Source: Psychromonas sp. B3M02
Lineage (GTDB): Bacteria > Pseudomonadota > Gammaproteobacteria > Enterobacterales > Psychromonadaceae
Assembly (NCBI RefSeq): GCF_003318165.1
Contig: NZ_QOCB01000140.1
Span: 1 to 53,027 of the forward strand
DNA length: 53,027 bases
Reading direction: 5' to 3'
The notes under the pieces are model-generated. The model did no database searches, was not told the origin of the DNA, and worked only from the letters and a program-made list of their open reading frames with translations. The number at the start of each line of letters is the position of its first letter. Position 1 is the first letter of the stretch. Both the position numbers and the translations under genes were made by a program. This document shows, piece by piece, positions 1 through 53,027 of the stretch.

Positions 1-95
1 AATAATAGTTAACTGTATTTAATGGACGCGCGAGTTTATCAGGTTCGCATTAAATGACTATAGTTAATCCTTATTTATTTGCATTACTTCTTGGT

Positions 96-1541
96 TCAAA
101 GTAATTGTTTACGTTGATTAGAAGGTGGAATTCCTAAGGACTCACGATATTTAGCAATAGTACGTCTAGCTACCTTGATCCCTTTTTCTTCTAATAACTG
201 GGTGATTTTATTGTCGCTTAAAGGTTTGGTGGTGATTTCTGCAGAGACCAATTTTTTAATTAAAGCTCGTATAGCGGTTGATGAGCATTCGCCGCCCCCA
301 TTGGTTGCTACATGGCTAGAGAAGAAAAACTTCAACTCATAAATACCACGAGGAGTATGCATAAATTTTTGAGTCGTAACACGTGAAATGGTCGACTCAT
401 GCATTTCTACTTCGAAGGCAACGTCATTAAGTACCATGGGTTTCATAGACTCATCGCCATATTCAAAGAAGGCCTGTTGTTGTTGCACAATACAGTTAGC
501 TACCTTTAATAAGGTTTCATTGCGGTTTTCTAAACTTTTAATAAACCATTTCGCTTCTTGTAAATGACCCTTTATAAATTGTGAATCATTTTTACTGATA
601 TTACCCGTACACATACTTGCGTATTGTTGGTTAATCGATAAATTCGGGTCACAATCTTGATTAAGGGAAACACGCCATTGCCCATTAATTTTTTTAACGT
701 AAACGTCTGGCACGATATATTGTGTTTCACTGGTTTCTACACGATTACCAGGGCGTGGCTCTAAACTTTGAATTAAACGCATTATCTCAGCTAATTGAGA
801 TTCTTTTAACTTACTTTTTCTTGCCAGTGTGCGGTAATCTCTGTTTCCAAGTAGATCCATATACTGTTCCAGTATTTGGATAGCTTCATCACGCCAAGGT
901 GTTGTTTCTGAAAGTTGACGTAATTGTATTTGTAAACATTCTTGAGTGGTGCGCGCCGCAACACCTAATGGGTCAAAATGTTGAATGCGTTTTAGTACCA
1001 CTTCCACTTCATCCAACTCTAACTCTTCTAAGTCAGTTTGTAGGCTTTCTAATATGCTTTCACAGTCTGTGGTGAGATAACCTGATTCATCAATGGAATC
1101 GATGATCGCCATCGCGATAATTTGGTCTGTTTCAGTAAAAGGGGTAAGTTGCATTTGCCATAATAGATGGTCTTGTAATGAGGTAGATGACTCACCTTGA
1201 TATAAAGTGTTCTCACCTTCATAGGCTACTGCATTAGAGCTAGTACCAGTGATCGGCGTTGAGTTGTATGATTCTTCCCACTCTTTTTCTGCAGGTAGGT
1301 CATCGGAGAACTCTTGCTGAGTAATCGCTTCAGTGGTATCTAATGCGCTGCTATCTGCTTCTTTAACAGTATCTTCAGATCCTGTTTGGTCGTCTTGTTC
1401 AAGAAGAGGGTTAGAGTCCAAAGCGTTTTGGATCTCCTGTTGCAGATCTAATGTTGAAAGCTGCAATAGTTTTATTGCTTGTTGTAATTGAGGGGTCATC
1501 GCTAATTGCTGACCCATTTTCAATTGTAAACCCTGTTTCAT
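96..1541 (-). CDS. rpoN: RNA polymerase sigma-54 factor
   Basis: Alternative sigma factor that directs core RNA polymerase to -24/-12 promoters and needs AAA+ activators to open them. The N-terminus is the glutamine-rich activator-interacting region I ([20 protein letters not shown]), followed by an acidic region II (about 50-120), the core-binding region, and a C-terminal DNA-binding part. The RpoN box [10 protein letters not shown] lies at residues 458-467. The protein is 481 aa, the usual length. I chose the ATG at 1541 because AGGAAG lies about 10 nt upstream; a TTG one codon earlier is less likely. It is the last gene of the kdsC-lptCAB run and starts 33 bp after lptB. In relatives hpf follows rpoN; bases 1-95 hold no start I can recognise, so hpf, if present, begins beyond the window edge. 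Confidence 0.97.
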
Positions 1542-1574
1542 CAAAACATATCTTCCTGAACGTATGGCAATTAT

Positions 1575-2300
1575 TTAAAGTTTAAACTCTTCACCTAGAT
1601 AAACGCGTTTCACATGATCATTTGCCAGAATCTCATCCTGTGTACCCACAGCAATAATTTCTCCGTGGCTTACTATATAGGAATGTTCACAAACATCTAA
1701 CGTTTCTCTAACATTATGGTCGGTGATTAATACACCTAAGCCACGATCACGTAATTGTTGAATAATATTTTTTATATCAATTACCGAAATCGGGTCAACA
1801 CCAGCGAAAGGTTCATCAAGTAGAATAAATTTTGGTTCTGTGGCTAATGCGCGTGCAATCTCTACACGACGGCGCTCACCACCCGATAAACTCATCCCTT
1901 TATTATCACGAATATGAGTAATATGAAACTCTTCTAAAAGAGTATTCAGTTTCTCTTCGCGTTGTTTTTGTGTCAATTCTTTACGGGTCTGTAAAATACC
2001 CATGATATTTTCTGTTACCGTTAAACGTCTAAAAATGGACGCTTCTTGTGGTAAATAACCAATGCCTTTTTGTGCTCGAATATGCATCGGGTTGCTAGAG
2101 ATATCTTCATCATCAATAACAATGGTGCCTTGATCTTGTTTAACCAAACCAACAACCATATAAAAAGAGGTGGTTTTACCAGCACCATTAGGGCCAAGTA
2201 ACCCTACAATTTCGCCGGTTTTGACTGTAAGGCCAACACCATTTACTACGGTACGCCCTTTATAGCTCTTAACTAAGCCTGTTGCGCATAACTCTGCCAT
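1575..2300 (-). CDS. lptB: LPS export ABC transporter ATPase LptB
   Basis: Cytoplasmic ATPase that drives LptFG to extract lipopolysaccharide from the inner membrane into the Lpt bridge. At 241 aa it is a complete ABC nucleotide-binding domain. Walker [10 protein letters not shown] is at about 36-44, signature LSGGERRR at 138-145, Walker B ILLDEP at 159-164 and the H-loop histidine near 195. These spacings, the RRR after the signature and the C-terminal YLGEEFKL are typical of LptB rather than of amino-acid importers. It starts 5 bp after lptA ends, so the two are almost certainly co-transcribed and translationally linked. lptF and lptG are not in the window, as is usual. Confidence 0.97.
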
Positions 2301-2305
2301 ATTAA

Positions 2306-2842
2306 TTAACCGCCTGTATTTGAGGTTGAGTCACTGTTTTTATCTTTTTCAAATTGCGAAGGCAAAAAGATGGTTTTTACGCGCTCTTTAGTATTCTGAT
2401 CGGTGCTTACATTAAGTTCTTGAGTGGCTAAGAAGTATTCTATTTCAGCACCATTTACTTGGCTATCTAATTGTTTTACTTGTGCATTATCGGTTAATGT
2501 GATCTTACCTGCTGCTACATCATAGGTAATTTTATTCGCCTCTGCATCTAATGGTTTACCATCGTCTTGTATTTGATGGAAAACGGAGGTTTTACCTTCT
2601 GCAATCATCAATTCATGATTAGGTTTTTCACCTCGAATAACCGTCAATTTATCAGCTGTGATCTTAATCGAACCTTGAGTTAATAAAACTTCATCAGTGA
2701 AAGTGATCGTGTTGGTTTTTAAGCTAGCATGTTGCTTTACTGAAGAAACATGAATAGGTTGGTTATAATCAGACTCTAATGCAATCACATTGGCATTAAA
2801 CAATGAAATGCTTAGTAAGCATGCTAATTTATTTAGGTTCAT
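2306..2842 (-). CDS. lptA: Periplasmic LPS-bridge protein LptA
   Basis: Soluble periplasmic beta-jellyroll protein that polymerises between LptC and LptD to carry LPS across the periplasm. It is 178 aa, close to the roughly 185 aa of the E. coli protein. Residues 1-22 form a Sec signal peptide (short basic start, hydrophobic stretch, then Ala-Leu-Glu). The rest is the repeating beta-strand pattern of the OstA-N domain ([13 protein letters not shown]..., [20 protein letters not shown]). Its start lies 14 nt inside the end of lptC, and lptB follows at 5 bp. The C-terminal 25 residues are polar and low complexity. Function rests on domain pattern and strict operon context. Confidence 0.95.
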
Positions 2843-3392
2843 TAAAGTACACCGCTTTTATATTCGAATTAAGTTTCATCTCTTCGCCTTCTATCGACGC
2901 CCACATACCAACACCTTCATGTTTCAGTTGTGGCCCTGTCCAAGTCACTTTTAAGTCACTGGTGATCACTTTAGTATCCAGCATTATTGTTGCTTGTGCA
3001 GTGGACATCGTCTGCACTATTTGATCTTCTGTTAGGTTCTTAATAAACACATTGCCTGATAATAATAGGTTATTTTTTTCTTTTAATGTGCCTTTGATAC
3101 TGGTGAGTTGCCAAATAGTGACCACACCCGTCTCTTTGTCTTTATGGTAGATAACTACTTTAGGATGTTCAAACAAGGTTGAATCATCTTCTGGGTAGTT
3201 AGTGGCTTTATCAGCAAAGACGCGATAATCATTAAAACCAGTTTGGTCATAATGATTACTCTGTAAGTCATCTGCTATATAACTTGGGTGATGATCTGGT
3301 AACGCAGGGTATTCAGTGTCCGTTGTAAAGTAGACCCAAACCGCACAGGCGATAAACAGGACAATAAAAGGGATGCTCTGTCGTTTGTTCAT
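2829..3392 (-). CDS. lptC: LPS export protein LptC
   Basis: Bitopic inner-membrane protein that receives LPS from LptB2FG and passes it to LptA. It is 187 aa. One N-terminal transmembrane segment (about residues 7-23, FIVLFIACAVWVYF) is followed by a periplasmic beta-jellyroll of the YrbK/LptC type. The start codon follows the kdsC stop directly (TAAATG), and the end overlaps lptA by 14 nt, so the three genes look translationally coupled. Sequence conservation in LptC is low; the call rests on length, single anchor and position between kdsC and lptA. Confidence 0.94.
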   Translation of the reverse strand: MNKRQSIPFIVLFIACAVWVYFTTDTEYPALPDHHPSYIADDLQSNHYDQTGFNDYRVFADKATNYPEDDSTLFEHPKVVIYHKDKETGVVTIWQLTSIKGTLKEKNNLLLSGNVFIKNLTEDQIVQTMSTAQATIMLDTKVITSDLKVTWTGPQLKHEGVGMWASIEGEEMKLNSNIKAVYFNEPK

Positions 3393-3941
3393 TTATTCGC
3401 TTTTACCTTGTGTCATAGCAAGTTGTCCATGACATTGTAAAAATAGATCACACACTTCACGCACTGCGCCAAATCCACCTTTTACTGTAGTGATTAAATC
3501 TGCTTTTTGTAGTACCAGAGGATGTGCGTCATTGACCGCAATACCTAAGCCAGATAATTGCATCACCGGCAGATCAACCACATCATCACCGATATAAGCT
3601 GTTTGCTCTGGCGTTAAATCTAATTGCGCTAATAGTGTTTTGTACACGGTAAGTTTATCGTCTTTACCTTGAAAAATATGTTGTACACCTAAGGCAGACA
3701 TTCTATTACTGACAATGTTCGATTGACGACCTGTAATAATCGCGACTTCAATACCTTGTTGCATAATCGCCTTAAGCCCAAAGCCATCTTTTGTATGGAA
3801 GGCTTTTAACTCTTCTCTGTCATTACCTAGGTAAATGCGACCATCTGAAAAAACACCATCAACATCGCAAACAAACAGTTTTATTTTTTGTGCGCGTTGA
3901 AAGTTATCTTGGCTGATTTTTCCATAGGGGGTATCTATCAT
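3393..3941 (-). CDS. kdsC: 3-deoxy-D-manno-octulosonate 8-phosphate phosphatase
   Basis: HAD-family phosphatase that dephosphorylates KDO-8-phosphate to KDO, the inner-core sugar of LPS. It is 182 aa, a typical capless, tetramer-forming C0-type HAD enzyme. The catalytic motif DVDGV is at 26-30 (nucleophile Asp26, acid/base Asp28); motif II includes ITGRQSN, and motif III is IGDDVVDLPVM. It is the first gene of the leftward lpt/rpoN operon. In many relatives kdsD (arabinose-5-phosphate isomerase) and a YrbG-type exchanger lie upstream of kdsC. Neither is present here, and the mla operon begins only 375 bp away on the other strand. Confidence 0.95.
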   Translation of the reverse strand: MIDTPYGKISQDNFQRAQKIKLFVCDVDGVFSDGRIYLGNDREELKAFHTKDGFGLKAIMQQGIEVAIITGRQSNIVSNRMSALGVQHIFQGKDDKLTVYKTLLAQLDLTPEQTAYIGDDVVDLPVMQLSGLGIAVNDAHPLVLQKADLITTVKGGFGAVREVCDLFLQCHGQLAMTQGKSE

Positions 3942-4316
3942 TTATCGACTCTTTTATTAAATACAGCAAATCTATTATCAAAATATCAAAGTCCGCAAAG
4001 GATCGCGAGCATTGTTTATGGTAATCAATTTATGAAATCAAAATATGTGCCAATCATAACAAGAGTGTCTCATATTACATAGATTAAACGCTATTAATGT
4101 TACTATTAATCTGAACATCACCGAAACTTACAGGGATATAATTTGTCTGTAATATTGAAAAAATGGAATTGCACCTGCTAAGTTTCGCTTATTTATTATT
4201 TTAAAGGTAAAATCCAACTCAAATCGTTATTTATCTCGATTCTGACTGATTGTTTAAGTTCTATCATTGGCTTATCGATCAGACTAAACTTTCTTTTTCA
4301 TAGAGAAAAGGTATTT
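3942..4316. promoter_or_regulatory. Divergent intergenic region kdsC / mlaF
   Basis: This 375 bp non-coding stretch must carry the promoters of both the kdsC-lpt-rpoN operon (left) and the mla-ibaG-murA operon (right). It is about 70% A+T. I see AGAAAAGG as the mlaF ribosome-binding site just before 4317, but no -35/-10 pair or operator that I would defend. A 64-codon open frame on the plus strand (3888-4082) overlaps kdsC and has neither a ribosome-binding site nor a recognisable product. I regard it as chance. Confidence 0.6.
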
Positions 4317-5123
4317 ATGTCAATACAACATATTGTAATTAACCAACTTAGCTTCAAGCGACAAGAAAAAAGCATATTTGAGAATATAGATATGCAGTTT
4401 GAGCAGGGGAAAATTACTGCGGTGCTAGGACCAAGTGGTATCGGTAAAACGACCCTGTTAAAATTGATTGGTGGACAAATTCCTGCTGATGGTGGTGAAG
4501 TACTGTTTAATGGCACTTCTATTCACAATTGTTCTGAAAAAGCGTTATATGAAGCGCGCAAAAAAATGGGCATGCTATTTCAAAGTGGGGCGTTGTTTAA
4601 TGACCTAACAGTATTTGAAAATGTCGCTTTTCCACTTAGAGAACATACACAGTTAGATGAAAAATTATTATCTACCCTAGTATTAATGAAACTACAGGCA
4701 GTTGGTTTACGTGGTGCTAAAGATCTTTATCCATCACAACTTTCTGGTGGTATGGCAAGACGTGTAGCATTGGCGCGTGCTATTGCTTTAGACCCTGAAG
4801 TGGTTATGTATGATGAACCCTTTACAGGCCAAGATCCTATTTCAATGAATGTATTATTGAAATTAGTGAAGCAATTAAATGATACATTAGGCTTAACCTC
4901 TATTATTGTTTCTCATGATGTTAATGAGGTGCTGTCTATTGCTGATAACGTGTATGTCTTTGCTGAGCATAAAATTATTGCGCAGGGCTCTGTGCAAGAA
5001 GTCTTAGCACAAAAAGATAATGCGTTGTTGCAACAATTTTTAGCCGGTGCTGTGCAAGGACCTGTGCCTTTCCACCTTCCTGCAAGTGATTACCTAGTAG
5101 ACTTAAAAGAGGCCAATCAATAA
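4317..5123 (+). CDS. mlaF: Phospholipid transporter ATPase MlaF
   Basis: Cytoplasmic ATPase of the MlaFEDB complex, which moves phospholipids between the inner membrane and the periplasmic carrier MlaC and so maintains outer-membrane lipid asymmetry. It is 268 aa. Walker [10 protein letters not shown] is at about 38-46, the unusual signature LSGGMARR at 142-149 (the MAR variant is characteristic of Mla/TTG2A ATPases) and Walker B VMYDEP at 163-168. The stop overlaps the mlaE start by one base (TAATG). It is the first gene of an uninterrupted seven-gene operon ending with murA. Confidence 0.97.
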
Positions 5124-5899
5124 TGGGTTCATTTTTACAATCGATTGGGGCTTATACGATACAGTTAATTCAACGTGCGGGTAAATCTGCATTAATGTTT
5201 TACCGTACTTTGTTCACTAAGCCTCATCCTAAGTTATTTCATCTTACTGTCGCTCAGGTATTCCATCTCGGTATTTTATCCTTACCTATTATTGTGACGG
5301 CAGGTTTATTTATCGGCATGGTACTGAGTTTACAAGGGTATTATGTTTTAGTGGATTATGCGGCGGAAGAGAGTTTAGGTAGCATGGTGGCATTATCACT
5401 ACTACGTGAACTTGGGCCCGTTGTTGCTGCTTTACTATTTGCTGGGCGAGCAGGGTCTGCATTAACTGCTGAAATTGGCTTGATGCAAAGTACTGAGCAA
5501 ATTGCCAGTATGGAAATGATGGCGGTTTCTCCTTTGAAACGTGTCATCGCACCGCGTTTAATTGCCGGCATTATCGCACTACCTTTATTAACATTATTAT
5601 TTAATGTCGTGGCAATATGGGGCGGTTATTTAATCGGTGTGAGTTGGATGGGCATTGATGGCGGTGCTTTTTGGTCAGTAATGGAAGGCAGTGTTAATTT
5701 CATTCCTGATGTTGGCAATGGTATGATCAAAAGTCTTATCTTTGCGTTAATTGTTACTTGGGTTGCTTTATATAATGGTTTCCACACTGTGCCAAATGCA
5801 CAGGGAATTAGTAGAGCAACAACAAAAACTGTAGTACTAGCTTCGTTACTTGTTTTAGGAATGGACTTTTTACTGACTGTTATTATGTTTGGGGGCTAG
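5123..5899 (+). CDS. mlaE: Phospholipid transporter permease MlaE
   Basis: Integral membrane permease of the MlaFEDB complex. It is 258 aa, with an N-terminal amphipathic interface helix and about five transmembrane segments (for example around 50-75, 90-115, 145-180, 200-215 and 235-255). The MlaE-family core [21 protein letters not shown] is replaced only conservatively and is followed by MKSTEQ-like text ([20 protein letters not shown]), as expected for the family. It begins inside the mlaF stop codon and is followed after one base by mlaD. Confidence 0.96.
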
Positions 5900-5900
5900 A

Positions 5901-6371
5901 ATGTCACAGAGAAAATTAGAAATTTGGGTTGGTTTATTCGTTGTTGCTGCGATTGCAGCGTTTGCTATTTTGTCCTTTAGTGTGGCTGGCTTGTCTTTTA
6001 AAGGCGAAGGCAATAGTTACACGCTTGAAGCGAACTTTAGTAATGTAGGCGGTCTAAAACCTCGTGCTCCTGTTAAGTTAGGTGGTGTGGTAGTAGGACG
6101 TGTTGAGTCTATCTCCTTGGATAAAGACACTTATACTCCATTAGTTAAATTATCTATGTATGAAGATCAAGGTTACTTTCCTGAAACTTCATCACTTGCA
6201 ATCTTAACCTCTGGTTTATTGGGAGAGCAATACATAGGCATTAAACCTGGTTTTATTGATGAAGGTATTGAGATGCTAGGTGATGGTGATGCCATTGAAG
6301 ATACTAAATCAGCATTAGTATTAGAAGACCTGATTGGTCAGTTTATCTATTCTATTAATAAGGACGACTAA
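5901..6371 (+). CDS. mlaD: Phospholipid transporter substrate-binding subunit MlaD
   Basis: MCE-domain protein whose hexameric ring sits on MlaE and channels phospholipid to and from MlaC. It is 156 aa. One N-terminal transmembrane helix (about 9-31, VGLFVVAAIAAFAILSF) is followed by a single MCE domain (about 38-115, with FSNVGGLKPRAPVKLGGVVV). It is shorter than E. coli MlaD (183 aa) mainly at the C-terminal tail. I use the ATG at 5901, one base after the mlaE stop; an in-frame TTG at 5889 lies inside mlaE and would add residues unlike the family. Confidence 0.95.
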   Translation: MSQRKLEIWVGLFVVAAIAAFAILSFSVAGLSFKGEGNSYTLEANFSNVGGLKPRAPVKLGGVVVGRVESISLDKDTYTPLVKLSMYEDQGYFPETSSLAILTSGLLGEQYIGIKPGFIDEGIEMLGDGDAIEDTKSALVLEDLIGQFIYSINKDD

Positions 6372-6372
6372 C

Positions 6373-6999
6373 ATGCGTTTATTTATTTCTATTATTGCTC
6401 TTGTTTATTCATTATCATTTTCAGTATTTGCTGCTGAAACGGATACTGCTTTAACAGATCCAAATCAAACATTAAAAACCTTATCAAAACAGACTTTTGC
6501 ACGTTTAGAGAGTGAAAGAACTAAACTAGCAGAACACCCTGAATATATTAAAGTCATTATTAATGAGGAACTACTTCCTTATTTCGATTACAAGTATGCG
6601 GCATACAGTGTGGTAGGCGCTAATTTAAAAAACACGACTGCTGAACAGCGTAACAACTTTGTTGATGCATTCCGTACTTACTTAGTTAATGCCTATGGTC
6701 ATATATTAATTAAATATGACGAGCAGACGATCACTATACTCGATAATAATAATTTTAAGGGTAAGAAAATCGTCAACATTCCTGTTAGAATGCGCGACAA
6801 CAATGGTCAAGTAACACAGTTGAGCTTCAAGTTACGTAAAAACAAAAAAAACGGTGAATGGAAGGTTTATGATGTGATTGCGGAAGGTATCAGTATGTTA
6901 GATACCAAACGAACGGAGTTTGGTTCATTAATACAGAAACAAGGTATTGATGAAGTGATTAAGCTGCTACTAGAAAAAAATGATGAGTTTGAATCATGA
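6373..6999 (+). CDS. mlaC: Periplasmic phospholipid carrier MlaC
   Basis: Soluble periplasmic shuttle that carries phospholipid between the MlaA-porin complex of the outer membrane and MlaFEDB. It is 208 aa from the ATG at 6373, which follows the mlaD stop by one base. Residues 1-20 are a clear signal peptide ending in VFAAET. The rest is a Tol-Tol-Ttg2/MlaC domain (YFDYKYAAYSVVGANLK, FVDAFRTYLVNAYG, VYDVIAEGISML). An upstream in-frame start would put 13 residues before the signal peptide and is unlikely. The end overlaps mlaB by 4 nt. mlaA is not in the window, as in most species. Confidence 0.96.
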   Translation: MRLFISIIALVYSLSFSVFAAETDTALTDPNQTLKTLSKQTFARLESERTKLAEHPEYIKVIINEELLPYFDYKYAAYSVVGANLKNTTAEQRNNFVDAFRTYLVNAYGHILIKYDEQTITILDNNNFKGKKIVNIPVRMRDNNGQVTQLSFKLRKNKKNGEWKVYDVIAEGISMLDTKRTEFGSLIQKQGIDEVIKLLLEKNDEFES

Positions 7000-7247
7000 G
7001 TAGTCGCTTTGTCCTTGAACGAGATTTATTACTTGCTGGTTTAAGCCAGCAAGCTTATCCCAAGATAGCAACTTACCACAGTGTAAAGCATCTTGAACTA
7101 TCGCATTTAGAGAATGTTGACTCAGCAGGCGTCGCATATTTAGTGCAAATTAAAACACAATTTCCAGCGCTTCTAATGGTTAATGCTTCAGCTAAACTAC
7201 AGGTATTAGCTGAGCTTTACGGTGTTGAAAACCTTTTTGAAAAATAG
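6996..7247 (+). CDS. mlaB: STAS-domain subunit MlaB
   Basis: Small cytoplasmic STAS-domain protein that binds MlaF and is needed for assembly and activity of the MlaFEDB transporter. It is 83 aa, a minimal STAS domain; the hallmark stretch is LSHLENVDSAGVAYLVQIK (around 35-53), with DSAG at the position of the conserved D-S/T-A/S-G loop. The start overlaps the mlaC stop (ATGA). Sequence conservation is weak, so the call depends partly on operon position. Confidence 0.92.
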   Translation: MSSRFVLERDLLLAGLSQQAYPKIATYHSVKHLELSHLENVDSAGVAYLVQIKTQFPALLMVNASAKLQVLAELYGVENLFEK

Positions 7248-7256
7248 TGGTTGTAT

Positions 7257-8784
<1,528 letters not shown>

Positions 8785-8810
8785 CCTATTATTAAATAGT
8801 GTTATTCTCT

Positions 8811-8840
8811 AAAAAAAGAAAGCCTCGGCTTTCTTTTTTT
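8811..8840 (+). terminator. Rho-independent terminator after murA
   Basis: The hairpin AAAGAAAGCC / GGCTTTCTTT with a 2-nt apex is followed by a long T-run. It is preceded by an A-run, so it can also end leftward transcription, though the nearest leftward gene, degS, ends at 8880 and would be terminated here too. Confidence 0.9.
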
Positions 8841-8879
8841 GTTTGTGCAATCAGGTATCAATAAAGCATTAATAACAGG

Positions 8880-9944
8880 TTATTGTTGCAACTCTCCGAT
8901 ACGCACATTTAATACGCGCTCTTTACCTTGTCTGATAATGGTGATTTCGGTTTCTGTGCCTGGCTTGATGTTCGCTATCTTATCCATTGTAAGGAGTAGG
9001 TTAACCGCATCTTTATTATCGATTTTTAAGATAATATCATTTTTTAACATACCGGCTTTTTGTGCTGGTCCACCTTCAGTGATCTTCTTAACAATAATAC
9101 TGTTTTTAGCCTCTAAGCCCCATAAGCGAGCTACCAGTGGATCTAGGTTTTCGGCTTCAATACCTAGGGAACCACGGATCACACGACCGTCTTTAATAAT
9201 CCCTTGCATCACGCGACTGGCTAATCGATAAGGAATAGCAAAACTAATTCCGTAGGTGACATTACTATTGCCGGTATAAAACTCTGAGGTATTAATACCC
9301 ACCAGTTCGCCTCGGCTATTAATTAAAGCACCACCAGAGTTACCCTCATTAATCGCGGCATCGGTCTGAATAAAGTCTTGACGACCAGTACTACTCATTC
9401 CACCACGGCCCGTTGCGCTGATCACTCCCTGGGTAATGGTTTGTCCTAGGTTATAAGGATTACCAATGGCTAATACCAGATCGCCTATTTCTGGTGTGTA
9501 GTCGGCATTTTGTGGCATAACTGGTAAATCTTCGCCATCTATCTGTAATACGGCGAGATCTGTGATCACATCGCTACCAATAATATTAGCAGTAAATAAA
9601 CGACCATCCTGCAAGGCGATCAGAATTTGATCTGCTTGAGCAATTACGTGGTGGTTAGTTAAAATATATCCCCCAGCATCCAGTATGATCCCCGAGCCTA
9701 AGCCAGTAGGCTGTAATTGTTGTTTAGTGCCAAGGCTGGAATCAATATATTGCTGTGAGTAAATATTTACCACAGAAGGCGCTGATTTTTTGACGGCGTC
9801 AGAATAGCTGATGATATCAGGTAACTGAACCTCATTATTGGTGAAATGTTTCAGTATAGTTGGGCTATAAATAATCACAGCCGCAAGAAACAATCCCCAC
9901 AGAATAGGTTTCACGAGATAATTTGAAAAGTGCTTTAGCTTCAT
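8880..9944 (-). CDS. degS: Membrane-anchored serine protease DegS
   Basis: Inner-membrane-anchored periplasmic protease that senses misfolded porin C-termini and makes the first cut in anti-sigma factor RseA, activating sigma-E. It is 354 aa (E. coli 355). One N-terminal anchor (about 12-28) precedes a trypsin-like domain with triad His99 (TNHHVI), Asp129 (TDLAVL) and Ser203 (NEGNSGGAL), followed by a single PDZ domain (about 255-350). The single PDZ and uncleaved anchor separate it from DegQ. The gene is monocistronic here: pyk with its own terminator lies directly upstream, instead of degQ as in E. coli and vibrios. Confidence 0.95.
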   Translation of the reverse strand: MKLKHFSNYLVKPILWGLFLAAVIIYSPTILKHFTNNEVQLPDIISYSDAVKKSAPSVVNIYSQQYIDSSLGTKQQLQPTGLGSGIILDAGGYILTNHHVIAQADQILIALQDGRLFTANIIGSDVITDLAVLQIDGEDLPVMPQNADYTPEIGDLVLAIGNPYNLGQTITQGVISATGRGGMSSTGRQDFIQTDAAINEGNSGGALINSRGELVGINTSEFYTGNSNVTYGISFAIPYRLASRVMQGIIKDGRVIRGSLGIEAENLDPLVARLWGLEAKNSIIVKKITEGGPAQKAGMLKNDIILKIDNKDAVNLLLTMDKIANIKPGTETEITIIRQGKERVLNVRIGELQQ

Positions 9945-10040
9945 ATCTTGTAATAATTAATAGTTAATATAAAAATGGAGGTTCAGTATATAGAAAAGTT
10001 GAGGCAGGAGAAAAATACTTTTTATTAATGCGATAGGACA

Positions 10041-10070
10041 ATAAAAAACATCGCCCGAAGGCGATGTTTT
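10041..10070 (-). terminator. Terminator of pykF with UUCG loop
   Basis: A perfect 11-bp stem (10045-10055 with 10060-10070) reads on the minus strand as AAAACATCGCC-TTCG-GGCGATGTTTT followed by TTTATT. The extra-stable UUCG tetraloop closed by C-G is in the leftward transcript, so it terminates pykF 60 bp beyond its stop. Confidence 0.93.
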
Positions 10071-10131
10071 GGAAGGCTAAATTAAAAACTGTTATTGATA
10101 AACAATAAAAGCAATCTTTATGGTTAGTCTA

Positions 10132-11538
10132 TTAAGCGATAACGTGTACAGATGAAGTATTTGTTATAGAGTCAACTAGTGCACCAGCAACCATTACTAC
10201 TTTATCACCAGCTACCACTAAACCTTGCTCTTTAGCAAAGTCCATACCTAGCTTGTAGAAGCTTTCCATTGAATCTTGTTGCTCAATCACTTTAGCAGAA
10301 ACACCTTTAGTTAGTGCTAATTGCTGACGTGTTTTAGGATTACTTGTTAACGCTAAAATTGGCATTGTTGGGAAGTATTTACGTAGAGAACGTGCAGACT
10401 TACCAGCGCCAGTTGCAACAATGATTAATTTAGCATCTAGTTGCTCAGCATTTTTAACCGCACCGCTACAGATTGCTTCAGTAATACGTATGTCAGTTTC
10501 TTTCTCGTCTAATTTAGGAGGAAGAATGCTGTCTGTACGTGAACAAATAGTCGCCATGATCTCTACTGCTTCTGCTGGGTATTTACCTTTAGCAGACTCA
10601 CCAGAAAGCATTACTGCATCTGTACCATCGATGATTGCATTGGCTACGTCACCCGCTTCAGCACGAGTTGGACGAGGGTTTTTGATCATAGAGTCAAGCA
10701 TTTGCGTTGCAGTGATAACTGGCTTACGTGCTTTGTTAGCTTTCTCAATCATCATTTTTTGAGCAAAAATTACTTCTTCAACTGCGATTTCAACACCTAG
10801 GTCACCACGTGCAACCATGATTGCATCAGAAACTGCTAGTATTTCGTCAAAGTTATCAACACCTTCTTGGTTTTCGATTTTAGAGATGATTTGGATCTTT
10901 TCTCCACCGTTTGCTTTTAATAGCTCACGAATCTCTAATACGTCTTCTTTCTTACGGATGAATGAAGCTGCGATAAAATCAACACCTTGCTCACAACCGA
11001 AGATTAAGTCACCTTTATCTTTTGTCGATAAAGCAGGTAATTGAACTTTAACACCTGGTAGGTTAACACCTTTGTTTTCGCCTAGTTCACCGGTATTGAT
11101 AACAGTACAAACAACATTAGTATCAGTGATACTTTTTACTGTCATTTCGATTAAACCGTCATCTAATAATACTGTGTTACCAACAACAAGATCTTTTGTT
11201 AGATCTTCGTATGTCACTGCAACGATAGTGTTGTTACCAATAATTGTTTGGTCTGTAGACAGGGTGAATTCTTGACCCGCTGTTAGTAGAACATCGTTAC
11301 CATCTTCTAATTTTACTGTACGTATTTCAGGACCTTTAGTATCTAGAAGAACAGCAACATTTTTACCTGTTTCTTCACATACTTCACGGATACGTGTGAT
11401 ACGAGCACCATGCTCATCAAAATCACCGTGTGAGAAGTTAAGACGCATAACGTTCATACCGTTCTCAACTAGTTTTGCTAACATTTCTTTAGATTCTGAT
11501 TTTGGGCCTATCGTACATACAATTTTCGTTTTTCTCAC
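10132..11538 (-). CDS. pykF: Pyruvate kinase, type I (PykF-like)
   Basis: Last enzyme of glycolysis (phosphoenolpyruvate + ADP to pyruvate + ATP). It is 468 aa. It is nearly collinear with E. coli PykF: start [16 protein letters not shown], catalytic/metal region around [16 protein letters not shown], and the pyruvate-kinase active-site signature AASFIRKK...[10 protein letters not shown], with [22 protein letters not shown] carrying the family signature. Type I enzymes are activated by fructose-1,6-bisphosphate. The gene has a 180 bp upstream region of its own, and a strong UUCG terminator sits downstream, so it is an independent unit placed between degQ and degS. Confidence 0.97.
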
Positions 11539-11718
11539 CGTCTTTTCTCCAAGAGTGATTGTGCTTTTTTACTTACTTTTATTTACTGTTTCTATTCAAT
11601 TTTATCTTTTTAATTATGTTGCATATTTTACAAGAATTTATTGAAGAAAAAATTATTTATAATCAATAAAGCGCTAATAAATGCTGTTTATGTAAATTTA
11701 TTACATTTTTTTGTGATC

Positions 11719-13056
11719 TTAGTTAAGAATTATATATATTGGACGGTTATTTCGCATAATATTCAGGGCTCTGACCTTAGTTGATTCGGTTAATGCAGAC
11801 AGAAGTTGTTGCTGATTTTTAACCGGAGTGCGATTAACGGCGATAATGACATCGTTTTTAAGTAAACCTATACGTTCCGCTTCAGACTCTTTCTCAATAG
11901 CTAATACATTAACTCCAGGTGTCATTTGTCCCTCTTCTGCATCTTTTAAGGTTGCACCTTCAAAAATCACAATAGGGGCTTTGGCCTGTAAGTTATCACC
12001 TTCGCCACCTAATATAACGCTAATGGTTTTAACTTTTTGTTCTTGTAATACTTTTAACGTTATCTCTTTACCCGCACTGAGAGAGCCAATTTTGGCGCGT
12101 AATGCAGCAAAGGATTTAATATTAGAACCATTGATAGCAGTGATCACGTCACCGGCTTTTAAGCCTGCTTTATCGGCTGCTGAATCAGGTGTGACCTGGT
12201 AAATGAAGGCACCATAGTTGACATCTAAATCAAAGCTTTGAGCAAGTTCTGGTGTTACTTCCCCACCTTTAATACCTAATATGCCACGACGAATTTCGCC
12301 AAACTCTAGCAACTGTTGCATTAAGTTTTTAACCATATTGGCTGGAATCGCAAAGGCAATACCAATGTTGCCTCCATTAGGCCCTAAAATAGCGGTGTTG
12401 ATGCCGATTAATTCACCTTTTAAGTTAATTAAGGCACCACCAGAGTTACCGCTGTTAATCGCCGCGTCGGTTTGTATATAGTTTTCTAAATTTTGTAGGT
12501 TCAAACCACTACGACCCAGTGCACTAACAATACCAGAAGTGACTGTTTGCCCTAAGCCAAAGGGATTACCGATAGCAATAGTAAAATCACCGACTTGTAA
12601 TTTATCGGAATCAGCAAAGGTCATGGCCACTAAAGGTTGCTTGCTGTCGATTTGTAGTAGGGCAATGTCACTTTGTATATCTTGCCCAACGACTTTAGCT
12701 TGATACTGGTGACCTGAAATAAGTTTAATTAATATCCTATTGGCATTTTTAATGACATGGTAGTTGGTGATGATATACCCCTGTTCAGCATCTACAATCA
12801 CACCCGAGCCTAATCCAGAAAAAGCTTGGGTAGGGGCCTCTGGACCTAAAAATTTTAAAAGATCTTGAGCATCTTTTGGTAATAGTTTATTTGCGCCAGT
12901 GACGGAAATATCAACTACTGCAGGGCTGACTTTTTTAATTAAAGGGGCAAGACTCGGTACATTTTCGCCATCAAGTGTGAGTGGTAATGCAGCGTAATTT
13001 GAAGTACTTGTGCAAAGCATAACAATAAGTAATAGAAGTCGAAGTGGCATATTCAT
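11719..13056 (-). CDS. degQ: Periplasmic DegQ-type serine endoprotease/chaperone
   Basis: HtrA-family periplasmic protease and chaperone for unfolded envelope proteins. It is 445 aa. A signal peptide (about 1-22, ending near NYAAL) precedes the protease domain with His100 (TNYHVI), Asp130 (SDIALL) and Ser205 (NSGNSGGAL). Two PDZ domains follow (about 255-345 and 365-445). The lack of the long Q-rich LA loop of DegP and the length favour DegQ. AAGGAA lies 7 nt before the ATG at 13056. In relatives degQ is directly followed by degS; here pykF intervenes. Confidence 0.93.
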   Translation of the reverse strand: MNMPLRLLLLIVMLCTSTSNYAALPLTLDGENVPSLAPLIKKVSPAVVDISVTGANKLLPKDAQDLLKFLGPEAPTQAFSGLGSGVIVDAEQGYIITNYHVIKNANRILIKLISGHQYQAKVVGQDIQSDIALLQIDSKQPLVAMTFADSDKLQVGDFTIAIGNPFGLGQTVTSGIVSALGRSGLNLQNLENYIQTDAAINSGNSGGALINLKGELIGINTAILGPNGGNIGIAFAIPANMVKNLMQQLLEFGEIRRGILGIKGGEVTPELAQSFDLDVNYGAFIYQVTPDSAADKAGLKAGDVITAINGSNIKSFAALRAKIGSLSAGKEITLKVLQEQKVKTISVILGGEGDNLQAKAPIVIFEGATLKDAEEGQMTPGVNVLAIEKESEAERIGLLKNDVIIAVNRTPVKNQQQLLSALTESTKVRALNIMRNNRPIYIILN

Positions 13057-13295
13057 TGTAGTTCCTTACTTTTTAACCATGGGGAAAATAGGTTTAAAAA
13101 GTTTACTATAAAAGAATATTGAGAACAGAGCAAAGCAATGGCCTTTAATGTGATAATGAATCATATAAGTTTATTTAAAGTACATTTCGCGTGATATCCC
13201 GCAAAAATTTATGAAACATAGCAGATGGTACTGTTTAAATGCCCACTAAATATGCTATACAAAGATTAATTTTACTGAATCATTAAGACATTATT

Positions 13296-14405
13296 GTGAC
13301 ACCACTTGCTCGATACCAAGAAGATTTATTAAAACCCTCCTTTTTTGCAGACTCTGCGCAACTGCAAGCGATTACTATGCTGCAACGTTTATACGATGAT
13401 TTATACACTAAAGAGACAAAGCCTGCTGTCAAAACCTCTTTTTTACAACGTTTATTTAATAGTAAGAGTGACACGGTAAAAGAGATTAAAGGTTTGTATT
13501 TTTATGGCGGAGTAGGGCGGGGTAAAACTTATCTTGTTGATCTGTTTTACGATAACATCGAAAGCCCTCGTAAAAAGCGTCTACACTTCCACCACTTCAT
13601 GTTGCAAGTTCATAAAAAGCTGACCCAATTACAAGGACAAGCTAATCCATTAAAAGAGATTGCAAAACAGTTTGCCAGTGAAACTGACATCATCTGTTTT
13701 GATGAGTTCTTTGTTGAAGATATTACCGATGCAATGATTTTAGCGGGTATGTTCGAGGCCTTATTTGCAGAAGGGGTTATTTTAGTGGCGACCTCTAATA
13801 TCCACCCAGATCACCTTTATCGTAATGGATTACAGCGCGCCCGTTTTCTCCCTGCTATTGATTTGATTAAAACTCATTGTGAAATTTTTAATTTGGATGG
13901 TGGAGTGGATTATCGTTTAGGACGTTTAATTGAAGCCGAGGTCTACTACTACCCGTTAACACGCGAGGCAGATAAGCAGATAAAAACTAGCTTTGAAACC
14001 TTTGCTAGTGGTAAGCATCATTATAATTTGGAGATCACTATTAATGATCGACCTTTAACGACCATTGCCAAAAGTCACGATACATTGAGCATTGAGTTTA
14101 GTGAGTTGTGCGATGGACCACGCAGTGTTCGCGATTATATTGAGTTAGCTATTTTGTACCGCACTGTTCTGGTGTCGAATATCCCGCAAATGAATGACCA
14201 GCATAATGACGTGACTCGTCGTTTTATTGCGATGGTGGATGAGTTTTATGACCGTAATGTTGTATTAATCATGTCTGCAGAAGTGAAAGTCATTGATCTC
14301 TACAAAGGCACTCGACTGGCTTTTGAGTTTCAACGTTGTGTTTCTCGTTTATTGGAAATGCAAAGTAAAACCTACCTCAGTAAAGCTCATCATCTTGATA
14401 TTTAA
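13296..14405 (+). CDS. zapE: Cell division ATPase ZapE (AFG1 family)
   Basis: AFG1/LACE1-type P-loop ATPase. The E. coli homologue YhcM/ZapE associates with the division ring and destabilises FtsZ polymers under low-oxygen or stress conditions. It is 369 aa. Walker A GGVGRGKT is at 71-78, Walker B IICFDEFFVEDITDAM begins at 132, and the family stretch VATSNIHPDHLYRNGLQR follows. The start is a GTG at 13296; no ATG upstream gives a better N-terminus. It lies alone between divergent degQ and the rplM leader, the same place as in E. coli (yhcM next to rplM). Confidence 0.95.
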   Translation: MTPLARYQEDLLKPSFFADSAQLQAITMLQRLYDDLYTKETKPAVKTSFLQRLFNSKSDTVKEIKGLYFYGGVGRGKTYLVDLFYDNIESPRKKRLHFHHFMLQVHKKLTQLQGQANPLKEIAKQFASETDIICFDEFFVEDITDAMILAGMFEALFAEGVILVATSNIHPDHLYRNGLQRARFLPAIDLIKTHCEIFNLDGGVDYRLGRLIEAEVYYYPLTREADKQIKTSFETFASGKHHYNLEITINDRPLTTIAKSHDTLSIEFSELCDGPRSVRDYIELAILYRTVLVSNIPQMNDQHNDVTRRFIAMVDEFYDRNVVLIMSAEVKVIDLYKGTRLAFEFQRCVSRLLEMQSKTYLSKAHHLDI

Positions 14406-14680
14406 TCATAAATTTAGGCACTTAGATTACCTGTTTAGTTAATAAACAATTTGTGAATGAACTCTTGTGAAAAACTTGTTCATAAATATGCAATAAACAG
14501 GTGATCTCCAGTGTACTTTTCTATACAATATGGCCGCCCACGTTATCCACCTCCCCTATTTTATGGTGGATCTGTTTACGCTAGACGTATTCGAAGGGAT
14601 ACGAAAAGGCGAAAAAATACATTTTAGATTACAAATTTGTAGTCTTACTTTTTTTAAATCATTAATTTGGGTATAACTTA
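14406..14680 (+). promoter_or_regulatory. Structured 5' leader of rplM-rpsI
   Basis: This 275 bp gap before rplM contains three hairpins on the plus strand: ATCCACC/GGTGGAT (14545-14551 with 14565-14571), CGTAT/ATACG (14586-14590 with 14599-14603) and a nine-pair stem AGATTACAA/TTTGTAGTCT at 14626-14645 just before a T-run. In E. coli the L13 protein represses its own mRNA through a structured leader, so these hairpins are candidates for that control. I cannot tell whether the fold is the same. The TATACAAT at 14522-14529 is a possible -10 element. Confidence 0.5.
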
Positions 14681-15109
14681 ATGAAAACTTTTGTTGCAAA
14701 ACCAGCTGAAGTAAAACGCGACTGGTTCGTAGTTGACGCTGAAGGTAAAACACTAGGTCGTTTAGCTACTGAAATCGCTTTACGTTTACGCGGTAAACAT
14801 AAAGCTGAATACACTCCGCACGTTGACACTGGCGATTACATTATCGTTATCAACGCAGAGAAAGTTGCTGTAACAGGCAATAAAGCTAAAGGTAAAATTT
14901 ACTACCACCACACAGGTTTCATCGGTGGCATTAAAGCAATTAGCTTTGAAGACTTAATCGAACGTGCTCCTGAGCGTGTTATTGAAAAAGCTGTAAATGG
15001 TATGCTTCCACGTGGCCCACTAGGTCGCGCAATGTACCGTAAATTGAAAGTTTATGCTGGTTCTGAGCATCAACATTCTGCACAGCAACCACAAGTTTTA
15101 GACATCTAA
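14681..15109 (+). CDS. rplM: 50S ribosomal protein L13
   Basis: Large-subunit ribosomal protein that binds 23S rRNA early in assembly. It is 142 aa, the exact bacterial length, with [19 protein letters not shown] and [20 protein letters not shown] as hallmark stretches. Codon use is strongly biased, as expected of a highly expressed gene. It is followed 15 bp later by rpsI, as in nearly all bacteria. Confidence 0.99.
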
Positions 15110-15124
15110 TAGGAATATAAAACA

Positions 15125-15514
15125 ATGGCAAATCAATACTACGGCACAGGTCGTCGCAAAAGCTCTACAGCTCGTGTGTTTTTAAAAGCAGGTAGTGGTC
15201 AAATCACTATCAACAAACGTAACCTAGATGAATACTTCGGTCGTGAAACTGCATGTATGGTTGTTCGTCAACCATTAGTGTTAGTAGACGCTGCTGAAAA
15301 ATTCGACCTAAACATCACTGTTAAAGGTGGTGGTACTACTGGTCAATCTGGTGCAATCCGTTTAGGCATTACTCGTGCATTAATGCAGTTTGATGAAACA
15401 CTACGTTCTGAATTACGTGGTGCTGGCTTCGTTACACGTGATGCTCGTAAAGTTGAACGTAAGAAAGTCGGTTTACATAAAGCACGTAAACGTCCACAGT
15501 TCTCTAAACGTTAA
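15125..15514 (+). CDS. rpsI: 30S ribosomal protein S9
   Basis: Small-subunit protein whose C-terminal tail reaches the P-site tRNA. It is 129 aa. The start ([16 protein letters not shown]) and the basic tail ending [11 protein letters not shown] are diagnostic; the terminal Lys-Arg is the residue pair that contacts tRNA. Co-transcribed with rplM and followed by a strong terminator. Confidence 0.99.
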
Positions 15515-15532
15515 TATCGTTTTACGAATTGC

Positions 15533-15562
15533 AAAAAAGCCCAGTTTTTACTGGGCTTTTTT
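15533..15562 (+). terminator. Terminator of rplM-rpsI
   Basis: Stem AAAAAAGCCCAGT (15533-15545) pairs with ACTGGGCTTTTTT (15550-15562) around a TTTT loop and runs into further T residues. A weaker hairpin CTTGTT-TTTT-AACAAG (15566-15581) follows at once. Confidence 0.95.
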
Positions 15563-15592
15563 TTACTTGTTTTTTAACAAGCTGCACTTTAA

Positions 15593-15608
15593 GGTTAGTG
15601 TACTAACC
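15593..15608. promoter_or_regulatory. 16-bp palindrome immediately upstream of ftnA
   Basis: A perfect dyad, GGTTAGT-GT-ACTAACC, ends only 16 bp before the ftnA start and 5 bp before its ribosome-binding site (GGAGA). With a 2-nt centre it suits a dimeric DNA-binding protein better than an RNA hairpin. It does not match the Fur consensus. The regulator is unknown. Confidence 0.5.
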
Positions 15609-15624
15609 CTATTAGGAGAAGATC

Positions 15625-16149
15625 ATGTTGAACGAAACCATGGTTCAAAAATTAAATGAACAAATTAACTTAGAGTTTTACTCTTCAAACCTGTATTTAC
15701 AAATGAGTGCATGGTGTGAAGATAAAGGCTATGAAGGCGCAGCGACTATGTTACGTACTCATGCAACTGAAGAGATGGAGCATATGAACCGTTTATTCAC
15801 TTACGTGAGTGAAACTGGCGCATTACCGATTTTAGGCTCTATTGATGCTCCTCCTTTTGAATTCAACTCTTTAAAAGAAGTGTTTGAAGAAACGTATAAG
15901 CATGAATGCCTTATTACTAAAGAGATTAATGAGTTAACTCACGTAGCTTTCTCTACACATGATTATTCAACGTTTAATTTCCTACAATGGTATGTTGCAG
16001 AGCAGCATGAAGAAGAGAAGTTATTTAAAGGGATTTTAGATAAAATTTCATTAGTAGGTGAAGACGGTAAAGCATTATATTGGATCGATAAAGATTTGGC
16101 TGAAATTGCAAAAACAGGCGCGACATCCATCATGGATAATAATGTCTAA
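15625..16149 (+). CDS. ftnA: Non-heme ferritin
   Basis: Iron-storage protein forming a 24-subunit shell; oxidises Fe(II) and stores it as ferric mineral. It is 174 aa. All FtnA ferroxidase-centre residues are found at the E. coli positions: Glu17, Glu50, His53, Glu94, Gln127 and Glu130, with Glu49, Glu126 and Glu129 of the third iron site. No heme-binding Met52-type bacterioferritin context is seen. GGAGAA lies 7 nt before the ATG. It is a single gene between the rpsI terminator and its own terminator at 16196, inserted where other genera have either petABC or nothing between rpsI and sspA. Confidence 0.96.
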
Positions 16150-16195
16150 GTTTTTTAAATAGCTTTCTTTATATTTAAAAAATTGATGACGATAT

Positions 16196-16223
16196 AAGCA
16201 TGGTCTATGAGCCATGCTTTTTT
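16196..16223 (+). terminator. Terminator of ftnA
   Basis: AAGCATGG (16196-16203) pairs with CCATGCTT (16212-16219) and is followed by TTTTGT. Confidence 0.88.
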
Positions 16224-16503
16224 GTATCTCATCGGATGAGTATGACCAAACCACATCTAATCTGGTATACTTCTTAGTCTACTCAGGTAATCAAATAAAA
16301 TCTAAATACTAAAAATAGTACCTATAAGTTATTGTTTTTAATATTACCTTACTTGCACTGAGCTACTTATCTAAGAAAGTATATTGGCGCGATCTTTATT
16401 GAACGTCAAGTGCTTCTTTTTTATTTCTCGGCAATGGTGTCACTTTGATGTCATTGCCGTTTGTGTTTTTTAAACACTCAATTTTAACTACTAGGGGTAT
16501 TCC
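16224..16503 (+). promoter_or_regulatory. sspA upstream region with terminator-like hairpin
   Basis: Non-coding gap before sspA. The notable element is CGGCAATG (16429-16436) pairing with CATTGCCG (16452-16459), with an inner TCA/TGA pairing, followed by TTTGTGTTTTTT. This looks like an intrinsic terminator placed 44 bp before the sspA start, on the same strand. It could be an attenuator in the sspA leader, or the 3' end of a short RNA transcribed from about 16300-16380. I see no open frame and no convincing -35/-10 pair. Confidence 0.5.
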
Positions 16504-17139
16504 ATGGCTGTAGCTGTAAATAAACGTTCTGTAATGACGTTGTTCTCAGGACCATCTGATTTATATAGTCACCAAACACGTATCGTGTTGGCTGAAAAAG
16601 GCGTTAATGTTGACATTACTTATGTTGACCAAGAAAACCCATCTGAAGAGCTAGCTGAAATAACACCAAACAATGATTTACCAACATTGGTAGACCGCGA
16701 ATTAGTGTTATATAACTCACGCATCATCATGGAATATTTAGATGAGCGTTTCCCTCATCCACCACTTATGCCTGTTTACCCGGTTGAACGTGCAAAAAGT
16801 CGTTCTTTAATGCAACGTATTGAAAACGAATGGTACCCATTAGTACCAGTTATTTTATCAGGAGATGCAACTAAAGCAGACGCGGCGCGTGCAACATTAC
16901 GTGCTAAGATTCTTGAAGTTGCACCTGTATTTGATCACTTTGCATACTTTATGTCTGAAGAGTTCACTATCGTAGATTGTTACATGGCACCGCTACTGTG
17001 GCGTTTACCTGAACTGAAAATTGACCTAGGCTATGATAATGTAACAGGCCTTAAGAGTTACATGGTTAAGATCTTTGAACGTGAATCTTTCCAAGCTTCA
17101 ATGACTGAAACTGAACGTGAAATCCGCGTTGGTGGTTAA
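16504..17139 (+). CDS. sspA: Stringent starvation protein A
   Basis: RNA-polymerase-associated protein with a glutathione-S-transferase fold but no GST activity; in E. coli it acts with phage and stress promoters and lowers H-NS levels in stationary phase. It is 211 aa, with thioredoxin-like N-domain (about 10-85; LFSGPSDLYSHQTRIVLAEKG, DLPTLVDRELVLYNSRIIMEYL) and all-helical C-domain. The proline-rich surface segment PHPPLMPVYP (about 85-94), important for function, is present. sspB follows 25 bp downstream. Confidence 0.97.
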   Translation: MAVAVNKRSVMTLFSGPSDLYSHQTRIVLAEKGVNVDITYVDQENPSEELAEITPNNDLPTLVDRELVLYNSRIIMEYLDERFPHPPLMPVYPVERAKSRSLMQRIENEWYPLVPVILSGDATKADAARATLRAKILEVAPVFDHFAYFMSEEFTIVDCYMAPLLWRLPELKIDLGYDNVTGLKSYMVKIFERESFQASMTETEREIRVGG

Positions 17140-17164
17140 TCTTTAGATTTTGTAGGTATTTAAA

Positions 17165-17590
17165 ATGTCGGATATGTTAATACAACGCCCTTATTTAATG
17201 CGTGCCTTCTATGACTGGATAGTTGATAGTGAATGTACGCCTCATGTAATTGTTGATGCAACAAAACCACATGTTGATGTACCGCAACAGTTTGTTGAAA
17301 ATGGAAAAATAGTACTGAACATTGGTCCTCGCTCGGTACTAGGTTTTTCATTAGACGATAATGCATTATCATTTAATGCTCGGTTCTCAGGTCAACCGAC
17401 TCAAGTTTATGTGCCTTTATATGCGATTGAAGGTATCTATGCCCGTGAAAATGGTGCTGGTACTATCTTTCCTGAAGAGGAAGCTTATAACGATTTAGAG
17501 CTTGGTTTGGATAGCACAGAGAAACAAGTTAAAGTAGAAGAAAAGCCTAAACCATCAGGTAAAAAACCTACCTTGACCGTTGTTAAGTAG
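17165..17590 (+). CDS. sspB: ClpXP adaptor SspB
   Basis: Adaptor that delivers ssrA-tagged proteins and some other substrates to the ClpXP protease. It is 141 aa. The substrate-binding beta domain (about 1-105; RPYLMRAFYDWI at the start, FNARFSGQPTQVYVPLYAI in the middle) is followed by a flexible acidic/basic linker and the C-terminal ClpX-binding tail ending LTVVK, matching the known XB motif. Second gene of the sspAB operon. Confidence 0.97.
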   Translation: MSDMLIQRPYLMRAFYDWIVDSECTPHVIVDATKPHVDVPQQFVENGKIVLNIGPRSVLGFSLDDNALSFNARFSGQPTQVYVPLYAIEGIYARENGAGTIFPEEEAYNDLELGLDSTEKQVKVEEKPKPSGKKPTLTVVK

Positions 17591-17616
17591 CTAAGTAGCT
17601 TAAATGCACAAATACA

Positions 17617-17642
17617 AAGCCGAGCATTGCTCGGTTTTTTTA
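17617..17642 (+). terminator. Terminator of sspAB
   Basis: CCGAGC (17621-17626) pairs with GCTCGG (17630-17635) around an ATT loop, followed by seven Ts. Confidence 0.93.
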
Positions 17643-17674
17643 TGCGTGATGAAAAATGTTAGAAAAATGAGGAC

Positions 17675-17699
17675 AAAAAAGCCGAGTTAAAACTCGGCT
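17675..17699 (-). terminator. Minus-strand terminator for the ATP-grasp operon
   Basis: AGCCGAGT (17680-17687) pairs with ACTCGGCT (17692-17699). On the minus strand it reads AGCCGAGTTTTAACTCGGCT followed by TTTTTG, a good intrinsic terminator for leftward transcription. The closest leftward gene ends at 17942, with the repeat at 17705-17915 filling the gap between gene and terminator. Confidence 0.8.
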
Positions 17700-17704
17700 C
17701 TATT

Positions 17705-17915
17705 ATACCAATCACACTAAGTAACTGTTGTTAAAATAACTTATTGCTTCGTTGTCATTCTCGTAAATGGAATAACTATTAAAGAATTAACATCTTTTAG
17801 TTAATTCTCCGATAGACTATTAACAAAGTTAATCGTCGAAAGGCTTAAATTACACCTCGAACTAAGTCATTTTTCCTGCGCAAAATTTAGATTACTTATT
17901 TAATACAATTGGTAT
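17705..17915. repeat. Dispersed non-coding repeat, copy A (longest)
   Basis: A 211-bp element bounded by ATACCAATCACA and AATTGGTAT (8-bp terminal inverted repeats ATACCAAT/ATTGGTAT). It shares long matches with copies at 37908 and 52858: the right half with CGAAAGGCT, CTAAG and TTTTTCC-GCGCAAA-TTTAG, and the left half with AAGTAACTG and TTCGTTGT. No open frame of note. It resembles a miniature inverted-repeat (MITE-like) element; no clear target duplication is visible. Confidence 0.8.
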
Positions 17916-17941
17916 TACATTAATTGAACTGATCAATGACG

Positions 17942-18910
17942 TTATGCTATTTCCACCAGTGGTGTTTCAGCAAAGTGTTTTTTAGCAAAAGCGACGCGCT
18001 CCTCAACACTCATTTTATCGGCGTCTTTAAGGCTTTCAATTAACTTTAAGCGAGGCAGGATACCAGTACCGTTAGCGATTTGAATCGCTAACCCTGGGCG
18101 AGCATTAAGTTCTAATAACATAGGCCCTAAATCTCTATCCAGTACCATATCAGTCCCTAAGTAACCCATACCTGACATCTCATAACAGCTAGCTGCTAAA
18201 TATATTAAGCGTTCCCAACGAGGTACATTAAGCAGTTTTAACTCTTTGCCCGTATCAGGATGACGTTCAACGGGCATATCAAATTGTACGGCATTAATTG
18301 CTTTACCCGTACCGATATCAATGCCTACGCCAACTGCACCTTGGTGAAGATTGGCTTTACCATCAGAGGCAGCGGTAGACAAACGCATCATAGCCATCAC
18401 AGGAAAGCCTTTAAAGACAATCACACGCACATCAGGTACACCTTCAAAACTAAAGCCATCAAAGGCACTATCAAATTGAATTAAACCTTCTACAACAGCA
18501 ACATCTGCACTACCACCAAGACTAAATAGTCCAGCTAGGATATCAGTAACGTGGCGTTTAATTTCAGCTAAGGTCTCTTCATTCCCGTTTGGCTTGTAAT
18601 AACGACCATTTTCAATCTTGGTGATCACTAGGATCCCTTTACCACCACTACCTTTTGCAGGCTTGATAACAAAGCCTGGTGTGTTTTCAATGAAGCTAGC
18701 CACTTTCTCAACTTCTGCTTGCATTGAGATTACACCTAATAGTGCGGGTGTGGTGACATTCGCTTCACGGGCAATGATCTTGGTCTTTAATTTGTTATCA
18801 ACCAAAGGATATAGACGGCGTGGGTTATAGCGACCAACGTAACCACTGTTACGTTGGTTCATGCCCATAATGCCTTTTTTTCTAAGTTTAAAAGGACTAG
18901 AGAAAAACAT
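17942..18910 (-). CDS. ATP-grasp alpha-L-glutamate ligase-like protein
   Basis: RimK-related ATP-grasp enzyme, expected to form an amide bond between an amino acid (probably glutamate) and an acceptor with ATP hydrolysis. The acceptor is unknown. It is 322 aa. Residues 16-50 form a lead-in with conserved asparagines and arginines. The ATP-binding loop GSGGKGI is at 87-93, and the metal/ATP-binding LELNARPG at 266-273, so the catalytic machinery looks complete. No signal peptide, so cytoplasmic. It starts 3 bp after the transglutaminase-like gene, and with it and the retropepsin lipoprotein forms a conserved three-gene unit seen in many gammaproteobacteria. The family resemblance is firm; the reaction is inference. 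Confidence 0.85.
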   Translation of the reverse strand: MFFSSPFKLRKKGIMGMNQRNSGYVGRYNPRRLYPLVDNKLKTKIIAREANVTTPALLGVISMQAEVEKVASFIENTPGFVIKPAKGSGGKGILVITKIENGRYYKPNGNEETLAEIKRHVTDILAGLFSLGGSADVAVVEGLIQFDSAFDGFSFEGVPDVRVIVFKGFPVMAMMRLSTAASDGKANLHQGAVGVGIDIGTGKAINAVQFDMPVERHPDTGKELKLLNVPRWERLIYLAASCYEMSGMGYLGTDMVLDRDLGPMLLELNARPGLAIQIANGTGILPRLKLIESLKDADKMSVEERVAFAKKHFAETPLVEIA

Positions 18911-18913
18911 TGT

Positions 18914-20452
18914 TTACTCCTTATCCGCCAAAGGTTTGAAACGGCGTAACTCTAATAAACGGTAGCCAGTGTAACTACCTAAGATCAATACAAGTGACAT
19001 CACAACAAACTGTAAACCGATAAAGTTAAACATTAAGTGACGGGCCATCTCATTACTCATAATAAAGTAAGCTAATACAGCAACCACTAAACTACCACCA
19101 CCTTGAGTAAATACTTCTTTAGGGCCTTCTTCTTCCCATAGCACTGACATACGTTCAATGGTCCAAGATAAAATAATCATTGGGAAGAAGGTGATTTTTA
19201 AACCTTCCGTTAATCCAAGCTTGTAAGAAAGGACACCGAATAGTGCAATCAATAGAATAACCATGATAATCACCGTGGATATTCGGGAAACCAATAATAA
19301 ATTTAAGTGGGATAGATAGGATCGGATAAATAGACCGACCGCAACTAATAGAATAAAGCCAATTAAACCGGTTACTAAGCTAGTCTGTATAAAGGCCATT
19401 GCAATTAATACCGGCATAAAAGTACCTGATGTTTTTAGACCGATTAGGACACGCATAATGACCACGATTAATACACCTAATGGGATCATTAAGATGCCTT
19501 TAAATAAAGATTGATCTTCTATAGGTAAGCTATGTATTGAAAAGTTAAATAGGTGCTCATTATCGGTTTTCTGCAAAATAGCTGCGAGTGCAGGTTGATC
19601 CTGTTGAATCATAGAAAAGCTAACTCTTGAGTTCACACCACCGATTAACTCAAGTAGGGCTTTACCACTTTGATCCCATAATAAAAGATTAGTACGGTCT
19701 ACGGCTTTGATCGTTGATGCATTAAATAAACGAGACTCAATTTCACCATCTTTCTCTTGGAACACTTGAACCAGTGGCTGTAAATGTTGGCGACGTCGTC
19801 CATCTTCAAGCACTAATGCACCAATACGTTTGTTGGGTATCTTAGCTTCGTTTAATAACGCCATTAATACATCAGTTTTGGTCGCTTTACCAGATAGTAC
19901 TAAACTCACATTTTGATTAGGATCTTCAGCATTTAACTGCTTTAACAACTCTCGCGTAAAACTGAAGGCATCGGCACTGGTTTTTAGAGAGTCTTGGATG
20001 ATATCTGAGCTTGCTGCTAGGTCAGCTGCAACACCAGCACCGCCGTATTCTGTCTCCACAAGCTCAGGCATTTTGTCTATCGCTTGATCTTTACTTTCAT
20101 CATCAACTAACAGCTGAATATTGTAATACAGGGTCTGTGGGCCATCAGCTTGGCGAATTGTCCACTGTGCCTGCGGGTGACTATCTTCGTATAAAAACGA
20201 TAAACCATAACCAGGAGACGCCGCATTTTGACTAATTTGAGTAAAACCTGCTTGTGTATAAGGCGTTGTTAATGAAGCTAATATCGCCTTATCAGTAGCA
20301 TCAAACTCGACCTTTGCATCAATATTCCAAACCGTTCTTGTTTCCCCTGGCATCCAAGGGATATCAAAGGCCATATGGCGTTGGATAGTTTGTGTTATAC
20401 CTAATATAAACAAACCAGCCACTAAGGTGTAAAAGAAAATACGTGCGTTCAT
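18914..20452 (-). CDS. Inactive transglutaminase fused to multi-TM membrane domain
   Basis: A 512 aa membrane protein. One N-terminal anchor (about 5-22) leads into a periplasmic part of roughly 290 residues. Within it, about 165-290 resembles a transglutaminase fold (ALLNEAKIPNKRIGALVLEDGR, FNASTIKAVDRTNLLLWDQ) but has no catalytic Cys. Then come six to seven transmembrane helices between about 315 and 500. This is the UUP1 / 'inactive transglutaminase fused to 7TM' architecture. It probably senses or positions a periplasmic ligand; nothing here shows what. Gaps of 11 bp upstream and 3 bp downstream mark it as the middle gene of an operon. Confidence 0.82.
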   Translation of the reverse strand: MNARIFFYTLVAGLFILGITQTIQRHMAFDIPWMPGETRTVWNIDAKVEFDATDKAILASLTTPYTQAGFTQISQNAASPGYGLSFLYEDSHPQAQWTIRQADGPQTLYYNIQLLVDDESKDQAIDKMPELVETEYGGAGVAADLAASSDIIQDSLKTSADAFSFTRELLKQLNAEDPNQNVSLVLSGKATKTDVLMALLNEAKIPNKRIGALVLEDGRRRQHLQPLVQVFQEKDGEIESRLFNASTIKAVDRTNLLLWDQSGKALLELIGGVNSRVSFSMIQQDQPALAAILQKTDNEHLFNFSIHSLPIEDQSLFKGILMIPLGVLIVVIMRVLIGLKTSGTFMPVLIAMAFIQTSLVTGLIGFILLVAVGLFIRSYLSHLNLLLVSRISTVIIMVILLIALFGVLSYKLGLTEGLKITFFPMIILSWTIERMSVLWEEEGPKEVFTQGGGSLVVAVLAYFIMSNEMARHLMFNFIGLQFVVMSLVLILGSYTGYRLLELRRFKPLADKE

Positions 20453-20463
20453 GGTGTTCCTTA

Positions 20464-21237
20464 CTATTTATCCTGAGGTTGGTATTTTGGGTGGATATAA
20501 TCTTGGCTTACATCAACTAAAATAACATCTTGTATAAAACTACGGCCGATCAGGACTGGATAATCCATATGTAGACGATCAGTTAGGGTGAATTCTGATT
20601 TATGTGCAACACCACCAATACGAACATGCAATTCCACTACAGGACGACGATCGTATTCACCTGGTTCACTTGATTGTAAGATTTTGACGTAACGAACCAC
20701 TGGCGCTTCAATGATTTTTTTGTCGCCATCTTTGCTGTGGGTAATATTAAACTTTACCCAATCTTTTCCATCACGTTCAAACTCTTGTATATCAACGGCA
20801 TTGATCGAAGAAGTAGTCGCGCCTGTATCAATGCGAGCTTTAAAATTTTGTTTTGCTTTAGTAACATAAATCCATTCAGCCTGACCTAATACGGTTTTAT
20901 CTTGGTATTGAGGGTTTACTGTTTCTTTAGCAACTTGTTTGCTGCTTTTGGCTCTTGATCTTTCGATTAAGATCTTCTGTTGAAGTTCTTCATCAAGTGT
21001 TTGTTTCTCTCGCTTGAGTCGTTCTAAATTACTTTTGGCTTCAGCTAACTCAAGTTGCTTCTGCTCAGCATCCACTTTTGATTCTGTTAACGCTGCTTCT
21101 AATTCAGTAATTTTAGTTTCTTGCGCTTGCAGGGTTGTTTCAACTTTTTGTGTTTCTTCATCGGTTGAAATAGAGATACATCCAACGGTCAAAAATAGGG
21201 TTGAAAGTGTAATGATGGCCGTTCTCTTTAAAAGCAT
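20464..21237 (-). CDS. Lipoprotein with coiled coil and retropepsin-like protease domain
   Basis: A 257 aa predicted lipoprotein. The signal peptide ends at a lipobox TVGC with Cys20; residue +2 is Ile, so outer-membrane sorting is likely. Residues 26-100 form a charged heptad-rich coiled coil. The C-terminal half (about 115-255) is a retropepsin-like aspartic protease domain often annotated 'ATP-dependent zinc protease' (RimK-associated family): DTGATTSS with catalytic Asp137, and YPVLIGRSF near the end as the second hydrophobic motif. Active as a homodimer if it follows the fold. First gene of the operon; the upstream 521 bp is non-coding. Confidence 0.84.
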   Translation of the reverse strand: MLLKRTAIITLSTLFLTVGCISISTDEETQKVETTLQAQETKITELEAALTESKVDAEQKQLELAEAKSNLERLKREKQTLDEELQQKILIERSRAKSSKQVAKETVNPQYQDKTVLGQAEWIYVTKAKQNFKARIDTGATTSSINAVDIQEFERDGKDWVKFNITHSKDGDKKIIEAPVVRYVKILQSSEPGEYDRRPVVELHVRIGGVAHKSEFTLTDRLHMDYPVLIGRSFIQDVILVDVSQDYIHPKYQPQDK

Positions 21238-21758
21238 GAAGATTCCTCTAGTACTGGTGAAAAAATAAAAATATGGTATCAGTTTGACACATAAATATCA
21301 GTTATAAATTGATAGTAAACTCTCTGAATTTTTTGTTTATTAACCTTTATTTAGCTTATTTGATGACCATTAATATTTTCGAACATAAGGCAACCTTTAC
21401 TCACTAAATCCAGTACCTATTAAATACTTGCTAAGGGGGATTTATTACAGGTATTTACAACCAAATTACACATAAAGTAGTGTGATTAATTTTGATGTAA
21501 TAAGTATCAAAAAAGAGATTTCAAAAACATATGTTGTCTAATTAACCTTAGTGAATTTGCTATAAATTTATGATCGCCACATTGAATACGTAGGTATCAT
21601 CAATAAAGTTTAAAGTGCGTCATAATAAACTTTATTGGTTGTAATTCGATGACGCATGAATAGCATTGGAGTCAGACTCTATAAAAAAGTTCCTAGGGAG
21701 ATGGCAACTTAATTAGCTTGAGTAAATCATTGCAGCTAATATGGGTTGCTACTGTTAT
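21238..21758. other. 521-bp non-coding gap with interlocked inverted repeats
   Basis: Lies between the lnt stop and the start of the retropepsin operon, both on the minus strand, and should hold that operon's promoter. I see no gene. It contains a 12-bp inverted repeat CAATAAAGTTTA/TAAACTTTATTG (21601-21612, 21626-21637) interlocked with an 8-bp one TGCGTCAT/ATGACGCA (21616-21623, 21649-21656); a GAGT-CAG-ACTC dyad (21669-21679); and a hairpin GCAAC..ATTAGCT / AGCTAAT..GTTGC (21704-21749) next to lnt, which may act as a weak lnt terminator. Confidence 0.7.
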
Positions 21759-23357
21759 CTAATATTTTACTTTTAAAGGTCTTTTAATTAATAAAAAAGC
21801 ACTCAGTAAGGCTAGTAAACAGAAGATAAAGAGCGGTGTTTGACCAACACGCTGATAAGGTGTGAAACCATAAGCAGGTTGTATTTCTTTACGTAATACG
21901 GCATCCACATCAGCAGGGAGACGACCTACTTCTTTTCCCATGCCGTCATAAATAGCGGTAATACCATTGTTAGTACTGCGTAATAAAGGCCTACCTAATT
22001 CAATGGCACGCATTCGAGCAATCTGTAAATGTTGTGCTGGACCTATTGAATCTCCAAACCATGCATCATTACTGAGGGTAAGTAGCAGCCCCGTTTTTTC
22101 ATGTATGTTTTCACGTAATAGTTCAGGAAAAGCAATTTCATAACAGAGTGCTGCTGCCAGTGTGGTATCTGCAAATTTTAAATTCGCTTGATGTGCACCG
22201 CCACGTTGAAAGCTAGACATAGGCAAATTAAAATAGGGAGCTAGCGGGCGTAATAAGTTTTCAAATGGAACAAACTCTCCGATCGGTAACAATTGATGTT
22301 TTGCGTAACGGTTTGGGCTGGTTTGTGAATAACCTTGATTAGGAGGTAATTCTCCTAACATGATGATGCTATTAAAATACTCATCTTTATTAATATCGTA
22401 ATTAATAATACCAGTGAGTAACGCTTTATTTTCCTCTTCAAGTTTACGAGATAAGGATTGTAAAAAACGTTGCATATCAATTTCTAAAGCCGCAATAGCT
22501 GATTCTGGCCAAATAAGTAGCTCGGGTTGTTGTTTATCTACACTCTCAGTTACTGAATCTGTAGAAGTGATATCATTTTGAATGCCTGATAAACCGAGAT
22601 ATTTTAAAATAGAAGGGTACAGATGATCCGGTTCCCATTTTAGCTTTTGGTCTATATTGCCCTGTACTAGTGCTACTTTGATTGGTTTTTGTAATTCAGT
22701 AAATGACAACTGTTTTAAACTATAACCACTCATGACGATGGCTAGCATTAAAAGTAAAGCAAATTTCTGAGACTGTTTTAATAGTAATAAAGTTAAACAA
22801 GCACAAATTACTACGATGGCTAAGGTAATACCTTGCACCCCTAAAATTGGTGCAAATCCGGCTAGCGGGGTATCTGCATGGCTATAGCCTAAATAAGCCC
22901 AAGGAAAACCTGTTAAAAACCAACCGCGAGCCCAATCCATTATTAGCCACAAACTTGGGATGATAAGTAATAAACGCACTAGGTTAGATCGAGTGGGGAT
23001 ACGATAACTTAGCCAAAGAGCGGCACTCGGGAATAGGGCTAAGTAAGCACATAAGAGAACAATTAATAAAGCGCTTGCGATAATAGGCATACCGCCAAAC
23101 CGATCCATACTCACATAGATCCAGTGTAAGGTGGCAATAAACATGGAAAGGTTAAAAATAAAGCTAACTAGAAATAGCTTTTTATGGTGACGTTGGGCTT
23201 GCTTTAATAGTAAGAAAATCCCAACAAAGGAGGGATATAACACCCACCATTGTTGAAATGGAGCAAATGCAAATACTTGAATTGTCCCTAACAATGCAGC
23301 CACAATTAATTGGCCATACAGAGAAGAGGTAATTTTAGTTAGCATAGGTTTACTCAA
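21759..23357 (-). CDS. lnt: Apolipoprotein N-acyltransferase
   Basis: Inner-membrane enzyme that adds the third acyl chain to the N-terminal cysteine of lipoproteins, needed for Lol sorting. It is 532 aa, about 20 longer than E. coli Lnt; the extra residues are an acidic insertion at about 258-275. Several N-terminal transmembrane segments (1-215) precede a periplasmic nitrilase domain with catalytic Glu285 (LLIWPESA), Lys353 (RYAKHQLLP) and Cys405 (ALCYEIAFPE), plus a final transmembrane helix (about 505-525). The start overlaps the corC stop by 4 nt. Confidence 0.96.
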   Translation of the reverse strand: MSKPMLTKITSSLYGQLIVAALLGTIQVFAFAPFQQWWVLYPSFVGIFLLLKQAQRHHKKLFLVSFIFNLSMFIATLHWIYVSMDRFGGMPIIASALLIVLLCAYLALFPSAALWLSYRIPTRSNLVRLLLIIPSLWLIMDWARGWFLTGFPWAYLGYSHADTPLAGFAPILGVQGITLAIVVICACLTLLLLKQSQKFALLLMLAIVMSGYSLKQLSFTELQKPIKVALVQGNIDQKLKWEPDHLYPSILKYLGLSGIQNDITSTDSVTESVDKQQPELLIWPESAIAALEIDMQRFLQSLSRKLEEENKALLTGIINYDINKDEYFNSIIMLGELPPNQGYSQTSPNRYAKHQLLPIGEFVPFENLLRPLAPYFNLPMSSFQRGGAHQANLKFADTTLAAALCYEIAFPELLRENIHEKTGLLLTLSNDAWFGDSIGPAQHLQIARMRAIELGRPLLRSTNNGITAIYDGMGKEVGRLPADVDAVLRKEIQPAYGFTPYQRVGQTPLFIFCLLALLSAFLLIKRPLKVKY

Positions 23358-24226
23358 TCTTTTTTAAGTTCTTTTTTTAGTTCTCGAGGTACTCGTACTT
23401 GCAGTTGTATTAAGCGACGGTTATCAGCATGTGTGACTTTATACTTGTGCTCTCCAATGGTTATCTTTTCACCACGGCTTGGTAAATGTCCAAACTCATG
23501 CAAAATAAAACCACCAATAGTGTCTTGGATTTCTAGATTATAATCGGTTTCAAAAAACTCATTGAAGTCGGCTAATGTGGTAAGCGCACTTACAGCAAAA
23601 CTACGTTTACCGATTTTGCGAATTTCATCTGCTTCTTCGTAGTCGAATTCATCTTCGATTTCACCGACAATCACTTCTAGAATGTCTTCGATGGTTACCA
23701 AGCCTGATACACCACCATATTCATCAACAACGATAGCCATATGGTAACGTTGGCTTCGGAACTCTTTTAACAGGGTATCTAAGCGTTTACTTTCAGGAAC
23801 AACAACCGCTTCACGCAGGATGTCGTCTATTTTAAAGTCGTCAGGGTTAGAACTAAAACCGTATTGCAGTAGATCTTTAGCTAATAATAGACCGACAATG
23901 TGGTCTTTATCTTCAGTGATCACAGGGAAACGAGAGTGAGCTGAATTGATAATTTCAGGTAATAACTCTTCAACAGGTTTGTTTAACCCAAGCGTTACCA
24001 TTTGTGAGCGTGGGATCATAATATCTCTAACACGTAGTTTAGAGACATCAATAACGCCCTTTATCATTTCTTTGGTTTTTTGATCGATCACTTGGCGGTC
24101 TTTTGCGCTATCGATCACGTCTAATAATTCATCTTGGCTTTTAGGTTCACCTTGAAATAGGTTACCTATTTTATCGAGCAATCCTTCTTTAGGTTGCTCG
24201 TTACTAGAATGATAATCTTCGGACAT
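23354..24226 (-). CDS. corC: CorC-type CBS-domain protein (YbeX)
   Basis: Cytoplasmic protein of the CorC/YbeX family, linked in the literature to Mg2+/Co2+ efflux and to ribosome maturation. It is 290 aa. Two CBS domains (about 60-185; [47 protein letters not shown]) precede the CorC_HlyC domain (about 200-285). No membrane domain, unlike HlyC/CorB. Tightly placed between ybeY and lnt as in E. coli. Confidence 0.95.
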
Positions 24227-24235
24227 TAATTTTAT

Positions 24236-24712
24236 TTACTCTTTTTCGCTTATATAAGGGTCACAATAACCTAACTCAATCATAAGTTCGGTTTCAATGC
24301 CTTCCATCACTTCTGCTTCTTCATCTTCAATATGGTCGTAACCTAAAAGATGGAGCGTGCCGTGAATCAGCATATGTGCCCAATGTGAAATTAACGGCTT
24401 TTGTTGTTCCGTCGCTTCCTGTTCAACTACTGTTTTACAGATCACCAAGTCACCTAATAAGGGTAAGGTGATACCTGGCGGATTCTGAAAAGGAAAAGAT
24501 AAGACATTTGTTGGCTTATCTTTTCCTCGGTAATCAGCGTTTAATTGCTGACTTTCTTCGCAGTCTACAATACGAACTGTCAATTCAGCAAGGTCTCGTT
24601 TTTTAGCGCTTGCTTTGAGGATAGCTACACTTACCCATTTTTCCATCTGTGCTAAATCAGGTAAGGCTTGCTGGTCTTCACTAGCAAGCTGTAAATCGAC
24701 ATACAATTCCAT
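24236..24712 (-). CDS. ybeY: Endoribonuclease YbeY
   Basis: Zn-dependent single-strand endoribonuclease in 16S rRNA 3' maturation and ribosome quality control. It is 158 aa. The UPF0054 zinc site [11 protein letters not shown] is intact, with His117, His121 and His127. Start overlaps the stop of the PhoH-like gene by one base, so the two are translationally coupled. Confidence 0.96.
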
Positions 24713-25746
24713 TAAGCGTCTCTCGCTTCACTTTCTGCGATTTCAGCTTTTCTGTCAAAAGCATCGTATGCTTTAACAATACGAGCAACAACAGGGTGAC
24801 GTACTACATCATCGGCTAAGAAGAAGTTAAAGCTAATGCCTTCATCTACTTCACCCAGTACTTCAATCGCATGGCGTAAACCAGATTTTTGATGGCGCGG
24901 TAAATCGATTTGAGTGATATCACCCGTAATAACCGCTGTTGAGTTGAAACCAATACGTGTTAAGAACATTTTCATTTGTTCAGTTGTAGTGTTTTGGCTT
25001 TCATCCAAAATTACAAAGGCATCATTTAAAGTACGACCACGCATATAAGCTAATGGTGCAATTTCAATAATGTTTTTTTCAATTAGCTTTTCTACTTTTT
25101 CAAAACCTAGCATTTCAAACAGGGCATCGTAAAGTGGACGTAGGTAAGGGTCTACTTTCTGTGATAAATCACCTGGTAGGAAACCGAGTTTTTCACCTGC
25201 TTCAACAGCTGGGCGAGTTAATAAGATACGACGTACTTCTTGACGTTCCAGTGCTTCAACAGCACAAGCAACAGCCAAATAGGTTTTACCGGTACCCGCA
25301 GGGCCAACACCAAAACTGATATCGCTGCGTAGGATATTGCTAACATATTTAGTTTGGTTTTCACCACGTGGTTTAATCACACCACGTTTAGTCTTGATGG
25401 TGAGGCTTTTGAAACCCACTTCTTGAGACTCGACTTTCACTTCCAATAAGCGATGTTCACTAATCAAGTTTTGTAATGCTAGGTGTACATCTTCATCAGT
25501 TAAGCGGCCAATTTTGCCTTTAACGGGTTGTGTTTCAATGTACAGGTCGTTAATTAACTCACTGCCAGCTTGCGCATAACGATGCTCACCTACAATTTGG
25601 AAGTGTGCATCTTTATAGATGACTTCAACCCCTAAACGGCGTTCAATTTGTTTAATATTATCGTCAAATGAGCCACATAAGACCGCTAAGCGATCTTTGT
25701 CGGCAGGAACTAAATCAAGATGAATTGTGGTTAATTTTGTGCTCAA
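24712..25746 (-). CDS. ybeZ: PhoH-like ATPase YbeZ
   Basis: PhoH-family P-loop ATPase that partners YbeY and is a putative RNA helicase-like factor in RNA metabolism. It is 344 aa. An N-terminal KH-like region (about 1-115) is followed by the PhoH core with Walker A GPAGTGKT (about 148-155) and Walker [11 protein letters not shown]-terminal acidic tail. Between miaB and ybeY as in E. coli. Confidence 0.95.
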
Positions 25747-25761
25747 GTATAAAGACCTTAT

Positions 25762-27183
25762 TTATGCTGGGATAAAAGTTTCAACGCCAAGTTTGTTTGT
25801 ATTTTTATTTACAATGTCACTTGGACGAATCGATTCACGTAAGTTCATTTCAGACTCACCGCGGATAAACTTACCACGAATTGAGTTAGTATGGACTTCT
25901 GTGATTTCAACATCAACAAAACCACCGATAGAACGATGATCACCTTCAAAGTTTACGATACGATTATTTTCAGTACGGCCGCATAGCTCCATAATATTTT
26001 TACGAGAAGGCCCTTCGACTAAAATTCGCTGTACAGAACCAACCATACGACGACCAATTAATTGCGAATGTTGGTGAATACGATCTTGTAAGATAGCTAA
26101 GCGTTTCTTTTTCGTCTCTAAATCTACATCGTCAGGCATATCTGCAGCGGGTGTGCCAGGGCGTTGGCTGTAGATGAAGCTGTAACTTGTATCAAAACCA
26201 ATATGGTTAATTAAATCCATAGTCTCTTGGAAGTCTTGGTCAGTTTCATTGGGGAAACCAACAATGAAGTCAGAGCTTATGGTTAAGTTTGGACGTACAG
26301 CTTTTAATGCCGCAATTTTTTCTTTGTATTGCGCTACATTATGACCACGTTTCATTAGGTTTAATATGCGGTCTGCGCCAGCTTGTACAGGCAGGTGTAA
26401 AAAATCAACTAGTTCAGGTGTATCACGATAAACATCAATAATCTCATCGGTAAAGTCGATTGGGTTACTGGTTGTGTAACGTAAACGGTCGATACCATCG
26501 ATAGAAGCTACATAGCGTAATAATTCAGGGAAAGTACACTCGTCTCCATCGTGCATTTCGCCAATGTAAGAGTTTACGTTTTGACCTAATAGGTTAATTT
26601 CACGTACGCCTTGTTCTGCAAGCTGCGCCACTTCTAATAAAATATCATCTAATGGGCGGCTAACTTCTTCACCACGTGTATAAGGTACAACACAGAAAGT
26701 ACAGTACTTAGAACAACCTTCCATAATAGACACAAAGGCTGTTGCACCTTCTGCTTTTGGCTCTGGCATAGAATCAAATTTTTCAATTTCAGGGAAACTA
26801 ACATCAACCACAGTGCCTTTATTGTCTTGCACTTCTTGGATCATTTTTGGTAGGCGATGTAATGTTTGTGGGCCAAATACGATATCCACATAAGGAGCAC
26901 GGCGACGAATCGCTTTACCTTCCTGTGATGCCACACAACCACCGACACCAATCACGATGTTAGGATTTTTGTCTTTTAGTTTTTTCCAACGGCCAAGCTG
27001 ATGGAATACTTTTTCCTGTGCTTTTTCACGGATAGAACAAGTATTTAATAAAATTACGTCCGCATCTTCTGCTTCATCAACGGAAGTGTAACCGTTACTT
27101 GCATTTAAAAGGTCCGCCATTTTTGATGAATCGTACTCATTCATCTGACAACCCCATGTTTTAACGTGTAATTTCATGCTCAT
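25762..27183 (-). CDS. miaB: tRNA-2-methylthio-N6-dimethylallyladenosine synthase
   Basis: Radical-SAM methylthiotransferase that converts i6A37 to ms2i6A37 in tRNAs reading UNN codons. It is 473 aa. Auxiliary-cluster cysteines Cys12, Cys49 and Cys83 (UPF0004 domain) and the radical-SAM triad Cys157, Cys161, Cys164 (GCSKYCTFC) are all present, with a TRAM domain at the C-terminus (about 378-441). First gene of the miaB-ybeZ-ybeY-corC-lnt operon; the gap to ybeZ is 15 bp. Divergent from ubiF. Confidence 0.97.
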
Positions 27184-27408
27184 ATCTACTGCCTATTATG
27201 CTGACTAAATTAGTGTGTTTCTTAAAACGAGGTCGCATTTTACGCACTTCAAAGCAATCATGCTACTGTTTGTTTGCTAGCATTGCGTTTAACGCGAATG
27301 TTATAAAAAACTTCTTTTTAAGCTATTAAAAAAACTAGGTTATTTTACCCAAATAGCAATCTTTTACGTACAATTACAGATTCTAGTGAAGAACAAGTTG
27401 AGGCATTG

Positions 27409-28569
27409 ATGGCAAACACAGAAGTTATTATTGTAGGTGGTGGGATGGTAGGTGCGCTATCAGCTCTATTACTTGCACAACAAGGAAACACAGTTCACCT
27501 GATTGAAAAGTCTGTTTTTCAGATGCCAACTCATGACGACCCCGTTGATTTACGCGTTTCTGCATTTAGTGCTCAGAGTAAACTATTACTAGAACAAGCT
27601 GATGTTTGGAAAGATATTCCCGCAGATCGCCTATGTCCTTACAAGGGCTTACAAACCTGGGAGAAAGGCAGTCAGAAACTGGTTTTCTCTAGTGATGATA
27701 TTGGTGCTGAGCAATTGGGCTATATTGCTGAAAACCGTTGGATTCAAGCCGTATTATGGCAAGCATTACAAGCTTTAACTAACGTTTATATATATCAAGA
27801 AACGCAAGTTATAGCCATTCAACAAGATGCAAAACAGGTGTCTGTTACGCTGCAAAACCAACAAGTCATTGAAGCTGAATTATTATTAGCTTGTGATGGT
27901 GCCAATTCTGCAGTGCGTAATCATTTACAAATGCCGATGACCAGTTGGGATTATCGTCATCATTGTTTATTAATTAATATCACTACCGACAGTGCTCAGC
28001 AAGATATTACCTGGCAAGAGTTTAGAGAAACAGGGCCTTGTGCTTTTTTGCCTTTAGCTGGCCATCATGCAAGCTTAGTCTGGTACCACAGCCCACAAAA
28101 AATTAAACATTTACAAAGCCTTAATAACCTACAGTTAAAGCAAGCTATTAAAGATGAATTTCCTGCTTTAGACTTTGAGTTTGAAGTGGATGCTAAGGGC
28201 GGCTTCCCATTAACACGTCGTCATGCACAACATTATTATCAAGGCCGAGTTGCATTATTGGGAGATGCTGCGCATACCATTAACCCATTAGCAGGGCAGG
28301 GCGTTAATTTAGGTTTTAAAGATGTGCAATGTTTGGTGGAATTATTAACTGAATGTAGTGATTTAGGGATACCTGAAATATTGAAACGTTATCAATGTAA
28401 ACGTAAGCCTGCCAATTTATTGATGCAAACTGGCATGGATATATTTTATAAAGTGAGCAAGTCAGAATCAAATGTAGTGCGTGTATTGAGAAAAGGCTTT
28501 CTAGGGGCTGCTCAGCAATCTGGACAATTGAAAACACGTGTTATGCGTTATGCGATGGGCATTAATTAA
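27409..28569 (+). CDS. ubiF: FAD-dependent ubiquinone-biosynthesis hydroxylase UbiF
   Basis: Flavoprotein monooxygenase of the UbiH/UbiF/VisC family. Position next to miaB, as in E. coli, favours UbiF, which hydroxylates the C6 position of 2-octaprenyl-3-methyl-6-methoxy-1,4-benzoquinol precursor. It is 386 aa. N-terminal FAD motif IIVGGGMVGALSALLLA (about 8-24), and second flavin motif GDAAHTINPLAGQGVN in the C-terminal half. I start at the ATG at 27409, with GAGG 5 nt upstream, rather than the TTG one codon earlier. UbiI or UbiH cannot be excluded from sequence alone. Confidence 0.88.
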   Translation: MANTEVIIVGGGMVGALSALLLAQQGNTVHLIEKSVFQMPTHDDPVDLRVSAFSAQSKLLLEQADVWKDIPADRLCPYKGLQTWEKGSQKLVFSSDDIGAEQLGYIAENRWIQAVLWQALQALTNVYIYQETQVIAIQQDAKQVSVTLQNQQVIEAELLLACDGANSAVRNHLQMPMTSWDYRHHCLLINITTDSAQQDITWQEFRETGPCAFLPLAGHHASLVWYHSPQKIKHLQSLNNLQLKQAIKDEFPALDFEFEVDAKGGFPLTRRHAQHYYQGRVALLGDAAHTINPLAGQGVNLGFKDVQCLVELLTECSDLGIPEILKRYQCKRKPANLLMQTGMDIFYKVSKSESNVVRVLRKGFLGAAQQSGQLKTRVMRYAMGIN

Positions 28570-28590
28570 ATCGGCGTATAGAGTATTAAT

Positions 28591-28625
28591 AACCTTCTAA
28601 GCTAAGGTAATTAGCCTAGAAGGTT
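28591..28625. terminator. Hairpin between convergent ubiF and maeA
   Basis: AACCTTCTA (28591-28599) pairs with TAGAAGGTT (28617-28625) and continues inward with GCTAA/TTAGC after one A-C mismatch, giving 14 pairs. The following run is only AAAACTTTTAA, so termination by this hairpin is plausible but not typical. Confidence 0.65.
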
Positions 28626-28642
28626 GAAAACTTTTAAAGTCC

Positions 28643-30328
28643 TTAGAAAGAAGTACGGCGGTAATCGCGGTATTGAGGTAGCCAGAAGTTAGCTTCTAAA
28701 CGACGGTGCATATTCTCGTTAGTCACAGGTAATGCAAGGTTATCTTCTATTGCTTGCAATGCAACGGCACAGGCAATTTTCTCACTGATCTTCTGAATCA
28801 CTTTTAATGGTGGTAATAAAGCGCCAGGCGCTTTGTCATATTCCATTGAAGCGTCAGCTAATGCTTGGCTTGCGACCATTAACATATTGTCACTAATACC
28901 TGTCGCACGTGCTGCTAATACACCTAAACCAATACCAGGGAAAATGTAACTGTTATTACATTGTGACACTTCAAAAGACTCATCGTTGTAAACAGTGTTC
29001 GGGAAAGGACTACCTGTTGCAATAATCGCTTTACCCTTACTCCAGTTAGTGATCTCTTGTGGTGTCGCTTCAACGCGAGAGGTTGGGTTAGAAAGCGGTA
29101 ATACAATTGGATTCTCAGTGTTTTCACATAAAGCTTCAATCACATGTTGAGTGAATAGACCTTTCTGACCACTTACTCCAAATAATACAGTGATTTTAGC
29201 TTGTTTAACGACTTGCTCTAGCCCTAATTTTTGGCTCTTATCCCAGCTTTCAATATCAGTTTCTTTTTGTACAAGCGGCACTTGGAAAGGTTGTAACTCT
29301 GTCATGTTGTCAGTTAATAAACCATAACGGTCAACCATGAATACTTGTTTACGTGCTTGCTCTTCGGTCAAACCTTCACGCTGCATTTGACGGATAATAT
29401 GCTCGGCAATACCACAACCCGCAGAGCCTGCACCTAAAAAGGCAATATTTTGTTCGCTGAGTTTTTGCCCTTTATTCAAACAAGCTGCGATTAATGTACC
29501 TACTGAAACGGCTGCTGTACCTTGAATATCATCGTTGAAACAGCATAATTGATCTCGGTATTTATTTAATAAAGGAGTTGCATTGGTTTGTGCAAAATCT
29601 TCAAATTGTAATAACACTTCAGGCCAACGGCGTTTAACGGCTTGAATAAATAAGTCTACAAATTCGTTGTATTCTTCACCAGTGATACGCGGGTTACGCC
29701 ATCCCATGTACATTGGATCTTCAAGTAGTTGCGTATTGTTAGTACCTACATCTAATAAAATAGGCAAACAGTGAGCAGGACTGATGCCACCACAAGCAGT
29801 GTAGAGTGCTAATTTACCAATAGGGATACCCATTCCACCGATGCCTTGGTCGCCTAACCCTAAGATTCGCTCACCATCTGTTACTACAATCACTTTTACA
29901 TTTTGCTTAGTTGCATTTTGCAGCATATCATCAATTTTATGGCGCTCTGGATAAGAAATAAATAGACCACGTTTACGGCGGTAGATCTTTGAAAATTTCT
30001 CGCAGGCTTGACCAACTGTAGGGGTGTAAATCAGTGGCATTACTTCTTCGATATGTTGGTCGATAAGATGATGAAATAGCGTTTCATTGGTATCTTGAAT
30101 ATTACGTAAGTAAATGTGCTTATCTAAATCACTCGAGAAAGAAGATAACTGTTGGTATGCACGCAGTGATTGCTCTTCGATTGTTTCAATCGTGTGAGGT
30201 AATAACCCTGTTAGGTTAAAGTTATCACGCTCTTCTGATGAGAAAGCACTTCCTTTATTTAGCAGCGGCGCTTCTAGCAGCGCTGGACCAGCAAAGGGGA
30301 TATATAAAGGACGTTTATTTGGCATCAT
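28643..30328 (-). CDS. maeA: NAD-dependent malic enzyme
   Basis: Oxidative decarboxylation of malate to pyruvate with NAD+. It is 561 aa, the length of the large SfcA/MaeA type. Malic N-domain with YTPTVGQAC and [16 protein letters not shown]-domain signature [15 protein letters not shown]; catalytic stretch [21 protein letters not shown]. Two adjacent ATGs (30328, 30325) can start it; no strong ribosome-binding site decides. Transcribed alone, convergent with ubiF and downstream of the lysR gene. Confidence 0.96.
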
Positions 30329-30444
30329 AAATTTTCTCAGTAGATAAAAGCGTAGGGCGAAATGCTATTTAAGTGCATTGTGTAAAAGTTGTGTGGATCT
30401 TATAAAAATATTGTTACTTGATCATTAAATAACTTCATTTTTTG

Positions 30445-31353
30445 TTAGATTAATGCAAGTTTATCCTTTTTAAAGTGATCTTTTAGATAATCTATCAATA
30501 ATCTTAACTTTTTCGACTCTGCTCCACCCGGAGGAAACACTGCATACACATCAATATCACTTAATTCGTAGTCTGCTAATACCTGTATCAAGCTGCCTTG
30601 TTTTAATTTTGGCTGGGCATCATAGTAAGGAATACGTCCAATACCGTGTCCGCCTTCAACAAAAGCAGTTCGAGCTGCTGCATTATTGGTGCTGACTTTA
30701 CCACTTAGTTTTACCGTATAAGAACGTTTGCCTTTTTTCAGAGTGACAGAGTTACCTGCCAATTGATAAATAACCCACTGATGAGAAGCTAATTGTGCCG
30801 GTGTTTTAGGCTTTCCATGTTTGGCTATATAATCCGGCGAAGCATATAGGTTAGTGGTTAAACTAGATAACTTGGTGGCTTGTAATCCAGAGTCTGTTAA
30901 TGCCGCGCCGCGAATAGCAATATCAAAGCCTTCTTTAATAATGTTAACCACTTCATCTCCTAGGCTTACCTCAAGTTGTATGCTTGGGTAATGTTGTGCA
31001 AAGGCGTTTAAAGCCGGCACAATCGCGTGTAAACCAACACTCATTGGGCAACTAATTTTAATCAGACCTGTTGGGTATTCTTTAAGATTTTCCATTTGTT
31101 GATTTGCAGCTAAAGCGGCTTCAACAATCACTTTACAGCGTTGATAATATTGTTCGCCCGCTTCGGTTAAGGCAATGCTTCGCGTGGAACGATTGAGTAA
31201 TTTAATACCTAATTGTGTTTCGAGTTTTTTTAAATGATAGCTCACCACGGCACGTGATAACTTTAAATGCTTAGCTGCCGCACTTAAATTCCCTTGCTCA
31301 ATGACTTGTGCAAAGACCACCATACTTTTTAATTGTTCAAATGAGAGTTCCAT
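30445..31353 (-). CDS. LysR-family transcriptional regulator
   Basis: 302 aa. N-terminal winged helix (about 5-62: LKSMVVFAQVIEQGNLSAAAKHL with the recognition helix SRAVVSYHLKKLE) and a periplasmic-binding-fold effector domain (about 90-295). Within the family it looks like the AaeR/DmlR subgroup. It is divergent from the DJ-1-family gene at 31533, and a LysR-type dyad sits between them, so it most likely controls that gene and itself. The effector is not apparent. Confidence 0.92.
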   Translation of the reverse strand: MELSFEQLKSMVVFAQVIEQGNLSAAAKHLKLSRAVVSYHLKKLETQLGIKLLNRSTRSIALTEAGEQYYQRCKVIVEAALAANQQMENLKEYPTGLIKISCPMSVGLHAIVPALNAFAQHYPSIQLEVSLGDEVVNIIKEGFDIAIRGAALTDSGLQATKLSSLTTNLYASPDYIAKHGKPKTPAQLASHQWVIYQLAGNSVTLKKGKRSYTVKLSGKVSTNNAAARTAFVEGGHGIGRIPYYDAQPKLKQGSLIQVLADYELSDIDVYAVFPPGGAESKKLRLLIDYLKDHFKKDKLALI

Positions 31354-31387
31354 AAATCGATTACTTTAGTGAAGAGCATTAATTTTT

Positions 31388-31410
31388 ATTGTATCAATTT
31401 TTAATACAAT
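31388..31410. promoter_or_regulatory. LysR-type operator between lysR and DJ-1 gene
   Basis: Perfect dyad ATTGTAT-N9-ATACAAT in the 179-bp divergent gap, about 20 bp upstream of the promoter that drives the DJ-1-family gene. Spacing and AT-rich arms fit the T-N11-A class of LysR sites. Confidence 0.65.
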
Positions 31411-31429
31411 GATGTTAATAAAGCCTGCA

Positions 31430-31457
31430 TTGTTTAGTTTTAGGGTAAGCCTATAAT
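31430..31457 (+). promoter_or_regulatory. Sigma-70 promoter for the DJ-1-family gene
   Basis: TTGTTT (31430-31435), a 16-bp spacer, and a perfect TATAAT (31452-31457). It is about 75 bp before the gene at 31533. Confidence 0.7.
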
Positions 31458-31532
31458 AACCACATCTGCTGCTGATACAGAGATTTTAATTAAAATGAGT
31501 AGCAACTTAATACATTCACAATTGAGGTTATT

Positions 31533-32222
31533 ATGATGAACAAGAAAATTTTAATGGTTATTACATCTCACGATCAACTAGGTGATACAGGTAAAAAAAC
31601 GGGTTTTTGGATTGAAGAGTTTGCTGCCCCTTATTACGTATTTAAAGATGCTGGTTTAGATATTACATTAGCTTCACCGTTAGGTGGTCAACCACCGATT
31701 GATCCATCAAGTGAGATGGATGACTTTATGACTGATGCGACTAAGCGTTTCGATAATGATCAAGAAACTAAAGAGCACTTAGCCAATACAGTCGCACTGT
31801 CTTCCGTTAATCAAGCGGATTTTGATGCTGTATTTTACCCTGGTGGTCACGGACCTTTATGGGATTTAGCAACAGATGCTACCTCAATTGCATTAATTGA
31901 ATCGTTCTTAGCGGCAGATAAACCAGTTGGTGCAGTATGTCATGCTAGCGCTGTGTTATTAGATGTAAAAGATAGCAATGGTGAGTATGCTGTCAAAGGT
32001 AAAGCGGTTGCAGGTTTCACTAACAGTGAAGAAGATGCTGTTCAATTAACTGATATCGTTCCATTTTTAGTAGAAGACGAGTTAATTAAACGTGGTGCGG
32101 ATTACCACAAAGCAGAGGACTGGAGTGCGTTTGCCGTGCAAGATGGTTTAATTATCTCTGGTCAAAACCCAGCTAGTTCAGAACTGGTGGCTGAGAAACT
32201 GTTAAAACAGCTAGATGCATAA
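31533..32222 (+). CDS. DJ-1/PfpI-family protein (class I GATase-like)
   Basis: 229 aa. Family features: FWIEEFAAPYYVF with a conserved Glu near the start, PGGHGPLWDLA, and the nucleophile elbow AVCHASAVLL holding the reactive cysteine. These features match the Hsp31/YajL-type 'type 1 glutamine amidotransferase domain' group common in bacteria, linked to aldehyde detoxification or protein repair. The precise reaction is not known. GAGG lies upstream of two adjacent ATGs (31533, 31536). Likely induced through the divergent LysR regulator. Ends at a good terminator. Confidence 0.88.
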   Translation: MMNKKILMVITSHDQLGDTGKKTGFWIEEFAAPYYVFKDAGLDITLASPLGGQPPIDPSSEMDDFMTDATKRFDNDQETKEHLANTVALSSVNQADFDAVFYPGGHGPLWDLATDATSIALIESFLAADKPVGAVCHASAVLLDVKDSNGEYAVKGKAVAGFTNSEEDAVQLTDIVPFLVEDELIKRGADYHKAEDWSAFAVQDGLIISGQNPASSELVAEKLLKQLDA

Positions 32223-32245
32223 TCTACAACGTTAGCTAGATTTGT

Positions 32246-32280
32246 AAACCGCAGTGAAGTTATTCATTGCGGTTTTTTTA
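32246..32280 (+). terminator. Terminator of the DJ-1-family gene
   Basis: AAACCGCAGTGAA (32246-32258) pairs with TTCATTGCGGTTT (32263-32275) with one G-T pair and a GTTA loop, followed by Ts. The convergent gene at 32291 ends just beyond. Confidence 0.92.
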
Positions 32281-32290
32281 TGCCGCTAAA

Positions 32291-32479
32291 TTAATTATCG
32301 TTACTGACTGTGACACTTAATTCGCCACTCCCATCATCACTGACAAAGAAATTAATAGGCTGGCAGCAGACCTGACAATCTTCTATATATTCTTGATCAG
32401 TATCTGAGGGGTCTAATAGGATCACTATACTCTCTCCACAATAGGGACAGTGGATATTTTCTTCTTGTAGGGATGCCAT
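32291..32479 (-). CDS. CPXCG-motif cysteine-rich small protein
   Basis: 62 aa, short zinc-ribbon-like protein. CPYCG near residue 11 and CQVCC near residue 35 give two CxxC pairs that could bind one metal ion; acidic C-terminus. GGAG lies 8 nt before the ATG. It matches the family usually named 'CPXCG motif-containing cysteine-rich protein', of unknown function. It is a single gene. Confidence 0.88.
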   Translation of the reverse strand: MASLQEENIHCPYCGESIVILLDPSDTDQEYIEDCQVCCQPINFFVSDDGSGELSVTVSNDN

Positions 32480-32559
32480 CTTGTTTCTCCTGTTAATGCT
32501 TTATTTAATCATAATGTAATTTATCTTTTTGTTGTAATATCGAATTGTTTTTATAGTAA

Positions 32560-32580
32560 TACCAATCACGTTAATTTATG
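32560..32580. repeat. Solo end of the dispersed repeat
   Basis: TAATACCAATCACGTTAATTT matches the first 15-20 bases of the repeat copies at 17705 and 37908 (ATACCAATCAC.. and TTAA), but the rest of the element is absent; the next gene's ribosome-binding site follows within 11 bp. Could be a remnant or a chance match. Confidence 0.5.
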
Positions 32581-32603
32581 GATCTTAACCAGGAAGGTAA
32601 ATG

Positions 32604-33191
32604 ATGAATATTGCGATATACCTATACGATAATGCCGAGGTGCTCGATTTCTCTGGTCCCTTTGAAGTGTTAAGCACTGCAAAGCGACTAGCGAACAAGG
32701 ATTGGAATATCTTTTTAGTCTCTGAAAGCGATAACTTAGTACAAGCACGTGGTGGTTTTCCGGTAAAAGCGCATTATTCATTTGAGGATCACCCAAGTAT
32801 TGATCTCTTGATTGTTGTTGGCGGTGTGCACACTGAAGAAGTAAAAAAAACCAAGGTCATCAACTGGGTTGCTAGCATTGCTAGTCAATCATCCAAGGTA
32901 TTATCTGTTTGTACAGGTGCATTCCTGCTAGCTGAGGCTGGGTTGTTAAATGGGTTGAAGGTGACAACGCATTGGGAAGATATTGATGACTTAAGAGATG
33001 CATACCCTTTATTGCAAGTGATCACTGGTCAGCGGTGGGTTGCACAAGGGAAATATATCACTTCCGGAGGCATATCTGCTGGTATTGATATGAGTTTGCA
33101 GTTAGTGTCTGAGTTGGACTCTTTACCTTTAGCTGAAAAAACGGCTCAGCAAATGGAATACCACTGGCAAAAAACACCATTTATTATTTAA
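32604..33191 (+). CDS. DJ-1/PfpI-family protein, second copy type
   Basis: 195 aa from the ATG at 32604 (AGGAAGG 6 nt upstream). Belongs to the DJ-1/PfpI fold but is a different subgroup from the protein at 31533. Start NIAIYLYDNAEVLDFSGPFEVL and nucleophile SVCTGAFLLAEAGLL resemble the isonitrile-hydratase-like and GlxA-type regulator ligand domains, here without any helix-turn-helix domain. A LysE-family exporter gene follows 20 bp later, so a small operon is likely. Substrate unknown. Confidence 0.87.
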   Translation: MNIAIYLYDNAEVLDFSGPFEVLSTAKRLANKDWNIFLVSESDNLVQARGGFPVKAHYSFEDHPSIDLLIVVGGVHTEEVKKTKVINWVASIASQSSKVLSVCTGAFLLAEAGLLNGLKVTTHWEDIDDLRDAYPLLQVITGQRWVAQGKYITSGGISAGIDMSLQLVSELDSLPLAEKTAQQMEYHWQKTPFII

Positions 33192-33211
33192 TCATCAAAT
33201 AAGGTACGCAA

Positions 33212-33847
33212 ATGGATATTGTAAATTACTTACCCGAACTACTATCGGTTACTGTTATTGCTATTTTTATGGCAATTAGTCCAGGTGCAGACTTTGTGAT
33301 GATTACCCGTAATAGCTTATTTCATGGAAGGCAAAGCGGACTTTATTCAGCACTAGGGATAGGGTTAGCAATCTGGATACATGTTGCCTATTCTATTGCT
33401 GGTTTAGCGATTATTATCTCTAAATCTATTCTGTTATTTTCATTGATTAAATATCTCGGTGCGGCTTACCTGATCTATATCGGTTATAAAACCTTGACTG
33501 CTAAAAGCAAACTTAATGACCTACAACAAACTGATAATAAACCATTATCAAATTTTTCGGCGTTAAAATTAGGCTTTATTACTAATGCGTTAAATCCGAA
33601 AACGACTTTATTCTTCCTCAGTTTATTCACTCAAGTCGTTAACCCCTCTACGCCTGTTTCAATACAATTATTATATGGTCTGATTATTTGCTTAGCACAT
33701 ATTGTTTGGTTTTCAATGGTGTCTGTATTCTTTAGTCACCCAGCCTTGGTGAGTCAGTTTAATGTCCACAAACAAAAAATAGAAAAGGTCGTAGGCTCTG
33801 TGTTGATTGGTTTTGGCATAAAGGTAGCGATCACTAGTCAAGGTTAA
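33212..33847 (+). CDS. LysE/RhtB-family amino-acid exporter
   Basis: 211 aa inner-membrane protein with about six transmembrane segments. The RhtB-type start SPGADFVMITRNSLFHGRQSGLYSALGI is diagnostic of the family, and the middle loop contains FITNALNPKTTLFF as expected. Members export homoserine, threonine or related metabolites; the substrate here is unknown. Probably co-transcribed with the preceding DJ-1-family gene. Confidence 0.92.
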   Translation: MDIVNYLPELLSVTVIAIFMAISPGADFVMITRNSLFHGRQSGLYSALGIGLAIWIHVAYSIAGLAIIISKSILLFSLIKYLGAAYLIYIGYKTLTAKSKLNDLQQTDNKPLSNFSALKLGFITNALNPKTTLFFLSLFTQVVNPSTPVSIQLLYGLIICLAHIVWFSMVSVFFSHPALVSQFNVHKQKIEKVVGSVLIGFGIKVAITSQG

Positions 33848-34163
33848 TTACCTTTCCTTGGAGTTAAATCAGCGCTATTTGAGCTGAAACCTTAGTGATG
33901 CATTTGACAGGATTAATCTTGTGAATGTATCACCCACCTTACTTTTTACCTTTGTTATTTTATATCATCCCCCATTACCTCAAATAATAACAATAACTTT
34001 CGAATCAAGTTGTTTTCACATCAATAAATCTAATTCACTTATGCATGTAAATTTAAGGGATTGATATTAAAGTTAAATTATTTTTTCACTCTCAATGCGC
34101 TCACTAAGTACCTATTTTTATTTCGGTTATTTTTTAGTAAATATGTTGTTAAAAAATATTTAC

Positions 34164-34175
34164 TTAGCCTGCTAA
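34164..34175. promoter_or_regulatory. SlyA-type operator, site 1
   Basis: TTAGCCTGCTAA, two bases from the published SlyA consensus TTAGCAAGCTAA and itself a TTAGC-NN-GCTAA dyad. Site 2 lies 37 bp downstream, about 3.5 helical turns centre to centre. Confidence 0.75.
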
Positions 34176-34200
34176 CTAATGTTAAGGTGCGCGCCTTTAG

Positions 34201-34212
34201 TTAGCAGGCTAA
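34201..34212. promoter_or_regulatory. SlyA-type operator, site 2
   Basis: TTAGCAGGCTAA, one base from the SlyA consensus. Together with site 1 it forms a long inverted repeat in DNA just 18 bp before the slyA start, so binding would block transcription initiation or early elongation: autorepression. Confidence 0.78.
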
Positions 34213-34230
34213 GTATATTTGGAGATAATG

Positions 34231-34710
34231 ATGGATAAAGAAGTTCCTTTTTACGAAACGCTCGACTTAACCCTGATCGGTAGTATGGGGCGGGTAAACC
34301 GTTTATGCCGTGAAGCTGTGACTCACGCGGTTGAACCTTTAGGGTTAACGCAATCGCGTTGGACGACTTTGATGCATATAAAAATGTTATCAGAAGGGGT
34401 GACGCAGTTAGAGATTGCACATAGCTTATCTATTGAAATGCCATCTTTAACTCGTACATTAAAGCAGTTAGAAGAACAATCCTTGATTATTCGTTGTGTT
34501 GATGAGCAGGATAAACGTAGCAAAAAAATTTATTTCACTGAGCAAGGTCGCCAAATATTAAGCACCTTGCAAGAGGAGGTAGATGAGATAACGCAACAAA
34601 TTTACAGTGGGTTAAATCAGCAACAGCTTGATGCCATGGCGCATACTTTAATTAAGTTAGAGCAAAATGCACAAACATCTATTAAACAGCAAGTGAAAAA
34701 GAAAGGTTAA
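34231..34710 (+). CDS. slyA: SlyA/MarR-family transcriptional regulator
   Basis: 159 aa winged-helix dimer. Helix stretches PLGLTQSRWTTLMHIKML, VTQLEIAHSLSIEMPSLTRTLKQLEEQ and the wing VDEQDKRSKKIYFTEQG align well with SlyA. I chose the ATG at 34231 because GGAGA lies 5 nt upstream; an ATG one codon earlier is also possible. MarR-family proteins bind phenolic ligands such as salicylate. It heads an operon with a HlyD-type and a FUSC-type efflux gene; in E. coli slyA sits next to the similar ydhIJK set. Two SlyA-like sites precede it. Confidence 0.88.
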   Translation: MDKEVPFYETLDLTLIGSMGRVNRLCREAVTHAVEPLGLTQSRWTTLMHIKMLSEGVTQLEIAHSLSIEMPSLTRTLKQLEEQSLIIRCVDEQDKRSKKIYFTEQGRQILSTLQEEVDEITQQIYSGLNQQQLDAMAHTLIKLEQNAQTSIKQQVKKKG

Positions 34711-34713
34711 GAA

Positions 34714-35778
34714 ATGACACCAGAAGAAAAGTTTACACATTACGTTAGATATTCAGTCATTGGGTTTATCTGCGTATTTATCTATTACTTAATTGCTGAT
34801 GTATTTTTACCTGTTACACCACAGGCGCGTGTATACCATTCAGTAGTACAAATTTCCCCACAAATTAGCGGCCGAATTGTGAATGTTGCTGTTGATAATA
34901 ACCAAATGGTAAAAGCTGGGGATACATTATTTGAGATTGATTCAGGACCTTATCAATTAGCGTTACATCAAGCACAGTTAACACTGGCTGATGCGCGTCT
35001 GCAGAACAAACGCTATGACAGTAATATCAAAGCAATCCAAGCTAAAATCGCTGCATCTAAGGCCACGCTTCATCAGCAAAAGCTATTGAAGGAGAGAGGC
35101 GAAAAGCTATTTAAGCAGAGAACCGTATCCCAACAGGATGTAGAAAGCTTGCTTGCTAATTATGAAGTGAGTAAGGCTAATCAGGCTGCCTTAGAAGCAC
35201 AGTTATCAGAAGCAGTACTAGCACGTGGTGATAAGGGTGAAGATAATCTAGCGATTCGTCACGCTCTTAACCAAGTATCACAGGCTGAACTCAACTTATC
35301 TTATACTAAAGTAAGTGCCTTGAGTGATGGGGTTGTGACTAACCTACAATTATTAGATGGGGCTTATGCGACTGCAGGACAACCATTATTAGCAGTGGTC
35401 TCTAAAAAAGCGGATTTAGTGGCAGACTTTAGAGAGAAGTCGTTGATGAATATGCATAAAAATTCCTTAGCTCGCGTAGTATTTGATAGCCGTCCCGGAG
35501 AAGTGTATGAAGCGAAGATAAGTAGTATTGAAGCAGGGGTGAGCAGTGGTCAATTAAGTGCGAATGGTTTACTGAGCACAACAGAGACTAGTACACGTTG
35601 GGTGAGAGATGCGCAGCGTCAGCGTCTTCACTTTACTGTACTTGGGGATAATCAATTCCTATCATTAATGCCAAGTGGTGCGCGTGCAACGGTGCAATTA
35701 TTACCCGATAACCTTATTGGTCAGTGGTTTGGTGCGTTGCAAATTCGCTTAATTAGTTGGTTACATTACATCTATTAA
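34714..35778 (+). CDS. HlyD-family membrane-fusion protein (efflux)
   Basis: Periplasmic adaptor of an efflux pump. It is 354 aa. One N-terminal anchor (about 12-30), split lipoyl-like barrel (QISPQISGRIVNVAVDNNQ and SALSDGVVTNLQLLDG) around a helical hairpin of about 90 residues, and a C-terminal beta-barrel. It starts 3 bp after slyA. Similar to YdhJ/YibH/AaeA types that work with a small aromatic-acid or FUSC exporter. Gene for the outer-membrane channel not nearby. Confidence 0.92.
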   Translation: MTPEEKFTHYVRYSVIGFICVFIYYLIADVFLPVTPQARVYHSVVQISPQISGRIVNVAVDNNQMVKAGDTLFEIDSGPYQLALHQAQLTLADARLQNKRYDSNIKAIQAKIAASKATLHQQKLLKERGEKLFKQRTVSQQDVESLLANYEVSKANQAALEAQLSEAVLARGDKGEDNLAIRHALNQVSQAELNLSYTKVSALSDGVVTNLQLLDGAYATAGQPLLAVVSKKADLVADFREKSLMNMHKNSLARVVFDSRPGEVYEAKISSIEAGVSSGQLSANGLLSTTETSTRWVRDAQRQRLHFTVLGDNQFLSLMPSGARATVQLLPDNLIGQWFGALQIRLISWLHYIY

Positions 35779-35789
35779 GGGGAGGCATT

Positions 35790-36842
35790 ATGACACAAGA
35801 AATTAAAGCAAAGCCACCTGAGTTAGATGGGAATGGGTTACGTCAAGCATTAAGGGTTGCTGGTGGTTGTACTATTGGCTTTACTATTTGTAAGTTGATG
35901 GAATGGCCTTACGGGATCTTTTTCACGGTTTATCCAATGTTGATACTTGGTTTGGTCCCAACCATCAGCAAAAGTGTGATCGGGCAGTTTTTTGGCTCAT
36001 CTATATACTGTGCTTTTGTTGTATTAGTGTTGCAAGGGCTGTTCTCTCACTTACCGATAGTGATGACCGGACTCGCTTTTTTAAGTTTTTGTGTGCTGTT
36101 TTTTGTAATGAGTAATGGCCGGGCTTTTTTATTTGGCGCATTGGGCGTAGTGAGTCTGTCGATTCAACTACATTATTCTAGCTATGCTGATCAAACAAGC
36201 AGCATTTATCCATTAATTGTCAGTAATATAATAGCTATTGCATTAACCGTGTTGATAGGGTTAATGATGCATGTTATTTTTCCTGATGTCAGCCCTCGTG
36301 CGGCGAGGAGTCTACCGAGTAAAAGTAAAGAGAGTATTCGTCACGAAGTTTTATTATGTTCAAGTGTGGCTACATTATCATTTGTTGCTTTTCAAATATT
36401 TGATTTAAATGATTCTATTTCTGCACAGGCCTCATCAGTTTTAATCCTTTTTTCCCTGTGTTGGAATGCGGTTGGAACGGCAAGTTGGCGAAGAGCAATA
36501 GGGACTTTTATTGGTTGTAATATCGCCATAGCGTCGCAATTGCTTTTATATAATCACGCTGATGTTTTATTATTTTCTGTTTTTATATTATGGTTGTTAT
36601 CTTTTATCTTTGCTCGTTTTCATATTGTAGGAGGCGGGGCACCAGGTGTTGGTTTTGGTGTGTTAACGACTCTGGGTATTTTATTTGGTCAGTATTTAGG
36701 GCCAGACAAGACATTTTTTTACAGCTCTCTATACCGTTTCAGTTCTGTTTCAGTGGCTATCGTAGTGAGTTTAAGTGCTGTTTATATTATGCATCTTATC
36801 CTGAATCGTTTTAGCGTTACACGCCACCATACCTACCTATAA
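35790..36842 (+). CDS. DUF2955/FUSC-like inner-membrane transporter
   Basis: 350 aa with about ten hydrophobic segments in two similar halves (20-170 and 200-345), the layout of aromatic-acid exporter (FUSC/YccS-like) proteins. It follows the HlyD gene after 11 bp with its own GGGGAGG ribosome-binding site, so the two very likely form one efflux pump. I start at the ATG at 35790 rather than an in-frame GTG at 35757 that lies inside the previous gene. Substrate unknown; SlyA regulation suggests aromatic or phenolic compounds. Confidence 0.85.
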   Translation: MTQEIKAKPPELDGNGLRQALRVAGGCTIGFTICKLMEWPYGIFFTVYPMLILGLVPTISKSVIGQFFGSSIYCAFVVLVLQGLFSHLPIVMTGLAFLSFCVLFFVMSNGRAFLFGALGVVSLSIQLHYSSYADQTSSIYPLIVSNIIAIALTVLIGLMMHVIFPDVSPRAARSLPSKSKESIRHEVLLCSSVATLSFVAFQIFDLNDSISAQASSVLILFSLCWNAVGTASWRRAIGTFIGCNIAIASQLLLYNHADVLLFSVFILWLLSFIFARFHIVGGGAPGVGFGVLTTLGILFGQYLGPDKTFFYSSLYRFSSVSVAIVVSLSAVYIMHLILNRFSVTRHHTYL

Positions 36843-36914
36843 ATTTCAGGGACAGATCATGGTATTAATTACTTTTAATCATGGCACTGTATTGAACTAT
36901 ATTGAGTAAAAACC

Positions 36915-37376
36915 ATGAAAAACATAATTATTATTCTGATCTTTTTGGCCTTTGGTTTATACCAATGGATAAGCCAAAAGAGTAAAAACAATAGTACTGC
37001 ACAACATAAAAAAGAGAATGCTGAACTTACCGTCAAAACGGATTTGAGTGATGATATTGAAACAGCCTTTCAAGCTAAAAAACGTGAAACCCAAGTAACA
37101 GGAAGTGGTATCGTTGTTAAGTTATTAAAGGATGACAACGAAGGATCTCGCCATCAAAAGTTCATTTTAAGGCTAACCTCTGGTCAAACTATCTTATTTG
37201 CTCATAATATCGACCTAGCGCCGCGTATTAATACTATTGCTCGTGGTGACCGTATTGAGTTTTATGGGCAATATGAATGGAATGCACAGGGGGGAGTGGT
37301 ACATTGGACACATAAAGATCCTAAAGGAAAACACCTGGCTGGTTGGTTAAAGCATAAAGGCGAAATATACCAATAA
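36915..37376 (+). CDS. DUF3465 family protein
   Basis: 153 aa. One N-terminal hydrophobic segment (about 2-18) that could be an anchor or signal peptide, a polar linker, then a small domain (about 60-150) with FILRLTSGQTILFAHNIDLAPR, GDRIEFYGQYEWN and HWTHKDPKGKHLAGWLKHKG. These motifs match DUF3465, an OB-like domain found in periplasmic proteins of gammaproteobacteria. Function unknown. Likely monocistronic; the 72-bp gap before it contains no strong terminator, so read-through from the efflux operon is possible. Confidence 0.85.
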   Translation: MKNIIIILIFLAFGLYQWISQKSKNNSTAQHKKENAELTVKTDLSDDIETAFQAKKRETQVTGSGIVVKLLKDDNEGSRHQKFILRLTSGQTILFAHNIDLAPRINTIARGDRIEFYGQYEWNAQGGVVHWTHKDPKGKHLAGWLKHKGEIYQ

Positions 37377-37442
37377 ATTCGTCGTGTTTACTCTATGGGT
37401 TCTCAGGTAAAATAGCCTTTAATTGTTAATGTAGGAGGTGAA

Positions 37443-37847
37443 ATGTCGAGTATTTCTGGTAGCTGTTTATGTGGTAAAGTTTATTTTGAAAGTGACAATA
37501 ACTTTAATGAGTTTCATTTATGCCATTGTATTCAATGCCAAAAAGTAACTGGCTCAGCGCATGCGGCTAATATTTTCACTCAGCCTAGCAACATTAAATG
37601 GCTTAGTGGTGAAAGCCTAGTTAAGCGTTTTGATGTCCCTGGGCGAGCAATTTCAACTGCATTTTGTGAAGAATGTGGCGCTCCCGTTCCTTACCTTTCC
37701 CGTAATAAAAAAGATTTAATCATTCCTGTAGGTTGCCTTAATGGCGTACCTAATATCACTCCTCAAGATAATATTTTTTGTTCAGAAAAAGCCGAGTGGT
37801 ATGAGCAAGGCCTTAAGGCTAAATCCTTCGATAAATTCCCTGATTGA
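37443..37847 (+). CDS. GFA-family zinc protein (glutathione-dependent formaldehyde-activating type)
   Basis: 134 aa, DUF636/GFA fold. Cysteines in SCLCGKVYF, LCHCIQCQKVTGS and FCEECGAPV supply the two zinc sites of the family. The family includes a glutathione-formaldehyde adduct enzyme, but most members have no shown activity, so I give no reaction. GGAGG lies 5 nt before the ATG. Single gene. Confidence 0.9.
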   Translation: MSSISGSCLCGKVYFESDNNFNEFHLCHCIQCQKVTGSAHAANIFTQPSNIKWLSGESLVKRFDVPGRAISTAFCEECGAPVPYLSRNKKDLIIPVGCLNGVPNITPQDNIFCSEKAEWYEQGLKAKSFDKFPD

Positions 37848-37907
37848 TAGTCACTCATCGTTTAATTAAATTCTATGACGGGCTAAAAAGACTTATATTT
37901 TGTAGAT

Positions 37908-38020
37908 ACACCAATCACACTAATTAACCAAGTTAAACTTCGAAAGGCTCTAATTGCGCTTTAAACTAAGCTATTTTTCCTACGCAAATTTTAGCGCTCT
38001 TATTTATTGTAATTAGTATT
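37908..38020. repeat. Dispersed non-coding repeat, copy B (short)
   Basis: 113 bp. Starts ACACCAATCACACTAA and ends AATTAGTATT, and its inner part (CTTCGAAAGGCTCTAATTGC, AAACTAAGC, TTTTTCCTACGCAAA) aligns with the right half of copy A. The middle of about 95 bp of copy A is missing. Together with the Fur-like boxes it occupies the 309-bp gap 37848-38156, in which I see no gene. Confidence 0.75.
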
Positions 38021-38063
38021 AGCCCCTTTTCTCAACGGCCTCAATTTTTACAACTTTCAATTT

Positions 38064-38082
38064 GCTAATGATAATTATTATT
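38064..38082. promoter_or_regulatory. Fur box 1 upstream of Ni-SOD operon
   Basis: GCTAATGATAATTATTATT matches 16 of 19 positions of the Fur consensus GATAATGATAATCATTATC. With box 2, 48 bp downstream, it makes a typical iron-repressed promoter region. Confidence 0.75.
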
Positions 38083-38111
38083 AAATGTGTTGAATTTTCC
38101 AGTTATTTGTT

Positions 38112-38130
38112 GATAATGATTATTATTACT
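38112..38130. promoter_or_regulatory. Fur box 2 upstream of Ni-SOD operon
   Basis: GATAATGATTATTATTACT matches 15 of 19 positions of the Fur consensus. It ends 26 bp before the first gene of the operon (start 38157), so would cover the -10 or start-site region. Confidence 0.72.
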
Positions 38131-38156
38131 TTATTGTTGATTGAGTGAGGGAATCA

Positions 38157-38600
38157 ATGCATAGCTGGGAAATTTTAACTAAACGCGCAAATAAAGCTTA
38201 TTCAAGCAATGACTTCTCCGATGCAGTTTTTTTAAACCAACAAGCACTAAGCATGTTAGAAACCACTTTCCATGATAACTTTTTGCTTGATGCTGAATCC
38301 TATATATCAGCGGCTGCAGTGAGCTTCTTGAATCTTGCTGATGCCTATAACGCATTAAATAATTCATTATTAGCAAATAGCCACTATGAGAACGCCATTA
38401 ACTTTTTACAGGCGGTGCTTTCTCGTGCAGATGTTGACGATCGACACTATTGTTTAGTGATGCACACGGTCACCCGCATTCGCTGTGAATGGGAAATGTT
38501 TAATGAACAACAAGCTCAACAGCAATCTGTACAAGATCAAAAGTCGTTCAGCACATTTGTGAACCATGTGCCTTATGCTGAACATATCACCCACCACTAA
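38157..38600 (+). CDS. Unknown TPR-like helical protein, Ni-SOD operon
   Basis: 147 aa, with no signal peptide. I do not recognise a characterised family; the pattern resembles DUF2753-type proteins of vibrios. It is all helical and TPR-like: WEILTKRANKAYSSNDFSDAV, NLADAYNALNNSLLANSHYENAINFL show the A/Y/A spacing of TPR helices. The C-terminus is histidine-rich (HITHH). GAGGGA lies 6 nt before the ATG at 38157, the start I prefer over an in-frame GTG at 38145. First gene behind the Fur boxes, so possibly a partner in Ni-SOD assembly or nickel supply. That is inference from position. Confidence 0.75.
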   Translation: MHSWEILTKRANKAYSSNDFSDAVFLNQQALSMLETTFHDNFLLDAESYISAAAVSFLNLADAYNALNNSLLANSHYENAINFLQAVLSRADVDDRHYCLVMHTVTRIRCEWEMFNEQQAQQQSVQDQKSFSTFVNHVPYAEHITHH

Positions 38601-38649
38601 CTCTCTGCCTCTATAGAGGTCTTTTATGTTTACCAAAAAGGAAGTAAAG

Positions 38650-38862
38650 ATGAAAAAACTAGTAAAAAGCTCAATGGCGTTAAGTGCACTTATGGCTGTT
38701 AGCCAAGTCGCACAAGCTCACCCTGGACACGATCATTCTCATTGGGCAAGTAATTCTATTCATTTATTAACAGTGCTTGCTGTTGTAGCGGTTGTTGTCG
38801 TTGGTGTCGCTTATAAAAAAAGTCGTGGTAAAAATACAGCAAAAAAAGGAGAGCAGGCATGA
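38650..38862 (+). CDS. Small His-rich membrane protein, Ni-SOD operon
   Basis: 70 aa. N-terminal signal-peptide-like segment (about 1-24, ending SQVAQAHPG), then HPGHDHSHW, a compact His/Asp metal-binding motif, then one transmembrane helix (about 38-55) and a basic cytoplasmic tail ending GKNTAKKGEQA. AAGGAAG lies upstream of the ATG at 38650. If the signal is cleaved the His motif becomes the periplasmic N-terminus. Stop and sodN start overlap (ATGA). Function unknown; metal (nickel) binding at the membrane is an inference. Confidence 0.75.
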   Translation: MKKLVKSSMALSALMAVSQVAQAHPGHDHSHWASNSIHLLTVLAVVAVVVVGVAYKKSRGKNTAKKGEQA

Positions 38863-39362
38863 TTCATCGTCTTATTAAATCTATCGATAAAGCAGTTAAC
38901 TTTAAAACAGTAAAAGCACACTGTGATATTCCATGTAAAATTTATGATCCAGCAACAGCACAACTTGCTGCATTAAGCTGTGTACGCTTAATGGACCTAA
39001 TTAAAGAAGTAGAAGATAAAGGTACGTTAGGTGTCGCTGATTATGCTCAAGTAGCGCGTTTAGTAAGTGAAAAAGAGTCTGCAAGTACAGAAGTGAAGGA
39101 AGCCATACGTATCATCTGGGGTGATTACTTTAAAGCACCTCAGTTTGAACAACTACCTAATGCGCATCAACTAACGCATAGCATTATGTTACAAGCTTCA
39201 AAATGTAAGCAAAGCATTGCCCGTGAAGAAGGCGAAAAATTAGTTGAGCTAGTTAATGAATTTGCTGCTGCATTCTGGTTAACAAAAGGTGTGCAAACTT
39301 ACACGGCAGCTTGCCCTTACCCACCTGCATTACCAGTTGTTTACCCGGATCTAAAAGGGTAA
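38859..39362 (+). CDS. sodN: Nickel-containing superoxide dismutase
   Basis: Converts superoxide to oxygen and hydrogen peroxide at a Ni(II/III) site. It is 167 aa. A 20-residue leader ending KTVKA is followed by HCDIPCKIYDP, which matches the Ni-hook HCDLPCGVYDP: after cleavage His1, Cys2, Asp3, Pro5, Cys6 and Tyr9 form the active site. Gly7 is Lys here. The rest is the four-helix bundle of the family. The leader must be removed by the protease encoded next (sodX). Start overlaps the previous stop by 4 nt, so the small His-rich protein and SodN are translationally coupled. Confidence 0.96.
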   Translation: MIHRLIKSIDKAVNFKTVKAHCDIPCKIYDPATAQLAALSCVRLMDLIKEVEDKGTLGVADYAQVARLVSEKESASTEVKEAIRIIWGDYFKAPQFEQLPNAHQLTHSIMLQASKCKQSIAREEGEKLVELVNEFAAAFWLTKGVQTYTAACPYPPALPVVYPDLKG

Positions 39363-39393
39363 ATATGTTGCACTTTATTAAGTGGACAGAATA

Positions 39394-39687
39394 ATGCTCA
39401 GCGTGGTTAAAGTTAAAGGTATGAGCATGGCTCCTCGTTTAGTAGACGGGGACTATGTGTTTGTTAGTCGTTTTCACAGACGGTTAAAGGTAGGTCACCT
39501 TGTAGTGGTTAACCACGCTACTTATCAATCTATTATTAAACGAGTTCAAAAAATTAACGCTAATGGTTCTTTATGGTTAACCGGTGAGAATGACTCCAGT
39601 GTTCAGCCTGAAGAGATGGGCTGGGTGCCTCGTGCCCGAGTATTAGGTAAAGTTATTTTCTGTGTGTGCGCTATCCCTAAAAAATAA
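39394..39687 (+). CDS. sodX: Nickel-type SOD maturation protease
   Basis: Signal-peptidase-I-like (S26) protease that cleaves the SodN leader to expose His1. It is 97 aa from the ATG at 39394. Catalytic Ser11 in KGMSMAPRL and Lys49 in SIIKRV are at the expected S26 positions; GENDSSVQPEEMGWVP is also family-like. No membrane anchor is seen, as in other SodX. A GTG at 39382 in frame is possible but has no ribosome-binding site. Fourth gene of the Ni-SOD operon. Confidence 0.92.
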   Translation: MLSVVKVKGMSMAPRLVDGDYVFVSRFHRRLKVGHLVVVNHATYQSIIKRVQKINANGSLWLTGENDSSVQPEEMGWVPRARVLGKVIFCVCAIPKK

Positions 39688-40032
39688 AAGCATCGCTTAT
39701 TAAACCCTTATCTGCTTTTATTCTTCACAATCTCTTCAATTATTCTGCTAAATATTAGATTTAATTCAGTAAGTTGATCATTTATTTGATGTAATTGCTA
39801 TAATCATAGTTATATTATTTGTAATAAAGAAATCCAGCAGATCAACAAGTAGAACGGTGATAGGTGACAAGCTAGATCGTATTGATTCACTCTATAGAAA
39901 AGAAAAGCGATCTTTAGATTGCTCAAGGAAAAGTAATCAATCACAATGCACGACTATTGGCTTTTTGATAAATAAGAGCCTCTTTATTCGATATAATCGA
40001 TACCCTCTAAACAACTATAAATGGATGACATA
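39688..40032. other. Non-coding gap between sodX and thiB
   Basis: 345 bp with no gene. Just after sodX, AATAAAAGCA (39683-39692) pairs with TGCTTTTATT (39713-39722) as a possible weak terminator with a 20-nt loop. A perfect TATAAT at 39992-39997 is a likely -10 element for thiB, about 35 bp before its start; no good -35 is spaced properly. No TPP-riboswitch motif (such as CTGAGA or ACCTGA) can be found. Confidence 0.65.
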
Positions 40033-41034
40033 GTGAAAAAGAATTTTACAAGGTTATTAATCTCAGGGATTTTGATGTTAACACCGGCATTAGCTGCTGC
40101 CGAACAAGAAAAATTAACAATTTATACCTATAGCTCATTTGCTTCTGAATGGGGACCAGGCCCAAAGATTGAAGCATCATTTGAAGCCTTTTGTGATTGT
40201 GATTTAGAGTTTATTGCCTTAGATGATGGTGTGACAATTCTTAACCGTCTTCGCCTAGAAGGTGATAGTAGTGAAGCTGACATTTTACTGGGTTTAGATG
40301 ATAGCTTGATGGCAACCGCCAAAAAAACAGGTTTATTAGCAAAACATAATATTGATTTGATGCCTGTAAATGTTGAAGACGGCTGGAAGGACGATACCTT
40401 TGTTCCTTTTGATTACGGTTATTTTGCCTTTATTTACAACAGCGAAACATTAAAAAATCCTCCTAAGAGTATGAAAGAGTTAGTGGAAGAGCGAGATGAT
40501 CTGAAAGTGATTTATCAAGATCCACGTACCTCTACCCCTGGTTCAGGTTTAATGCTGTGGATGAAAACAATTTATGGTGACCAAGCGCCAGAGGCTTGGA
40601 AAAAGCTAGCTGAAAAAACCGTAACAGTGACCAAAGGCTGGTCTGAATCCTATAGCATGTTCTTAAAAGGTGAAGCAGACATGGTACTGTCGTACACCAC
40701 TTCTCCGGCATACCATATGATTGCCGAAGGTAAGCAACAATATGTTGCTGCTAGTTTTAGTGAAGGTCATTACCGTCAAGTGGAAGTGGCTGCTATTGTC
40801 AAAAATAGCAAACACAAGCAACTAGCCACTACCTTTATGAACTTTATGTTAAGTGATGCTTTCCAGTCTGAGATCCCTACAGGAAACTGGATGTACCCGG
40901 TGACTAATGTGTTATTACCTAATGAATTCGAACAGCTTACTTTGCCGGTTAAAATGCTAACCTGCGATAGTAATGAAGTAGATAAATACCGTAAAGCATG
41001 GACTAGAGAGTGGTTAACTTCTCTAACGGATTAA
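40033..41034 (+). CDS. thiB: Thiamine-binding periplasmic protein ThiB
   Basis: Periplasmic receptor of the ThiBPQ ABC importer; binds thiamine, TMP and TPP. It is 333 aa. Signal peptide (about 1-22, ending PALAAAEQ), then the ThiB start LTIYTYSSFASEWGPG, and TSTPGSGLMLW and SYTTSPAYH around the ligand site. I prefer the GTG at 40033, with GGATGA upstream and a normal signal peptide; an ATG at 40021 has no ribosome-binding site. First gene of thiB-thiP-thiQ. Confidence 0.95.
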   Translation: MKKNFTRLLISGILMLTPALAAAEQEKLTIYTYSSFASEWGPGPKIEASFEAFCDCDLEFIALDDGVTILNRLRLEGDSSEADILLGLDDSLMATAKKTGLLAKHNIDLMPVNVEDGWKDDTFVPFDYGYFAFIYNSETLKNPPKSMKELVEERDDLKVIYQDPRTSTPGSGLMLWMKTIYGDQAPEAWKKLAEKTVTVTKGWSESYSMFLKGEADMVLSYTTSPAYHMIAEGKQQYVAASFSEGHYRQVEVAAIVKNSKHKQLATTFMNFMLSDAFQSEIPTGNWMYPVTNVLLPNEFEQLTLPVKMLTCDSNEVDKYRKAWTREWLTSLTD

Positions 41035-41050
41035 TCGCCTAACAAAAGGT

Positions 41051-42679
41051 GTGAGAGTGATAATTAAGCAAATTAAAAAAGTTCAGATTCCTGGGTTATT
41101 GCTCTCACTTGGCATTTTTGTGTTTGTATCGATGGCAGTGGGGACGCTATTAACCCATTCATCTGATCTAGATATAAGTGTAGTCTGGTCAGACCCTTAC
41201 TATCAGCACATTACTAAATTCAGTTTATATCAGGCATTTTTGTCTACTCTGTTAAGTGTGCTGCTGGCTATTCCTATTAGTCATGCTCTCTCTAGACGTT
41301 CATTTTGGGGGAAAAGCTTTTTATTAAAGCTGTTAGCCACTACCTTAGTATTACCCGTGCTTGTCGCTGTTTTTGGTTTGCTTGCTATCTATGGTAACAG
41401 TGGTTTGATTGCTAACCTGTTTGCTTACTTTGAGATGAAATTACCCTTTTCTATTTTTGGGTTAAATGGCATTTTATTAGCGCATGTCTTTTTTAACCTT
41501 CCCTTTGCTTGCCGTCTTTTTTTACAAGGCTTAAGCTCGATTCCAGAGCAGCAGCATCAGTTAGCCAGTCATCTTGGTTTAAAACATTGGAATAAGTTTC
41601 GGTTTGTTGAGTGGCCTTATATTGCAGGGCAAATTCCTCACACAGCAGGGTTAATCTTTATGCTGTGTTTTACTAGCTTTGCCACTGTCATGGCATTAGG
41701 TGGTGGACCCAAATCGACCACTATTGAACTCGCTATCTATCAAGCAATTAAATTTGATTTTGATTTACAGGCAGGTGCTTTACTAGCGTTATGGCAAATC
41801 TGTTTATGTGCTATTTTAGCTATCTTAATTCAAAAGGTAGCGCGTCCGGCTTTATTAACAACCAACTTTCAAGGTATCGATAATACCTTCCCTCATGACA
41901 CGCTCTTGTCTAAGTGTTGGGATCTCTTTTGGATAGCAATGATCACCCTATTAGTGGTTCCTCCTTTAGCTATGGTGGTGTTCTCTGGTATTAATCATAA
42001 ATTATGGATGGTGTTTAACGACCTTGGTTTTTGGATGGCATTTAAGAACTCAATTGTGATTGCGGCTTTTGCTGGGATGATTGCGGTTATTTTTGCCTTC
42101 TTTATTCTGTTAGCCAGTCGCCAATGGCGTTTAGTAGGGTTAAACAATAGAGCTGATAAAGTAGAGATGTTAGCCACGATTATTTTAGTGACTCCAGGGT
42201 TGGTTATTAGCACTGGGTTGTTTTTACTATTACGAGAGTTCTCAAGTTTGTCTTCTCTCTCCTTATATATTGTGATTGCTGTGAATGCCTTGATGGCATT
42301 ACCTTTTACACTTAAAAGTTTAGCTGTGCCTATGTTACAAAATGCGCAAAAATATGAATTACTGTGCAATAGTTTAGGTATCTTTTCATTACATCGTATT
42401 TATTGGGTGGAGTGGAAATCATTAAAAAGGCCTATCTTGCAGGCTATGTCTCTGAGTTTTGTTCTATCCATTGGTGATTTAAGTGCGATAGCGCTATTTG
42501 GTAGCCATTCTTTTAGCACTTTACCTTTATATCTATTTCAACTTCTTGGGAGTTATCAGTTAGAATCTGCTGCCGTTGTTTCCTTGGTTTTATTATTATT
42601 AAGTGTGGGGACTTTTATGGTCATCGAAAGCCTATTTAAAGAAACACAACCCCATATAAAAAGAGCAAAGCATGATTGA
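41051..42679 (+). CDS. thiP: Thiamine ABC transporter permease ThiP
   Basis: Inner-membrane permease of ThiBPQ. It is 542 aa with two fused permease halves, each with an EAA-like loop (HLGLKHWNKFRFVEWPYI at about 174; NSLGIFSLHRIYWVEWKSL at about 440) and about twelve transmembrane segments in total, as expected for ThiP. Start GTG at 41051; a second GTG two codons downstream is equally possible. Overlaps thiQ by 8 nt. Confidence 0.95.
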   Translation: MRVIIKQIKKVQIPGLLLSLGIFVFVSMAVGTLLTHSSDLDISVVWSDPYYQHITKFSLYQAFLSTLLSVLLAIPISHALSRRSFWGKSFLLKLLATTLVLPVLVAVFGLLAIYGNSGLIANLFAYFEMKLPFSIFGLNGILLAHVFFNLPFACRLFLQGLSSIPEQQHQLASHLGLKHWNKFRFVEWPYIAGQIPHTAGLIFMLCFTSFATVMALGGGPKSTTIELAIYQAIKFDFDLQAGALLALWQICLCAILAILIQKVARPALLTTNFQGIDNTFPHDTLLSKCWDLFWIAMITLLVVPPLAMVVFSGINHKLWMVFNDLGFWMAFKNSIVIAAFAGMIAVIFAFFILLASRQWRLVGLNNRADKVEMLATIILVTPGLVISTGLFLLLREFSSLSSLSLYIVIAVNALMALPFTLKSLAVPMLQNAQKYELLCNSLGIFSLHRIYWVEWKSLKRPILQAMSLSFVLSIGDLSAIALFGSHSFSTLPLYLFQLLGSYQLESAAVVSLVLLLLSVGTFMVIESLFKETQPHIKRAKHD

Positions 42680-43382
42680 TTTTTCACAGGTCCAATATCA
42701 CTATCATCAACAAAACTTTACCTTTGACTTACAAGTTGAAGAAGGCAGTATCGTTGCTATATTAGGGCCAAGCGGTGCAGGGAAAAGCACTTTATTGAAT
42801 TTGTTGACGGGTTTTATTACCCCGAGCAAAGGGGATATTAAGATCCATGGAAAGTCGGTATTAAACCGTGCTCCACATCAACGTCCTTTGTCTATTTTAT
42901 TTCAAAATAATAACCTATTTAGCCACTTGTCTGCCTTTGATAATATTGGGCTAGGTTTACACCCTGGGTTAAAGCTCAATGAGAAACATAAGAGGCGTTT
43001 ACAAACTGCTGCATTACAAGTAGGGGTGGAGGATTTGTTAGACCGTCTGCCATCGCAGTTGTCTGGTGGTGAGCAACAACGTGTTGCATTGGCGCGCTGT
43101 TTTGTTCAACACAAGCCTATATTATTATTAGATGAGCCATTTTCAGCGTTAGACCCTGTATTACGTGTTTCTATGTTAGAGCATGTTAAATCTTTAGCTG
43201 ACTCTGAAGGCGTGACCATCTTAATGGTGACACACCATATTGGTGATGCTCGTGCAGTCGCATCTGATTTTATATTTGTTGACCAAGGTAAAGCGCTCGC
43301 AGTAGATAACATTGCCAACTTAACGACTCAGCACGCAAATAAACGTTTAAGATACTTTTTAAGTGCGGAAGAAAACCAATAA
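42672..43382 (+). CDS. thiQ: Thiamine ABC transporter ATPase ThiQ
   Basis: ATPase of ThiBPQ. It is 236 aa. Walker A GPSGAGKST is at about 33-41, signature LSGGEQQR, Walker B ILLLDEPFSALDP. ILFQNNNLFSHLS is a Q-loop typical of ThiQ. Last gene of the operon; the convergent cra gene ends 13 bp later, with no terminator room between them. Confidence 0.95.
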   Translation: MIDFSQVQYHYHQQNFTFDLQVEEGSIVAILGPSGAGKSTLLNLLTGFITPSKGDIKIHGKSVLNRAPHQRPLSILFQNNNLFSHLSAFDNIGLGLHPGLKLNEKHKRRLQTAALQVGVEDLLDRLPSQLSGGEQQRVALARCFVQHKPILLLDEPFSALDPVLRVSMLEHVKSLADSEGVTILMVTHHIGDARAVASDFIFVDQGKALAVDNIANLTTQHANKRLRYFLSAEENQ

Positions 43383-43395
43383 ACAGTATCTTTTA

Positions 43396-44391
43396 TTAAA
43401 GATCATGACTGTTTTGACGTATGACTATTTTCCTTGGAATTAACTCAACACCAGTTTGATAGCGTTTTGCTGATGCATTCAGTGCGAGCGCTAATGCACT
43501 GTCTGCAATTAACTCAAACTGTTGTGGTAGGGAGTTTATCTTTATTGGTAGAAAGTCTAACAAACGATTATCACCAAATGTGCCTAGCTTCAGTTTATCC
43601 ATTAGTGCAGGTTGCTCAATTAACACATCCAAAATACCTTCCAATAAAGTATAGGAGGTGACAATAATGGCATCTGGTAGTTTATTTTCGGCTATCCACG
43701 CACTAAAAATCGCTTTTCCCGACTCACTATTAAAATTGTCTCCATAATCACTAATGGCGATTAAACCTTGTTCTTTTACTTGGGCTTCAAAGCCTGCATG
43801 ACGTTGCCGAGAAATATTAAGGTTAGGCAGAGCACCGATTAAACCAACAGATTTAACCTGATCGGAAATTAAAGACGCAGTTAGTTCATAAGCACCATCA
43901 AAATCTTCACTGATCACACAACTAAAATGTTCATCATCTAAAGCGCGGTCAATGGCAATGATCGGCGTACCTTGTTGCTGGATAGGCAGGTAGTAATCAC
44001 TGCTATCGGTTAATGAGCTAGCTACAAATAGCGCATCAATACGGCGGCTTAATAAAGCTTTAACCAAGTTTCTTTCGGTTTCTGGATCATCATCCGAACA
44101 GCCTATTAATATTTGATAGCCCGCTTGACGTGAGTTTGACTCTAGTAACTTAGCAAGTTTGGTATAACTGCTGTTTTCAAGATCTGGAATAATTAAACCA
44201 AAAGAACGACTACTTCCAGCACGTAATGATGAAGCGGCATGGTCAGGACTATAATTATGCTCATTAACCACAGCCATCACTTTTAATTGGGTCTTTTCAC
44301 TAATGCGGTACTTTTTCGCTTTACCGTTAATAACATAACTTGCAGTGGTTTTTGATACACCGGCTAACTGTGCAATTTTATCTAATGTCAT
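43396..44391 (-). CDS. cra: Catabolite repressor/activator Cra (FruR)
   Basis: LacI-family regulator that binds fructose-1-phosphate and controls fru and central-carbon genes. It is 331 aa. N-terminal helix-turn-helix (MTLDKIAQLAGVSKTTASYV) followed by the Cra-specific hinge VINGKAKKYRISEKTQ, and a periplasmic-binding-type core (about 60-325). It is divergent from fruBKA with three Cra palindromes between, so it is the local repressor. AAGGAT lies upstream of the ATG. Confidence 0.95.
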   Translation of the reverse strand: MTLDKIAQLAGVSKTTASYVINGKAKKYRISEKTQLKVMAVVNEHNYSPDHAASSLRAGSSRSFGLIIPDLENSSYTKLAKLLESNSRQAGYQILIGCSDDDPETERNLVKALLSRRIDALFVASSLTDSSDYYLPIQQQGTPIIAIDRALDDEHFSCVISEDFDGAYELTASLISDQVKSVGLIGALPNLNISRQRHAGFEAQVKEQGLIAISDYGDNFNSESGKAIFSAWIAENKLPDAIIVTSYTLLEGILDVLIEQPALMDKLKLGTFGDNRLLDFLPIKINSLPQQFELIADSALALALNASAKRYQTGVELIPRKIVIRQNSHDL

Positions 44392-44462
44392 GCTGAAAGA
44401 TCCTTTTTTGTCGATGAGATCATATTAATGACGATCTCTTTTACTTACAGGTTGCATTATAA

Positions 44463-44478
44463 GCTGAATCGATTCACT
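44463..44478. promoter_or_regulatory. Cra operator 1
   Basis: GCTGAATCGATTCACT, nearly the ideal Cra palindrome (GCTGAAACGATTCAGC type), located 72 bp upstream of the cra start. Confidence 0.85.
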
Positions 44479-44484
44479 ATTAAA

Positions 44485-44500
44485 GCTGAAACGATTCAGT
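44485..44500. promoter_or_regulatory. Cra operator 2
   Basis: GCTGAAACGATTCAGT, 22 bp (two turns) from operator 1 and on the same face of the helix, so cooperative binding is possible. Confidence 0.85.
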
Positions 44501-44581
44501 AACGTTATTAGCCTAATAAATACTCATAGGTATTCTTTTAAAAGTGGCTAAATAGAGGGGCTGAATTTTTTTGACTTAATA

Positions 44582-44597
44582 GCTGAATCGATTCAGT
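44582..44597. promoter_or_regulatory. Cra operator 3
   Basis: GCTGAATCGATTCAGT, 97 bp from operator 2 and 46 bp before the fruB start. Its spacing would allow looping with operators 1 and 2. Confidence 0.85.
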
Positions 44598-44643
44598 TGT
44601 TAAAGTTAAAGGCTAATTTTTATTAATAAAGAGGTTCAGGTTG

Positions 44644-45777
44644 ATGCTGAAACTAACCAACGATGACATCACAATGGCACAAGCCGCAAAAGATAAAATA
44701 GCGGCGATTACCACAATTGCAGAACAACTAAATGAGCGAGGTTTAGTCACCAGTGAATATGTGACTGGCATGCTTAATCGCGAATTACAAAACTCTACCT
44801 ACTTAGGCAATGGTATTGCTATTCCTCACGGTACAACAGATACACGTGATTTGGTTAATGAAACTGGAGTAGTCATTCATCACTTTCCTGATGGAGTGAA
44901 CTGGGGGGATAACAATCTCGTCTATGTGGCGATTGGTATTGCCGCTAAGTCAGATGAGCATTTAGGTATTTTAAAGCAGTTAACTAAAGTCTTGTCTGTG
45001 GATGGCGTTGAAGAGAAGTTAAAAGCAGCAACCACTGAACAAGACATTATCACGCTATTAAATGGTGATGTGCAATTTGAAGCGGATTTTAACCAGCAGC
45101 TGATGCAATTAAATTTCCCTGCGACGGATATGATTCAAATGGCTGCCGTAGCGGGTGGTTGTTTAAAAAATCAAGACTGTGTAGCGCAACAATTTGTTGC
45201 TGAATTAGTCGTTAAAGCACCTACGCATTTAGGTAATGGCTTATGGTTGATTAGTGGTGACAAAGCAGTGAATCGTTCTGCGATGGCATTTGTTACTACC
45301 AGTGAACATTGTGAGTTTAATGGGGAAGTGGTGAAGGGGCTGATTGTGATTGCCGCTTGTAATGATACTCACCATGGTTTTCTTAAGACTCTTAGCCATT
45401 GCATATTCGAACAACAACAAGGTGAGTTGCTGATTGCTTCTAAAGATAAATTAATTGCTTACTTTACCAATCATGAAGAAGACGACATAAGCAGTGACTC
45501 AGCTTTAACAGAGACATTTAGAATTAATAATACGCATGGTTTACACGCAAGGCCGAGTGCAATGTTAGTGGCAACAATTAAGCCATTTAGCGCCAACATT
45601 ATGGTTAAAAACCTCGATGGAGAAGATAAAACAGTGAATGCTAAAAGCTTAATGAAAGTGATCGGCTTAGGCGTTAAGTATGGCGATAGATTACAGTTTA
45701 TTGCTGATGGTGACGATGCGAAACAAGCGCTTGCTGCGATTAGTGAAGCCATTGTTTCTGGGTTGAGTGAGGGATAA
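44644..45777 (+). CDS. fruB: Fructose PTS diphosphoryl-transfer protein (EIIA-HPr)
   Basis: Fused EIIA(Fru) and HPr-like (FPr) domains; passes phosphate from EI to the EIIB domain of FruA. It is 377 aa. EIIA domain at about 1-145 with the phospho-histidine His62 (GIAIPHGTTDTR); a middle linker domain; HPr domain at about 285-375 with phospho-His in THGLHARPSAM. Start at ATG 44644, one codon after a TTG. fruK follows 2 bp later. Confidence 0.96.
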   Translation: MLKLTNDDITMAQAAKDKIAAITTIAEQLNERGLVTSEYVTGMLNRELQNSTYLGNGIAIPHGTTDTRDLVNETGVVIHHFPDGVNWGDNNLVYVAIGIAAKSDEHLGILKQLTKVLSVDGVEEKLKAATTEQDIITLLNGDVQFEADFNQQLMQLNFPATDMIQMAAVAGGCLKNQDCVAQQFVAELVVKAPTHLGNGLWLISGDKAVNRSAMAFVTTSEHCEFNGEVVKGLIVIAACNDTHHGFLKTLSHCIFEQQQGELLIASKDKLIAYFTNHEEDDISSDSALTETFRINNTHGLHARPSAMLVATIKPFSANIMVKNLDGEDKTVNAKSLMKVIGLGVKYGDRLQFIADGDDAKQALAAISEAIVSGLSEG

Positions 45778-45779
45778 AA

Positions 45780-46742
45780 ATGAGAGATATAAATAATAAA
45801 GTAGTCACTATCACTTTAAACCCTGCATTAGACCTCACCGGCAGTGTTGGAAAGTTGAATTTAGGCTCAGTCAATTTAGCAGAGGAAGGTTCCTTGCATG
45901 CGGCAGGTAAAGGGGTAAATGTTGCGAGAGTACTTTCTGACTTAGGGGCGGAGGTAACAGTAACAGGCTTTTTAGGGCGAGATAACGATGCACTATTCAG
46001 TACACTTTTTTCTGATATGAGTGCTGATGATCAATTTATTCGCGTGGACGGTGCAACACGAATCAACGTGAAGCTAGTTGAAGAAAATGGCCAAGTCAGC
46101 GATATCAACTTCCCTGGTGTACATGTTTCTGAACAAGCGATTAAAGCCTTTGAATCTAAGTTGTGGGCATTAGCTGAAACACATCAGTTTTTTGTACTCG
46201 CTGGAAGCCTTCCAACAGGTATTACGCCTGAATTGTGTGCAAGTTGGATTAAAAAACTACATGAAATGGGCAAAAAAGTCATTTTTGATAGTAGCCGTGC
46301 TGCGTTAGTCGCTGGCTTAACTGCACAGCCTTGGTTAATTAAACCTAATGATGAAGAGTTATCTGAACTCGTTGGAACAAAACTGACTTCCGCACAGGCT
46401 TGCCAGCAAGCTGCAGAGGGTTTAGCTGCGAAAGGGATCGATAATGTGGTGGTCTCATTGGGCGAAAAAGGCGTGATGTGGCTAGCTAAAGATCAGCAAC
46501 AGCAAACTCAATGGTATTTCTCTCAACCACCTAAAATGACAGTAGTTAGTACTGTGGGTGCTGGAGATACCTTAGTTGCTGGCTTATGTTGGGGTCACAT
46601 GCAAGGCTGGCAAGCTGAACATATTTTATCCTTTGCCACTGCACTTTCAGCATTAGCTGTATCGCAGGTTGGTGTGGGTGTTGAGAGTCTCGAAAGCGTT
46701 ACTGAATTACAACAAAAAGTAACGCTGAATAACCTTTTTTAA
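45780..46742 (+). CDS. fruK: 1-phosphofructokinase
   Basis: PfkB-family kinase; fructose-1-phosphate + ATP to fructose-1,6-bisphosphate. It is 320 aa. PfkB signatures: HAAGKGVNVARVLSDLGAEV near residue 40 and DTLVAG in STVGAGDTLVAGL around 260 with the catalytic Asp. Middle gene of fruBKA. Confidence 0.96.
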   Translation: MRDINNKVVTITLNPALDLTGSVGKLNLGSVNLAEEGSLHAAGKGVNVARVLSDLGAEVTVTGFLGRDNDALFSTLFSDMSADDQFIRVDGATRINVKLVEENGQVSDINFPGVHVSEQAIKAFESKLWALAETHQFFVLAGSLPTGITPELCASWIKKLHEMGKKVIFDSSRAALVAGLTAQPWLIKPNDEELSELVGTKLTSAQACQQAAEGLAAKGIDNVVVSLGEKGVMWLAKDQQQQTQWYFSQPPKMTVVSTVGAGDTLVAGLCWGHMQGWQAEHILSFATALSALAVSQVGVGVESLESVTELQQKVTLNNLF

Positions 46743-46772
46743 TCGTTTTAGAAATTGAGTGAAGGATTGATT

Positions 46773-48512
46773 ATGAAAAATATAGTGATGGTAACTGCCT
46801 GCCCAAGCGGTGTTGCAAATAGCATTATTGCCGCTGGTTTATTGAAAAAAGCAGCACAAGCCTTAAACCTAGAAGCCGTTATTGAGTGCCAATCAAGTGT
46901 ATTACCAGTGGATACGTTAACTGAGCAACAAATTGCAGATGCTGATGCGGTATTGATTGTAAGTAATGGTGCAGTCGATAACAGTCGTTTTGTTGGTAAA
47001 AAAGTATATCAAGGTGATATCTCTGAATGTACTAGCGACCCAAAAGTGTGGTTAGAAACAGCGTTAACTAAACTAACCGTATTAGATGCAACTCAAGTGA
47101 CTGAGGTATCTTTGTCTAAAGCTTCTGAAGCTGGTAATGAAAAGCATATTGTTGCTATCACTGCTTGCCCAACTGGGGTTGCGCATACTTTTATGGCGGC
47201 GGAAGCATTAGAAGCGGAAGCTGAACGTCAAGGTTATACCATCAAAGTGGAAACTCGTGGCTCAGTGGGAGCAAAAAATCAATTAACCGATCAAGATATT
47301 AGTTCTGCTGATTTAGTGATTATTGCTGCTGACATTGAAGTGTCATTAGATCGTTTTAATGGCAAACGCTTATATAAAACCAGTACAGGCCTTGCGTTAA
47401 AGAAAACCCAAAAAGAAATTGACAAAGCCTTTGCTGAAGCGAGTATTTATCAAGGAACTGGAAAAATAAATAGCGCTCCTAGTGAAGAGAAAAAGGGCGC
47501 TTATAAGCACCTTATGACGGGTGTATCACATATGTTACCCGTGGTGATTGCAGGTGGTTTATTAATTGCCTTGTCCTTTGTTTTTGGTATTGAAGCCTTT
47601 AAAGAGGAGGGCACCTTAGCGGCCACCTTAATGGATATCGGTGGTGGTGCGGCCTTTGCGTTAATGATTCCAGTTTTAGCAGGATTCATTGCCTTTTCTA
47701 TTGCAGACCGACCTGGGTTAGCCCCTGGTTTAATTGGCGGCATGTTAGCAAGTCAATTAGGTGCTGGTTTTCTTGGGGGGATTGCCGCTGGTTTTATTGC
47801 GGGTTACGCAGCTAAGTTTATTGCTGACAAAGTATCACTACCGCAATCAATGGAAGCATTAAAACCTATTTTAATTATTCCGTTTTTAGCGAGTTTAGTG
47901 ACCGGTCTAGTGATGATCTACATTGTAGGTGGTCCGGTGGCAGCAATTATGGCGGCATTAACAGAGTTTCTAACCAATATGGGATCAACCAATGCCGTGT
48001 TACTCGGAATAGTGTTAGGTTGTATGATGTGTTTTGACCTTGGTGGTCCAGTTAATAAAGCGGCATATACCTTTGGTGTTGGTTTACTAGCATCTCAATC
48101 ATACGGTCCAATGGCTGCGATTATGGCGGCAGGTATGGTACCGGCATTAGGCATGGGCTTAGCGACTTTCTTAGCTAAACAAAAGTTTATTGCAACAGAG
48201 CAGGAAGCGGGTAAAGCCTCTTTTGTATTAGGCTTATGTTTTATCTCTGAAGGTGCGATCCCATTTGCAGCAAAAGATCCAATGCGTGTCATTCCAAGCT
48301 GTATGTTAGGTGGTGCAATCACAGGCGGTTTATCTATGTTATTTGGTGCGCAGTTATTAGCACCTCATGGTGGATTGTTTGTTCTGCTTATTCCAAACGC
48401 AATTACGCCGGTATTAATGTACCTAGTTGCAATTGCAGCCGGGACGCTAGTGACTGGTTTCACTTACGCTTTCTTAAAAAATAAAGCAGATGTACAAGCA
48501 GCTAGCGCTTAA
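46773..48512 (+). CDS. fruA: Fructose PTS EIIBC component
   Basis: Takes up fructose and phosphorylates it to fructose-1-phosphate. It is 579 aa from the ATG at 46773 (GAAGGA upstream; an in-frame TTG at 46755 is less likely). N-terminal EIIB-like domain (about 1-100; CPSGVANSIIA), a second EIIB domain (about 120-220) with the active-site cysteine in ITACPTGVAHTFMAAEAL, and a membrane EIIC domain (about 240-570). The first B domain lacks the threonine-histidine of the active one but keeps the Cys. Last gene of fruBKA. Confidence 0.96.
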   Translation: MKNIVMVTACPSGVANSIIAAGLLKKAAQALNLEAVIECQSSVLPVDTLTEQQIADADAVLIVSNGAVDNSRFVGKKVYQGDISECTSDPKVWLETALTKLTVLDATQVTEVSLSKASEAGNEKHIVAITACPTGVAHTFMAAEALEAEAERQGYTIKVETRGSVGAKNQLTDQDISSADLVIIAADIEVSLDRFNGKRLYKTSTGLALKKTQKEIDKAFAEASIYQGTGKINSAPSEEKKGAYKHLMTGVSHMLPVVIAGGLLIALSFVFGIEAFKEEGTLAATLMDIGGGAAFALMIPVLAGFIAFSIADRPGLAPGLIGGMLASQLGAGFLGGIAAGFIAGYAAKFIADKVSLPQSMEALKPILIIPFLASLVTGLVMIYIVGGPVAAIMAALTEFLTNMGSTNAVLLGIVLGCMMCFDLGGPVNKAAYTFGVGLLASQSYGPMAAIMAAGMVPALGMGLATFLAKQKFIATEQEAGKASFVLGLCFISEGAIPFAAKDPMRVIPSCMLGGAITGGLSMLFGAQLLAPHGGLFVLLIPNAITPVLMYLVAIAAGTLVTGFTYAFLKNKADVQAASA

Positions 48513-48544
48513 GTATGACCGCTATAAACTAGATTGCTAAAACT

Positions 48545-48583
48545 AAAAAGGGGATAACGATTTAATCGTTATCCCCTTTTTTT
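48545..48583. terminator. Bidirectional terminator between fruA and proB
   Basis: AAAAAGGGGATAACGAT (48545-48561) pairs with ATCGTTATCCCCTTTTT (48565-48581) around a 3-nt loop. The 17-bp stem with A-run and T-run serves both fruA and convergent proB. Confidence 0.95.
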
Positions 48584-48604
48584 AATCACTCTGATTAAGC
48601 GTAA

Positions 48605-49705
48605 TTAATCAGATGCTTCGTGCTCTAATACCGCGATATTTTTATCTGATACTAGTGGGCCTGTTTGATGATGAGCATCAGTTTCATCTTCAGTAATATA
48701 GTTAAGTAAGCAACTACTGTAGTTAGCTTCCGCTTTAGCTACATGTTTACCGTCATCACTGCGGATTAAAATTGTATCACCGGCAGAGAACTCACCATGA
48801 ACTTCAAGGATTTCATTACTCGTTAGTTGATCACAGTGTTCATCTAATGGATATTCAAAGCCATCTTCAATAACTACTTCACCTTGTGCTTTAGATGTAT
48901 GTGTCATCCAATGTAAGTCTTCTTCCATTGGTTTTGCATAAGGGGCAAAAATAGTACCTGGGTTTTTACCTAAAATTAATTGCTCAAATGAGTGTTCTTT
49001 GAAGCCATTAATAATATAAGTTGTTAGACCATGTGATGTTGCTTTTTCTGCAGCTTCAATTTTAGTCTGCATACCACCCGTGCCGACACTGCTGTGTGCG
49101 CCACCGGCCATATCGAAAATACTTTGGTCGATAGTATTTACGTTTTTAATCATTACCGCATCGTCATTGGTGTGCGGGTTTTTGTCGTATAGGCCATCAA
49201 TATCAGAACAGATAATTAACGCATCTGCATCCGCCGCTGCGGCTACCATGGCAGATAGGTTATCGTTATCGCCTACTTTTAATGCATCGGTTGTTACTAC
49301 ATCATTTTCGTTTACAACCGGTAAAATACCATGGTCAAGTAATGCGAAGATTGTTTCACGTACACTGTCGTAACGCTCTCTATCTTGGAAATCACCATGG
49401 GTTAATAAAATTTGTGCAGATGGGAAATCAAAGAAGCGATCCCAAGCAGCCATCATTTCGTTTTGACCGGCTGCGGCCATTGCCTTTTTAATAGGTAATG
49501 AAGGCTTATCGATGTTACCAAAGAAGTGAGCGCCTGCTGCTACTGAGCCTGAAGAAACCAGAATCACCTCTGTGCCTCTGTCTCTACATTGTAAAATAAA
49601 TTTGGCGATATGTAATAGGTAACGAGAACTACAGCCTTTTCTTTCTGGGGCTATTAATGCACTACCAACTTTTAATACAATTCGATTCCACTTATGATTT
49701 TTCAT
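48605..49705 (-). CDS. proB: Glutamate 5-kinase
   Basis: First step of proline synthesis, glutamate to gamma-glutamyl phosphate, feedback-inhibited by proline. It is 366 aa. Amino-acid-kinase domain (about 1-255; VLKVGSALIAPE, SSGSVAAGAHFFG, LPVVNENDVVTTDALKVGDNDNLSAMV, and TGGMQTKIEAAEKA) and a C-terminal PUA domain (about 275-350). It is alone; proA is not next to it, unlike in most relatives, so proA must be elsewhere, or this is a paralogue. The start codon is followed by a basic lead (MKNHKWNR). Confidence 0.94.
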   Translation of the reverse strand: MKNHKWNRIVLKVGSALIAPERKGCSSRYLLHIAKFILQCRDRGTEVILVSSGSVAAGAHFFGNIDKPSLPIKKAMAAAGQNEMMAAWDRFFDFPSAQILLTHGDFQDRERYDSVRETIFALLDHGILPVVNENDVVTTDALKVGDNDNLSAMVAAAADADALIICSDIDGLYDKNPHTNDDAVMIKNVNTIDQSIFDMAGGAHSSVGTGGMQTKIEAAEKATSHGLTTYIINGFKEHSFEQLILGKNPGTIFAPYAKPMEEDLHWMTHTSKAQGEVVIEDGFEYPLDEHCDQLTSNEILEVHGEFSAGDTILIRSDDGKHVAKAEANYSSCLLNYITEDETDAHHQTGPLVSDKNIAVLEHEASD

Positions 49706-50174
49706 ATTTTCTCTTTTAGCTTTTTTACTGCATTACTCTTTATTCTGATGTAGACGATTAATCGCAAGAGTAAGAAGCGATTAACTGCTTTAGATAACTA
49801 TGTTATGTCGGCAATTTCATAGCTCTATTCGGATAATAATATTGTTAGATTGTGTTTTAGGAACGGATGGAACTTGGAGGGGGAAGGTTTGTTGATATAC
49901 GATAATTTCTCATGAGAGCCATTATTTTATGTCCTGCCTTACTAGGTTGATTCAAAGATTAATTACATAAAAAAAAAGGTCTTAAATATGTAATTGCATC
50001 TAGTGTAACATATTTATAACAATTTTTTGTTTAAATTTTAGTCACAGAGAATAGACTCGTTAAATAGTCGAAAGTTCACGCTTTCTTATAAACCCACTTT
50101 TACTTACGGTACTTTTATTTTATAATTTAACGCCAATTGTCACAAACCTGTCATATGGCTGCAAGAAACAAAAA
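49706..50174. other. Long non-coding gap between proB and ahpC
   Basis: The 600 bp between proB and ahpC hold no gene. Near proB there is an inverted repeat TTAATCGC-N11-GCGATTAA (49758-49765 with 49777-49784), 53 bp upstream of the proB start, which may be an operator or part of its promoter. Further on I see only a TCTCATGAGA palindrome (49910-49919) and AT-rich DNA. The ahpC promoter lies in the last 130 bp, listed separately. Confidence 0.6.
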
Positions 50175-50211
50175 ATAGTCATTGGCTATTAAACTCATTG
50201 AAACTAACAAT
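50175..50211. promoter_or_regulatory. OxyR-type site upstream of ahpC
   Basis: ATAG-N7-CTAT-N7-ATTG-N7-CAAT at exact 11-bp spacing. The first half matches the OxyR consensus ATAG-N7-CTAT perfectly; the second half differs at one base per tetranucleotide but keeps dyad symmetry. CATAAT at 50235-50240 is a likely -10, putting the site over and just upstream of the -35, the usual place for OxyR activation. Confidence 0.82.
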
Positions 50212-50305
50212 TTTACCTATTGCGACTTTTGTCACATAATGCACCTCATGGACTCGGGGAACGAGTTCAAATAGTAAATAACCCAAACTTAATAGGAATA
50301 TCAAA

Positions 50306-50863
50306 ATGATCAATACTAAATTGAAACCATTCAACGCAAGTGCTTTTAAATCTGGTGAGTTCGTAGAAATCTCAGAGCAAGACGTACTAGGTAAATGGTC
50401 TATCTTTTTCTTCTACCCTGCTGACTTCACTTTTGTATGTCCTACTGAATTAGGTGACGTTGCTGATCACTACGAAGAGCTACAAAAACGTGGTGTTGAA
50501 GTTTTCTCTGTATCTACTGATACTCACTTCACTCACAAAGCATGGCACGACAGTTCAGACACTATCGGTAAAATCAACTACTTCATGGTTGGTGACCAAT
50601 CAGGTAACATCACAAATAACTTCAACGTTATGCGTGAAGGTCAAGGCCTTGCAGACCGTGCTACATTCCTAATCGATCCAGAAGGTACAATCCAAGCAAT
50701 GGAAATCACTGCTGAAGGTATTGGCCGTGATGCTGAAGACCTACTACGTAAAGTTAAAGCTGCACAATACGTAGCTGCTCACCCAGGTGAAGTATGTCCA
50801 GCTAAATGGAAAGAAGGTGAAGAAACACTAGCTCCTTCTCTAGACCTAGTAGGTAAAATCTAA
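50306..50863 (+). CDS. ahpC: Alkyl hydroperoxide reductase subunit C (2-Cys peroxiredoxin)
   Basis: Reduces hydrogen peroxide and organic peroxides; re-reduced by AhpF. It is 185 aa. Peroxidatic Cys45 in [12 protein letters not shown] and resolving Cys164 in [10 protein letters not shown]; both are at the usual positions. Codon use is that of a highly expressed gene. A short stem ACTCG-GGGAA-CGAGT (50252-50266) near the 5' end of the message may stabilise it. Ends 196 bp before ahpF. Confidence 0.98.
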
Positions 50864-50872
50864 GTCTAAAAA

Positions 50873-50931
50873 GCTAAGCAATTTTATTATTGCTTAGCAC
50901 TAAATAGACCTTAGTCAGCAAGGCTGAGGTC
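50873..50931 (+). other. Two hairpins between ahpC and ahpF
   Basis: Hairpin 1: GCTAAGCAAT (50873-50882) with ATTGCTTAGC (50889-50898), a perfect 10-bp stem. Hairpin 2: GACCTTAGTC (50907-50916) with GGCTGAGGTC (50922-50931), with G-T pairs. A third, CACGTTT/AAACGTG (51004-51023), lies before ahpF. None has a strong T-run, so they look more like partial terminators, processing sites or mRNA stabilisers that keep AhpC in excess of AhpF. Confidence 0.6.
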
Positions 50932-51059
50932 ATTTAAAAATAGATTTTTATAAAGCATTATTGACGAGAGAGTCGATTTTTAAATTAAACCAATTTGCTT
51001 ATTCACGTTTTTTATTAAACGTGCACAAACACAGCTATCAAAATTAAAAGGGTGGAATT

Positions 51060-52655
51060 ATGTTAGACCAAAATATGAAGGCGCAATTAAAAGCGTACTT
51101 AGATAACTTAAAAACAGAAGTGAAACTTGTTCTTAGTCTTGATGATAGTGAAACAGCTAAAAAGCTTAAAACACTAGCTACTGATATTGCATCACTGCAT
51201 GATAAAGTATCTGTAGTAGAAGATCAATCAGCAAGTACTCGTAAACCAATCATGCAAGTGGTTAACCCAACTAAAAATACCGCTATCGGTTTTGCTGGCT
51301 TACCAATGGGTCACGAATTTACATCATTAGTATTAGCATTATTGCATACTGGTGGTCACCCAATGAAAATTGATGCTGAAGTGATTGAACAAGTACGTAA
51401 CCTTGAAGGTGATTTTAACTTTGAAGTGTTCATCTCTTTAAGCTGTCAGAACTGTCCAGATGTTGTACAAGCATTAAATATGATGGCTGCGATTAACCCA
51501 AGCATCAAAGCAACTATGATTGATGGTGGTGCGTTCCAAGATGAAGTTGCAGATCGTAACATCATGGCGGTACCAAGCGTTTATTTAAACGGTGAAGTCT
51601 TCACACAAGGTCGTATCACATTAACTGAAATTTTAAGTAAAGTTGATACTGGCGCTGTGAAAAAACAAGCTGCAGCACTAAACGAAAAAGAACCCTATGA
51701 AGTATTAGTTGTTGGTGGTGGCCCAGCGGGTGCATCTGCAGCAATCTATGCAGCGCGTAAAGGTATCCGTACTGGTGTTGTTGCTGAACGTTTCGGCGGA
51801 CAAGTAATGGATACAATGGCCATTGAAAACTTTATCTCTGTTAAAGAGACGCAAGGTCCTAAATTAGCTGCTGCTCTTGAAGAACACGTAAAAGAATATG
51901 ATGTAGATATCATGAACGAACAGCGTGCTGATTCAGTCGTTGCTGCAGAAAAAACTGAAGATGGTTACATCCACGTTTCTTTAGAGAGCGGTGCAACATT
52001 AAAAAGCCGTAGCGTTATCTTATCAACAGGTGCTCGTTGGAGAAAAATGAACGTACCTGGTGAGCAAGAGTACAGCAACAAAGGTGTTGCTTACTGTCCT
52101 CACTGTGACGGGCCATTATTCAAAGGTAAAAAAGTTGCGGTAATTGGTGGTGGTAACTCAGGCATTGAAGCGGCAATAGACTTAGCTGGTATCGTAGCTC
52201 ACGTAACTGTTTTAGAGTTCGCTGACACACTACGTGCTGACCAAGTACTAGTAGATAAAGCAAACAGTATCGCTAATATCGATATCATTAAAAGCGCACA
52301 AACTACTGAAGTAATTGGTGATGGTACACGTGTTACTTCACTTAAATACCTTGACCGTGTAAGTAATGAAGAAAGTGAAATTGAACTTTCAGGTATCTTT
52401 GTACAAATCGGCCTAATGCCAAACAGTGATTTCTTAAAAGACAGCGGTGTTACTTTATCACCACGTGGCGAAATCGAAGTAAATGCAAAAGGTGAAACAT
52501 CACTACCAGGTGTATTTGCTGCAGGTGATGTAACAACCGTTCCTTACAAGCAAATCATCATTGCAATGGGTGAAGGTTCTAAAGCAAGTCTAAGTGCATT
52601 TGACCACTTAATTAGAACACCAGCACCAGTAGCAAAAGTAGCTAACGTAGCTTAA
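51060..52655 (+). CDS. ahpF: Alkyl hydroperoxide reductase subunit F
   Basis: Flavoprotein disulfide reductase that passes electrons from NADH to AhpC. It is 531 aa. N-terminal tandem thioredoxin-like domain (about 1-200) with redox Cys129 and Cys132 (SCQNCPD), then a thioredoxin-reductase-like part with FAD motif [19 protein letters not shown] (about 217), redox pair Cys346/Cys349 (YCPHCDG), and a NAD-binding motif [17 protein letters not shown] upstream of the ATG. Shares the ahpC promoter region or has a weak own promoter in the 196-bp gap. Confidence 0.98.
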
Positions 52656-52709
52656 TTTGCAATAACAGTTTTTGTTATGGCCATTCACTAAGTGGCTAAT
52701 TATAACAAC

Positions 52710-52741
52710 AGGCCAAATACCCATGTATTTGGCCTTTTTTG
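52710..52741 (+). terminator. Terminator of ahpF
   Basis: AGGCCAAATAC (52710-52720) pairs with GTATTTGGCCT (52725-52735) around CCAT, followed by TTTTTGTTTTT. The remaining gap to the window end (52742-53027) holds only the repeat at 52858. Confidence 0.95.
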
Positions 52742-52857
52742 TTTTTAGTTCCCTACCATTCTACTTTTGTTAACACATCATCTTATAGTCTCTTGTAAAC
52801 ATAATATTAGTCTGGATATATAACCTGTTGTGAACTCGCTAGTTTATTCAATAACTA

Positions 52858-53019
52858 ATACCAATTGTATTAAATAACTGATCTAAATTTTGCGCCGGAA
52901 AAATGGCTTAGTTTGAGGCGTAAGTTGATGTAAATGGTTGTTCCCTATACGAAACTTACAACGAAAAAATAAGTTGTTTTAACAAGTAAAATAGATCAGT
53001 TACTTACTATGATTGGTAT
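52858..53019. repeat. Dispersed non-coding repeat, copy C (inverted)
   Basis: 162 bp, opposite orientation to copies A and B: starts ATACCAATTGTATTAAATAA and ends GATTGGTAT. Reading the minus strand, it carries AGTAACTGATCTA, TTCGTTGTAAG, CTCAAACTAAGCCATTTTTC and GCGCAAAATTTAGAT, which align with copy A. It lacks about 50 bp present in the centre of copy A. No gene is seen in it. Confidence 0.8.
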
Positions 53020-53027
53020 TATTCAAC

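Follow-up and report, generated by a model that had tools for sequence, protein, structure and literature searches.

A nickel superoxide dismutase operon with Fur-like boxes in Psychromonas and its single-helix micro-protein, a probable nickel catcher

Introduction

How does a bacterium bring nickel to its nickel superoxide dismutase (Ni-SOD), and do the small genes found next to sodN take part? Nickel acquisition by Ni-SOD is little explained. In the literature searched, some of it available as excerpts, no nickel donor is named beyond SodX and the SodT protein proposed in cyanobacteria. The papers cited below by PMC number were likewise available in part, and statements about them refer to those parts.

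The question is raised by a locus of Psychromonas sp. B3M02, where two small genes, here called A and B, precede sodN and sodX. The window is the whole stretch of DNA analysed, 53,027 nucleotides of contig NZ_QOCB01000140.1. An earlier note on this DNA had proposed that both small proteins bring or hold nickel for SodN, and that the operon switches on when iron is low. This interpretation is partly supported, being correct in outline for B and wrong in kind for A. We regard it as reasonably likely that the locus is a Fur-controlled Ni-SOD operon in which B captures periplasmic Ni(II) for SodN and A is a metal-independent helper of superoxide dismutases (SODs). B is a concrete and readily testable candidate for a supply part serving several marine nickel enzymes.

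Organization of the operon

The Fur-like boxes, A, B, sodN and sodX follow one another in this order and form a genuine operon (Table 1). The sodN-sodX pair recognized in the earlier note is secure, as both products score over their NCBIfam cut-offs (90 bits for TIGR02753 and 63.25 bits for TIGR02754) and SodN carries the hook KAHCDIPC after a short leader. The junctions are as tight as had been claimed: by ORF coordinates, the ATG of sodN overlaps the TGA of B. An upstream GTG at 39382 is a possible alternative start for sodX and would give a product of 101 aa. A profile search of the 3.86-Mb host genome found a single sodN, besides which there is one match to the Fe/Mn-family SODs. Among the relatives listed, the nearest named organism by SodN is Psychromonas sp. 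SP041, with 89% identity.

Table 1. Features of the Ni-SOD operon in the window
Feature	Position	Strand	Description
Fur-like box 1	38064-38082	not assigned	16/19 to the consensus GATAATGATAATCATTATC
Fur-like box 2	38112-38130	not assigned	15/19 to the consensus
Gene A	38157-38600	+	147 aa from ATG; TPR/DUF2753-related, OrfX-like; ends ...HITHH, low-confidence tail
Gene B	38650-38862	+	70-aa micro-protein; signal-like start, predicted mature HPGHDHSHW...H, one predicted membrane helix, basic C-terminal tail
sodN	38859-39362	+	precursor of nickel superoxide dismutase, 167 aa; HCDIPC follows the leader; TIGR02753 154.4 bits, PF09055 E 7.6e-45
sodX	39394-39687	+	SodN maturation peptidase, 97 aa; TIGR02754 67.1 bits

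Is the operon linked to iron? The two boxes that had been noted upstream of it proved to be the best and second-best 19-mers of the 53-kb window, the + strand having been scanned with a nearly palindromic consensus. When the intergenic stretch was resampled 2000 times under a first-order Markov model, 0.1% of the resamples reached 15/19. The boxes also recur. Among named genomes, for which the best 80 of 582 sodN relatives were kept, 52 loci carry A; in 29 of these 52, the 200 nt before A contain a box of at least 14/19, whereas among control stretches taken from the same loci, intergenic and other DNA alike, 17 of 1734 do. Composition-matched resampling places 33 of the 52 within the 5% level, and 23 have no 14/19 box within 200 nt. 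For A genes located away from sodN, a box of at least 14 lies within 300 nt in 17 of 23, compared with 89 of 3000 random stretches. Near A, such a box is missing from the four A-bearing loci of named Alteromonas (L171, L175, L176 and L183); there, an extra gene precedes A, and boxes of 13-14/19 are found about 445-450 nt before it. Judged by these motifs, the A-B-sodN-sodX operon is apparently under Fur-type control. The boxes, together with the published enrichment of the Alteromonas macleodii Ni-SOD (MASE_02360) under iron limitation (PMC7190382), suggest that the operon is on when iron is low.

Distribution of B beside sodN

Are A and B regular companions of sodN? Their recurrence had been set beforehand as a test, and both are seen beside sodN in many other genomes. 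In the host's order, 25 of 247 genomes have a sodN over cut-off, and B lies directly upstream of it in all 25. A stands upstream of B in 18 of these loci, its frame being shorter in L019; the remaining seven, all from genus g2, carry it about 10 kb away. Strong matches to the B profile occur in exactly the 25 genomes with sodN, the best match elsewhere having an E-value of 3.8e-7; since the profile was built from these 25 loci, the informative part of this result is the 222 genomes without sodN.

A sample of 303 genomes from the class added five with sodN over cut-off. By eye, four of them have a B-type ORF directly upstream of sodN, two of these being very divergent and located in small genomes (AHLTNSLFHLHQ, AHEGNATFHYH), and in the fifth the ORF at this place has a signal and a helix but lacks the His motif. 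None of the five genomes showed an A-like ORF by eye.

The best 80 of 582 named loci, which partly come from the same genomes as the order and class samples (e.g., L197/L007, L200/L002 and L221/L004), give a broader picture. In 54 of them a B-type gene precedes sodN by 500 nt at most, one of these genes being fused to it; a HupE-like ORF takes its place in three, and a motif-less signal-plus-helix ORF in two. Six loci have A without B and 15 have neither, so that Ni-SOD does not depend on B in every organism. In these counts the multi-helix L223 was moved from the B-type to the HupE-like group, and L171 and L189 were added to the B-type group by hand. Signal-plus-helix ORFs without the His motif are present in L147/L165 and L161. 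In three Rhodospirillaceae loci, a multi-helix ORF of 126-141 aa is found where B would stand; two match PF04955 (HupE/UreJ) below its cut-off of 23 bits (E 1.2e-4 and 0.017; 22.1 and 15.1 bits), and the third has no PF04955 match. Viral contigs gave 12 pattern matches and no sodN relatives. Downstream of the locus in L004 lies a gene for a putative heavy-metal exporter of the ArsP_2 type.

The B micro-protein and its relation to HupE/UreJ

What kind of protein is B? The features ascribed to it in the earlier note are borne out as far as sequence can tell: a signal-like start ending in ...AQA, the HPGHDHSHW motif directly after it, and one hydrophobic stretch. The predicted mature protein has about 47 residues and begins H-x-G-H-D-H; mature position 15 is also a His, just before the single helix, which is followed by the basic tail. 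In an alignment of 24 members (A2, from which L014, with a B identical to that of L013, was omitted) the His residues at mature positions 1, 4, 6 and 15 are invariant, and conservation is highest in the His cluster. The first of these residues, a putative metal-capturing N-terminal His, stands at the predicted cleavage site in 24 of 24 members.

For B of the window, no Pfam or NCBIfam model gave a match above its cut-off. Its start resembles that of HupE/UreJ (PF04955), in which a signal peptide is likewise cut before an N-terminal His, the mature protein starts AHxGH..., and a His stands at the entry to the first helix. B has an N-terminus of the AHxGH type after its signal peptide, the cleavage being predicted. 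Like the B-like genes described below, HupE/UreJ genes occur in clusters for urease and hydrogenase (PMC4284471). By contrast, HupE/UreJ has six helices and a full H-x5-D-H motif in helix 1, while B has one helix and an incomplete motif, of which only the first His aligns. A profile comparison of B with HupE gave 97.3% over 41 columns with the signal peptide included, but when confined to the mature part it gave 83.7% over 18 columns; thus, the similarity leans on the signal peptide. The same applies to the 47 B ORFs of named loci (best 80 of 582 relatives) that match the HupE profile with E-values of 1.3e-8 to 6.1e-3, signal peptide included. PF04955 itself does not match B of the window, and it is absent among the 25 families, out of 26, that were listed for the 24 B members. 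With one helix and no PF04955 match among those listed, B was rejected as a plain member of HupE/UreJ.

The closest published idea is that of the anglerases, N-terminal-His domains on HupE/UreJ-2 permeases (PMC12537917). According to the available part of that paper, Ang-1, Ang-2 and DUF4198 capture metal at the membrane, have a His that becomes the N-terminus when signal peptidase cuts, and are linked to HupE/UreJ-2; B shares these features, all of them putative in its case. The anglerase domains extend to about residue 175 before the permease linker, whereas the external part of B has about 15 residues. SodT of cyanobacteria, a member of the UreH family, resembles B as a membrane gene for nickel supply adjoining sodN-sodX, and differs by its description as a six-helix protein (PMC4284471). 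The presence of UreH/SodT beside sodN and of HupE/UreJ in urease and hydrogenase clusters was already known (PMC4284471, PMC2667541). No description of B was found in the accessible Ni-SOD, HupE/UreJ or related literature, and earlier Ni-SOD surveys may mention it. What appears to be new is a micro-protein with a single helix and an N-terminal His that travels with SodN, forms one frame with it in a single case, and has relatives of like design in operons for urease and hydrogenase.

B-like genes beside other nickel enzymes

Do such proteins occur away from sodN? Across the 247 genomes, the B profile has 15 matches beyond the 25 sodN-linked genes in frames of up to 131 aa (E up to 0.01), and all could be placed. 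Seven lie directly after ureG, among them one in the window's own genome (the others are in G011, G176, G125, G076, G138 and G237), and UreG is over cut-off in all seven genomes; the urease-linked copy of G076 (L132), whose protein is identical to that of G125, was omitted from alignment A4. Two are part of hydrogenase operons, in G105 after hypE-hypA and in G214 between the hydrogenase large subunit and hypC. HypA, HypC and HypE of these operons are over cut-off and the large subunit is below the cut-offs of its models. Three matches adjoin an A gene in g2 (one by coordinates only), two of them read with a decayed motif. One is a rhodanese-like ORF and one is located near an fdx/ndk region (both by eye), and one is likely to be an antisense artefact. 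Among these matches, a short B-like gene in G243 and the rhodanese-like one in G041 adjoin no recognized nickel enzyme. Matches in longer frames include HupE/UreJ. From this genomic context, B probably catches nickel for the nickel enzymes encoded next to it.

Gene A and the fumC-orfX-SOD operon

Is A also a nickel protein? The TPR-like character proposed for it is weakly apparent by sequence (TPR_12, E 0.016) and agrees with an all-helical repeat model (pLDDT 88.3, with low confidence for the last dozen residues). In a Foldseek search the best PDB matches were weak and were TPR domains (best E 0.01), with no PDB match at E 0.001 or better. A of the window also matches DUF2753 (PF10952) with 15.4 bits against a cut-off of 28.7. 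Of 17 members, 10 match PF10952 at E up to 1 (best 7.5e-6), the matches to TPR models being weak as well; A of L164 reaches 25.8 bits (E 1.4e-5), below the cut-off, and the A-like protein of L141 exceeds it with 31.6 bits.

The gene neighbourhoods are more telling. In G210, whose A-like protein is over the DUF2753 cut-off, and in G200 and G067, an A-like gene directly precedes the gene for an Fe/Mn-family SOD; the SOD of G200, the one scanned, is over the Fe/Mn-SOD Pfam cut-offs and is nearest to Mn-SOD, below the cut-off of that model. Strong A matches are also found in six genomes without sodN (G087, G093, G131, G144, G157 and G160), and A occurs as a lone gene too. Two sodN loci contain fumC: in L164 the order is Fur-like box, small ORF, fumC, A, sodN, sodX, and in L184 it is Fur-like box, fumC, A, B, sodN, sodX. 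Class II fumarase is the best match of both fumC products, below the cut-off of that model. The window has no fumC beside A.

These arrangements recall a published operon. In Pseudomonas putida, the gene for a DUF2753 protein shares a four-gene operon with a furA-associated gene, fumarase and sodA (PMC8360965), and in P. fluorescens Pf-5 a response of fagA-fumC-orfX-sodA to limiting iron is described (PMC3377617). The likeness to this operon consists in a SOD gene preceded by one for a small TPR-like protein, a Fur-type box and, in two sodN loci, fumC; the differences are that the partner SOD is here of the nickel type and that A of the window falls below the Pfam cut-off. On sequence and gene order, we read A as belonging with DUF2753/OrfX, a SOD-operon gene retained through a change from the Mn to the Ni enzyme. 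The A-like genes before Fe/Mn-family SODs and the fumC-A(-B)-sodN-sodX order of L164 and L184 argue that A is a gene of SOD operons and is not specific to nickel; as a nickel-specific partner it was rejected, given also its presence in genomes without sodN. Most likely, A aids the folding or maturation of SODs with any metal.

How does the earlier view of the two proteins fare? Nickel supply is kept for B, on genomic context, and is not supported for A, whose DUF2753/OrfX kin also precede Fe/Mn-family SOD genes. The statement that neither gene had a described role is consistent with the searches for B; for A, a DUF2753 gene had been published as part of the Pseudomonas operon, in a passage that gives it no function (PMC8360965). 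The comparison suggests a metal swap inside one Fur-linked operon, in which fumC-orfX accompanies Mn-SOD in some lineages and Ni-SOD in others.

A natural fusion of B and SodN

In L189 (CALIUX010000251.1, uncultured Pseudomonadales) a single 225-aa frame contains a signal, AHAGAEHVH, a helix, the SodN leader and SodN, and by eye it is followed by a SodX-like frame. The His of the HCDIPC hook is codon 80, and codons 47-79, the usual region of the SodN start, contain no ATG, GTG or TTG. The helix region contains two in-frame start codons, ATG38 and GTG46, neither preceded by a clear ribosome site, and SodN may start internally at one of them. Fusion as a common arrangement was rejected, as it was found in one of 20 matching genomes (19 strong) when 244 genomes of the order of L189 were searched. 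This lone case comes from a metagenome-assembled genome and may be an assembly oddity. In L240, L241 and L250, B and sodN share one frame with a single stop between them, so a fusion needs little.

Proposed working of the operon and its alternatives

How might the parts work together? In the scheme that we infer, low iron would release the boxes, and A, B, SodN and SodX would be made. B would be exported to the inner membrane, where signal peptidase would cleave it before the His. The N-terminal H-x-G-H-D-H...H cluster would then be exposed in the periplasm, with one helix as the anchor and the basic tail in the cytoplasm. There, the cluster could take up Ni(II) at the membrane, as has been proposed for N-terminal-His domains linked to HupE/UreJ-type permeases, and nickel supply to pre-SodN at the inner face would be raised. 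For this, B might feed a permease, for example the HupE of the host genome, or act with SodN directly. SodN has no export signal, while the His cluster of B is expected to be periplasmic, so this reading of B presupposes a transport step, which counts against it. SodX would trim the SodN leader, leaving His1-Cys2. A would be a cytoplasmic TPR protein common to the Fur-linked fumC-orfX-sodA operon.

Could B instead be a membrane anchor or assembly platform for pre-SodN and SodX at the inner face, its His residues serving another metal or stability? The fusion of B to the SodN leader in L189, the shared frame in L240, L241 and L250, and the signal-plus-helix partners without the His motif (L147, L161 and L165) would all suit such a role. 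However, the His cluster is the part of B that is best conserved, and proteins built in this way are also encoded next to urease and hydrogenase, where there is no SodN leader to hold; we consider an anchor unlikely. A part for B in nickel sensing or export, by which excess metal would be kept from harming the cell or the thiolates of SodN, is very unlikely. It would be in keeping with the exporter gene of L004, found in that one locus, and with the frequent role of His-rich periplasmic proteins as metal buffers, but Fur-type control, replacement by HupE-like ORFs (a family of known nickel importers) and the several nickel-enzyme neighbours favour supply.

It has also to be asked whether A and B are both nickel chaperones of SodN, with the C-terminal His tail of A carrying nickel. 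A ends in His in 17 of 17 aligned members and in 38 of the 52 named A loci (best 80 of 582 relatives), and its tail, modelled with low confidence, is probably disordered. The SOD-linked A proteins of L141 and L142 end in LH as well, so this ending is not tied to nickel. Set against a second chaperone, too, are the A-like genes that precede Fe/Mn-family SODs or occur in genomes without sodN, and the kinship of A with DUF2753/OrfX of Mn-SOD operons; we give this possibility very little weight. More speculative still, and decidedly improbable, is the idea that B forms a single class of one-helix nickel micro-proteins, dedicated to nickel-enzyme operons, with its counterparts at urease and hydrogenase, and that six B helices under a SodN hexamer make up a nickel port. 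Through such a port, nickel from the periplasm would reach the SodN hooks directly, and neither a permease of its own nor a chaperone in the cytoplasm would be needed. Ni-SOD is a hexamer, and the natural B-SodN fusion would force the helices together, which is what suggests such a port. Capture of periplasmic nickel by B, with A as a general SOD helper, is the reading that we prefer.

A similar small protein in a cobalt context

Is the design of B confined to nickel enzymes? DUF6732 (PF20506) is a small protein with a signal and one helix that carries an AHIGHxxxxAGHDHW-like motif resembling that of B. It differs from B by its cobalt/tetrapyrrole context, and its matches to B are weak (14 of 24 members, best E 0.0023). 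DUF6732 was found in three of 150 genomes, and in all three loci its gene lies upstream of a gene of the CbiX/sirohydrochlorin-chelatase type, which is over the CbiX cut-off in L146, below the model cut-offs in L145, and recognized by eye in L144.

B-like genes outside the sodN operon

What are the settings of B-like genes away from sodN? Within the window's genus, urease operons carry a B-like gene encoding 60-62 aa immediately after ureG (loci L134, L106, L130-L133 and L135); in the genome of the window itself, an apparent urea ABC-transporter gene set precedes the urease genes (L260; judged by eye). B-like genes are also found with NiFe-hydrogenase genes (table). The window's genome has a single HupE/UreJ nickel permease gene, on a contig other than that of sodN, and its product is a candidate permease partner for B.

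DUF6732 is like B in design, a small AHIGH...AGHDHW-like one-helix protein, but its setting is that of cobalt/tetrapyrrole: a CbiX-type chelatase gene lies directly 3' of the DUF6732 gene in all three genomes (L144-L146).

Features in the window, in its own genome (G000) and in other loci (L, locus; C, contig)
Feature	Position	Strand	Setting
HupE/UreJ gene	L129:141-719	+	own genome, G000:C41, near contig end
B-like gene	L134:3050-3238	+	own genome, G000:C89, urease operon, directly 3' of ureG
B-like gene	L137:3096-3299	-	within NiFe-hydrogenase maturation/structural operon
B-like gene	L138:2848-3075	+	within NiFe-hydrogenase maturation/structural operon
GFA-domain protein	window 37443-37847		upstream of operon; domain match
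Thiamine-type ABC transporter genes	window 40021-43382		downstream of operon; thiB over cut-off

Variation among sodN loci

Neither of the flanking features in the window appears to belong to the operon. In Alteromonas and its relatives, sodN operons carry an additional gene of about 120 aa with a CxKHxxWxY...-like start, located 5' of A (L020, L021, L171, L172, L175, L176, L183); the L021 copy had no match in a Pfam search. Downstream of sodX, a metal ABC-transporter substrate-binding protein gene is present at L002, L008, L010-L014 and L016, assigned to the Mn/Zn type by model search in L011 and typed by eye in the others, and L004 has an ArsP_2 putative metal exporter gene.

In genus g2, of the window's order, A lies about 10 kb from sodN, and the ORF after it is B-like but decayed, its histidines lost (L071, L078, L080); A is also retained in g2 genomes without sodN. 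In the window's genus, L030 (genome G110) holds a 3'-terminal sodN fragment and then a piece similar to sodX, and looks like a decayed Ni-SOD locus. The SodN-like proteins of L027, L028, L029 and L152, short loci at which no A- or B-like gene was noticed, have a predicted signal peptide that ends immediately before HCQIPCGIYDD.
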